The notes beneath the pieces are model-generated. The model worked only from the letters and a program-made list of their open reading frames with translations. It was not told where the DNA came from and ran no database searches. Source: Caldanaerobacter subterraneus (lineage in GTDB: Bacteria > Bacillota > Thermoanaerobacteria > Thermoanaerobacterales > Thermoanaerobacteraceae). Taken from it: a DNA stretch of 42,239 nt. How positions within the stretch are numbered: position 1 is the first letter of the stretch; each line of letters opens with the position of its first letter. Made by a program: the position numbers and the translations under genes. Shown in pieces: positions 1-42,239 of the stretch. The DNA lies in NCBI RefSeq assembly GCF_004345675.1, contig NZ_SLWU01000021.1, positions 2,501 to 44,739 of the forward strand, in the 5' to 3' direction.

Positions 1-25
1 AAAAAACCTGCGCAATTTTTGCACA
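1..25 (-). terminator. Weak intrinsic terminator after the ttcA-like gene
   Basis: Read on the minus strand, TGTGCA and TGCGCA pair with one G-U across a short A-rich loop, followed by GG and six T. The hairpin lies about 15 bases past the stop of the ttcA-like gene. The stem is short, so this is a moderate call, and the window edge hides anything beyond it. Confidence 0.35.
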
Positions 26-39
26 TAGCTTTTTTTTAC

Positions 40-747
40 TCAATTTTTCAATTGAAAAACATCTTTTTTTATGGCCGTAAAAATTCTCTTGCCCAATTCA
101 GGGATTTCTTTTTCTAAATTTCTAATCAAATTCTCAATTGAGTGGCGAGTAGTATTCCCTGCCATAGGACACGGATTTTCCACAACAGGTAGGTTGTTTT
201 TTTTCACTGCACTTCTCACTTCCTTCTCTCTCACATAAATCAAAGGCCTTATTAGTGTAATTTTAGACCTGTCCAAAAACGTGACAGGTTCAAAAGTGTG
301 AAGTCTTCCATTGTAAAACAAATTCATCATAAAAGTAACTATCAAGTCATCATAATGATGTGCCAGAGCCACTTTGTTGCAACCCTTCTCCTTTGCAAAG
401 TCATTCAGAGCACCTCGCCTTAGATTTGCGCATAAAGAGCAGGGATTTTTCTCTTTCCTGTAGTCAAACACGATTTTCTTTATTTCGGTATGCTTAACAA
501 AAAAAGGAATACCCTTTTCTTCACAGAAGTTTTTTATAGGAGTGGGGTCGAAATTCTCAAACCCTAAAGATAGCATGAGTCCCATTACCTCGAACTTTAT
601 TGGATAAAATCTTTTGAGAAGATGTAATCCGTAAAGAAGCGTGATGCTGTCTTTACCTCCAGACACTCCGACAGCTATAGCATCTCCCTCCTGTATCATC
701 TCAAAGTCCTGCACCGCTCTTCTTATTTTGCCTAGTATCTCCTGCAT
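40..747 (-). CDS. ttcA: TtcA-family tRNA 2-thiolation (PP-loop ATPase) protein
   Basis: This is a PP-loop ATP pyrophosphatase. SGGKDS at about residues 29-34 is the nucleotide-binding loop. A CSLC pair followed by an LRRGAL stretch (Cys about 103 and 106) and a third Cys in NPCP (about 193) match the three Fe-S ligands of TtcA, which makes 2-thiocytidine-32 in tRNA using ATP and a 4Fe-4S cluster. At about 235 residues it is slightly shorter than E. coli TtcA. The frame is open further upstream, but GAGGGG at 755-760 lies 7 bases before the ATG at 747, which I chose; the ATG at 753 is too close to the site. It is monocistronic and divergent from the rlmI-like gene. Other TtcA/TilS-like thiolases are possible, so the exact tRNA position is inferred. 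Confidence 0.85.
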   Translation of the reverse strand: MQEILGKIRRAVQDFEMIQEGDAIAVGVSGGKDSITLLYGLHLLKRFYPIKFEVMGLMLSLGFENFDPTPIKNFCEEKGIPFFVKHTEIKKIVFDYRKEKNPCSLCANLRRGALNDFAKEKGCNKVALAHHYDDLIVTFMMNLFYNGRLHTFEPVTFLDRSKITLIRPLIYVREKEVRSAVKKNNLPVVENPCPMAGNTTRHSIENLIRNLEKEIPELGKRIFTAIKKDVFQLKN

Positions 748-764
748 ACTCATCACCCCTCTAA

Positions 765-794
765 ATATTAATCCTGCTTTCTTTGCCATGTCAA
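765..794 (-). promoter_or_regulatory. Possible promoter of the ttcA-like gene
   Basis: On the minus strand a perfect TTGACA (789-794) is followed after 18 bases by TAATAT (765-770). The resulting leader would be only about 10 bases and would begin close to the ribosome binding site, which makes the call uncertain. Confidence 0.3.
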
Positions 795-801
795 TATACA
801 A

Positions 802-830
802 TTGCAAAATCAAGACATCTGTGGTATAAA
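802..830 (+). promoter_or_regulatory. Sigma-A type promoter of the rlmI-like gene
   Basis: TTGCAA (802-807), a 17-base spacer and TATAAA (825-830) lie about 30 bases before the GGAGAGGTG ribosome binding site of the rlmI-like gene. This supports the internal ATG at 862 as the start, because the longer frame would begin inside the -35 box. Confidence 0.55.
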
Positions 831-861
831 AAACTTATCAAAAACCGTAAGGAGAGGTGCT

Positions 862-2037
862 ATGGCAGACGTAATCTTAAGAAACATGAATATAAAGCGA
901 ATATTAGATGGACATCCTTGGGTATACAGAACTGAGATAGACAGGATTGAGGGAGATTACATCCCTGGAGATATTGTAAATGTGCTCACTCATAAAAAAG
1001 AATTTATTGGAAAAGGATACATAAACTTAAAATCGATGATATCCGTGCGAATTCTCACAAGAGACCCTGAAGAGGAAATAGGCGAAGAATTTTTTAGAAG
1101 GCGAATTAAAAGAGCATGGGAATACAGAAAAAAAGTGATGGAAGATCTTAATTCGTGTCGAGTTGTATTTGGAGAAGGGGATTTTCTACCAGCATTGATT
1201 GTAGACAAATTTGGAGATTATCTTGTCATACAAACTCTTTCACTGGGTATAGACAAATACAAAGAAACGATAGTGAAACTCCTCGTAGAAATATTAAATC
1301 CCAAAGGCATATTTGAAAGAAATGATGTCAACGTGAGGGAAATTGAAGGCCTACCTCAGCAAAAAGGATTTTTATACGGAAAGTTTGACCCTGTACAGCA
1401 GTTCAAAGAAAATGGCATTAAATTTTGGGTTGATATGGAAAATGGACAGAAGACAGGTTATTTTTTGGACCAAAAAGAAAATAGAAGAGCAATTCAAAAT
1501 TATGTAAAAGGGGCCGAAGTACTGGATTGTTTTAGCCATACGGGTTCTTTTGCCGTTCACGCTCTTCACTATGGAGCAAAAAGGGTAGAAATAGTGGATA
1601 TATCTGAAGAAGCACTTGAAATGGCAAAAAAGAACGTAGAACTAAACGGCTATCAACAAAGGGCTGAGTTTATAAGAGAGAACGCCTTTGACCTTTTGAG
1701 AAGGTACGACAGAGAAAAGAAAAAATTTGACACAGTAATACTGGACCCTCCTGCCTTTACAAAGAGCAAAGAAACAGTTAAAGACGCTTTAAGAGGATAC
1801 AAAGAGATAAACTTAAGAGCTTTAAAAATCATAAGAGAAGGGGGATTTCTCATCACCTGTTCCTGTTCTCAGCACATAAGACCCGATATGTTTTTAAATA
1901 CAGTAAAAGAAGCAGCTTCTGACGCTAAAAGGACCATAAGACTTGTGGAACAAAGGACACAGGCAAAAGACCACCCAATACTGCTGGCTTCCGAAGAAAC
2001 CCAATATCTTAAGTGCCTTATACTTCAGGTATTTTAA
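862..2037 (+). CDS. rlmI: Class I SAM-dependent 23S rRNA methyltransferase, RlmI type
   Basis: The 391-residue protein has an N-terminal PUA-like RNA-binding domain (GHPWVY near residue 18) and a C-terminal Rossmann methyltransferase domain. The SAM-binding motif reads FSHTGSFAVHALHYGAK, the acidic loop VDIS, and the catalytic strand DPPAFTK, with a CSCSQ motif supplying the cysteines expected of an m5C methyltransferase. RlmI methylates C1962 of 23S rRNA in E. coli; the same site here is an inference. GGAGAGGTG at 851-859 fixes the ATG at 862. The next gene on the same strand begins 65 bases downstream behind a hairpin leader and may be co-transcribed. Confidence 0.85.
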   Translation: MADVILRNMNIKRILDGHPWVYRTEIDRIEGDYIPGDIVNVLTHKKEFIGKGYINLKSMISVRILTRDPEEEIGEEFFRRRIKRAWEYRKKVMEDLNSCRVVFGEGDFLPALIVDKFGDYLVIQTLSLGIDKYKETIVKLLVEILNPKGIFERNDVNVREIEGLPQQKGFLYGKFDPVQQFKENGIKFWVDMENGQKTGYFLDQKENRRAIQNYVKGAEVLDCFSHTGSFAVHALHYGAKRVEIVDISEEALEMAKKNVELNGYQQRAEFIRENAFDLLRRYDREKKKFDTVILDPPAFTKSKETVKDALRGYKEINLRALKIIREGGFLITCSCSQHIRPDMFLNTVKEAASDAKRTIRLVEQRTQAKDHPILLASEETQYLKCLILQVF

Positions 2038-2048
2038 AGGAACACTCC

Positions 2049-2097
2049 CCTCATCTTATGCATACCCTGTAAAGAGGGAAAGTGCATAGATGAGGTG
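2049..2097 (+). promoter_or_regulatory. RNA hairpin covering the ribosome binding site of the next gene
   Basis: CCTCATCTTATGCA (2049-2062) pairs with TGCATAGATGAGG (2083-2095), a 13-base-pair stem with one bulged T. The 3' arm contains the GAGG of the GATGAGGTG ribosome binding site, so the folded form would hide it. It may act as a translation switch or simply be a processing stem. Confidence 0.45.
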
Positions 2098-2102
2098 AAA
2101 AA

Positions 2103-2336
2103 ATGGAAAGACAAGAATTGGGTTCTCGCCTTCTGTACGAAGGATTAGCAGGGTACGATGTGCTAGAACTTCAGATGATTCTTCAGAGTTTAGGCTATGA
2201 CCCTGGCCCCATAGACGGCATATTTGGCCCCCGAACAAAAAAGGCCGTCATGAAATTTCAGCAAGACAACGGCCTTAAAGTAGACGGCATTGTGGGCCCT
2301 GAAACGATGAAAGTTATAAGGATGTTAGTGCCCTAA
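2103..2336 (+). CDS. Small single-domain peptidoglycan-binding protein (PG_binding_1)
   Basis: The 77-residue protein is almost entirely one PG_binding_1 repeat. The frame [20 protein letters not shown] then [19 protein letters not shown] shows the usual D-G-x-F/V-G-P pattern in both half-repeats. No signal peptide or catalytic domain is attached, so it is either an adaptor, a cytoplasmic protein or an exported protein lacking a classical signal. GATGAGGTG six bases before the ATG is a good ribosome binding site, but it is enclosed in a hairpin. The stop overlaps the convergent pyrE stop by 4 bases, and the gene's terminator lies inside pyrE. The domain call is firm; the role is unknown. Confidence 0.8.
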
Positions 2337-2905
2337 AGCTTTCTGCTTCCTGGCTTTACCAGAGGAATACCCTCTTTACAAAGAGGGCATTCCTCTTTTT
2401 CATAAGTTTTAATCTGTAACTTTACAATTGACTCAAAAGGCACACCAAAATCTATTTTCCCATCGCTTCTATCAACAATAGTTCCTACTCCTATCACTTC
2501 TCCTCCTAAAGATCTGACCAATTCTATTACCTCTTTTACAGAACCTCCTGTTGTCACTACATCTTCTACCACCAATACTCTTTCTCCTTTACTTATCTCA
2601 AATCCTCTTCTCAACTTCATAACATTGTCTTCTCTTTCCGCAAATAAAGCTCTTACACCGATTTGCCGCGCAACCTCATACGCCAATATAATGCCTCCAA
2701 TCGCAGGGCCTATTACCACATCTATTCTGTATCCTTTGAACTTCTCTGCCAATTCCCTGCTAAAAATTTCACTACAGTTAGGATATTGAAATATCTTTGC
2801 ACATTGAAGGTACGTATCACTGTGTTTCCCAGAACTCAGCAGAAAATGCCCTTTATTTATAACTTCTAGTTTTTCAAAAATTTCCAAAACCTTTTCTTTT
2901 TCCAT
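2333..2905 (-). CDS. pyrE: Orotate phosphoribosyltransferase
   Basis: PyrE converts orotate plus PRPP to OMP, step five of UMP synthesis. The PRPP-binding motif [14 protein letters not shown] is intact, and the protein of about 190 residues is of normal size. The tail carries a CPLC cysteine pair and ends [15 protein letters not shown] at 2911 is only 2 bases from the AGAGGGG site, whereas the ATG at 2905 has an 8-base spacing and is chosen. It is the last gene of the pyr operon, 15 bases after pyrD. Its final 60 or so coding bases contain, on the opposite strand, the terminator of the convergent gene. Confidence 0.95.
2362..2400 (+). terminator. Intrinsic terminator of the small PG-binding gene, inside pyrE
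   Basis: GAGGAATACCCTCTTT and AAGAGGGCATTCCTC form a stem of about 15 base pairs with one mismatch or wobble, immediately followed by TTTTT on the plus strand. The bases also encode the CPLCKEG tail of PyrE on the minus strand. Confidence 0.7.
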
Positions 2906-2920
2906 TTCCAAATCCCCTCT

Positions 2921-3826
2921 TTAAATTTTTATACTTCCAATAATTTCATTTATGTCTTCAATTTCGTTTTCTTCCATGTACTTTTTTATTCCATCAATAA
3001 TCTCAACAGTACAGTAAGGATTTACAAAATTACAAGTTCCCACTGCAATAGCTCTTGCACCTACAATTAAAAATTCCAAAGCATCTTTGTAGTTCATTAT
3101 TCCTCCCATGCCTATCACAGGAATGCTCACAACTGTGACTACTTCGTACACCATTTTAAGAGCAATAGGCTTTATAGCAGGCCCGGATAGACCCCCAATT
3201 ACATTCTCAAAAACAGGCCTCCTTTTATCGATGTCCACAGCCATTCCTGCCACCGTGTTAATCAAAGATATAGCATCTGCTCCTCCTTTTTCCGCAGCCT
3301 TTGCGCAAACTTTTATGTCTGTTACATTTGGGGTTAACTTCACTATGACAGTCTTACTGGTAGCCTTTCTAACCTTTCTTGTAATGTCAAAAATATCATC
3401 TGGATTTACACCAAAAGCCATTCCGCCTTTTTTCACGTTGGGGCAGGAAACGTTAATTTCAATCCCTTCTATCCCTTCAATATCAAGTTTTTCTGCCATA
3501 TACACAAATTCCTCAACCGTTTCCCCAGCAATATTTACAATCACTGGAACATCGAAACTTTTCAAAAAAGGAAGTTCCCTTTCAATAAACGCATCTACTC
3601 CCGGATTTTGAAGGCCTATGCTGTTTAAAATCCCAGAAGCGGTCTCAAACAACCTGGGCGGAGGATTGCCTTCCCTTGGCTTTACAGTAAGTCCTTTTAC
3701 AACTATCGCTCCTAATTTATTAAGGTCGATGTATTCACTGTACTCCCTGCCAAAACCAAAAGTTCCTGAGGCAGTAATCACAGGGTTTTTAAGCTTTATC
3801 TTTCCAATCTCAACCGATAGGTTCAA
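2921..3826 (-). CDS. pyrD: Dihydroorotate dehydrogenase B, catalytic subunit (FMN)
   Basis: The 301-residue class 1B enzyme oxidises dihydroorotate to orotate, passing electrons to Pyr[12 protein letters not shown] holds the catalytic cysteine of class 1 enzymes and [10 protein letters not shown] is an FMN-site motif. The start is a TTG at 3824-3826, with AGGAGGTG five bases upstream. The frame extends to 3868, but that would place the ribosome binding site inside the gene. The start overlaps the pyrK stop as TTGA, which suggests translational coupling of the two subunits. Confidence 0.95.
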
Positions 3827-4554
3827 AATAGCACCTCCTCTGCCCAGAAAACCGGCCCATCTCTGCAAACTCTCTTGTAAGAAAAGCCTTTATCTTCTCT
3901 GACCTTGCACGCACATCCAAGGCAGGCCCCAATACCACAGGCCATTTTCTCTTCTAAAGAAATTTGGCATAAGACGTTTGCCTTCATCGAAATTTCCTGA
4001 AGAGCTTTTAACATGGGCTTTGGTCCACATCCGTATACTATATCCACTTCTCCTATCATTTCCTCAACTACAGAAGTTACCAATCCTTTTCTTCCCGTAC
4101 TTCCTTCTTCTGTAGTCACTACAACTTCCCCTAACCCCTCAAATTTTTCCACAAGAAAAGTTTCTCTTTTAAAGCCTAGAGCGATGTACAGCTTCTGTGC
4201 CTTTACTTTCTTAGCAAGGTACAAAAGGGGAGCAATTCCTACTCCTCCGCCCACTATAAGAACTCTCTTTCCTTCCAAAATCTCAAATCCATTGCCATGA
4301 GGGCCAGTTATTTCAAGAATATCTCCCTCTTTCATCTGAGACAAATTTTTTGTGCCTTCTCCCCTTACTTGATAGAGAATTGTCATTTTCTCCTCTTCAA
4401 AGTCATTCACACTAAACGGCCTTTTTAAAAAGGTCTTTCCCTGGCAGTCTATCATTAGAAACTGCCCTGGATGAGGTTTTTTTCCTTTCCACTCAAATGT
4501 CATTTCATAGACGCTAGATGCTATTCCTCTATTGGACAATACTCTTGCCTTCAT
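3823..4554 (-). CDS. pyrK: Dihydroorotate dehydrogenase B, electron-transfer subunit
   Basis: PyrK is a ferredoxin-reductase-like protein with FAD and a 2Fe-2S cluster, and links PyrD to NAD. RPFSVND is the FAD-binding RxYS-type motif, [13 protein letters not shown] the nucleotide-binding loop, and [13 protein letters not shown] with a later VCRDGPVF supplies the four cluster cysteines. A TTG at 4566 is possible, but the ATG at 4554 sits a few bases after GAGGTGG at the end of pyrF. Its stop overlaps the pyrD start. Confidence 0.95.
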
Positions 4555-4562
4555 CTTCCACC

Positions 4563-5486
4563 TCAACTGGCAATGTATTTTCTTTTTACAAGGGCATTGT
4601 TGATCATGCCCGTCATCAAAATCACTTCTTCTCTTGCCGCCTGACCATACTCATATTCCGAATAGGCCTCTTTCCAAAAATCGCTCCTGTAGGCATATAT
4701 TACACCTCTAGATGAATTTATTATCGCTCCATATCCTTCTTCATCAAAGCAATTTACTACATCCTCGGCTGTTGCCCCCTGTGCTCCATATCCTGGTACC
4801 AAAAAATAACACCGCGGCATCTCTTCTCTTAGTATTTTCGCTTCAAAAGGATATGTTGCACCTACCACAGCCCCTATGGAACTGTACCCGTATTTACCGA
4901 CTGTCATTTTTGAGAGCCTGCTTATCATTTTTGCTACTTCCTGGTACACATAGCTGCCTTTTTTAGTTTCAATATCCTGTACGTCCTTTGAACTCCTATT
5001 AGAAGTCTTGACAAGGACAAATATGCCCTTGCCAAACTTCTCCACATCTTCTAAATAGGGTACCATGCTGTCCTCACCCATATAGGGATTTACAGTGATT
5101 GCATCAAACAAAGGGTTCTGAAGATACGCCTTCGAATACATTTTAGCAACGTCCTGTATATCCCCTCTTTTCACATCTGCTATCACTATAAGGCCTAGAC
5201 TTTTAGCATACTCCGCAGTTCTGAAAAAAGCTTTAAAGCCCTCTATCCCATAAGCCTCATAAAAGGCAACTTGAATTTTCACAGCAGGAATAAGGTCATA
5301 CACAGCATCAATTATCCCTTTGTTGAAAAGGTACATGGCTTCTGCAATTCCTTCTACCCCATTTCCCTTTCTCCTAAACGCCTCTTCTTTTATAAAATCC
5401 GGAATCATCTCAATTCGCGGGTCAAGTCCCACAACCACATGGGTTTTTTTGACCTTGACACTTTCTATCAGCCTGTCCACAAACAT
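4563..5486 (-). CDS. pyrF: Orotidine 5'-phosphate decarboxylase (long, type 2)
   Basis: The enzyme decarboxylates OMP to UMP, the last step of the pathway. DVKRGDI carries the Lys-Asp catalytic cluster, and VGLDPR near the N-terminus binds the phosphoribosyl part. At about 307 residues it belongs to the longer type 2 family, rather than the roughly 235-residue form of Bacillus. AGAAGGGG four bases before the ATG at 5486 marks the likely start. An upstream ATG at 5513 overlaps the pyrC stop as ATGA but has only a weak site, so coupling through that codon is the alternative. Confidence 0.93.
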
Positions 5487-5509
5487 ATTTCCCCTTCTTT
5501 CCATCAAAG

Positions 5510-6805
5510 TCATATCTCGACCTTTTCAAATTTCTTGTTTTTCTGATACCTTATTTGCCCTTCCACTATTGTGTATTCCACAACTCCTTTTAATTTCATC
5601 CCGTGATAAGGGGTGTTTTTGCCCTTTGACTTGAATTTTTCTTTATCCACGGTATATTCTTCATGGGGATTAACAATCACAATATCCGCAGTAGCTCCTA
5701 CCCTTATTCCATTGGATATTCCCAGTATCCTTGCAGGATTCATACTCATGTAATTCACTAAGGCTTTCATAGTGATTATACCTGTCTGTACCAGAAAAGT
5801 GTTTATAACAGAAAACGCCGTTTCAAGACCTGATATTCCAAAAGGAGCCATGTCATAGGGAACTTTTTTATCGTCTTTAGTATGAGGAGCGTGGTCTGTA
5901 GCGATCGCATCTATAGTGCCGTCCTTCAACCCTTCTATCAAAGCCTCTACATCTTCCCTAGTCCTCAAGGGCGGGAAAACTTTTGTATTGGTATCGTAAT
6001 TGTAGACTGCCTCATCTGTGAGGGTAAGATGGTGAGGAGTAACTTCTGCTGTTATACTTACCCCTTCCTCTTTTGCCCTTCTTATGAGCTCTACACTGCC
6101 TTTAGTGGAAACATGGGCAATGTGAAGCTTCGCACCTGTCGCCTTTGCCAGTATTATATTTCTTGCAAGCATCACTTCTTCCGCTTCCCTCGGTATTCCT
6201 TTAAGCCCCAGCATTGTAGCAATTATCCCGCTGTTCATAACTCCTTCTCCGCTCAACGTCTTGTCCTCGCAGTGAGTTATCATAAGGAGGTCATACATTT
6301 TGCCATAAGTCATAACCCTTTTCATAATTCCCGCGCTCATTATCGGGAAGCCGTCATCAGATAAAGCAACGACTCCAGCCTTTTTCAGCTTTGCCATTTC
6401 AGTTATTTCTTCGCCTTTCATCCCCTTTGTCATAGCCCCTATAGGCAGTACCTTCACTACTCCTTCTCTTTGAGCCACAGCCTTCACATACTCTACGACT
6501 ACTTCGCTGTCTATAGGAGGATTGGTATTAGGCATACAGGCGACAGTAGTAAAGCCCCCTGCTGCAGCCGACTCTGTTCCTGTCTTTATGGTCTCCTTTT
6601 CCTCAAAACCCGGCTGTCTTAGGTGGGTGTGCATGTCTACAAAACCTGGAAGCACATATTTGCCTTCAGCGTCAATCACTATAGCATCGGAAACATCGAT
6701 ATTCTTGTCAATCCCCTTTATTATGCCGTAATTTATAAAGATGTCGGCTTTTTCTTCACCGCCAAAACCATCAATCACAATTCCATTTTTTATCACGATC
6801 CTCAT
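5510..6805 (-). CDS. pyrC: Dihydroorotase (class I)
   Basis: This zinc amidohydrolase cyclises carbamoyl aspartate to dihydroorotate. [10 protein letters not shown] (His59 and His61) is the first metal site, ITHCEDKTL and HIAHVST give further histidines, and ATDHAPH carries the catalytic aspartate. The 431-residue length is typical of the long bacterial class found next to pyrB. GAGGAGGAATTAGAA leads directly to the ATG, only two bases after the pyrB stop, so the genes are tightly co-transcribed. Confidence 0.96.
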
Positions 6806-6807
6806 TT

Positions 6808-7722
6808 CTAATTCCTCCTCTCACACAGAATTTTCAAAAGTGCCATCCTCACAGCCACCCCGTTTGTTACCTGCTCCTCTATTACGGAGTAACTAGCATT
6901 TGCAGCACCTGAGGTAACCTCCACATTCCTGTTGATAGGACCTGGGTGCATCAAAATAGCGTCAGGTTTTGCCAGTCTCATTCTCTCCTCATTTATTCCG
7001 AAATACTCCCTGTACTCCTCAATTGAAGGAAATAGCCCGCTTTTTTGCCTTTCCAATTGAATTCTCAATCCCATCACAACATCTGCATCCTTTATAGCCT
7101 CTTCAGCGTTATAGCAGACTTTGACCCCCATTTTCTCTATCTGAGGAGGCATTAGTGTGGAAGGTCCCGCCACTTTCACTTCTGCTCCCAATTTCTTAAG
7201 CCCCCATATGTTAGACCTTGCCACCCTGCTGTGCATAATATCACCTATTATAGCAACTTTTAATCCTTTAAAATCCCCTTTTTTCTCCTTTATAGTCATC
7301 ATATCCAAAAGCGCCTGTGTTGGATGTTCATTTATGCCATCCCCTCCGTTTATGATGGAAGCATTTGTGTATTTCGCAAGAAGGTGAGGAGTTCCACTCA
7401 TATTGTGCCTTGTCACTATCACATCTGCTTTCATTCTTTCAACTGTCCTTATAGTATCTATGAGGGACTCTCCCTTTACCACACTGCTGGTAGCCACCTC
7501 TATATTTCCATAATGGGCTCCTAGGTATTTGGCAGCCATTTCAAAAGACAGCCTTGTCCTTGTGCTGGGCTCGAAGAAGATTGTCACCACAGTTTTTCCT
7601 CTTAAGGCTTGGGAATACTTTTCACCGTTTAACAGCTTTTTCATCTCAAAGGCCAAATCCAGAATTTCCAGTATTTCTTCTCTTGTAAGGTCTTTAATCC
7701 CCAGAAGGTCCTTTTTGAGCAT
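6808..7722 (-). CDS. pyrB: Aspartate carbamoyltransferase catalytic chain
   Basis: The committed step of pyrimidine synthesis: carbamoyl phosphate plus aspartate. [12 protein letters not shown] (about residues 50-61) is the carbamoyl-phosphate loop, and MHPGPINR near the C-terminus is the aspartate-side motif. The length of 304 residues is normal for a catalytic chain. No pyrI regulatory chain is present in the operon, which fits Firmicute enzymes controlled through PyrR rather than by allostery. AAAGGAGGGAAAAGGTC precedes the ATG. Expression is governed by the attenuator at 7741-7919. Confidence 0.96.
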
Positions 7723-7740
7723 GACCTTTTCCCTCCTTTA

Positions 7741-7790
7741 AAAAAAGAGTAGTCCCCATTTCACAAAAAAGTGAAATGGAACTACTCTTA
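7741..7790 (-). terminator. PyrR-dependent attenuator terminator ahead of pyrB
   Basis: On the minus strand AGAGTAGTTCCATTTCAC pairs with GTGAAATGGGGACTACTCT around a T-rich loop, followed by six T. It is a strong intrinsic terminator starting about 19 bases before pyrB and downstream of a PyrR binding loop, the arrangement known from the Bacillus pyr operon. Confidence 0.88.
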
Positions 7791-7872
7791 TTTCTTAAAA
7801 TATACTTTTTTGTAAAAATCAAGAATTTAATTTTAGGCACAAAAAATCCTCCCCTCGTCAAGTTTAACACTC

Positions 7873-7919
7873 AGGGAGAATAGATCTATATTCTCCCTTC
7901 TTAGCCTCGCTGGGCTAAA
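7873..7919 (-). promoter_or_regulatory. PyrR binding loop and following stem in the pyrR-pyrB gap
   Basis: On the minus strand TTTAGCCCAGCGAGGCTAAG (within 7896-7919) forms a TTAGCC/GGCTAA hairpin carrying the CAGCGAGGCT sequence, matching the PyrR-recognised anti-antiterminator. It is followed at once by GGGAGAATA and TATTCTCCC (7873-7896), a nine-pair stem. UMP-bound PyrR should stabilise this region and favour the terminator downstream. Confidence 0.8.
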
Positions 7920-7928
7920 TTAAAGGTG

Positions 7929-8522
<594 letters not shown>

Positions 8523-8530
8523 TTATAAGA

Positions 8531-8552
8531 CCTTGCCAGCCTCACAGGACTG
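8531..8552 (-). promoter_or_regulatory. PyrR binding loop in the pyrR leader
   Basis: On the minus strand CAGTCCTGTGAGGCTGGCAA followed by GG matches the PyrR recognition loop consensus (AGTCC, GNGAGGCT, AAGG) very closely. It is the first of two such loops in the operon and lies just after the predicted transcription start. Confidence 0.88.
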
Positions 8553-8570
8553 CTTAAAGGCTTTTTTTAT

Positions 8571-8599
8571 ATATTACCACATTCTCTTCAAGTTGTCCA
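8571..8599 (-). promoter_or_regulatory. Promoter of the pyr operon
   Basis: On the minus strand TGGACA (8594-8599), a 17-base spacer and TAATAT (8571-8576) fit a sigma-A promoter positioned to start the PyrR-controlled leader. The -10 lies in one half of an 11-base inverted repeat shared with the divergent promoter. Confidence 0.6.
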
Positions 8600-8608
8600 T
8601 AGGGAATA

Positions 8609-8637
8609 TTTAAAAAAAGCAAAAATTGTGGTAATAT
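8609..8637 (+). promoter_or_regulatory. Candidate promoter of the AIR-synthase-like gene
   Basis: TTTAAA (8609-8614), a 17-base spacer and TAATAT (8632-8637) precede the gene starting at 8681. The -35 is only a 4 of 6 match. The -10 lies in TGTGGTAATAT, the mirror image of the -10 region of the divergent pyr promoter. Confidence 0.4.
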
Positions 8638-8680
8638 GAAATTGTTCGCTCTAAATATCAAGAAAAAAGGATGTGACAAA

Positions 8681-9682
8681 ATGAAGCTAGAAATAGGGAA
8701 AATTCCTGTAGAAGTGATGAAAAGGTCCATTTTCCCTTATCTTGGCACAAAAAGAAAAGAAGTCTTAGTTCACTCCCAGTTAGGAGAAGACTCCAGCATA
8801 ATCGATTTTGGTGAATACGTAGCAGTTCTTTCCACAGACCCAATTACAGCAGCAGATAAATTGAGCGGCTTTTTATCTGTCATAATATCCTGCAATGACC
8901 TTGCAGCCTGCGGCGCAGAACCTATTGGCATACTCACCACAATACTTCTTCCAGAGGGCACAGAGGAACAAATGCTTAAAAATATAATGCAGGAAATTGA
9001 CAAAGCTTCTAAAATGATAGGAATTGAAGTTTTAGGAGGGCATACTGAAGTAACTCAAGCAGTAAATAAACCTGTAATAAGCACAACAGCAATTGGAATT
9101 GCTAGAAAAGGAAAATACATAACCTCAAAAGGGGCTAAAATAGGAGATGACGTAATTGTAACAAAAGCTTTGGGACTTGAAGGAACAGCAATTTTGGCAA
9201 CAGATTATGAGGATTTGCTCATCAAACATTTCGGGAAAGACTTTGTCTTAAAAGCACAAAGCTTTATAAACGAAATAAGCGTAATAGAGGAGGGTCTAAT
9301 AGCTTCCCAAAATGGCGCAAATGCCATGCATGATATAACAGAAGGAGGAGTGCTAGGAGCAACTTATGAAATTTCCGAAGCATCAGGACTAGGAATTGAA
9401 ATATACGAAGAAAAGCTGCCTGTTCGACATGAAACAAAAGAAATATGCAATTTTTTTGGATTAAACCCGTTAAAATTAATATCCAGCGGTTCCATGTTGA
9501 TCACTGCAGAAGATGGGAACAGAATAGTCAAAGCCTTATCTGAAAAAGGAATACAAGCTACAATAATAGGAAAAATTGTGAAAGAAGGAAGGTATTTGAT
9601 AACTTCTTCCGGAAAAGAAAAAATTCTTCCACCTGAAAAAGACGAAATATACAGAGCAGATAAAGGCAGGGCAAAAAATTAA
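8681..9682 (+). CDS. AIR synthase-related (HypE/PurM-fold) protein of unknown substrate
   Basis: The 333-residue protein has the two-domain PurM/HypE/SelD/ThiL fold. LGEDSSIIDFG is the N-terminal metal-ATP region, STDPITAADKLSG and NDLAACGAEP are the conserved core of the family, and HDITEGGVLGATYE is the C-terminal domain signature. HypE would end in a PxxC tail to carry the cyanide group; this protein lacks such a cysteine, so it is probably not a hydrogenase maturation factor. A longer frame starts at 8636 inside the promoter. The ATG at 8681, preceded by AAGGATGTGACAAA, is preferred. It diverges from pyrR and meets the rluD-like gene tail to tail with a 4-base overlap. ATP-dependent dehydration or phosphorylation is the general family chemistry; the substrate is unknown. 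Confidence 0.75.
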   Translation: MKLEIGKIPVEVMKRSIFPYLGTKRKEVLVHSQLGEDSSIIDFGEYVAVLSTDPITAADKLSGFLSVIISCNDLAACGAEPIGILTTILLPEGTEEQMLKNIMQEIDKASKMIGIEVLGGHTEVTQAVNKPVISTTAIGIARKGKYITSKGAKIGDDVIVTKALGLEGTAILATDYEDLLIKHFGKDFVLKAQSFINEISVIEEGLIASQNGANAMHDITEGGVLGATYEISEASGLGIEIYEEKLPVRHETKEICNFFGLNPLKLISSGSMLITAEDGNRIVKALSEKGIQATIIGKIVKEGRYLITSSGKEKILPPEKDEIYRADKGRAKN

Positions 9683-10608
9683 TCCCTGTCTTTCTCTGCC
9701 CTTAAAATTTCGAGCAATCTTGTAAAATAATCGGGCAAAGGGGCTTCAAACTCCATGTACACCCCTTTTGTCGGATGAATAAACCCTAGAACTTTGGAGT
9801 GCAATGCCTGCCCTTCCAACTTAAACTTTTGTTTTTTATATCCATACACAGGGTCTCCTACGACAGGATGACCTATATAACTCAAATGCACCCTTATCTG
9901 ATGAGTCCTGCCTGTCTTTATGGTCGCCTCCACAAAAGTATTGTTTTTAAATCTCTCCAAAACTTTATACAAAGTAAGTGCATACCTTCCGTCCTGGACT
10001 ACAGCCATCCTCTTTCTATCAACAGGATGCCTTCCAATAGGTGCTTCAACTTTCCCTTCTTCCTCCTTTATGACTCCTTCTACAATTGCAACATATTTTT
10101 TAAGCACACTTCTTTCCTTTATCTGATTTGAAAGACTCATATGAGCTTTGTCATTTTTAGCGACAACCATGACCCCTGAAGTATCTTTATCAAGCCTGTG
10201 CACTATTCCAGGTCGCAGTATGCCGTTAATTCCTGATAAATTTTTACAATGGTAAAGAAGAGCATTCACAAGTGTACCGCTATAATTCCCTGGCGCAGGA
10301 TGAACAACCATACCCTGAGGCTTATTTATCACAATTATGTCCTCATCTTCATAAAGGATATCAAGAGGTATATTCTCAGGCACCACTTCAATCTTTTCCG
10401 CTTCTTTAATATTTACTACAACTTCATCATCTTCTTTTACTTTATAACTAGGTTTTACATTTTTCCCATTTACAAGTACAAGCCCTTCTTCAATTAACTT
10501 TTTAATATATGACCTGGAATAGTCAAGCTCTGAAACAAGAAATACGTCTATTCTCTTTCCTTCGTCCTCTTTTTCTCCTAGCAAAACTATTCTGTCTACA
10601 ATGTTCAT
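9679..10608 (-). CDS. rluD: RluA-family 23S rRNA pseudouridine synthase (RluD-like)
   Basis: An S4 RNA-binding domain occupies roughly residues 17-70, and a pseudouridine synthase domain follows. HRLDKDTSGVMVVAKN contains the catalytic aspartate (about residue 140), and KTGRTHQIRVHL is the second family motif. The 309-residue length matches RluD, which modifies U1911, U1915 and U1917 of 23S rRNA, though RluC-type specificity cannot be excluded. The ATG overlaps the lspA stop as ATGA, so it is translated together with lspA, a common Firmicute pairing. Confidence 0.88.
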   Translation of the reverse strand: MNIVDRIVLLGEKEDEGKRIDVFLVSELDYSRSYIKKLIEEGLVLVNGKNVKPSYKVKEDDEVVVNIKEAEKIEVVPENIPLDILYEDEDIIVINKPQGMVVHPAPGNYSGTLVNALLYHCKNLSGINGILRPGIVHRLDKDTSGVMVVAKNDKAHMSLSNQIKERSVLKKYVAIVEGVIKEEEGKVEAPIGRHPVDRKRMAVVQDGRYALTLYKVLERFKNNTFVEATIKTGRTHQIRVHLSYIGHPVVGDPVYGYKKQKFKLEGQALHSKVLGFIHPTKGVYMEFEAPLPDYFTRLLEILRAEKDRD

Positions 10609-11042
10609 CTTATCCCGCCCTTAAAAATCATAAGATATCCAAGTATAATTGCTCCCACAACAATAAAAGAATCGGCAACGTTAAAAACAGCAGGGAAAAA
10701 CTTAAAATCAATAAAATCCACTACATATCCAAGTCTTACCCTATCTATGAGATTCCCTATGGCTCCCCCTAAAATCATAGCAAGCGTATAATTATACAAA
10801 CTATTTTCTGGAAGCTTAATCATTGAATAAATCAAGACAATTCCCACCACCACAGTTATCACAATAAAAAATAAAGTCTTATTCTGTAACATTCCAAAAG
10901 CTGCCCCTCTATTCTCCACATAAGTCAGATGAAAAAAATGCTTTATAACTGGATAACTTCCTACAGGCATCAAATACTTTGCCGCAAGGTATTTTGTAAA
11001 CTGGTCAAGAAAAACCACAAACATTACAATAGCTATAGCCAA
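10605..11042 (-). CDS. lspA: Lipoprotein signal peptidase (signal peptidase II)
   Basis: LspA removes signal peptides from diacylated prolipoproteins. The protein has four hydrophobic segments. DQFTKYLA near the N-terminus, NRGAAFG, GGAIGNLIDR and VVDFIDF carry the conserved residues including the two catalytic aspartates. There is no ATG in a suitable place: AGGAGGAG sits directly against a TTG at 11048 and six bases before a TTG at 11042. The latter spacing is better and gives about 145 residues. Substrates encoded nearby include the oligopeptide-binding protein and the serpin. Confidence 0.93.
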   Translation of the reverse strand: MAIAIVMFVVFLDQFTKYLAAKYLMPVGSYPVIKHFFHLTYVENRGAAFGMLQNKTLFFIVITVVVGIVLIYSMIKLPENSLYNYTLAMILGGAIGNLIDRVRLGYVVDFIDFKFFPAVFNVADSFIVVGAIILGYLMIFKGGIR

Positions 11043-11142
11043 TGCCAACTCCTCCTGTTATTTGTTTGCTTAGCTTTTTATACTACACAAGTATATTATA
11101 CAAAAAATCAAGGCATTTTAAAGCAATGTGCTTAAAAAGTAA

Positions 11143-11700
11143 TTAGGCTTCCCTATTCTTTTCATACTCTCTTTTCAAAATAGAATACATCTTCATATCC
11201 CAAAATCTCCCTTTTACAAAAACTGCTTCTCTTAACACTCCTTCAAACTTCATACCCACTTTTTGCATTACCCTCTCAGAAGCAACATTTTCTACCTTAC
11301 ACCTTGCTTGTATTCTATTTAGATTTAATTTTTCAAAACCAAACTCTATTACTTTTCTAACAGCCTCTGTCATAATCCCTTTATTCCAATATTTTTTACC
11401 AAGCACATAACCTATTTCTCCTATCATATTTCTTCCATCAATAAATAAAAAACCACAAGTACCAATTAATTTACCATTTTCTTTTAAATACAATCCCCAA
11501 TCTGATGGCTCTCCCTTTTCATACCTTAACAACAAAAGATTAATAAATTTTAAAGAATCCTCAATATTCTTATGATATTCCCACGACACATATTTTGTAA
11601 CTTCCGGATCACTGGCATATTCAAACATATCTTCCGCATCTTCCAAGCTTATCTTCTTCAATATAAGCCTTGAAGTCTCAAGAACAGGCTGGTAAAACAT
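11143..11700 (-). CDS. GNAT family N-acetyltransferase (RimJ/RimL type)
   Basis: The 185-residue protein begins TSRLILKKISLEDAEDMFEY, typical of RimJ/RimL-like acetyltransferases. The acetyl-CoA region is IGYVLGKKYWNKGIMTEAV (Q/R-x-x-G-x-G/A equivalent), followed by LNRIQARCKVENVASERVMQ and KVGMKFEGVLRE. It probably acetylates an amino group of a protein or small molecule; the substrate is unknown. AAAGGAGGATTTAATTT precedes the ATG and lies inside the upstream nucleotidyltransferase gene, with a 23-base overlap. It is the last gene of the restriction-modification cluster. Confidence 0.82.
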   Translation of the reverse strand: MFYQPVLETSRLILKKISLEDAEDMFEYASDPEVTKYVSWEYHKNIEDSLKFINLLLLRYEKGEPSDWGLYLKENGKLIGTCGFLFIDGRNMIGEIGYVLGKKYWNKGIMTEAVRKVIEFGFEKLNLNRIQARCKVENVASERVMQKVGMKFEGVLREAVFVKGRFWDMKMYSILKREYEKNREA

Positions 11701-12005
11701 AAATTAAATCCTCCTTTACATTATCCCAAAGCCTCTGTTTCTGCTTTACTGCTTCAAATGTGACCAAATCACCTTTCATATCCAATATTTCCTCAAGATA
11801 ATCTGCAAGCTCAAAAAATTTAAGCCCTATTGGCCTTTCAAATTCAATCAAAATATCAATATCACTTACTTCTGTCTGTTCATTCCTTGCAAAAGAACCA
11901 AAAATACCCATAAATTTTACTCCGTATTTTTTCTTTAATTTCTTCTTTATGTTCCTCAAGCACCTTTTTTACTTCTTCAAGGGACTTTATAATTCTAGCC
12001 TCCAT
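11678..12005 (-). pseudogene. MNT-type nucleotidyltransferase, frameshifted at an A6 run
   Basis: The intact 3' part encodes KYGVKFMGIFGSFARNEQTE and VSDIDILIEF, the GSF/S-x-R...DxD signature of minimal nucleotidyltransferases, and ends KEDLIYVLPACS. Its own frame starts only at a TTG (11959) and lacks the usual N-terminal helix. In the next frame, an ATG at 12005 encodes MEARIIKSLEEVKKVLEEHK and then EEIKEK, exactly the helix that should precede YGVKF. Removing one A from the minus-strand A6 at 11927-11932 joins the two. The gene is therefore broken or wrongly sequenced. Homologues are antitoxins (MntA) of HEPN/MNT pairs; no HEPN partner is seen here. Confidence 0.75.
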
Positions 12006-12042
12006 AAAAGAAATCATTTGGATTTATTTATTCGCTATTCCT

Positions 12043-12717
12043 TTATAAATTTAATAAGTATCCATTCTTTCTCAGCCAATCCTCATATTTTTTATAATCA
12101 GGCATAAGCACCTTTACTTTTATCCAAAAATCCTTCCCGTGATTTTTTTCTTCAAGATGTACAAGCTCGTGAACAACAACGTAATCTATTACAGAAATCG
12201 GTGCCATAATGAGCCTCCAAGAAAAGTTCAAATTGCCACTTGCAGAACAGGAACCCCATCTTTTTTGTGCATTTGTTATATTAACTCTGTTGTATTGAAA
12301 ACCTCTTTTTTGAGCATACCAATTTACCCTTTCTGATATTTTTTCATAAGCAGCTTTTTTATACCAATCTATAAAAACCTCTCTTGCTCTTGGCAAAGCA
12401 CCTCTTGAAAGATAAAACCCATTTTCAAATTTAAGAGGCACATCCTGATTTTCTACTACATACAACTTATAATACTTGCCAAGATATAGAAAACCTTCCC
12501 CATTAACAAATTCTTTTTGCAAAGCTTTAGGATCTCTTGTCTCTATCTCTTTCTTTCTCTTCTCAATCCATTTCTTATGCTTTTGAATAACACTCCAAAT
12601 AGTTTTTTCATCTACATCAAAAGGCGCTTTAACAATAAGTGTAGCATTATCTGTCATTTGTAAAGCTATAGTGTTTCTTCTTGAGCGTATTATCTTTTCA
12701 ATTTTAATGTCCACCAT
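12043..12717 (-). CDS. YgjP-like (SprT/WLM superfamily) zinc metallopeptidase
   Basis: The 224-residue protein ends with the YgjP/DUF45 domain. VVHELVHLEEKNHGKDFW contains HExxH plus the downstream histidine of the zinc site, and RWGSCSASGNLNFSWRL is the second hallmark of the family. The N-terminal part is a small beta domain typical of the group. Such genes are often carried beside type I restriction systems, but their role there is not established. Here it begins 4 bases after the hsdR stop, so it is in the hsd operon; AGGAAGTGATGGT precedes the ATG. Confidence 0.85.
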   Translation of the reverse strand: MVDIKIEKIIRSRRNTIALQMTDNATLIVKAPFDVDEKTIWSVIQKHKKWIEKRKKEIETRDPKALQKEFVNGEGFLYLGKYYKLYVVENQDVPLKFENGFYLSRGALPRAREVFIDWYKKAAYEKISERVNWYAQKRGFQYNRVNITNAQKRWGSCSASGNLNFSWRLIMAPISVIDYVVVHELVHLEEKNHGKDFWIKVKVLMPDYKKYEDWLRKNGYLLNL

Positions 12718-12721
12718 ACCA

Positions 12722-15700
12722 TCACTTCCTAAAATGATGATAAGCTAGTTCTAGCAGTCTTTGAGCTATTTCATTTCTTCTACTGAATATTATATTTGGA
12801 ATTGAATTACTGGTAACATATACCTCTTCATCTTCCTTTACACTTTCATAATTATTTTGGGAAGCAGAGGGAGAAATTTTTTCAAGTAAATGTGAAATGA
12901 TATAACTCTTGAGTCGTTTTTGTTTACTCAAACTTTCCCAAAAATCCACTGTTTGTGTTTCCCTACTTATTAATTCTATAATGTCTCTTGTCAAGCTAAC
13001 AAGAAAATCTATTTCTCTATCAGAAAGTTCAGTTACAGGTTTGTTCCCAAATATTTTGTCTTTTAATAAACCAAAAAACGGCATTTCTTTCTTTGGATCG
13101 AACCCGTAAGTTTCTTCTGCCTCTCTTCCTTTCTTTAATTCTTCTCTCATTTTTTCTAATTCAATACACTGCACATCCCAATTTTCTTTGTATTGTTCAA
13201 GAAGCCTTTTCAATCTATCTGAAAACCTCTCATAAAATTCTGGATCTTCTTCCCAATGTTCATCAATATACTCAATAATTGCACTCTGAAGTTCTTGAGC
13301 TCTTGCTTTGCTTGAGTTTTTATGAAGTTTTTCAAGAAATTTATCTTCAAGAAGCGGAGTAGGTGGTATTTTAGGATCTACACCTTGAGAAATCAGATAT
13401 TCTTCAACAATTTCTCTTATTTTGTTACTTGCGTCCTTTACACTGAGCTTACTATCTCTGTATCTATTTCTTGCAGACTCTTTTATGAAGGCAAGAATTT
13501 TTAAATCAGTAACATATTTTAAGGCTGCTGGGTCTGGGAGAACTTCATCCATAGAGCGATTAAATTTTCTTACAAGATTTATAAACTCATTTCTAACTTG
13601 CTCATCAAGAAGAATATCAATACATTCATCTACATTCTGGCGCCAGTTTTTGATGCCATATTTTTCAAAAAACTCTTCAATAAGATTGTGAACATACCTA
13701 AGCTCATCAATGCTCTTTGCTTTGTTCTTTACAACCTCTGAAATTTCCTCAATATCCTCATCTGTGTAAATAGCCAGTGCCTCTTTTAAATGTTTCAAAA
13801 CACCTACATAATCAACAACAAAACCACAAGACTTATTTTTGTATACTCTATTCACTCTTGCAATAGCTTGTAGCAAGTTATGTCCTTTAATCACATTGTC
13901 AAGATACATAACCTGCTCCATAGGTGCATCAAAACCAGTTATTAGCATATTTTGAACAACCAAAATACCCACATTACCGCTGATACCATTTTCATCCACC
14001 TTGTCAAATGGAAGCTTAAAACTTTTGATTATCCTTTCGTGCTCATTGGGGTCAGTATAAGGATGATACTCAGGTGGGTCATTCTGAGCTCCTGAAATAA
14101 CCACACCAACCTCTAACTTTTTCAATGTTTCTAAATCTATTTTTGAATTATTTTCTTTTTCTAACTCAGAAATTTTTTCTTTGAGAGCCTCTTCAAGTGC
14201 TTTTTTATATCTTATTGCAGCAAGACGTGATACTGTAACAACTTGAGCTTTAAATCCATTTGGAAATATATGGGTTATATAGTGCTGTATCATATCTCTT
14301 GCTTTGTCACGGATAACTTCTTCAGCTTCAAGATATGCTCTCCATGTGAATCTTCCCATTATCATTCTTTTTGTATTTTTGTCAGCATCTTTGAAAACAT
14401 CTTCAAACTTTGCATTTGCTGCCTCTTCGTCTGAAAGCTCTGCGCTATGTACTCTTCCTTCATATACAATCTCAACAGTCACACCATCTTCAACTGCCTG
14501 CTTTATGCTGTACTTGTCTATGTAATCGCCAAATGTCATCTCGGTCTTTTCTATAGGTGTACCTGTAAATGCTATTTTTGTTGCATTTGGAAGAGCTTTT
14601 CTTAAATTTGCACCCAGCAGCTTGTATTGGGTTCTGTGTGCTTCATCTATCATTATTAGAATATTAAGTGATGTATTGAGGACAGGAAATTCTCCTTTTA
14701 ATTCCCTCTCTTGAAATTTATGAACCATAGCCATAACAAGTTCGGGTGTGTCAGTTTTTAAAAGTTCTTTAAGCTCCTGAATGCTTCTTGCTAACTTAAC
14801 AGTAAATCCAACACTTCTTGATGTTTCATTTAACTGCTTTTCAAGATCCCTTCTATCTGTGACAAAAACAACTTTGTAGTTTCCAAACTCAGGATTGTGA
14901 TAAAGTTCTCGAACCATAAACATCATTGTCAAAGATTTACCAGAGCCTTGTGTATGCCAAACAATTCCTCCTCTTTCCTCTGGTGTCTTGCCCTCTTTTA
15001 ACCTTTTTATCATCTTCTTTACTGCTCTAAATTGCTGATATCTTGCAACAACCTTTATCATTTTGCTCTTTGGATCTTCTTTAAAGATGGTGAATGTGTG
15101 AAGCAAATCAAGAAGGTTTTCTTTTGAAAGCATCCCATGGATCAAAACCTGCTGGCTTGTTACATTTCCATCTGGATTTACGTCTGACAGTGAAAAAGGA
15201 TAAGGGTCTTTCCACTCAACAAAGTGCTCATACTCTGAGGTTATTGTGCCATACTTTGCAACCTGATTGGATGTAGCTACTAAGAATAAGTTGTACCAAA
15301 AAAGCTTTTCATTTCCCTCAATTGCGCCACGTCTGTTACAATAGCGCATAAGCTGAGTAATTGCTTCAGAAATTGGGTCAGCAATGGCTGGAGATTTGCA
15401 TTCAACCACCACAAGAGGCAAACCATTCACAAAAAGGACTAAATCGGGAACAATATGTTTTTCAGTTCCCGTTATATTCACTTTAAACTGTGATATAGCA
15501 ATGAATGAATTATTGTCCGGATTTTTAAAATCAATAAACTTAACAGTTGGGCTTTTTTCTCCTGTTTTTCTATTTTCAGAAACTGAGGTGTTCTCTAAAA
15601 GCAAGTCGTGGATTTCTTTATTTGCCTCTAAAAGAGAGTTAGCTTGTGGTGTTGTAATTCTTCGAACAACTTCACTTATTTGGTCATCTTCTATCCATGG

Positions 15701-15934
15701 GTTTATTCTCTTTAAAGACTCCCTTAAAACTCCCTCAAGGATTACTTCATTAAAACTTTCTCTGAATTTTTGGTTTTTACCATATTCAGGTTCTAATGAA
15801 GAAGTGAACGATATTATTTCTTTTGTATCCTCAGGGTTATCTTTGTTTTGTCTATAAATCTTCCATCCAAGCCTTTGAAGGTGAAAGAGGAATGAATTTT
15901 CAACATAATGTTCTTCGTCAAGTTTGTAAAACAT
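12722..15934 (-). CDS. hsdR: Type I restriction endonuclease, R (motor/nuclease) subunit
   Basis: The 1070-residue HsdR subunit. The N-terminal PD-(D/E)xK nuclease has D164 and, in VVVECK, E178 and K180. The SF2 translocase follows, with TQGSGKS (residues 328-334), DEAH (430-433), AFTGTPI, and the later GFDAPMEQVMYLDN and QAIARVNRVY motifs. The C-terminal helical region binds the HsdM2S core. All key residues are present, so it should be active with the hsdM and hsdS products. GAAAAGGAGAGTTAAAA precedes the ATG. An IS607 element now separates hsdR from hsdS, so transcription from the hsdM promoter may be reduced or altered. Confidence 0.95.
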   Translation of the reverse strand: MFYKLDEEHYVENSFLFHLQRLGWKIYRQNKDNPEDTKEIISFTSSLEPEYGKNQKFRESFNEVILEGVLRESLKRINPWIEDDQISEVVRRITTPQANSLLEANKEIHDLLLENTSVSENRKTGEKSPTVKFIDFKNPDNNSFIAISQFKVNITGTEKHIVPDLVLFVNGLPLVVVECKSPAIADPISEAITQLMRYCNRRGAIEGNEKLFWYNLFLVATSNQVAKYGTITSEYEHFVEWKDPYPFSLSDVNPDGNVTSQQVLIHGMLSKENLLDLLHTFTIFKEDPKSKMIKVVARYQQFRAVKKMIKRLKEGKTPEERGGIVWHTQGSGKSLTMMFMVRELYHNPEFGNYKVVFVTDRRDLEKQLNETSRSVGFTVKLARSIQELKELLKTDTPELVMAMVHKFQERELKGEFPVLNTSLNILIMIDEAHRTQYKLLGANLRKALPNATKIAFTGTPIEKTEMTFGDYIDKYSIKQAVEDGVTVEIVYEGRVHSAELSDEEAANAKFEDVFKDADKNTKRMIMGRFTWRAYLEAEEVIRDKARDMIQHYITHIFPNGFKAQVVTVSRLAAIRYKKALEEALKEKISELEKENNSKIDLETLKKLEVGVVISGAQNDPPEYHPYTDPNEHERIIKSFKLPFDKVDENGISGNVGILVVQNMLITGFDAPMEQVMYLDNVIKGHNLLQAIARVNRVYKNKSCGFVVDYVGVLKHLKEALAIYTDEDIEEISEVVKNKAKSIDELRYVHNLIEEFFEKYGIKNWRQNVDECIDILLDEQVRNEFINLVRKFNRSMDEVLPDPAALKYVTDLKILAFIKESARNRYRDSKLSVKDASNKIREIVEEYLISQGVDPKIPPTPLLEDKFLEKLHKNSSKARAQELQSAIIEYIDEHWEEDPEFYERFSDRLKRLLEQYKENWDVQCIELEKMREELKKGREAEETYGFDPKKEMPFFGLLKDKIFGNKPVTELSDREIDFLVSLTRDIIELISRETQTVDFWESLSKQKRLKSYIISHLLEKISPSASQNNYESVKEDEEVYVTSNSIPNIIFSRRNEIAQRLLELAYHHFRK

Positions 15935-15936
15935 TT

Positions 15937-16014
15937 TTAACTCTCCTTTTCAAGAAGGAATTTTACTGCCTTTTCAAGTTCCGGCAGCTTCTTTTTGATA
16001 ACCTGGTCAACCAA
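15937..16014 (-). pseudogene. 3' remnant of a gene cut by the IS607 element, probably hepT
   Basis: Directly before hsdR, with the stop two codon-lengths upstream of its ATG, the minus strand encodes a 25-codon tail: LVDQVIKKKLPELEKAVKFL then LEKES and a stop. It has no start of its own and begins at the GC-rich border of the IS607 element. The amphipathic KKLPELEKAVKFLLE pattern resembles the C-terminus of HepT (DUF86/HEPN) toxins, and hepT normally follows an mntA-type gene, which lies just beyond the other end of the element. The identity is inferred; most of the gene, about 80 or more codons, is gone. Confidence 0.5.
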
Positions 16015-16143
16015 ACTGTGCAAAACTGCACAGTATTGGCGGCTGGGGTATTTGTAATCCGCCTTTCAGGCTTTCCCAGCCCCAGCAGGCGGTATTTGGA
16101 AAAGCCATAGCCCCTGTCCCAAGAAACAGGAACTCGCGCCCTC
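16015..16143 (-). ncRNA. Candidate TnpB guide (omega) RNA scaffold
   Basis: The sequence after tnpB is much more GC-rich than its surroundings and highly structured. On the minus strand CCGCCT (16087-16092) pairs with AGGCGG (16059-16064). Inside that loop GCTGGGGCTGGG (16075-16086) can pair with CCCCAGCC (16041-16048) downstream, making a pseudoknot. A CCTGT/ACAGG hairpin and the terminal ACTGTGCA/TGCACAGT palindrome flank it. TnpB omega RNAs derive from this position and have a pseudoknot; the guide would begin in the adjoining host DNA. The assignment is structural inference. Confidence 0.5.
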
Positions 16144-17604
16144 TCAGGTCTTCCCCACTTGCCCTGAAATCAATACCGATTTCAGGACAGACATGTCACG
16201 CAACACCCTGTCAGGGGAAAGTGGCGTTACCACCGCTACCCTGAGAACTCGCCAGAGATTGTGGTTTTTGCCACGACTACCCGCACTTGTTCCATCCAGA
16301 GGCACGGATAGCCTCCCTGGCTCACCCCCAGAGCTTTGTAATATCCCTATCACCCTATCTATCTCTCTGAGTTGCTTTCTCCTCAGATGTTTGTTTTTGA
16401 CTACCTTCCTCACATACTCTTTTAGCTCTTCCAGGTTGTTTACATCAAGCTTACTGAGAAGTAGCATATAATTGTGCGGTACCCTTTCTCTCAAGCCAAG
16501 TCCTCTTCGCGCTATTACATACGCTGCAGCTACATCCTTTGTCACCATAAACTGCGGTGCATACTTTAAAATTCCTATCACAGAAGTGTATGCAGGGTCT
16601 ACTTCTATAACCTCTATCCCTTCTCGCTTTGCTAAAAGTTTTACCTTCTCCAAAAGTGACCTGTACCCAAAATAGTGTCTTATCCGTCTTGATTTTCTGC
16701 CTGAAAAGTCTCCTCTTCTGCCCCTGTCCTGTATGCTAAGGCTCTCAATCACTATGGCTTTTTGCTTCTCTTTCGCCATTCGTACTATCATGTGTGCATA
16801 CTGCCACCTGTAATACTCCCTTTTTTCAAAGCTCCCACTCTCAAGCTCTGGCATTGGTATCGCACCATATCCCAGAAACTGTCCGTGCTCATCCATTTCT
16901 ACCCATGCAATATTCTTTGGATATGCGTTAGTGTCTATCCCTATAACCCCATTCGCTTTTGTTATTGCAGGCTGTGGGAAAACTTCTTCAATTGCAAAGT
17001 AGGCATATACTACACCACTTTTAAGTTTCAGCTGGACAGAGTAGGGTTCTCCAGAAGTACTTATCGCCTGCAGCAGTTGATTCCTGTCTGTGTACGTTCC
17101 GTCTTTCATCTTCCATCCAGGCTGTATTCTCGCATATACGTACTCCCTTTCTCCTACGTTGATTCTAAGTCTTGTACAATCTTCATCTGTCTCAATCCTT
17201 GTATTGAGATTCCCCTTCTTGCTCCTGTCTCCTCTTGAGTACAGATTCCCCTTCCTTTTCTCCTGCCACTCCCGTTGTAGTTTCCTATATACCTTGCCGT
17301 TTATGTGTCGCCTCTTTAGTTTTTCAAAAAGCTGCCTACCACCAAAAATGACCTTTTCAGGATTTTCTCCTCTTTCTTTGCATGAGGTCAAAATGCTCTT
17401 TGCTTTCATTATTGCATCATCAACGTATCGGGAATTTAGATTAAAAATTCCTTGCAGCTCTCTTTTGAGTTCATTTCTTTTATGCCCTTCAAGTAACCTC
17501 TTGTATGCATACCTCATGCATGATGACCATCTTCTCATAAGGTCCAGGACTTTTTGCTTATCTTGGCTGCTGTCAAAAGTTAGCTTGGCTTGAACTGTTA
17601 CCAT
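16144..17604 (-). CDS. tnpB: IS607-type TnpB, RNA-guided RuvC nuclease
   Basis: The TnpB-like protein has about 486 residues from the ATG at 17604, which has GAGGTG nine bases upstream (an ATG at 17628 is possible). The split RuvC site is complete: Asp in VIGIDTNAY (about 224), Glu in AIVIESLS (about 287) and Asp in VTKDVAAAYVIARR (about 357). The usual CxxC...CxxC zinc ribbon between the second and third motifs is missing. The basic N-terminal half should bind RNA and target DNA, and a Gly/Ser-rich tail follows RuvC-III. TnpB proteins cut DNA guided by omega RNA made from the element end, which helps retain the element. It overlaps the tnpA 3' end by 32 bases. Confidence 0.85.
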   Translation of the reverse strand: MVTVQAKLTFDSSQDKQKVLDLMRRWSSCMRYAYKRLLEGHKRNELKRELQGIFNLNSRYVDDAIMKAKSILTSCKERGENPEKVIFGGRQLFEKLKRRHINGKVYRKLQREWQEKRKGNLYSRGDRSKKGNLNTRIETDEDCTRLRINVGEREYVYARIQPGWKMKDGTYTDRNQLLQAISTSGEPYSVQLKLKSGVVYAYFAIEEVFPQPAITKANGVIGIDTNAYPKNIAWVEMDEHGQFLGYGAIPMPELESGSFEKREYYRWQYAHMIVRMAKEKQKAIVIESLSIQDRGRRGDFSGRKSRRIRHYFGYRSLLEKVKLLAKREGIEVIEVDPAYTSVIGILKYAPQFMVTKDVAAAYVIARRGLGLRERVPHNYMLLLSKLDVNNLEELKEYVRKVVKNKHLRRKQLREIDRVIGILQSSGGEPGRLSVPLDGTSAGSRGKNHNLWRVLRVAVVTPLSPDRVLRDMSVLKSVLISGQVGKT

Positions 17605-18178
17605 GCTCTTTGGCACCTCTTTGCCCATAAATCCTTGCTGCAAAAGATGTTACTATTGCTATTAAGTCCTCTGCCAGTTCTCTGTTAATTTCTTCTTCGT
17701 TTTCTCTGCCATTTAACACTACAAGTTCTACCCCAAAACTCTCCATGAAAAACTTAAGATATTCAAATCCAAACCTTGCAAGTCTGTCAGGATACTCCAC
17801 TACAACTTTTTCAACTTCTCCTCTCTTAATCTTGTTCAAAAGTTTCAACAGTCCCCTTCTGTTCTCGTTTATTCCACTTGCTATCTCAAATATAGTCTCA
17901 TACTGCCACCCCTGAGAATTGGCATATTCTTCAAGTCTTCTAATTTGGTTTTTAAGGTACTCTTCTTGCTTTTTTGTTGATACCCTTGCATACAAAACAA
18001 CGGTTGGCTTTGGTTTTTCTTCTATCATACCCAGTAGTTTTTCTATATCTTCTTTTTTATACCTTCTTCTACCCTTTGGGGTTCTAACAGGGGTAATTAA
18101 CCCCTCTTTCTCCCAGTTTATAAGTGTCCTTCGACTGATTGAGTATATTTCTTTTACTTTTTGCATACTTAATAACAC
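17573..18178 (-). CDS. tnpA: IS607-family serine recombinase TnpA
   Basis: The 201-residue recombinase has an N-terminal MerR-type helix-turn-helix (SISRRTLINWEKEGLITPVR, about residues 13-32) and a serine recombinase catalytic domain. YARVSTKKQ holds the nucleophile Ser67; EYPDRLARFGFEYL and the downstream arginines complete the site. The order DNA-binding then catalytic domain is specific to IS607 transposases. The GTG at 18178 follows AGGTGATGATGG; an ATG at 18166 is an alternative. It looks intact, so the element may still move. The last codons overlap tnpB. Confidence 0.9.
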   Translation of the reverse strand: MLLSMQKVKEIYSISRRTLINWEKEGLITPVRTPKGRRRYKKEDIEKLLGMIEEKPKPTVVLYARVSTKKQEEYLKNQIRRLEEYANSQGWQYETIFEIASGINENRRGLLKLLNKIKRGEVEKVVVEYPDRLARFGFEYLKFFMESFGVELVVLNGRENEEEINRELAEDLIAIVTSFAARIYGQRGAKEHGNSSSQANF

Positions 18179-18188
18179 CCATCATCAC

Positions 18189-18512
18189 CTAATTAAAATT
18201 ATACTCTTTTGCATAACTATTTTCAACTGTTGCAACCTCCTCCATTATGAAAGGCTTTAGACGTGGATTTATAGCTGATTTAATCACAAGGTCAACCTTT
18301 TTACCAAAAAGTTCTTCAAGGTAGAATTTCAAATTCATATAATTATCGAAAGTTTTGTAACCCTCTTTAAAATCAACAATGATATCTACATCACTATCTT
18401 TTCTTTGTTCGCCTCTTGCATAGGAGCCAAAGATAGCAATTTCAATTACTCCGAACTTTTCCACTAAATAATTTTTTCGTTCTTGTAGAATTACTTGTAT
18501 ATCACTGTTCAT
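18189..18512 (-). CDS. mntA: MntA-type minimal nucleotidyltransferase, probable antitoxin
   Basis: The 107-residue protein carries IAIFGSYARGEQRKDSDVDI followed by IVDF, the GSYxR and DxD metal site of minimal nucleotidyltransferases. In HEPN/MNT pairs this protein AMPylates the HepT RNase toxin and silences it. The ATG overlaps the hsdS stop as ATGA, so it belongs to the hsd operon. The end after LKPFIMEEVATVE is unusual (NSYAKEYNFN) and lies against the IS607 element, which may have altered it. A toxin gene is not intact next to it. Confidence 0.8.
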   Translation of the reverse strand: MNSDIQVILQERKNYLVEKFGVIEIAIFGSYARGEQRKDSDVDIIVDFKEGYKTFDNYMNLKFYLEELFGKKVDLVIKSAINPRLKPFIMEEVATVENSYAKEYNFN

Positions 18513-19810
18513 TTTTCTTCCTCCTCAATAAGGTGGTTTACCCTGACTTTGCCTGTTAGCAAATCTTCCATTAAGCCTTTTTTGATTCTTTCAAGTTTTT
18601 CCTTATAGGCTTGCTCTTTCTCTATGACTTCATCTATTTGAGATAAAATTGAAGCTATGCGTTGTTGTTCGGGAAGAGGTGGAAGAGGAATTAAAATTTC
18701 CTTAAAGGTTTCTCTCGTAATTGTATTAAATACATTTCCATATGCTAATGATAAAAATGAAGTAATAAAATGTTTTAAAGCATAATATAGGAAATCATTG
18801 GAGAGCTTCATTTTATCTTTTGCATCAAGGCCGTAGCATGACTGATTGAAAGCCATATCCGCCCCAAGTTGTGCTAACACACCTACAGTACCGCGTGCAG
18901 ATATTATCAACATACCTTTTTTAAGTAGCTTTGTTGCACTTTGCTTTAAACCTAATTCAGTTATGTATTTTGAACTTGAGAAAACCCATCTTTTGCCTAT
19001 ATTAAAATCTTCTACAGATAGCCAAGGTATACTTCCATTCCAAAACTCGGGCCTTGCTGTGCTTGGAGTTCCTCCATTAATTAAGTTGACATGTCCGTAG
19101 ACATCCACCACTTCCCACTCCTCTGGAATCCTCCCAAGCGGTGAGTCCTTGAATTTATCAATATTCTCATCTCTCAACCTCCACCTCTCACTTTCACCCT
19201 CACCCTCATTTACCACTCCCTTAGTAAGCAAATCTTGCATCAAACCTTGCTTTATGCGTTTATACTTTTCTATAATAGCGTCAGTTTTTTCAATTGCATT
19301 ATCAATTGTCTCAAGTATTTCTGCGATTTTACGTTGTTCGGGAAGAGGGGGAAGTAGAAAAGATAATTTATTCACAAAAACATTGGGCCTTACTTCTAAT
19401 ATTGTAGTTTGATTTGCGAGTCTTAATAGTTCATTCTTTTTGGTTGTTAGAACAAAATAAAGAAATAAGTTAAAAACTTCGTCATTTTTTAGCTCCATTC
19501 CTGCTATCCCCTGTTTAGTTGCAAGATCAACCTCTGCAATTCCAACCACTCCAATTGTTGCTCCAAAAGACAATATGATACTTCCCTTTCTCCATATTTT
19601 AGCATTTGAGTGTTTGAGTCCTTTTTTAGTTAATTTTTCCTTGGTATCGTAAATCCTTTTCTTAATATCCTCTATAACCACCCAAGGAATATCACCATCG
19701 AAATTAGTTTTATCTGAACGAGGAGGAGTTCCACCATCTCCTATTCGTTCTATAACCTCCCCTAACCTTACTCTTTTCCATCCATCAGGCAATTTAACAT
19801 TTTCACTCAT
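18509..19810 (-). CDS. hsdS: Type I restriction-modification specificity subunit
   Basis: HsdS determines the DNA sequence recognised. It has the standard duplicated plan in about 433 residues. TRD1 begins [20 protein letters not shown] and ends at [20 protein letters not shown] with a helical spacer; TRD2 begins [19 protein letters not shown] and ends [20 protein letters not shown] with a second helix. The two LPPLPEQ repeats mark the conserved regions. The ATG at 19810 overlaps the hsdM stop within ATGAGTGA, a coupling arrangement; the longer upstream frame is inside hsdM. The target cannot be read from sequence. Confidence 0.93.
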
Positions 19811-22244
19811 AGCAATATCCCAGCCTTTGTAAAAATTCCTCCAATTTTTTGATTTCTTCACCTCTTTCAGCTTTCAAGTCTTGCAAAGAAACTTTGTATT
19901 TATCCCAAAGCTTTTCAAAAATCTTTATCAGTTCTTTTTTCTCTGCATTTAAGTACTTTTCAAGTTGATTGCTAATTAATTCAAAGAACTTTTCGAGCAA
20001 AAGCTCTTTTGCTTCTTCTTCGGTAATAGATTCAATCTTTTCATCAATCTTATTTTCAATTTCCTTTTGCTTTCTGCCTATCTCACTTCTCACCTTTTTA
20101 ATTTCCTTTTCTTTTTGAGCAATATTTTCTAACAAATCTTCCCATTTTCTTGCTTCCCTTCTTGCAGCCTCGCTGTCTTTTGATCTTAAATCTTTAACCA
20201 AGTCCTTCAGAAACTCTTTGACCTTGCTTGCAGTTTTATCTCCCTGCTGCTCTTCATCCCAATCTTCAACCTCTTCTAAAAGCTCACTTAAATCTGCTTC
20301 AAGTTCTGCAAGCCTGCTTTCAAGTTCTTCAATCTCTTCTACATCTTCTTTAAAATATTTTTCCTTAATCCTTTCTCTTTCAACCAAATTCCTATTCCAA
20401 CCAGCAGAAACTATACTTTTAAAATCATAAACAAGTTCTTCCCACCAATTTGCAAATATGCCCGCTATTTTGAACTCATCAAACGTTCCAATTGGCAAGA
20501 GACTTTCTTTCAACTTTTTCAAAGCTTCATTTCTAAACTTCCAAAGATTATTTCTGCCAAAAAACTGTTCAATTTCAGGCTTTATACTTTGCCACCAATC
20601 CAAAAGTTTTTCCCTGTGTTTTGTTATGGTAATTTTTACTTCTTCAGAGTTTTCAATTAACTCTCTAATTTGATTCTTATCGGTAATGTCTTTCTTAAAT
20701 TCTAAATAGTCTGCACTTTTCTCTGTTAGTAAAATATCATAACTCAACTTAAATTTTTTAAATTGTTCTGCATAAAGTGATACTTCTTTTTTGGGTATAC
20801 CACCAAAAAGATGTGCATGAACATCTTCAATTTCTGGATCTGGAGAATTATCCACATACCGTCTGATATTTAGGTTAAAATCATTTTCTTCTATTTCTTT
20901 TATATCAACTAGCCTTGAGTATTTAGGTATTTCTTTTTTCTCCTCAAATACTGTGACTATTTTTTCTATATCCTCCGGTCTTAAAAAGTTTTGATTTCTA
21001 CCTTCTCCGTATTCTCTATCTGCATTTATGAACAAAATCTTATTTTTTAAATGTTCTGGCTTGTTTTTATTAATCACAATAATACAAGCTGGTATTCCAG
21101 TGTTGTAGAAAAGCTTCGGCGGCAGTCCTATTATTGCCTCAATTAGATCATCTCTTACAATCCCTTCCCTTATAACCTTTTCCTGTCCACCTCTGAACAA
21201 AACTCCATGGGGCATAACTGTTGCCATTACTCCGTCATCTTTCAGGCTTGCAATCATGTGCTGCAAAAACATAAGGTCTGCCTTTTTCCCATTCTCAGGA
21301 GTAAAGCCATATTTAAATCTTTCTTCAAACTGCATATTTGCGCGGGTATAGTTTTCTGAAAAAGGTGGATTGGCTAATATTCTATCAAACCTTTTTATGT
21401 ACCCATTTTCCAAAAACATGGGAGTTGTCAACACATCTTCATTTTCTATGTGTGCGTCATTAATGCCGTGCAAAATCATATTCATTTTGCATATAGACCA
21501 TGTCAAACCGTTGAGTTCTTGTCCATAAAGAGCTAAGTTTCTTGGGTTTTGTCCTTGTTCCTCAATATAGTGGAATGCCTCAATCAAAAAACCACCAGAG
21601 CCAACAGTTGGGTCATAAATTGACATGCCCTCACGGGGCTTAACTAACCTTACCATCAATTTTTTAACATGTGATGGTGTGTAAAATTCTCCTCCTTTTT
21701 TACCAGCTGAATCGGCAAATTCCTTTAGCAAATACTCATAAGCAGCACCAAGCAGATCAGGAAATTCAAAGTTTGAAGGTGTTAGTTTATACTTGTTGAA
21801 ATGGTTAATAAGGTCAATAAGTTGCTGATCTTTGAGTCGGGTTTTTCCCTTTACTGCGTTAAAATCTATGTGTTTCAAAACTCCATCAAGCTCTGAATTT
21901 GCTTCCTCTAAAGCGCTCAGAGCTTTATTTAGCTGATTTCCAACATCTTCTTTTAATTTCAAAATATTTCCCCATCTTGCCTTTTCAGGGACAAAAAAGG
22001 CATCACCATAAGAACTTGGATCTTCTAAAAGCTCTTGAAGTTGCTTTTCAGAAAATCCCATAGTTTTAAATCTATCTCTTAATTCCTGCCTTTTTTCTTC
22101 AAAAACATCTGATGTATATTTTAGAAAAAGCATACCAAATATGTATTCTTTATACTCAGAGGCATCCATCTTACCTCTGAGTATATCAGCAGCTTTAAAG
22201 AGGTGGGTTTCAAGTTGCCTTAAAGTTATCTTGTTGTTATTCAT
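19803..22244 (-). CDS. hsdM: Type I restriction-modification methyltransferase subunit with long C-terminal extension
   Basis: The 813-residue HsdM is an N6-adenine methyltransferase. An N-terminal HsdM helical domain ([20 protein letters not shown]) precedes the catalytic domain, with [10 protein letters not shown] motif DPTVGSGGF (about 211-219) and catalytic NPPF (about 292-295). Typical HsdM proteins have about 500 residues. Here roughly 300 more residues form a charged helical extension rich in Glu and Lys, with heptad-like stretches such as [33 protein letters not shown] precedes the ATG. It is the first gene of the operon, with a good promoter at 22305-22333. Confidence 0.93.
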
Positions 22245-22304
22245 GATTGTACCTCCCGAACTTAAGTCAATCAATATTCCTTCCCCTAAGTTTAATCTTT
22301 ACAT

Positions 22305-22333
22305 ATTTTATCAATTGCCCGCTTCCCTGTAAA
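22305..22333 (-). promoter_or_regulatory. Promoter of the hsd operon
   Basis: On the minus strand TTTACA (22328-22333), a 17-base spacer and TAAAAT (22305-22310) give a 5 of 6 match at both boxes. The transcript would start about 55 bases before the hsdM ATG. Confidence 0.65.
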
Positions 22334-22561
22334 GAACTTTTCTCTACTCTCGACTAAAACAAGCTACGCTACTAATCTCTTTTTCATTTATTCTTTTTCG
22401 TTTATAATAAAAGGTAAAGCTTTTTAAATACCCCTTGGTCATAGGCAGGAATATCCATTTTATCTATTCCTGTAATGATTGGCCTTCTACCTTCATAACA
22501 TATTTCTACAAAAAAAGAAAAAATCCTCCAAGAGAACACAATTTAAAAGCCCATTAATAAC
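22334..22561 (-). other. Gap between hsdM and the S9 peptidase gene, with a possible coding scrap
   Basis: Upstream of the hsdM promoter there is no complete gene. On the minus strand 22402-22509 is open for 35 codons without a start (including GRRPIITGIDKMDIPAYDQG) and then stops at TAA. The composition looks protein-like, so it may be the tail of a lost gene. An AT-rich run with a GGAGG near 22530 lies before it. I see no RNA gene or terminator. Confidence 0.25.
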
Positions 22562-24460
22562 TCAACTTCTCTCCCATTCATCTTCCCTTTTCAAAATCCC
22601 CTCCACATCGAAACCTTCTTCATATCTCTTGAGTTTTCTTTCAAAAAATTCCATAAATAGTTTATACCTTTTTGCCCTGTGACGAGGAGTTCCATCAAGG
22701 CTGTGCCCGTGAGCTCCTTTTTTGAAGATAGCTATATAGGCTTCTTTGCCAAGGCTTTTGAGCACGTGATAAAACATTACGCTCTGGTCAAGGGGACATC
22801 TGTAGTCTTCTAAACTATGAATCAAAAGAAGTGGGGCTTCGACATTTTTGGCGTAAAAAATGGGGCTTAATTTCCTATAATTTTCATTTTCAAGTGGATT
22901 ATCCCCAATGACTTCTCTGTCAAACCATAATCCTATGTCAGAAAAAGCGTAACTCGTAAGCCAGTAACTTATGCCATTTTCACTTATGCCAGCTTTAAAA
23001 AGCTTGCTCTGAGTCAAAGCCCAATTAGTCATAAACCCACCATAGCTTATACCCGTAATTCCAACTCTTTCTCTATCAGCGTTTGGTTCTAATTCAAAGA
23101 ATTTTTCTACCCCATTTAGTATGTCTTGAAAATCTTCTAGCCCTGTTCTTTCGAGCACTCTCAATGCGAAATCTTCGCTGTAGCCATTACTCCCTCTAGG
23201 ATTTACAAATACCACATAATATCCTCTATTCGCCATAAGTTGAAATTCGTATTTAAAGTAATACCCGTACATCCCCTTTGGACCGCCATGAACAAAAACC
23301 AAAACCGGAGCCTTTTGCCCTTCTTCTATTTCAGGTTTAATGTACCATCCATCCAATTCTAAATCAAGACTTTTGTATTTAAAATTGTTATATGGCTTCA
23401 CATCAAGCTCATCAACTACTAGCTTATTGTAATCTGTCAACTGCTCAAGCCTTTCATCCCATACATAGAGTTCCTTTGGCATAATATCAGTCTCTTTAGT
23501 GAAAACCACTTTCCCGTCTCCGCTAACGTCAAATTCTCCTACCCATGAGTTATCTTCTGAAATAGAAGCCAATTCTCTTCTCCTCAGCTTATAAAGACTT
23601 ATTCTCCCTTCTTTTGCCATAGTAAAGTATACATTTCCCTTTTCATCTAACTTCCCCTGTCCGTTATTGTACACAAGATGTTCTGTCAAAGGGATAACCT
23701 TTCTCCCGTCCCACAGATAGTGAAAATCATGTTCGCTGTCTTTTTCTTTCCTGGGTTTACCGTAAAGTAGCACCACTTCTCCGTTAGAATCTACAGCAGT
23801 ATACGAAACATCCTCAAACAGTTTCTCTCTTTTTCCCTTCTCGTAAACGTATATGTCAAAAAGTCCAAAAAACTGGGGAACATTGTCCACCTTTTTAGGA
23901 ACATTATAGATTACTCTATCTCCATGCCAGATAGCAGTAGAAAATTTTTCTGCAGAAAACTCATCAAGAATTACTCCACCTTCCACATCTACTACCAAAA
24001 AAATTGTTTTCTCTTTGCTAAAAAATCCTTTATCATCAAACCAGACAGGAACCTCATCTTCAAATATGAGGTCTTCATCTTCCATTTTTTTAATCCCTGT
24101 TATCAAAATTCTTCTGTCATCTTTATTCCACGTTATATCCAAAACATCCTTTAACTCCAAAATCTTCCTTTCACTCATGGAATTTAAATCGCATAAAAAT
24201 ATCTCGTTAACATCCTTATCCCTATGCTTTCTTACAAAAATCATTTTCCTCCCCGTAGGAGAAAAGCGCGGCATCGTGGCATTTTCAATAAAACTCCTGC
24301 TTCCCTTTTCTTCTACAACAATGGTATGTTTGTATTCATTATTCTTCAAATCTGCCTTTGTGAGGACATAAGCTATTTTTAATCCATCCCTTGAAATTCT
24401 CGGGTCTTTTAGATAGGCAAATTTCGTAAAAGTACTCTCGTCCCATTTAATTTTGCTCAT
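22562..24460 (-). CDS. S9 family serine peptidase (acylaminoacyl peptidase-like)
   Basis: The 632-residue protein has a beta-propeller N-terminal two thirds (repeated segments such as PRFSPTGRKMIFVRK and DISGDGKVVFTK-like blades) and a C-terminal alpha/beta hydrolase. GISYGGFMTNW holds the nucleophile (Ser472), LEDYRCPLDQ the aspartate (about 552) and KKGAHGHSLDG the histidine (about 584). The family removes acylated or ordinary residues from short peptides in the cytoplasm; no signal peptide is present. GGAGGGGATTTGA precedes the ATG. It diverges from an oligopeptide-binding protein, which fits a role in using imported peptides. Confidence 0.88.
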   Translation of the reverse strand: MSKIKWDESTFTKFAYLKDPRISRDGLKIAYVLTKADLKNNEYKHTIVVEEKGSRSFIENATMPRFSPTGRKMIFVRKHRDKDVNEIFLCDLNSMSERKILELKDVLDITWNKDDRRILITGIKKMEDEDLIFEDEVPVWFDDKGFFSKEKTIFLVVDVEGGVILDEFSAEKFSTAIWHGDRVIYNVPKKVDNVPQFFGLFDIYVYEKGKREKLFEDVSYTAVDSNGEVVLLYGKPRKEKDSEHDFHYLWDGRKVIPLTEHLVYNNGQGKLDEKGNVYFTMAKEGRISLYKLRRRELASISEDNSWVGEFDVSGDGKVVFTKETDIMPKELYVWDERLEQLTDYNKLVVDELDVKPYNNFKYKSLDLELDGWYIKPEIEEGQKAPVLVFVHGGPKGMYGYYFKYEFQLMANRGYYVVFVNPRGSNGYSEDFALRVLERTGLEDFQDILNGVEKFFELEPNADRERVGITGISYGGFMTNWALTQSKLFKAGISENGISYWLTSYAFSDIGLWFDREVIGDNPLENENYRKLSPIFYAKNVEAPLLLIHSLEDYRCPLDQSVMFYHVLKSLGKEAYIAIFKKGAHGHSLDGTPRHRAKRYKLFMEFFERKLKRYEEGFDVEGILKREDEWERS

Positions 24461-24589
24461 TCAAATCCCCTCCTGACATATATATTTCTACATTTTCTCA
24501 GAAAATCCTCTATTTTTGTAGGTAAAATTACGCTTTAGTACTCTAATTTTGTAATTCCATAAATTTTTTAAGTAAGCAAAAAACTTCTG

Positions 24590-24618
24590 TTGTACAGTTA
24601 TGAAAAAGAGAGTAAAAT
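24590..24618 (+). promoter_or_regulatory. Promoter of the oligopeptide-binding protein gene
   Basis: TTGTAC (24590-24595), a 17-base spacer and TAAAAT (24613-24618) lie about 33 bases before the ATG of the oppA-like gene, giving a short leader with the ribosome binding site GGGAG. Confidence 0.6.
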
Positions 24619-24650
24619 TAGTATTAAAAACAAAAGGGAGATAAAATCTT

Positions 24651-26294
24651 ATGAAAATCAAGGTTCTTGCAGCTTTTGTATCATTACTTTTTATCATCTC
24701 TACCGTATTAGGGGGGTGCAGCAGTCAACCAACCAAAACTGCTTCCTCTCCTGAAACGGAAAAGCAAATTCTAAGAATAAACTTAGGAGAGGAACCTCCT
24801 CGGTTAGACCCTCAAACTTCTACTGACGGAGTCTCTTTTCAAGTTTTAAATGCCGTGCTGGAAGGCCTTGTAAGGCTTGGGCCAGATGAAAAACCTCAGA
24901 AGGGTTCAGGTCTTGCAAAAGATTGGAAAATTTCTGAAGATGGGCTCACCTATACTTTTTATCTAAAAGATAATATATACTGGAGCGATGGCAATCCTAT
25001 AACCGCTTACGACTTTGAATACTCATGGAAAAGAGCGTTAGACCCAAAAACTGCTTCAGATTATGCCTATATAATGTTTCCAATAAAAAATGCTGAAAAA
25101 TTTAATGCTGGCGAAGTATCAGCTGATGAGGTAGGAATAAAGGCTTTGGATGAAAAAACTTTAGAAGTACAGCTTGAAGAGCCAACCCCTTATTTCTTAA
25201 GTTTGACAGCCTTCATAACATACCTTCCCTTGGAAAAATCTTTTGTAGAAAAGGTTGGCGATAAAATAGCCACAACTCCTGATACTTTGGTTTACAGCGG
25301 TCCCTTCATCATAAAAGAGTGGAACCACGAACAGAATATAATTCTTGTGAAAAATGATAAATACTGGGATAAGGACAATGTAAAATTAGATGAAATTCAT
25401 ATGGACATGATAAAAGACATGAACACTGTAGTCCAAAATTTTGATAATGGACAATATGATATAATCACTGTAACCGGAGATTTTGTAGAAAGATACAAAA
25501 ACAATCCCAATGCTGAATTACAAATATATCCCAATGGTTTTACTTATTTTTTAGCCTTCAATACAAAAAATCCTGTTTTCAAAAATGCCAATATAAGAAA
25601 AGCATTCGGCCTTTCAATTGACAGAAAACAGCTTACAGAAAATGTATTAAAAGACGGGTCAATTCCTGCTTATGGATTTGTACCCTACGGAATACCGGGC
25701 AAAAATGAGGAATTTAGAAAAGAAGTGGGCAATTTGTTCACAGAAGACCCTGTAAAAGCTAAAGAACTTCTCCAAAAGGGAATGAACGAATTAGGCATAA
25801 CTTCTTTGCCTAAAATAACCTTGCTGGCAGATGATACAGAAGTAGCTAAAAGAGAATCCCAGGCAATACAGGAATTCTGGAAAAAGAACTTGGGTGTCAA
25901 TGTTGAAATACAAAATGTGCCTTTCAAAATCAGGCTTCAAATGTACAAACAAGGAGACTTTGACGTAGTCCTCACGCGATGGGGAGCAGACTACAACGAC
26001 CCAATGACCTTCATGGACCTATGGTTAAGTGAAATCAGCGGGGAACCTAACAGAATATTTTACTCAAATCCCGAATACGACAAGTTAATACTGGAAGCCA
26101 AAAAGAGCAATGACAACAATCTGCGCATGGACAACATGAAAAAAGCAGAACAAATACTAATGGAAGATATGCCTATATCACCTCTTTTCTTCTCAGCAAC
26201 AGCTTATGTACAGCAAAAATATGTGAAAGGCGTAGTAAGGCACGCTGTAGGAGTAGACAATGACTGGAAATGGACTTATATAGAAAAGCATTGA
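24651..26294 (+). CDS. oppA: Peptide ABC transporter substrate-binding lipoprotein (OppA family)
   Basis: A type II lipoprotein signal peptide ends in VLGGC, and the mature protein is a family 5 solute-binding protein. LNAVLEGLVRLGPDEKPQKG and the following LAKDWKISEDGLTYTFYLKD are the family signature; DFEYSWKRALDPKTASDYAY and WNHEQNIILVKNDKYW are typical of oligopeptide binders. At 547 residues it has full OppA size. No permease or ATPase genes adjoin it, so it must use transporter subunits encoded elsewhere. It has its own promoter and a strong terminator. Confidence 0.88.
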   Translation: MKIKVLAAFVSLLFIISTVLGGCSSQPTKTASSPETEKQILRINLGEEPPRLDPQTSTDGVSFQVLNAVLEGLVRLGPDEKPQKGSGLAKDWKISEDGLTYTFYLKDNIYWSDGNPITAYDFEYSWKRALDPKTASDYAYIMFPIKNAEKFNAGEVSADEVGIKALDEKTLEVQLEEPTPYFLSLTAFITYLPLEKSFVEKVGDKIATTPDTLVYSGPFIIKEWNHEQNIILVKNDKYWDKDNVKLDEIHMDMIKDMNTVVQNFDNGQYDIITVTGDFVERYKNNPNAELQIYPNGFTYFLAFNTKNPVFKNANIRKAFGLSIDRKQLTENVLKDGSIPAYGFVPYGIPGKNEEFRKEVGNLFTEDPVKAKELLQKGMNELGITSLPKITLLADDTEVAKRESQAIQEFWKKNLGVNVEIQNVPFKIRLQMYKQGDFDVVLTRWGADYNDPMTFMDLWLSEISGEPNRIFYSNPEYDKLILEAKKSNDNNLRMDNMKKAEQILMEDMPISPLFFSATAYVQQKYVKGVVRHAVGVDNDWKWTYIEKH

Positions 26295-26330
26295 AAAAAA
26301 TCCCTTTGGGCCTTTCCAAAGGGATTTTTT
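26294..26330. terminator. Bidirectional terminator between oppA-like and DUF2207 genes
   Basis: AAAAAAATCCCTTTGG and CCAAAGGGATTTTTTT flank a six-base loop. T runs are present on both strands, so it can end the plus-strand oppA-like transcript and the minus-strand DUF2207 transcript. Confidence 0.85.
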
Positions 26331-28132
26331 TATCTTGCACCTCCTCCGCCTCCTCCAAAACCTCCTCCACCGCCATGAGATGAACCCGATGAAGAAGATG
26401 GCATGACATTCTGGGAAAAACTTTGTGAAAAAGCAAGTAAGGAAGAATTAAAGCTTTCTACAAAATTACTCACGCTCATTGTTCCTGCAAATGCAGGTAC
26501 ATACCAATCAATTTCCTCAACAGGGACTCTTAAAATTTCCATAGCTTTTAATACTTCTTTTGCCACTCCCAAAATTGTCCCATAAACTAAGTATTTTTCC
26601 CAGATAACTAAAGAAGTAGGCGGATACTGTGAAATGAGAGAAAAATCCTTCAAAAACTTTTTAAAAGCATTCCATTTCAAAACAAGCAATTTACCATCAG
26701 GAGAATATTTTTTTATGCCAAATCTATAAATAGCTACAAATATAAGCTCTGACACAGAAATTATCAAAAATAACACGTTTATAGCAATGAGCATACCATT
26801 TAAAAGTATTAACCCGATAATAATAAGAGACAAAAATGACAACACTGTTAGAAAAGACCATAAAATTACATACTTATTAACTTCTTTATACTTTTCAGTG
26901 ACAATCCATTTCCTATCATTATAAACTTTTTCCTTGACTACCTCCTCAAATCTTTCTATAAACTTTGCAAATTTTTCTCCGTCTATTTTAGATGTATAGA
27001 ATTCATTCCCATACTTTTTATACTCTAAAAGCAAAGCCTTTAAGTCTTCACTTAGGCTCTCTTCTATCTCTCTATCAGTTACAATAATCTTGTACTCTTT
27101 AGATGTTGAGCCCAGTACACCTTTTTTTACTTCTTCTTGAATTTTTAAATATCCTCTTCTTGCCAATTCTAATGTAGAAGCGACTATTGATTTAGAAGTT
27201 ACAAAGTCAGACTTCTCTAAAAGCATTTCTACCCATGCTGGAGGGCAATCTACAGGTGCTTCTCTCTCATAAATTCCTTCATAAAAAACCTCTGGGTCTT
27301 TTCCATATTTGCGTTTTATTTTTACAGGTATAAATACTGCCAATGCTAAAAAAATTGGAAGTAATATTAAATAAACTTTCTCTAAATCTTTAGATAAAAT
27401 TTCCCTCTCTTCTTCTCTTTTCTGCCATGCCTCTTCCTCTGCTAAAATTTTATCTCTGCCATTGCCAGAAACTAAGATTACATTATTTGGATTAAGATTT
27501 TTAATATAACTTTTAGGAAAAACAAACCTCACTTCTAACCAATGGTTAGAAGGTATATTGCCAGCATAAGCTATTATACCGCTTAAGTCTTTTTTTACAC
27601 CAATCTTTCCGTCAATTTTAGGATGAAGCCAGTAATTTATATCATCTATATTGCCAATTTTGGAAGGCAAATTAACTTCAACCCAAAGTGCTGGAAGACT
27701 TTTATCCCAGGCGCTTCCCCAAACTTTCCAATAAAACTCTGCCACATCCTCATAGATTCTTAAGCCTTTTAAAACTTTATATTTAATCCTAAAAGTCTTT
27801 ATTTCATTATTAGCTTTATATTTCCAGGTTATTTTGTACTCTTGTTTACCTTTTGCAAAGTCAAAATTAAGGGGAGTCTCTTTACCATCCTTAATTTCAC
27901 TCACTAACACATCTTTTATCTCATAATCCCCTGTTGGTATGATTAACCATGCTTCAGAAAAAGAGCCATTAAACTTATAAGTTATATCGTTTGTTACATC
28001 CATTTCCCCATTATCTTGAATAAAATAATATATTTTAGCTTCTTTTAAACTGTAGTCTTTAGCATAAGCTACTGAAAAAGACATAAAAAATATGAATAAA
28101 ACTACAGGTATTAAAAATAAGGCTCTTTTCAC
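26330..28132 (-). CDS. DUF2207 domain membrane protein
   Basis: The 600-residue protein starts with a signal peptide (ALFLIPVVLFIFFMSFSVAYA). An extracytoplasmic DUF2207 beta domain follows to about residue 245, then one membrane segment (YLILLPIFLALAVFIPV), a cytoplasmic part, and two more hydrophobic stretches near residues 420-470. The tail is SSSSGSSHGGGGGFGGGGGG, the flexible Ser/Gly tail usual in this family (YciQ-like). The start is GTG, with GGAGGTG upstream. The function is unknown. The next upstream gene is 16 bases away, so it is the last gene of a three-gene operon with the TauE-like and nitroreductase genes. Confidence 0.8.
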   Translation of the reverse strand: MKRALFLIPVVLFIFFMSFSVAYAKDYSLKEAKIYYFIQDNGEMDVTNDITYKFNGSFSEAWLIIPTGDYEIKDVLVSEIKDGKETPLNFDFAKGKQEYKITWKYKANNEIKTFRIKYKVLKGLRIYEDVAEFYWKVWGSAWDKSLPALWVEVNLPSKIGNIDDINYWLHPKIDGKIGVKKDLSGIIAYAGNIPSNHWLEVRFVFPKSYIKNLNPNNVILVSGNGRDKILAEEEAWQKREEEREILSKDLEKVYLILLPIFLALAVFIPVKIKRKYGKDPEVFYEGIYEREAPVDCPPAWVEMLLEKSDFVTSKSIVASTLELARRGYLKIQEEVKKGVLGSTSKEYKIIVTDREIEESLSEDLKALLLEYKKYGNEFYTSKIDGEKFAKFIERFEEVVKEKVYNDRKWIVTEKYKEVNKYVILWSFLTVLSFLSLIIIGLILLNGMLIAINVLFLIISVSELIFVAIYRFGIKKYSPDGKLLVLKWNAFKKFLKDFSLISQYPPTSLVIWEKYLVYGTILGVAKEVLKAMEILRVPVEEIDWYVPAFAGTMSVSNFVESFNSSLLAFSQSFSQNVMPSSSSGSSHGGGGGFGGGGGGAR

Positions 28133-28148
28133 ATCTACACCTCCAAAA

Positions 28149-28904
28149 TTAAACTCCTCTTACCCAAAACATTACTGCTAAAATAAATCCCCATAAGACT
28201 ACAAAATTTTTTACTTTTCTTCCATCAAACCTTTGTGATATCATTGCCCCTAAATATCCTCCTAAAGCAAAACCTAACATTAAAATAAATGCGTATACCC
28301 ATACCACTTTACCGCTAAAAATCAAGACCAAACCTGAAGTTATATTTATAAAAAGAGATAATACATTTTTTATGCCATTCGCAGTATGTATATCGGTAAT
28401 ACCTGCAATTCCTAAAGTTGCCAGCATTAAAATGCCTATACCTGCTGCAAAATATCCACCATATAAAGAAGTAAGAAACTGTAGTATAAAAACGGCTACT
28501 AATGATTTATTTTTTTTATTTCTATCATCAATCAGATTAAATTTGTTTATTCTGTCATTTAATGCTAAAACCACAGTAGCGAACAAAACTAAAAAAGGCA
28601 CAATAAAATCAAAGACTTTGTGAGGAGTTATCATAAGAAGATAAGCTCCTAAGATACCCCCAAGTAAAGAAGGCAATGTCAGAAACCTTAAAAGCTCTTT
28701 CGTCTGATACAGTCTTTCTTTAAATGCCCATGCACCTGTGACAGAACCAGTCCAAAGAGCAACAGTATTTGTTATATTGGCAGATAGAGGATTTATTCCA
28801 ACCCATACAAGAGCAGGAAAGGTTATTAAAGTACCCCCACCTGCTATTGCATTAGTAGCTCCTGCTAAAATAGAAGCCACTAAAATTATTACGTAATTAC
28901 TCAT
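28149..28904 (-). CDS. TauE/SafE family membrane permease
   Basis: The 251-residue protein is almost wholly hydrophobic, with about eight membrane segments and the repeated motif of the family: AGATNAIAGGGTLITFPALV at the N-terminus and GGYFAAGIGILMLATLG in the second half. Members export or import sulfite, sulfoacetate or other organosulfur anions; the substrate here is unknown. The ATG shares one base with the stop of the nitroreductase gene (TAATG), showing translational coupling. Confidence 0.85.
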   Translation of the reverse strand: MSNYVIILVASILAGATNAIAGGGTLITFPALVWVGINPLSANITNTVALWTGSVTGAWAFKERLYQTKELLRFLTLPSLLGGILGAYLLMITPHKVFDFIVPFLVLFATVVLALNDRINKFNLIDDRNKKNKSLVAVFILQFLTSLYGGYFAAGIGILMLATLGIAGITDIHTANGIKNVLSLFINITSGLVLIFSGKVVWVYAFILMLGFALGGYLGAMISQRFDGRKVKNFVVLWGFILAVMFWVRGV

Positions 28905-29524
28905 TAGATTATCTCTCCAAATTCATCAAATTTAAATCTATAGGCTCTTGGCAGTAAATCTTTACTTGGGTCCTTGTAACCTATCGCTATTATCATGGGT
29001 ACCATTTTTTCTACATCTATCCCTAAAAACTCCTTCATCTTTTCTTCATTAAAACCATCCATAGGATGAGTTTCAAGGCCATAAACTCTTGCAACTATCA
29101 TTATATTCATTGCAAAAAGCGCAGTATCTCTTATGGACTTTCTTTTAGCTTGCTCCATATCTTTCCACACTTCAAGGACCCTTTCTTTTGCTGATTCTCT
29201 CCTTTCTTTTGGCATATACCCCAGTTCTACAGAACTGTCTAAAACTCTGTCTATATGCTCAAAAGCTGCTTTTGGATTTGCTATTAAGACAATTACAGCC
29301 GATGCATCTTCCACTTTTTGTTGGTTAAAACAGATTTCTTTGAGAATTTTCTTTTTTTCTTTGTCCTTTATAACTTTTACCTCCCAAGGCTGAAGATTAT
29401 TAGCTGAAGGCGCTGTAGCAGCTACCTCAAGGACTTCTTTTATAAGGTCATCGGATATTTCTTTTGTCGTGTCAAAAAATGTGATAGACCTTCTCTCTGT
29501 TATAAGTTTCTGGCATTCTTTCAT
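28904..29524 (-). CDS. Nitroreductase family FMN oxidoreductase
   Basis: The 206-residue protein has the nitroreductase fold: ERRSITFFDTTKEI supplies the FMN-phosphate arginines, ATAPSANNLQPWEVKVI is the central FMN-binding segment, and GLETHPMDGFNEEKMKEFLG followed by the IAIGYKDPS strand completes the family pattern. It probably reduces quinones, flavins or nitro compounds with NAD(P)H. AAGGAGAGTGTATAAGT precedes the ATG. It is first in the operon with the TauE-like and DUF2207 genes. Confidence 0.87.
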   Translation of the reverse strand: MKECQKLITERRSITFFDTTKEISDDLIKEVLEVAATAPSANNLQPWEVKVIKDKEKKKILKEICFNQQKVEDASAVIVLIANPKAAFEHIDRVLDSSVELGYMPKERRESAKERVLEVWKDMEQAKRKSIRDTALFAMNIMIVARVYGLETHPMDGFNEEKMKEFLGIDVEKMVPMIIAIGYKDPSKDLLPRAYRFKFDEFGEII

Positions 29525-29784
29525 ACTTATACACTCTCCTTTTTTAATCCAGAATTACAAAGGTAACCTAAAATTGGTATGCCCAGTTTTTAAAAAATGC
29601 CGATAATAGATTTATATTCTCCATAAAAGTATGAAATCCTTCCTGCCTTTTTGAAAAAAGATTTAGAACAAACTCTTTTGAGTTATAATCGAAATAACAA
29701 CGAATTTTTGCATATTGTTAATTTGTTTACTTTTTCATCCCCCAAACGTCTTTATTAATGAAAAGTCATAAGGAGGAGGAGTTA

Positions 29785-30249
29785 ATGTGGCAGGATTTGT
29801 ACAAAGCTGCATTCTATCATTTACTTAAATTGGGTGTACCACAGGCTGACGCTGAAGACATAGCCCAAGAAGCTCTGCTTTCCACATACTTGAATTTAGA
29901 CGGCATTCAAGAGGGAAAATTAAAAGCTTATGTTTTGACTGCGGCGCGAAACAAATACACTGATTATCTGCGCAAAACCAAAAAAGATGTGACAGTTTCT
30001 ATTATAAATGTCTTTCCTCAAAGTACCTTTTCAGAGTTTCAACAGATTGAAAATAAAGAAGTAATAAAAAAAGCAGTTAATAGGCTTACTCTCAATGAGC
30101 AAAAGCTCTTTTACCTTAAATTCATATTAGAAATGTCAAATGAAGAAATTTCCTCTTACTTAAAAACCAATTCCAATACAGTAAAGACAATGGTATGGAG
30201 ACTAAGAAAAAAATTAAAAGAATATTTAAAAGAGGAGGAGAAAAGTTAA
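29785..30249 (+). CDS. ECF-type RNA polymerase sigma factor
   Basis: The 154-residue protein has sigma region 2 (QADAEDIAQEALLSTYLNLD with AYVLTAARNKYTDYLRK) and region 4 (LTLNEQKLFYLKFILEMSNE and TNSNTVKTMVWRLRKKLKEY). These are the only parts found in ECF sigma factors. The ATG at 29785 has AAGGAGGAGGAG just upstream; an ATG at 29758 would place that site within the gene. The stop is directly followed by the ATG of a membrane anti-sigma gene, the classical pair. Its stimulus is unknown. Confidence 0.85.
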   Translation: MWQDLYKAAFYHLLKLGVPQADAEDIAQEALLSTYLNLDGIQEGKLKAYVLTAARNKYTDYLRKTKKDVTVSIINVFPQSTFSEFQQIENKEVIKKAVNRLTLNEQKLFYLKFILEMSNEEISSYLKTNSNTVKTMVWRLRKKLKEYLKEEEKS

Positions 30250-31161
30250 ATGGGATCAGATTTAAATAAGCCAATAGGCGATATACCTTTTGACGAAAAA
30301 GCTTTTTTGCGCAAAGCTCGTTTTAAAAGCATACTTCGCATAATAATAATTTCTTTAATTATCGCCATAGGTGTTTTTGTATTAACCATCATAATTTCTG
30401 AAATGATGCTGCAGAATCAAGAAAACCGCATAAATAGCTTTTATCCGGATATTGTTAAATTTACAGAACCTAATACCTTCGCAATTTCAGGAGAAAGTTA
30501 TAATGTCAGGCTATTCGGGCGGCAAAAAGAATATTATCTTTTAAGGTTAATAGGAAATAAGCCTTATCCTGCCGGAATAGTCACAGTTGATTTTGATATC
30601 TGGAGAGGAGAGCAATTTAAAGGAGACAAATCTTTAGCCATACCAGAAGGTACAAAAGAATACCTTGCTCCTTATGCCGTGCCAAAATTAAAATTTTACA
30701 ATCCCGCAGTAAAATACGATAAAGTTATAAGAGAGTTTGATGTACTAAAAAATATACATAACGATAATCTCGTTGAAATGGCTTTATCTTTTGACAGGCC
30801 TTTAACCCTCAGCGAAATTAAAACTATTATACCTGAGGATTTAAAGCTAATGTGGGGTGCTGTTTTGGTTTTTGAAGAAAACGACTATAAAGAAAAAAAC
30901 TATCTTGCAGAAAGATTGGTGGGAAACCCCTATATTGACAGCCGTGATGGCGAAAAAGAATTTTTAAAACAGCTGGAACAACTCAGTAATTTGCAAAGTT
31001 ATTCTTCGATAAATCTAAAAAGAACAGTAAGTTTTTTAAAGGAAAAGGGCATAAAATACTACGGAGTTGTAGTGGTGGGACATCCTGAATCCTTACAAAA
31101 GTTGTCCTCTAATTCAATTATAAGGGGAGCAGTTTTAGGTATAGTTACAACTCCTTATTAA
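30250..31161 (+). CDS. Membrane anti-sigma factor (Sigma_reg_N / Sigma_reg_C type)
   Basis: The 303-residue protein has a short cytoplasmic N-terminus (PFDEKAFLRKARFKSILR), one membrane helix (IIIISLIIAIGVFVLTIIIS, about residues 31-50) and an extracellular domain. The pattern FTEPNTFAISGES and LTLSEIKTIIPEDLKLMWGA is that of the Firmicute anti-sigma Sigma_reg_N and Sigma_reg_C domains. It should hold the upstream sigma factor until a cell-surface signal arrives. Its stop is one base from the convergent permease stop, with no room for a separate terminator. Confidence 0.8.
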   Translation: MGSDLNKPIGDIPFDEKAFLRKARFKSILRIIIISLIIAIGVFVLTIIISEMMLQNQENRINSFYPDIVKFTEPNTFAISGESYNVRLFGRQKEYYLLRLIGNKPYPAGIVTVDFDIWRGEQFKGDKSLAIPEGTKEYLAPYAVPKLKFYNPAVKYDKVIREFDVLKNIHNDNLVEMALSFDRPLTLSEIKTIIPEDLKLMWGAVLVFEENDYKEKNYLAERLVGNPYIDSRDGEKEFLKQLEQLSNLQSYSSINLKRTVSFLKEKGIKYYGVVVVGHPESLQKLSSNSIIRGAVLGIVTTPY

Positions 31162-31162
31162 C

Positions 31163-31894
31163 TCAATCGAGTACATCCTTTTCCTTAAACCATCGCATAC
31201 CTGCGAAAGTTAATATAACAAAAATCAAAGGTCCTGCTACAAAGGGAAAATACGTATTTTTAAACAGCTCTCCTCCCAACGCCGCCATTATGGGGTAAGT
31301 CCAGGGATAAAAAACCCAGTACCGGGTATTGGCCACAAGCAGAGAAGGGGTAGCCAGTCCAATACCTATGCCCAGAGGTATGCCCATCTGTGAAAAATTT
31401 ATGCTCAAAAGAAAAGTTACAATCATTACGGGAAGCGAAGCTATATATGCCAGGAGGAGCCTTGTCAGTATGATGTCATAAGGTATTTCGCCAGGAGCGC
31501 CTATAACTTTTCCTGCCACCAGCAGGCTTAATGAAAACACCAGCACATTCAGCAGGGACAGCATACAACCGACTAAAAGTTTTGCAGCATACACGTAGCT
31601 TCTTTTTACGGGAAGCGTCAGATAATATCTAAGTCCCCCGCTGACGTACTCTATCCTGGCCAGGCTCACCATGATGAGGGCTATAAGCGCTGGGAAGAGA
31701 GCGCTTACGTAAAATACACTGCTCTGCAGATAAATCTGATACCACATGTTCTGACCTCTGGAGGTGAAAATGTCATAATACCTTAAAAAATTGGCTACAC
31801 CTTGAAATACCATGAATACAGGAGCCAGTGTTATTACCAGAAATATTCTGGAATTTTTAAGCTTAAGTAATTCTAATCTTATAATTTTTTTCAT
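31163..31894 (-). CDS. ABC-2 type transporter permease, second
   Basis: The 243-residue membrane protein begins KKIIRLELLKLKNSRIFLVI and has about six hydrophobic segments, with VSGGLRYYLTLPVKRSYVYA, the cytoplasmic segment typical of lantibiotic-immunity and bacitracin-type permeases. The same frame is open much further upstream (to 32320), but that part overlaps another permease out of frame and is not credible; AGGGGGTAAAAAG before the ATG at 31894 is decisive. It is paralogous to the preceding permease (compare SGGLRYTLSLPVGKVRLYLS) and is last in the ABC operon. Confidence 0.85.
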   Translation of the reverse strand: MKKIIRLELLKLKNSRIFLVITLAPVFMVFQGVANFLRYYDIFTSRGQNMWYQIYLQSSVFYVSALFPALIALIMVSLARIEYVSGGLRYYLTLPVKRSYVYAAKLLVGCMLSLLNVLVFSLSLLVAGKVIGAPGEIPYDIILTRLLLAYIASLPVMIVTFLLSINFSQMGIPLGIGIGLATPSLLVANTRYWVFYPWTYPIMAALGGELFKNTYFPFVAGPLIFVILTFAGMRWFKEKDVLD

Positions 31895-31905
31895 CTTTTT
31901 ACCCC

Positions 31906-32658
31906 CTATTCTGTCACATCTTTTTTTGAAAAGCAATAGAGTCCTATCAGTAGAAATGTAGCAGCAAAAAATATCCCACCTTCCAATGCCAGGCGGTTGT
32001 TCTCGCCGGGAAGGGGCATGGTGTAAATAACATGGGCGTAAGGTATGACCCTCGCTATATTCTGGTTCTGAGCCAGAAAAAATGATGTAGTAATCCCTAT
32101 AAAGCCTGTGGCAAGGGGAACTATAACATTGCTGCTGATGGAGGATAGCCACAACTGCAGGCTCGCAAGTCCCAGTGCAGCCACTGCCTGATTTAAGAAA
32201 TAACGCATAAAGAGCTGATAGTCTAAATCGCCGGGCAGGTGAAATATTTTGCCTGTAGCGGCAAGCATAAGGGTGTCGCAGAGCAGCATCAAGCCGACAA
32301 AGCCCACAGTTGTTAACCATTTAGATAGATACAGCCTGACTTTACCAACGGGAAGGCTGAGAGTATACCTCAGTCCTCCAGAGGCATTCTCTGTGTAATA
32401 TATTACAACACATACTACTGTCACTGTCATGGGCAACATCATAAACCACAAAAGGCTTAAGTGATGCTCCAGGATTAAGGTCTGCCAGGCATTCAGCCCT
32501 TTTTTTGCGCCATGAATGAGAAGGAAATCCCTGCGTAAATAAAGGTCAAGAATCAGCAATGTCTCTGTAATAAGTGGTACGAGGAAAATTGCCGGCCATA
32601 TAAGGCTTCGCTTTTGCTTTAAAATATCAGTCGAGAGTAAGTCAAAAAACTTCCTCAA
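31906..32658 (-). CDS. ABC-2 type transporter permease, first
   Basis: The 250-residue protein has six likely membrane helices and the segment ASGGLRYTLSLPVGKVRLYL, shared with the downstream permease. Two permeases plus one ATPase are typical of BcrAB or EpiEFG-like exporters for antimicrobial peptides. The TTG start overlaps the ATPase stop as TTGA and has GGAGGTGATGCGC upstream. Conservation of small permeases is low, so the substrate is inferred only from the arrangement beside a two-component system. Confidence 0.83.
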   Translation of the reverse strand: MRKFFDLLSTDILKQKRSLIWPAIFLVPLITETLLILDLYLRRDFLLIHGAKKGLNAWQTLILEHHLSLLWFMMLPMTVTVVCVVIYYTENASGGLRYTLSLPVGKVRLYLSKWLTTVGFVGLMLLCDTLMLAATGKIFHLPGDLDYQLFMRYFLNQAVAALGLASLQLWLSSISSNVIVPLATGFIGITTSFFLAQNQNIARVIPYAHVIYTMPLPGENNRLALEGGIFFAATFLLIGLYCFSKKDVTE

Positions 32659-33563
32659 AGCGCATCACCTCCGGTTACCTCCAGGAAAATATCTTCAAGG
32701 TTTTTTGCTACTACCGAAAGGTGTGTCACCTCAAAGCCCTCCATTACCAGCGCTTTATTTACGGCAGCCACATTGATGCCATTCTTTTTTATGAAAAGCC
32801 GATTGTCATTCACTTTGACTTTTAAGCCTTTATTCTCCAAAAATTTTAAAGCCTTATCCTGCGGATAGACTTCAATGCATACATCCTGCTCGCTTTTGGC
32901 TTTCAATTCCTCCAGTGTTCCCTGAAAAAGCAGCCGTCCGCGGGATATGATACCCACACTGGTAGCCATGAGTTCCACTTCCCTCAAGATATGGCTGGAC
33001 ATCAAGACGGTGACGCCCAACATGCCGGGCAGGTTTTTGATGAGTTGACGAATTTCGTGTATTCCCGCCGGGTCAAGGCCATTTGTGGGTTCATCCAGTA
33101 TCAAAAGCTCTCGTTTTCCGAGAAGGGCCTGGGCTATGGCCAGTCGCTGTTTCATCCCCAGGGAAAAATTTTTTACCTTTTTATTTTTCCACTGGGATAG
33201 GTTGACTATCTCCAGCACTCTGTCAATTTCCTTTTTGTCGGCACCGAGAATTTTTCTTGTAATCTCCAGGTTTTCCGCCGCTGTCAGGTTTCCGTAATAG
33301 GAAGGAGACTCCACTATTGCTCCCACTCTCTTTAGGATTTCCATTGGGTTTTGTCTAATGGAAAGGCCAAAAAGGCGCGCGTCGCCCCGTGTAGGTTTTA
33401 TAAGTCCCAGCAGCATTCTAATGGTAGTAGATTTACCAGCACCGTTGGGTCCAAGGAATCCGTAAATTTCTCCTTTTTTCACTTTGAGGTCTATGCCGTC
33501 AACGGCAGTGAAATTGCCGTATTTTTTAGTGAGACCTTGAGTTTCAACGATTAATTCACTCAT
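32655..33563 (-). CDS. ABC transporter ATP-binding protein (BcrA/lantibiotic-immunity type)
   Basis: The 302-residue ATPase shows Walker A GPNGAGKST (38-46), signature FSLGMKQRL, Walker B LLILDEPTNGLDP, and H-loop SSHILREVELMA. The C-terminal extension of about 80 residues is usual for the BcrA group. GGGAGGGAATGA precedes the ATG. Bases and codons from here to the RR gene are visibly richer in G and C than in the surrounding genes, suggesting transfer. Confidence 0.92.
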   Translation of the reverse strand: MSELIVETQGLTKKYGNFTAVDGIDLKVKKGEIYGFLGPNGAGKSTTIRMLLGLIKPTRGDARLFGLSIRQNPMEILKRVGAIVESPSYYGNLTAAENLEITRKILGADKKEIDRVLEIVNLSQWKNKKVKNFSLGMKQRLAIAQALLGKRELLILDEPTNGLDPAGIHEIRQLIKNLPGMLGVTVLMSSHILREVELMATSVGIISRGRLLFQGTLEELKAKSEQDVCIEVYPQDKALKFLENKGLKVKVNDNRLFIKKNGINVAAVNKALVMEGFEVTHLSVVAKNLEDIFLEVTGGDAL

Positions 33564-33670
33564 TCCATTCCCTCCCGCAAAAATTTTTCAGGATATATAT
33601 CCCCCTACTTGATTATATACCCTATACCTTAAACCACCCTTGAGATAACCTTAAATTTTCCTTAAAAATA

Positions 33671-33690
33671 AAAAAGCCGCAGTGCAGCTT
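33671..33690 (-). terminator. Intrinsic terminator after the histidine kinase gene
   Basis: On the minus strand AAGCTGC and GCGGCTT pair around ACT with one U-G and run into TTTTTT, starting at the kinase stop codon. Confidence 0.65.
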
Positions 33691-35120
33691 CATTCATCTT
33701 TTACATAAAATACCATGGTTATCGTAGTTCCTTTGCCGGGCTCGCTTTCAGCCGTGATATGGCCTTTATGGGCTTCCACTATTTGCTTCGCAATAGCCAT
33801 GCCAAGGCCACTGCCCCCTGGGTTTTCTCCGGTGTTAGTGCCCCTGTAGTATCTTTCAAACAAATTTTCCAGTTCATCTCGCGGGATACCCTTCCCATTG
33901 TCTTTTATTTCTAATATTATCGCATTGGCTTCTTTTTTTAGTAATACCTGTATAACTGTTTGGGGAGGGTTATGTGTAAGGCCGTTGTAGATGATATTTC
34001 CCACCGCCCTTGAAAACAAAACGCGATCTACGCAAAAATCGATATATTTATCCTCGCACTGGAAGTCGACTCTTCGCCCTTCAAATTGTAGATCGTTCAA
34101 AATGCCGATGATTATTTCTGTTACTTCATCCACCAAGTTTACTTTTTCGAGTTTAAGGGGGAGTTCATCGTTTTTGAGCCTGTAAGTAAGCCTCAGGTCT
34201 TCCAGTAATTGTTCCATGTAGTCAGCTTTTTCTTTGATTATCTTCAAATACCGGGTTTTTTCTTCGTAAGTCTTATGGTAGGAATCCTCCAGCAGGATTT
34301 CCGCATAACCTTTTATGGAGGTAAGAGGAGTCTTCAGGTCGTGGGAGATATTTTCAATCCACTCCTCCCGCATGCGATCAAGTTTTTGTTTTCGGAGTTC
34401 CCCTTCCTTAAGTGCCCGGGAAAGTGTGTTCAGATTGTGGTATACTTCTTTGTACAAGCCTTTTTCCGGGTAAACTTTTCCATAGTCCCCCTCTGAAAGG
34501 ATTTTTATGCCGTCTATGATTTTAAAAAGGGGATTGGCCAGCTTCTTGCCGAAAAAATAGCTGATGAGGATGGTGACAAAAGCTGTACTCAAAAACACCA
34601 AAAGTAAAACTTTTTCCCACGAATTGAATATTCTCGAAACATTTAGATAGAACACAAACCTTGACACGTATTCATAGGGGAATCCTATGACATAACTCCA
34701 TTCTCGACCATCAATTTTTGAAACACTTACAAAAATATTGTAATCTCCTATAACCCCTGCATATTTATACGCATGGACTATATCCACCGGCGTATAATGG
34801 GAGGGCGCTTCCGGAGGTTTGAAGTGACTATACACTTCTTTACCCGTTTCGTCCAGTATTTGTATCCATCCTCCTCTTTTTTCAAGCTCCCAAAGGCCTT
34901 CGGAGGTTACGGCGGGCATGCCTTCCCTGACAAATATGTACTTTTTGAAATCCAGAGTGAACTTTTCAGCCTGATATGGAGAACCAAATGGGCCATTATC
35001 TCTGCCGGCTGGACTCCCACCAAATATGTAAAAAGATATGAAGGAAAAAATCAAAAGGAAGATGAGTACAGTAGTTATGGTATAGGTCAGCAAAAAGCCG
35101 AAACTTATTTTCCATTTCAT
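33690..35120 (-). CDS. Sensor histidine kinase (OmpR-partner type)
   Basis: The 476-residue kinase has two membrane helices (about residues 10-32 and 172-192) around an extracellular sensor of about 135 residues, then a HAMP-like linker. The phosphoacceptor is His260 in NISHDLKTPLTSIKGYAE. The ATP domain has N box NIIYNGLTHNP, G1 DNGKGIP, F box LFERYYRG and G2 GGSGLGMAIAKQIV. The large sensor domain argues against a BceS type and for a VanS/PhoR-like kinase. The ATG at 35120 has GAGGT six bases upstream. It lies 10 bases after its response regulator and next to an ABC exporter, probably its target. Confidence 0.92.
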   Translation of the reverse strand: MKWKISFGFLLTYTITTVLIFLLIFSFISFYIFGGSPAGRDNGPFGSPYQAEKFTLDFKKYIFVREGMPAVTSEGLWELEKRGGWIQILDETGKEVYSHFKPPEAPSHYTPVDIVHAYKYAGVIGDYNIFVSVSKIDGREWSYVIGFPYEYVSRFVFYLNVSRIFNSWEKVLLLVFLSTAFVTILISYFFGKKLANPLFKIIDGIKILSEGDYGKVYPEKGLYKEVYHNLNTLSRALKEGELRKQKLDRMREEWIENISHDLKTPLTSIKGYAEILLEDSYHKTYEEKTRYLKIIKEKADYMEQLLEDLRLTYRLKNDELPLKLEKVNLVDEVTEIIIGILNDLQFEGRRVDFQCEDKYIDFCVDRVLFSRAVGNIIYNGLTHNPPQTVIQVLLKKEANAIILEIKDNGKGIPRDELENLFERYYRGTNTGENPGGSGLGMAIAKQIVEAHKGHITAESEPGKGTTITMVFYVKDE

Positions 35121-35130
35121 GCTCACAACC

Positions 35131-35877
35131 TCATTTCTGCAAACCGCGAGTTTCCAGTTTGTATCCCAATCCTTTCACCGTAAGTATATACCGGGGATTG
35201 GCGGGGTCATCTTCAAGCTTTTCCCTCAAATGCCGGATGTGCACCATGATGGTGTTATCATCACCCATATATGTCTCTTTCCATACCGCTTCATACAGCC
35301 GTTTTTTGCTGATAATGTGGTTGGGATGCTGTACAAGATACAGCAGTATGCCGTATTCCATAGCTGTAAGAGTTACAGCCTGTCCATTTTTTAAAACCTC
35401 TCCTCTGGCAGTATCGATCTTAATATCACCGAAAGAAATAATATCTTGGAAATTGGCATCTTTTTGGGCAGTCTGGGGTTTTAAATAATATTCACCTCGT
35501 CTCAACTGGGCCTTTACCCTGAAAGCAACTTCTTTAGGGCTGAAAGGCTTTGTTATATAATCATCCCCGCCTATACCCAGTCCAAGAATTTTATCCGTAT
35601 CCTCACTTTTTGCGGAAACAAAAAGTATGGGAGCCAGTGTTATCTCCCTCAACCTCCTGCATACTTCAAACCCATCTATGTCTGGAAGCATTACGTCTAA
35701 AATGATGAGATCGGGATTCTCCTGCCGGCATAACTCTATAGCCGCCTCACCCGAGCCAGCACACAATACCTGCCTGAATCCCTCTTTTTGTAGAGCCGTT
35801 TTGAGTACATCCTGTATGCTTTCCTCATCATCAATTATCAGTATCTTTTTTTGGAAAATGCTGTTTTCAGATTCCAT
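35131..35877 (-). CDS. OmpR/PhoB-family response regulator
   Basis: The 248-residue regulator has a receiver domain with the acidic pair DD (16-17), phosphoacceptor Asp61 in LIILDVMLPDIDGF, Thr/Ser and Lys in VSAKSEDT. The C-terminal winged helix has LTAMEYGILLYLVQHPNHII and TVKGLGYKLE. AGGAGGTGAGGCC precedes the ATG. It is co-transcribed with the histidine kinase. The likely target is the downstream ABC exporter, although no direct-repeat operator was identified in the 33564-33670 gap. Confidence 0.93.
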   Translation of the reverse strand: MESENSIFQKKILIIDDEESIQDVLKTALQKEGFRQVLCAGSGEAAIELCRQENPDLIILDVMLPDIDGFEVCRRLREITLAPILFVSAKSEDTDKILGLGIGGDDYITKPFSPKEVAFRVKAQLRRGEYYLKPQTAQKDANFQDIISFGDIKIDTARGEVLKNGQAVTLTAMEYGILLYLVQHPNHIISKKRLYEAVWKETYMGDDNTIMVHIRHLREKLEDDPANPRYILTVKGLGYKLETRGLQK

Positions 35878-35926
35878 GGCCTCACCTCCTTATTAATTAA
35901 GTCCGGATAAGCTGCACCCAGCTAAT

Positions 35927-35952
35927 AAAAAAGACAAGAGACATCTCCTGTC
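35927..35952 (-). terminator. Intrinsic terminator downstream of the EAL-GGDEF gene
   Basis: On the minus strand GACAGGAG and CTCTTGTC pair around ATGT with one G-U and are followed by TTTTTT. It separates the EAL-CBS-GGDEF transcript from the two-component operon. The rest of the 35878-36079 gap is AT-rich with no gene. Confidence 0.75.
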
Positions 35953-36079
35953 AACCAGTACAATTGAAAAAACAAAATCACAGAAAGGGGTGCTTCTTGC
36001 GAAAAATATCGAACTTGATAATATTATACTATAACATTGTATTAGATTTCACCAGGAGTATGACAAAAATTTTACCTTT

Positions 36080-37844
36080 TTATATCATAGCCTGTTTTCC
36101 CTTTTCCAGTGATTCTATTATATAATGGCTTTTCTTGTATTTCTTGCACTCCATCTTGACATGAGATGCAATTCTGCTTATTTCATCGATGTCAGAAAAT
36201 TTCCTATTTGAATTGTTTACGACAGCAATAGATATCCCCATAATAGGGAAATCACCTTCATTCCCAAGCCTGTCTGTCGCATGTATGTACCCTCTTTTAA
36301 CGTCCAGCTCACTGTAAAACCTTACAATGTTATAATCAAATTCTTCTATTATATTTTTACAAAGCCTCTCTACATCGTAAGTTTTTACAATCGCTACAAA
36401 GTCATCTCCTCCTATGTGGCCCAGGAAACTATCTTTGTAAAAATACAAATGCCTTTCCAAGATGTTAGCCACATATTTTAAAACCTTATCTCCTCTTTCA
36501 AATCCATACACATCGTTATAGGCCTTGAAGTTGTTCAAATCAAAATACATAAGAAAAAAAGGCTCATCTTTTGATATGACTTTCCTTATCTTTCTTTCAA
36601 TTATGAAGTTTCCTGGAAGTCCTGTCAGCAGATTTGAATACTTCGCGATGTTAAGTTCTAATTCCATTGATTTTTCTAAAAGAGTAATAACAGGCACAAC
36701 TCCGTAATAATTTCCATCTTTCTCCACTACTATGTAATCATATAATTTATCTTCTTCCCTCGTAGTGACGGCTTTTACTACATCGTTTATCGAAACATTA
36801 TAGTCAAATACAAGAGGATTTGGGTCCATCAACTTGTATATAGGCCTTTTCATGTAAACCGCCCAGCCGTACTGCGTACCTATGTGAGAGAAAAATTCCT
36901 TCCTCATTATAAGCCCTACTACCTTTTTATCGTTCACTACAGTTATCCTCTGCAAATTTGGATTAGCAACAAAAATTCTTTCAATTTCACTCCCCAGAGT
37001 AAAAGGCGAAATTGGAGCATCTTGCCTTGCTATTTCTCCAATTTTTACTGTAAAAGCTGACGCAAATTTAAGCCTTTCTACATATGCATTTCTTTCCATA
37101 ATTAACTTTTTTACATCTTCATCTATACATACGAGTTCTTTAGAAGGCTTCGCAAGAAAAAATCCCTGTCCCAGTGGAATTCCGATTTCAATCACCGTGT
37201 AAAGTTCATCAACAGTCTCAATGCCTTCGGCGATGAGCTTTATGTTTGTATTGCTGGCAAACTCCATCAAAGCTTTTACTATGGCTCTCTTGAAATTGTC
37301 TTTATCAATGTTTCTTATCAATGACATGTCTATTTTCACATAGTAGGGCTTAATTTGAGCAATTGCAGAAAGTCCAGAATATCCTGCTCCTACATCATCT
37401 ATCGCTATTTTATACCCCTGGCTCTTGTAATTATCTATGGCATTTTTAAAAGCCTTATAATCTTTTATAGCAGTCTTCTCTGTTATTTCAAAAATCAGAT
37501 TTGAAGGATTTATTCCATAAAATTGCAATATCTCTTTAGTTGTCCCTCTTATAAAATGCTCATCTTTTATTATCTCAGGGTCTACGTTTAAAAATAAAAG
37601 TTTATCGCTTTTAAAACTGTTAAAAGTCTCAATGGCTTTAATCCTTGTCACCAACTCCAAATCCCACAGCAAGTTCATTTTTTAGCTTCTTCAAAAAGAA
37701 CTTCGGGATTATAAAATATAGTCCCTTCAGGTCCTCTTGTCAAAGCCTCGTACCCAACAACTTCTCCATCAAAAAGGGAAACTACAGGTTGAAACAAAGT
37801 ATTAAAGTTTTTTCATCGATTATTCTCTTTAGTTCCTCTTTCAA
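36080..37844 (-). pseudogene. EAL-CBS-GGDEF cyclic-di-GMP protein, broken by two frameshifts
   Basis: The 532-codon downstream frame encodes most of an EAL phosphodiesterase domain (FEITEKTAI, DDVGAGYSGL, KIDMSLIRNI, IAEGIET, GQGFFLAKP), a CBS pair, and a GGDEF cyclase domain with an active-type GGDDF. The EAL signature itself is missing from that frame, but lies just upstream in another: LFQPVVSLFDGEVVGYEALT and RGPEGT up to LFEEAKK. Adding one A to the A6 at 37678-37683 joins EAKK to MNLLWDLE. A second single-base loss near 37804-37806 separates the true N-terminus, a TTG at 37844 (KEELKRIIDEKT) behind GGGGTGA. Without repair, the product lacks the metal-binding EAL glutamate, although the cyclase domain could still be made from the ATG at 37678. 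Confidence 0.8.
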
Positions 37845-37928
37845 AGTTCATCACCCCTTGACACAATTATACAAAAGTAATGTTAAAATCTTGTTAATTT
37901 TATGTAAAATTTCGATAATATTTTACAA

Positions 37929-37954
37929 GGGAACTTTTTATCAACTTTCCCCTC
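37929..37954 (+). promoter_or_regulatory. Candidate ECF-type promoter of the broken sigma gene
   Basis: GGGAAC (37929-37934), then 16 bases, then CCTC (37951-37954) followed by TTATATAG. The spacing and the -35 are the same as before the serpin gene at 38674-38699. The -10 core differs from the CGTC consensus by one base. It lies about 43 bases before the TTG start. Confidence 0.45.
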
Positions 37955-37996
37955 TTATATAGTAGAGTGAGCTCCCAAAGAAGAGGTGACAAAACA

Positions 37997-38597
37997 TTGG
38001 ATATAAAAAATGTTGTTAAAAAAATACAAAAAGGAGATTTTAAAGCCTTTGACCACCTAATAAAGTTGCAAAGCCCTAAGGCATTAAAAACTGCGTATCT
38101 CATCACTGGTGAAAAACACATTGCAGAAGAATGTGTACAAGAAGCTTTTCTTCAATGCTATCAAAAAATTTACCAGCTCAAAAAGCCGGAAGTATTTGAA
38201 TCATGGTTTTACAAAATTCTTACAAGAATTTGCTGGAACGTCCTATCTAAAAACAAAAACACAGTATCACTAGAAGCTATAAAGGAGACAGAACAAGATT
38301 TCTCATCAGAAAAAGACAATGTGGAGGAAAACTTTGAAGAAGAGGAATTAAAACAGTTGCTGATTAAAACCCTTTACACGCTAGAACCCCATTATCGCAC
38401 TGTCATTGTACTCAGATTTTAATCAAGACCTTTTCTATAAAAGAAATTGCAGAAATAATAGGGTTACCTGAAGGAACAGTAAAATCCCGACTTCACAGGG
38501 GGATAAAAAATTAGAAGAAAAGATAAAAGGCGCCCTTTTAAATACCCACAAGCCTGTAAGTAATCCTCAATCGCAAGGAGGAATTAAGGATGAATAA
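37997..38597 (+). pseudogene. ECF sigma factor gene broken by three single-base indels
   Basis: From the TTG at 37997 (AGAGGTGACAAAACA upstream) the frame encodes sigma region 2 (FKAFDHLIKLQSPKALKTAY, EECVQEAFLQCYQKIYQ, FESWFYKILTRICWNVLSK) and the start of region 4 up to HYRTVIVLRF, where it stops at TAA. The rest of region 4 is present in other frames: QDLSIKEIAEIIGLPEGTVK then SRLHRGIKK and LEEKIKGALLN. It needs one base removed in TTTTAA (38417-38422), one T removed at 38431-38434 and one A added at 38505-38510. The repaired protein of about 200 residues would end at 38597, overlapping the next ATG (ATGAATAA). Confidence 0.82.
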
Positions 38598-38685
38598 ATC
38601 AGATAAAACATACCTGCCTAGAAAGCAAGTTATAAGTTTTCTAGGCAATTTGTTTTATCTAAATCATTCTATTGGGAACATTTGA
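38590..38685 (+). pseudogene. 31-codon ORF where an anti-sigma gene would be expected
   Basis: An ATG with GGAGGAATTAAGG upstream overlaps the end of the repaired sigma frame, the usual sigma/anti-sigma coupling. It encodes MNKSDKTYLPRKQVISFLGN and then 11 residues before a TGA. A membrane anti-sigma factor should have over 200 residues, so this is probably its 5' remnant. The end overlaps the candidate serpin promoter, suggesting that a deletion brought the two together. The identity is inferred from position only. Confidence 0.4.
38615..38647 (+). repeat. Inverted repeat or weak terminator before the serpin promoter
   Basis: TGCCTAGAAA (38615-38624) and TTTCTAGGCA (38638-38647) form a perfect ten-pair stem with a 13-base loop, followed by ATTTGTTTT. 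It may end the sigma transcript upstream of the serpin promoter. Confidence 0.45.
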
Positions 38686-38699
38686 GAAGGTAATTCGTC
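38674..38699 (+). promoter_or_regulatory. Candidate ECF-type promoter of the serpin gene
   Basis: GGGAAC (38674-38679), 16 bases, then CGTC (38696-38699) followed by TAATTT. This matches the AAC...CGTC architecture of ECF sigma promoters in Firmicutes, and the transcript would begin about 20 bases before the serpin start. No competing sigma-A promoter with correct spacing was seen. Confidence 0.6.
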
Positions 38700-38726
38700 T
38701 AATTTAGTAGAAAACACAGGAAGGGA

Positions 38727-40010
38727 GTGGTATTTATCGTAAAAGCTTTAAAATGTAAAAAGTTTTTTGCATCAATACTTGGCATTATAGTATCAATTAC
38801 AATGTTTATGAACATGTCGGGATGCTCTTTTTCCACCTCAAAAGTTCAAGCTGCAAATTTGATGGAAGGAATAAAAGCAAATCCAGTAAGTGAAAAAAAC
38901 ATAGATGAAAAGTTTATCTATAACACAGCCGACTTTTCAATTGAACTTTTCAAAAATTCAATTGATGACAAGGAAAATTCCCTAATCTCTCCCCTTTCAG
39001 CGATGCTGGCATTAGCTATGACAGCAAACGGAGCAGATAATGAAACTCTTGCACAAATGGAAAAAGCACTGGAAAAAGACATTTCCATTGAAGATTTAAA
39101 CAAATACCTGTACACGTATATGAAAAAGCTTCCCAATGAAGAAAAATCAAAATTAACTATCGCCAATTCAATATGGTTCAAAGAAAATGATTTTATGCCC
39201 TCTAAAGATTTTCTTCAGATAATTGCAGATTACTATAAAGCCGATATTTTTAAAGCTGCTTTTGACAGCAGTACAGTAAGTGACATAAACAACTGGGTAA
39301 AATCGAAAACAAATGGAATGATTGACAAAATATTGAACAAAATTGACCCAGAAGATGTCATGTATCTGATTAATGCTGTAGCTTTTGATGCAGAATGGGA
39401 GACAGTGTACGAAAAAGCTAGTGTACATGAAGATATATTCACTGATGTGTATGGGAACAGACAAAAAGTTGAATTTATGAACTCAGAAGAAAACCTGTAC
39501 ATTGAAGAAGAGAATGCAGTCGGCTTTGTTAAACCTTATGCTAAGAACCATTACAGTTTTGTGGCTATTCTCCCTGATGAAAATATTTTTGTAAACGAAT
39601 ATATAAAAACATTGACAGGCCAAAAATTCATAGATTTAATAAAAAATGCTAAAATAACTCTTGTGCGTGCTTCTCTTCCAAAATTTAAATACGAATATAC
39701 AATTAAAATGAATGAAACTCTAGAATCCCTTGGTATGACTGACGCTTTCTTGCCAGACAAGGCTGATTTTAGTAAGCTTGGAAAGTCAGACATTGGCAAT
39801 TTGTATATTTCAGAAGTACTGCATAAAACTTTTATATCAGTAGATGAACTAGGCACAAAAGCTGGTGCTGTAACATCGGTTGATATAACAGCTGCTGGCA
39901 TTCCAGTAAACTTTAAGACAGTAAAATTAAACAGACCTTTTATATTTGCAATAATTGACAACAGCACAAATCTTCCAATATTTATTGGAACAGTTTTAAG
40001 CTTAAAATAA
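38727..40010 (+). CDS. Serpin (serine protease inhibitor), lipoprotein
   Basis: The 427-residue serpin has a lipoprotein signal peptide ending in NMSGC (Cys33), so the mature protein is anchored outside the membrane. A linker of about 30 residues precedes the serpin core (NSLISPLSAMLALAMTANGA, LTIANSIWFKENDF, VMYLINAVAFDAEWE, FVAILPDE). The reactive loop begins with hinge GTKAGAVT (from residue 376), whose small residues allow insertion as in inhibitory serpins. Counting from the hinge puts P1 near Ala390-Gly391, suggesting elastase or subtilisin-like targets. The start is a GTG after AGGAAGG. T. tengcongensis has a known serpin (tengpin); this may be its orthologue, which I cannot confirm. 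Confidence 0.9.
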   Translation: MVFIVKALKCKKFFASILGIIVSITMFMNMSGCSFSTSKVQAANLMEGIKANPVSEKNIDEKFIYNTADFSIELFKNSIDDKENSLISPLSAMLALAMTANGADNETLAQMEKALEKDISIEDLNKYLYTYMKKLPNEEKSKLTIANSIWFKENDFMPSKDFLQIIADYYKADIFKAAFDSSTVSDINNWVKSKTNGMIDKILNKIDPEDVMYLINAVAFDAEWETVYEKASVHEDIFTDVYGNRQKVEFMNSEENLYIEEENAVGFVKPYAKNHYSFVAILPDENIFVNEYIKTLTGQKFIDLIKNAKITLVRASLPKFKYEYTIKMNETLESLGMTDAFLPDKADFSKLGKSDIGNLYISEVLHKTFISVDELGTKAGAVTSVDITAAGIPVNFKTVKLNRPFIFAIIDNSTNLPIFIGTVLSLK

Positions 40011-40038
40011 AGGGTCAGCATTGTCTGACTCTTTATTT
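40005..40038. terminator. Bidirectional terminator between serpin and transglutaminase-like genes
   Basis: AAATAAAGGGTCAG and CTGACTCTTTATTT form a 14-pair stem (one G-U) around CATTGT. It overlaps the stop codons of both convergent genes. The T runs are interrupted, so strength is uncertain. Confidence 0.6.
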
Positions 40039-41100
40039 GTAATCAAAATATTTTTCAGAAAAGTCTTCTTTATTCCATTTATGGTCTTTTTCTATTTGCT
40101 TTTCTGTTAGGTTAAAGTAGGTATACATCACTTTATCTCCTCTGTCAGGAACCGGGTCATCCCATGTGACATCAATATATCTCACTTTACCATCAATTCT
40201 TACCATATTCCAAGCATGGGGAACTTCTTTCCCATTGCGTATTCCAGTTCCAGAAACCCCAATACTATCTAATCCCGCCAACTGCCCAAGCAAATTAAAA
40301 GCCGCTGTATAGCCTTGGCACACTCCTGCTCCTTTTATCAATACTCCATAGGCGGTAAAAGACTCAAATGGAATTGTCCCACTTATATAGTTTTTGTAGT
40401 CATATTTTGTATGTTTGACAATATAGTCGTGTATCGCTTTCGCTTTTTGTAAATCTGTCATTTTGAGACTTGTAATCTTTGAAATTATTTCTCTAGCTTT
40501 TGCCTCTGTCTCTGCTTTCATCTCTTTCACTTTGTCTAGGGGATAGAAATAATTGAAAGTAATCGTAATTTTATAAGAACTACTTTTATAAGTTGAAGCT
40601 GAAATACTCCATTTATCAGCATATGCAAGCTCAGGATGATGTGATAAAATCAACTTGGCAATTTCAGATGTCTTGCCCAGTACATCATCTATAGAACAAT
40701 TTGAACCACAAAAGGAAGGACTTACAACAAAACTCACATCGCTTGCCGTATTTTCTAAGCTATTTTTAATGAGAACGTACATATCTTTTTCACTAGTAAC
40801 CTCCGGCAAAGGGTTAACGTACTCTCCGCCAAGAGAATCCTTTAAAGAAGGCTTTTCATCAACCTCTTTTTTAACTCTAAAGTCAATTATAAGACGCCCA
40901 TTATCCCATACTATCCTATCTTTAAAATTTGATTCTAAATAAGACAAAAAATTTGCAACAAGTTTTGAATCACTCATTCTTTGCTCTATTAAAGAGACTT
41001 TTTCTTCAAAAGCAGCAATCAAAGGGCTTGTACTCGAGTTGAAAAATATGACAAAAACTATTACTGCAGTTAATATAAGCCAAAAAATATTTTTCCTCAA
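40033..41100 (-). CDS. Exported transglutaminase-like (papain-fold) domain protein
   Basis: The 355-residue protein begins with a membrane anchor or signal (IFWLILTAVIVFVIFFNSST). The C-terminal half is a transglutaminase-like domain: GAGVCQGYTAAFNLLGQLAG has the nucleophilic Cys, EVPHAWNMVRI the His, and IDVTWDDPVPD the Asp, followed by the YFNLTEKQIEKDHKW tail common in bacterial proteins of this kind. They are probably proteases or crosslinkers acting at the cell wall. The start is TTG, with AGGGGGT eight bases upstream. It is convergent with the serpin gene. An extended -10 (TGGTATAAT) lies at 41152-41160. Confidence 0.85.
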   Translation of the reverse strand: MRKNIFWLILTAVIVFVIFFNSSTSPLIAAFEEKVSLIEQRMSDSKLVANFLSYLESNFKDRIVWDNGRLIIDFRVKKEVDEKPSLKDSLGGEYVNPLPEVTSEKDMYVLIKNSLENTASDVSFVVSPSFCGSNCSIDDVLGKTSEIAKLILSHHPELAYADKWSISASTYKSSSYKITITFNYFYPLDKVKEMKAETEAKAREIISKITSLKMTDLQKAKAIHDYIVKHTKYDYKNYISGTIPFESFTAYGVLIKGAGVCQGYTAAFNLLGQLAGLDSIGVSGTGIRNGKEVPHAWNMVRIDGKVRYIDVTWDDPVPDRGDKVMYTYFNLTEKQIEKDHKWNKEDFSEKYFDYK

Positions 41101-41151
41101 ATTGTATACCCCCTGTTATGCGGGCTTAAATCTAATTTTACCCTCTATTCA

Positions 41152-41160
41152 ATTATACCA
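41152..41160 (-). promoter_or_regulatory. Extended -10 element of the transglutaminase-like gene
   Basis: TGGTATAAT on the minus strand gives a perfect -10 with the TG extension about 52 bases before the TTG start. No clear -35 is seen. Confidence 0.5.
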
Positions 41161-41206
41161 CACAAACAAAACTCATGAATAAATTTATAAAAAAGGGCGC
41201 AAATTA

Positions 41207-41236
41207 TTGACTAAGGCTTGTTTTATATGCTATAAT
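41207..41236 (+). promoter_or_regulatory. Promoter of tRNA-Trp
   Basis: TTGACT (41207-41212), 18 bases and TATAAT (41231-41236) precede the tRNA by 11 bases. This is a strong sigma-A promoter as expected for a stable RNA gene. Confidence 0.75.
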
Positions 41237-41247
41237 AAAAATCGCGC

Positions 41248-41323
41248 AGGGGAGTAGCTCAACTGGTAGAGCAACGGTCTCCAAAACCGTGGGCTGCGGG
41301 TTCAAGTCCTGTCTCCCCTGCCA
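41248..41323 (+). tRNA. trnW: tRNA-Trp (anticodon CCA)
   Basis: A full cloverleaf of 76 bases: acceptor AGGGGAG pairs with CTCCCCT (41313-41319), discriminator G, encoded CCA end. The anticodon stem ACGGT/ACCGT encloses CTCCAAA, giving anticodon CCA at 41281-41283. The T arm GCGGGTTCAAGTCCTGT is regular. It is a single-gene unit with its own promoter. AAAGGCTTTTAAGCCTTT at 41331-41348 may serve as its terminator. Confidence 0.97.
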
Positions 41324-42239
41324 GAAAAATAAAGGCTTTTAAGCCTTTCAGTTTGTTGACAAAGCAAAATTTAAGCCCCTGTTTTCCTAGTTCCGAAAAC
41401 AGGGGCTGTATATATCTGGATAAAATTTTCTTTAAAACTCCAAATAATGGATAAAAATTTAAAGTACCCAAAGGGCTCTTGCCCCTCCTCCATAACCATG
41501 TTGCCATTTTCTTTAAATTCATGGCAGCAAAAACAAGCATCGCTTGCATGGACAATTTTTCTTTCCCTCTTAATGTTGTCCATCGCAAACCATGCTTCTC
41601 CTTCAAATCCGCAAATACTCTCTCTATTGTCTCTTTCCTTCTCTCATATACTTCTTTACAGTAAGGTGTATGTCTTAGGTGTTCTGCTTCTTCTACATAT
41701 CCTTCCCATATGTGCCTGAATATCCTCTTTGTGTAGTCTTTACTTTGGGTACACTTTTCTCTTAAAGGACAATTTCTACATTTTTCTGGATTTGATTTGT
41801 ATTCTCTATATCCTTCTCTATTGGTTGTAACATATGTTAATATTTCATTTTGTGGGCATATGTAACAGTCATAATATTCATCGTATACGTACTGATGCTT
41901 TTTCATGAAACCATCTTTTGTCATTGGTCTTGTATACGGCACTGCTGGTATTATTTCTTTATCAAATATTGTCTTTAATATGTACGGAGTTTTGTATCCT
42001 GCATCTATTGCTATTGCTTTCGGTTTCCCTACCCTATTTTCAACTTCTTTTAGTACTTCCTGAAACATTACACTGTCGTGTACATTTGCTGCTGTTACTT
42101 TTACTCCTAATACAAATCCGTTTTTATCGCAGGCCGTATGAAAAGAATATGCAAAACATTTTTCTTTTCCGTTTTTGTTTAACATTCCGCTATCTGGGTC
42201 TGTTTTGCTTACTTTCACTTCTTTCGTCTTTATTTTCTT
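41259..42239 (-). CDS. IS1182-like transposase, 5' end outside the window, 3' end read into tRNA
   Basis: The frame is open to the right edge (KKIKTKEVKVSKTDPDSGML continues past the internal GTG), so the N-terminus is missing. DDE-transposase features are visible: the DP..G segment, AIDAGYKTPYI (second Asp), a cysteine cluster CYICPQNE...CRNCPLREKC, and the ERVFADLKEKHGLRWTTLRG helix with the Glu. The genuine C-terminus is probably near LKKILSRYIQPLF. After that the frame has no stop and continues through the element end and then antisense through tRNA-Trp. The last residues (GETGLEPAAHGFGDRCSTS) are therefore an artefact or a fusion. Confidence 0.75.
   Translation of the reverse strand, partial: KKIKTKEVKVSKTDPDSGMLNKNGKEKCFAYSFHTACDKNGFVLGVKVTAANVHDSVMFQEVLKEVENRVGKPKAIAIDAGYKTPYILKTIFDKEIIPAVPYTRPMTKDGFMKKHQYVYDEYYDCYICPQNEILTYVTTNREGYREYKSNPEKCRNCPLREKCTQSKDYTKRIFRHIWEGYVEEAEHLRHTPYCKEVYERRKETIERVFADLKEKHGLRWTTLRGKEKLSMQAMLVFAAMNLKKMATWLWRRGKSPLGTLNFYPLFGVLKKILSRYIQPLFSELGKQGLKFCFVNKLKGLKAFIFLAGETGLEPAAHGFGDRCSTS
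41349..42239 (-). mobile_element. IS1182-like insertion sequence, partial, next to tRNA-Trp
   Basis: The element enters from the right edge and ends somewhere between the 13-base hairpin at 41374-41407 and the tRNA end. The exact terminus is not resolved, because only one end is in the window. It sits within about 50 bases of the tRNA 3' end. Confidence 0.55.
41374..41407 (-). repeat. Perfect 13-base inverted repeat at the 3' end of the transposase
   Basis: AGCCCCTGTTTTC (41374-41386) and GAAAACAGGGGCT (41395-41407) pair perfectly around eight bases. It lies within the extended reading frame. It may be a transcription stop or a structural end of the insertion sequence. Confidence 0.6.

What the first reader, a model, noticed from the sequence alone, without database searches (positions are those of the whole stretch)
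16015..16143. GC-rich pseudoknot at the tnpB 3' flank, a candidate omega RNA
In an AT-rich genome this stretch is strongly structured. A CCGCCT/AGGCGG stem has a loop with a doubled GCTGGG, which can pair in two registers with CCCCAGCC just outside the stem. A perfect ACTGTGCA/TGCACAGT palindrome sits exactly where the host frame begins. TnpB guide RNAs come from this position and contain a pseudoknot, and the alternative registers might be a regulatory feature. The current guide would read from hsdR-leader DNA.
Basis: partly seen in the sequence, partly recalled or inferred. Interest (0 to 1): 0.6.

Follow-up and report, generated by a model that had tools for sequence, protein, structure and literature searches.

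The report
Knotted guide RNA of a transposon
The structured stretch is the 3' part of a guide RNA made from the end of a mobile element's nuclease gene; its knotted fold has been kept by matching mutations across many heat-loving bacteria, and copies of the knot alone, without the nuclease, survive in front of ordinary genes.

Summary
The stretch is real and is the 3' half of a ~260-310 nt omega (guide) RNA on the minus (tnpB-sense) strand of an intact IS607 element (16002-18235). Three mutually crossing helices form its core. P (GCUGGGG/CCCCAGC) has them at 3-4 of 7 pairs. S (CCGCC/GGCGG) has two independent compensatory changes in distant taxa. G-U cells far outnumber A-C cells, which fixes the strand. 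The two-register idea fails: the second GCTGGG is the 3' strand of H. The ACTGTGCA palindrome lies inside the element; host DNA starts at 16001, and the guide there reads hepT, not the hsdR leader. TnpB keeps its RuvC D-E-D but has no zinc ribbon; its last ~55 codons overlap the RNA and show raised synonymous-site conservation. Elements insert at (A)GGAGG, a Shine-Dalgarno sequence, usually 4-11 nt before a start codon. No Rfam family matches. Unexpectedly, the H/S/P core also occurs alone in front of host genes (uxuA/glycosidase, priA, AMMECR1, comEC, others), even in genomes where the TnpB search found nothing. The guide-RNA role is inferred, not shown by RNA or cleavage data.

The parts
16002..18235 (-). 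complete IS607-type element; right end ..TTGACCAGG at 16002, left end starts TTGCAACAG at 18235, GG overlap dinucleotide at both junctions
   Evidence: junctions aligned over 36-57 copies; IS607 overlap dinucleotide GG (PMC4058570); one copy, L111, has AG at both ends
17573..18178 (-). tnpA, IS607-family serine recombinase
   Evidence: NCBIfam NF033518 232 bits, Pfam Resolvase and MerR
16144..17643 (-). tnpB, RuvC nuclease with D237, E300, D370 but no Cys4 zinc ribbon; residues 438-499 disordered in the model and overlapping the RNA
   Evidence: TIGR01765 and TIGR01766; invariant residues; AF2 + Foldseek to Cas12f / ISFba1 TnpB / ISDra2 TnpB
16002..16262 (-). omega RNA scaffold (minimum extent; synonymous constraint begins about 16310-16350)
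   Evidence: z -4.3; 20 of 56 pairs with both-sided changes against 5.6 in shuffles; fourfold-site identity 0.57 rising to 0.73-0.87 from codon 445 on
16149..16221 (-). long-range helix CUUUCCCC (16221-16214) / GGGGAAG (16156-16150) enclosing hairpin 16161-16188
   Evidence: helices 1 and 2: 2 and 5 pairs with both-sided changes
16113..16130 (-). hairpin B, CCUGU/ACAGG
   Evidence: helix 3; window UA against CG in most copies
16069..16106 (-). helix H: GGCUUUUCC (16106-16098) with GGGAAAGCC (16077-16069)
   Evidence: 9/9 pairs with both-sided changes; 103 cells against 28.7 in shuffles
16059..16092 (-). helix S: CCGCC (16092-16088) with GGCGG (16063-16059)
   Evidence: 99.6% paired; C-G to U-A in L261 and C-G to G-C in L269
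16042..16086 (-). helix P: GCUGGGG (16086-16080) with CCCCAGC (16048-16042)
   Evidence: 98.8% paired, 3 pairs and 5 cells both-sided, 0/500 shuffles; 4 pairs and 7 cells
16012..16038 (-). right-end hairpin with the ACTGTGCA/TGCACAGT palindrome; probably also carries the TnpA end repeat ACAGTT
   Evidence: helix 7: 5 pairs with both-sided changes plus many G-U intermediates; ACAGTT also at the left end
16002..16005 (-). scaffold end CAGG, possible guide-adjacent pseudoknot with CCUG 16215-16212
   Evidence: predicted by RNAalifold; nearly invariant, so not tested; shares two bases with the helix at 16214-16221
15982..16001 (-). inferred guide TTATCAAAAAGAAGCTGCCG
   Evidence: first 20 nt after the right end; identical in the uninterrupted hepT of L236, preceded there by GGGAGG
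15937..16001 (-). remaining 3' end of hepT (VIKKKLPELEKAVKFLLEKES*)
   Evidence: intact NTase-hepT-hsdR order in L236; HepT-like PF01934

Best explanation
The stretch is the 3' half of the omega RNA of an IS607-group TnpB. The 3' part of the tnpB transcript (minus strand, about 16310/16262 to 16002) folds into a scaffold whose core is three mutually crossing helices (H, S, P), followed by the right-end hairpin and ACCAGG; host sequence beyond the right end becomes the guide. TnpB binds this RNA and would cut DNA matching the guide next to a GGAGG motif, i.e. the uninterrupted allele, here hepT beside GGGAGG, so that repair restores the element after TnpA excision. Shown: element, ends, strand, fold, synonymous constraint inside tnpB, intact RuvC residues, matching empty hepT site in relatives. 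Inferred: transcription, binding, cleavage, the motif being the TAM, and retention of the element.
For: RNA lies directly 3' of tnpB in every full-length TnpB locus of this group that the model hit, from Thermoanaerobacter to Aquificales. Covariation: 20 pairs / 54 cells both-sided against 5.6 / 15.1 in shuffles on A1; H 9/9, P 3-4/7, S two compensatory changes. Strand: 57 G-U against 4 A-C cells in H, 7 against 1 in P. Synonymous sites conserved where RNA and ORF overlap. Sequence conservation stops at the right end. Left flank GGAGG in nearly all of 36 copies, like the AGGAG/GAGGG TAMs measured for other IS607 TnpBs (PMC11061315). TnpB model matches Cas12f, ISFba1 and ISDra2 TnpB; D-E-D invariant. 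Uninterrupted hepT carries the motif and a 25-nt identical target.
Against: No RNA or biochemical data. No Rfam guide-RNA family matches. TnpB lacks the zinc ribbon that ISDra2 TnpB and Cas12f have in the TNB domain (PMC10097598). The guide-adjacent pseudoknot of known TnpB/Cas12 RNAs is only a weak, untestable candidate here. The three crossing helices leave a 4-nt linker across H, so all three may not be fully formed at once. The core also exists without TnpB, so covariation alone does not prove a TnpB-bound role.
Confidence: 0.85

Rival explanations
1. The conserved structure is mainly a leader RNA for whatever gene lies downstream (mRNA stabiliser or translation control next to a Shine-Dalgarno-like right end), and guide function is secondary or lost.
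For: Elements sit 4-11 nt before a start codon in 36 of 50 distinct sites; solitary cores end just before start codons and are structured in genomes with no TnpB found.
Against: In element copies the RNA is tied to tnpB and its 5' half lies inside tnpB; the solitary copies lack that half. The window copy is not in front of a start codon.
Confidence: 0.08
2. The inverted repeats are DNA sites for TnpA rather than RNA structure.
For: The right-end palindrome shares ACAGTT with the left end; IS607 ends carry short transposase repeats (PMC4058570).
Against: H, S, P and the helices inside tnpB are not repeats of end motifs; G-U far exceeds A-C, which only RNA of this strand explains; probably true only of the terminal hairpin, in addition to RNA pairing.
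Confidence: 0.04
3. Regulatory switch between two pseudoknot registers.
For: Both registers pair in the window sequence.
Against: Second register not kept: 78.8% paired against 78.9% shuffled; its bases belong to H, which covaries at every pair.
Confidence: 0.03

Closest known systems
IS607 TnpB with RAGATH-18-derived reRNA (ISFba1; PMC11061315)
   Same: IS607 element, guide RNA 3' of tnpB, two pseudoknots, purine-rich AGGAG/GAGGG TAM, RuvC D-E-D; our TnpB model matches its structure 8iaz
   Different: no RAGATH-18 match; our RNA overlaps tnpB by ~120-190 nt whereas that reRNA is said to lie wholly outside the gene; TnpB longer and without zinc ribbon
ISDra2 TnpB omega RNA (PMC8612924, PMC10097598)
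   Same: RNA from the tnpB 3' end up to the right end, pseudoknot, guide from flanking host DNA
   Different: IS200/IS605 with Y1 transposase; different scaffold; zinc finger present; guide-adjacent pseudoknot established there only
Rfam IS605-orfB-I (RF03065)
   Same: structured RNA associated with tnpB (orfB)
   Different: window does not match it at gathering score or at E up to 10
TldR guide RNAs (exapted TnpB relatives)
   Same: guide-RNA-like elements kept outside transposons
   Different: TldR is still encoded with its RNA; the solitary cores here have no TnpB relative beside them (known from memory and abstract only)

Membership tests
IS607 transposon | IS607-family serine recombinase TnpA with MerR-like N-terminus | tested here: met
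   NF033518 232 bits, cut-off 110
IS607 transposon | GG overlap dinucleotide at both junctions, no target duplication | tested here: met
   36 aligned copies; AG/AG in L111; GG stated in PMC4058570
TnpB omega RNA | structured RNA of tnpB sense strand ending at the transposon right end | tested here: met
TnpB omega RNA | pseudoknot supported by covariation | tested here: met
   H x P and H x S crossings
TnpB omega RNA | pseudoknot formed by the nucleotides next to the guide | tested here: inconclusive
   CCUG/CAGG nearly invariant
TnpB omega RNA | bound by TnpB and guiding DNA cleavage | not testable with these tools
   needs biochemistry
RNA-guided TnpB nuclease | RuvC D-E-D | tested here: met
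   D237 and E300 invariant in 25 sequences; D370 invariant in 16
RNA-guided TnpB nuclease | CxxC-CxxC zinc ribbon in the TNB domain (present in ISDra2 TnpB, Cas12f) | tested here: not met
   PAYTSVIG..KDVAAAY with no Cys in 16 close homologues; Pfam TNB half matched, 18.5 bits, under cut-off. Treated as a variant, not as exclusion: TIGR01766 is over its cut-off, NF040570 guided_TnpB is under its cut-off (47 of 100)
RAGATH-18 reRNA | match to the Rfam covariance model | tested here: not met
   no match among all Rfam families
IS605-orfB-I RNA | match to RF03065 | tested here: not met

The most novel reading that the evidence does not exclude
The H/S/P pseudoknot core of this omega RNA has repeatedly been kept on its own, without TnpB, as a structured leader just upstream of host genes (uxuA/glycoside hydrolase in 11 of 12 genomes of the second genus, and priA, AMMECR1, histidine phosphatase, comEC, radA, thioredoxin-like genes elsewhere). 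Because the elements insert at Shine-Dalgarno sequences, each insertion places the knot in a 5' leader, where it may act as an mRNA-stabilising or translation-controlling element, for instance by blocking RNase J.
Probability: 0.4. Interest if true: 0.75.

Novelty: new variant of a known kind. Interest (0 to 1): 0.6.

Why it matters
It gives a covariation-supported guide RNA, absent from Rfam, for a thermophile TnpB group that lacks the zinc ribbon, and a motif (GGAGG) and guide to test. Targeting Shine-Dalgarno sequences explains why the elements sit just upstream of genes in the same orientation. If the solitary cores are functional, they would be a route by which transposon guide RNAs become host leader RNAs.

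Tried and rejected
Second pseudoknot register: rejected. Plus-strand RNA: folds well but the G-U to A-C ratio points to the minus strand. Rfam membership: none. Naive empty site made by joining the two flanks: wrong; relatives carry a whole hepT between the flanks, so hepT lost about 280 bp beside the left end. My early naming of the two genera was swapped and corrected after (G001 contig length equals Thermoanaerobacter wiegelii NC_015958.1). A regex count of CCTGA was too strict and is not used as evidence. Paper searches found no report of IS607/TnpB insertion at Shine-Dalgarno sequences or of solitary omega-RNA cores; the library is open-access only. A9-based model is of moderate quality (pLDDT 72), so only the family of folds is claimed.

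Full report
WHAT IS THERE. On the minus strand, 18235-16002 is a complete IS607-type element: tnpA (18178-17573; NF033518), tnpB (17643-16144; TIGR01765 and TIGR01766 over cut-off) and a right end finishing ..TTGACCAGG at 16002. The own genome holds 16 copies of the right-end region and ten genomes of the genus hold 57 more or less. Aligned copies show conservation stopping exactly after ACCAGG, and a left junction GGAGG|T....ACAGTT. The GG is the overlap dinucleotide known for IS607 (PMC4058570); in copy L111 both ends have AG instead, as expected of a recombinase core.

THE RNA. An alignment of 54 genus copies (A1) tested against a named structure gives 20 pairs and 54 cells with both-sided changes against 5.6 and 15.1 in column shuffles, 0 of 500 shuffles reaching either. 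With the second genus and solitary copies added (A5, 59 sequences), helix H varies on both sides at all nine pairs, P at three of seven, S not at all. With named relatives from Caldicoprobacter, Thermosediminibacteraceae, Caldisericum and Aquificales (alignment A8, one local gap in the S region corrected by hand), H has 103 both-sided cells against 28.7 shuffled, P 7 against 1.7, and S two (C-G to U-A in L261, C-G to G-C in L269) against 0.03. Two events for S is thin but independent. Shuffles do not keep relatedness, so the counts are not probabilities; the slid controls (42-62% paired or less) and the variety of H sequences make chance unlikely.

The order is H5' S5' P5' H3' S3' P3', so all three helices cross one another. 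The linker between H3' and S3' is short (about 4 nt), so full simultaneous formation of H and S is not certain. The doubled GCTGGG is accounted for: the first copy is P5', the second is the 3' strand of H. Register 2 does no better than shuffles.

STRAND AND EXTENT. Both strands fold well by energy. In H and P, cells with G-U on the minus strand number 64, with A-C 5; A-C is what G-U of the other strand would look like. Fourfold-degenerate sites in tnpB are identical in about 0.44-0.67 of comparisons up to codon 430 and 0.73-0.87 from codon 445 on, and residues 438-499 are predicted disordered. The RNA thus extends ~120 nt or more into the ORF.

TNPB. D237, E300 and D370 are kept. There is no cysteine ribbon between PAYTSVIG and KDVAAAY. 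Profile search and fold search give Cas12f, TnpB and Cas12k.

WHERE IT INSERTS. In 36 copies with a readable left junction the flank is GGAGG almost without exception, usually AGGAGG. Of 50 distinct sites, 36 have an ORF start 4-11 nt after the right end, against 10% at random positions and 21 of 90 after any GGAGG in the window; in other taxa 20 of 24. So the elements land between Shine-Dalgarno and start codon, with ACCAGG giving back AGG. Whether TnpA choice, TnpB TAM or both set this is not resolved; measured TAMs of other IS607 TnpBs are AGGAG or GAGGG. The window copy is atypical: its right flank is inside hepT (CTGGGAGG|TTATC..), its left flank the end of the nucleotidyltransferase gene, and about 280 bp of hepT between them are gone. 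Four genomes keep NTase-HepT-hsdR uninterrupted with a 25-nt identical target beside GGGAGG.

HOW IT MOST LIKELY WORKS. As an omega RNA: TnpB bound to this scaffold, guide from 16001 on, cutting the uninterrupted allele. Transcription, binding and cleavage are inferred from the TnpB literature (PMC8612924, PMC10097598, PMC11061315), not shown.

SOLITARY CORES. The covariance model also hit cores with no TnpB nearby: between uxuA and a family-2 glycoside hydrolase in 11 genomes of the second genus, and before priA, AMMECR1, histidine phosphatase, comEC, radA and a thioredoxin-like gene in other phylum members. H and the terminal hairpin differ in sequence but pair (mean z -3.6 and -4.9; several individual H values are weak), while CCGCC/GGCGG and P stay. 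G020 has no TnpB of this family, though other TIGR01766 proteins; G073 and G279 have none at all by TIGR01766. These copies lack the 5' half and the ACCAGG end, which speaks against a guide role and for a leader role; this is inference, and slow decay of old insertions is not excluded without a neutral control.

NOVELTY. A new variant of a known kind: an omega RNA outside Rfam with a zinc-ribbon-less TnpB. The solitary cores are the more surprising part and deserve their own test.

Noticed in passing
L219 3983-4125 and L218, L220-L227, L229: H/S/P core without TnpB between uxuA and a glycoside hydrolase family 2 gene in 11 of 12 genomes of the second genus (Caldicellulosiruptor-like).
   Followed up: partly
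L333-L341: Solitary cores just upstream of priA, AMMECR1, histidine phosphatase, comEC, radA and thioredoxin-like genes; none has TnpB within about 2.5 kb.
   Followed up: partly
window 15937-16001 and 18236-18512: The nucleotidyltransferase-HepT toxin-antitoxin-like pair inside the type I restriction locus is broken: most of hepT is missing and the nucleotidyltransferase has a new C-terminus.
   Followed up: yes
L217 (G014), also L215, L216: Elements with a right end that lacks the whole H/S/P core; in G014 the adjacent tnpB is still open.
   Followed up: no
window 12722-22274: The junction region of this restriction locus is 97% identical to genomes of another family in the class, and window TnpB is 90% identical to a copy there against 63-68% to copies in its own genome, suggesting horizontal exchange.
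   Followed up: partly
L111: Copy with AG instead of GG at both junctions, a natural change of the recombinase overlap dinucleotide.
   Followed up: no
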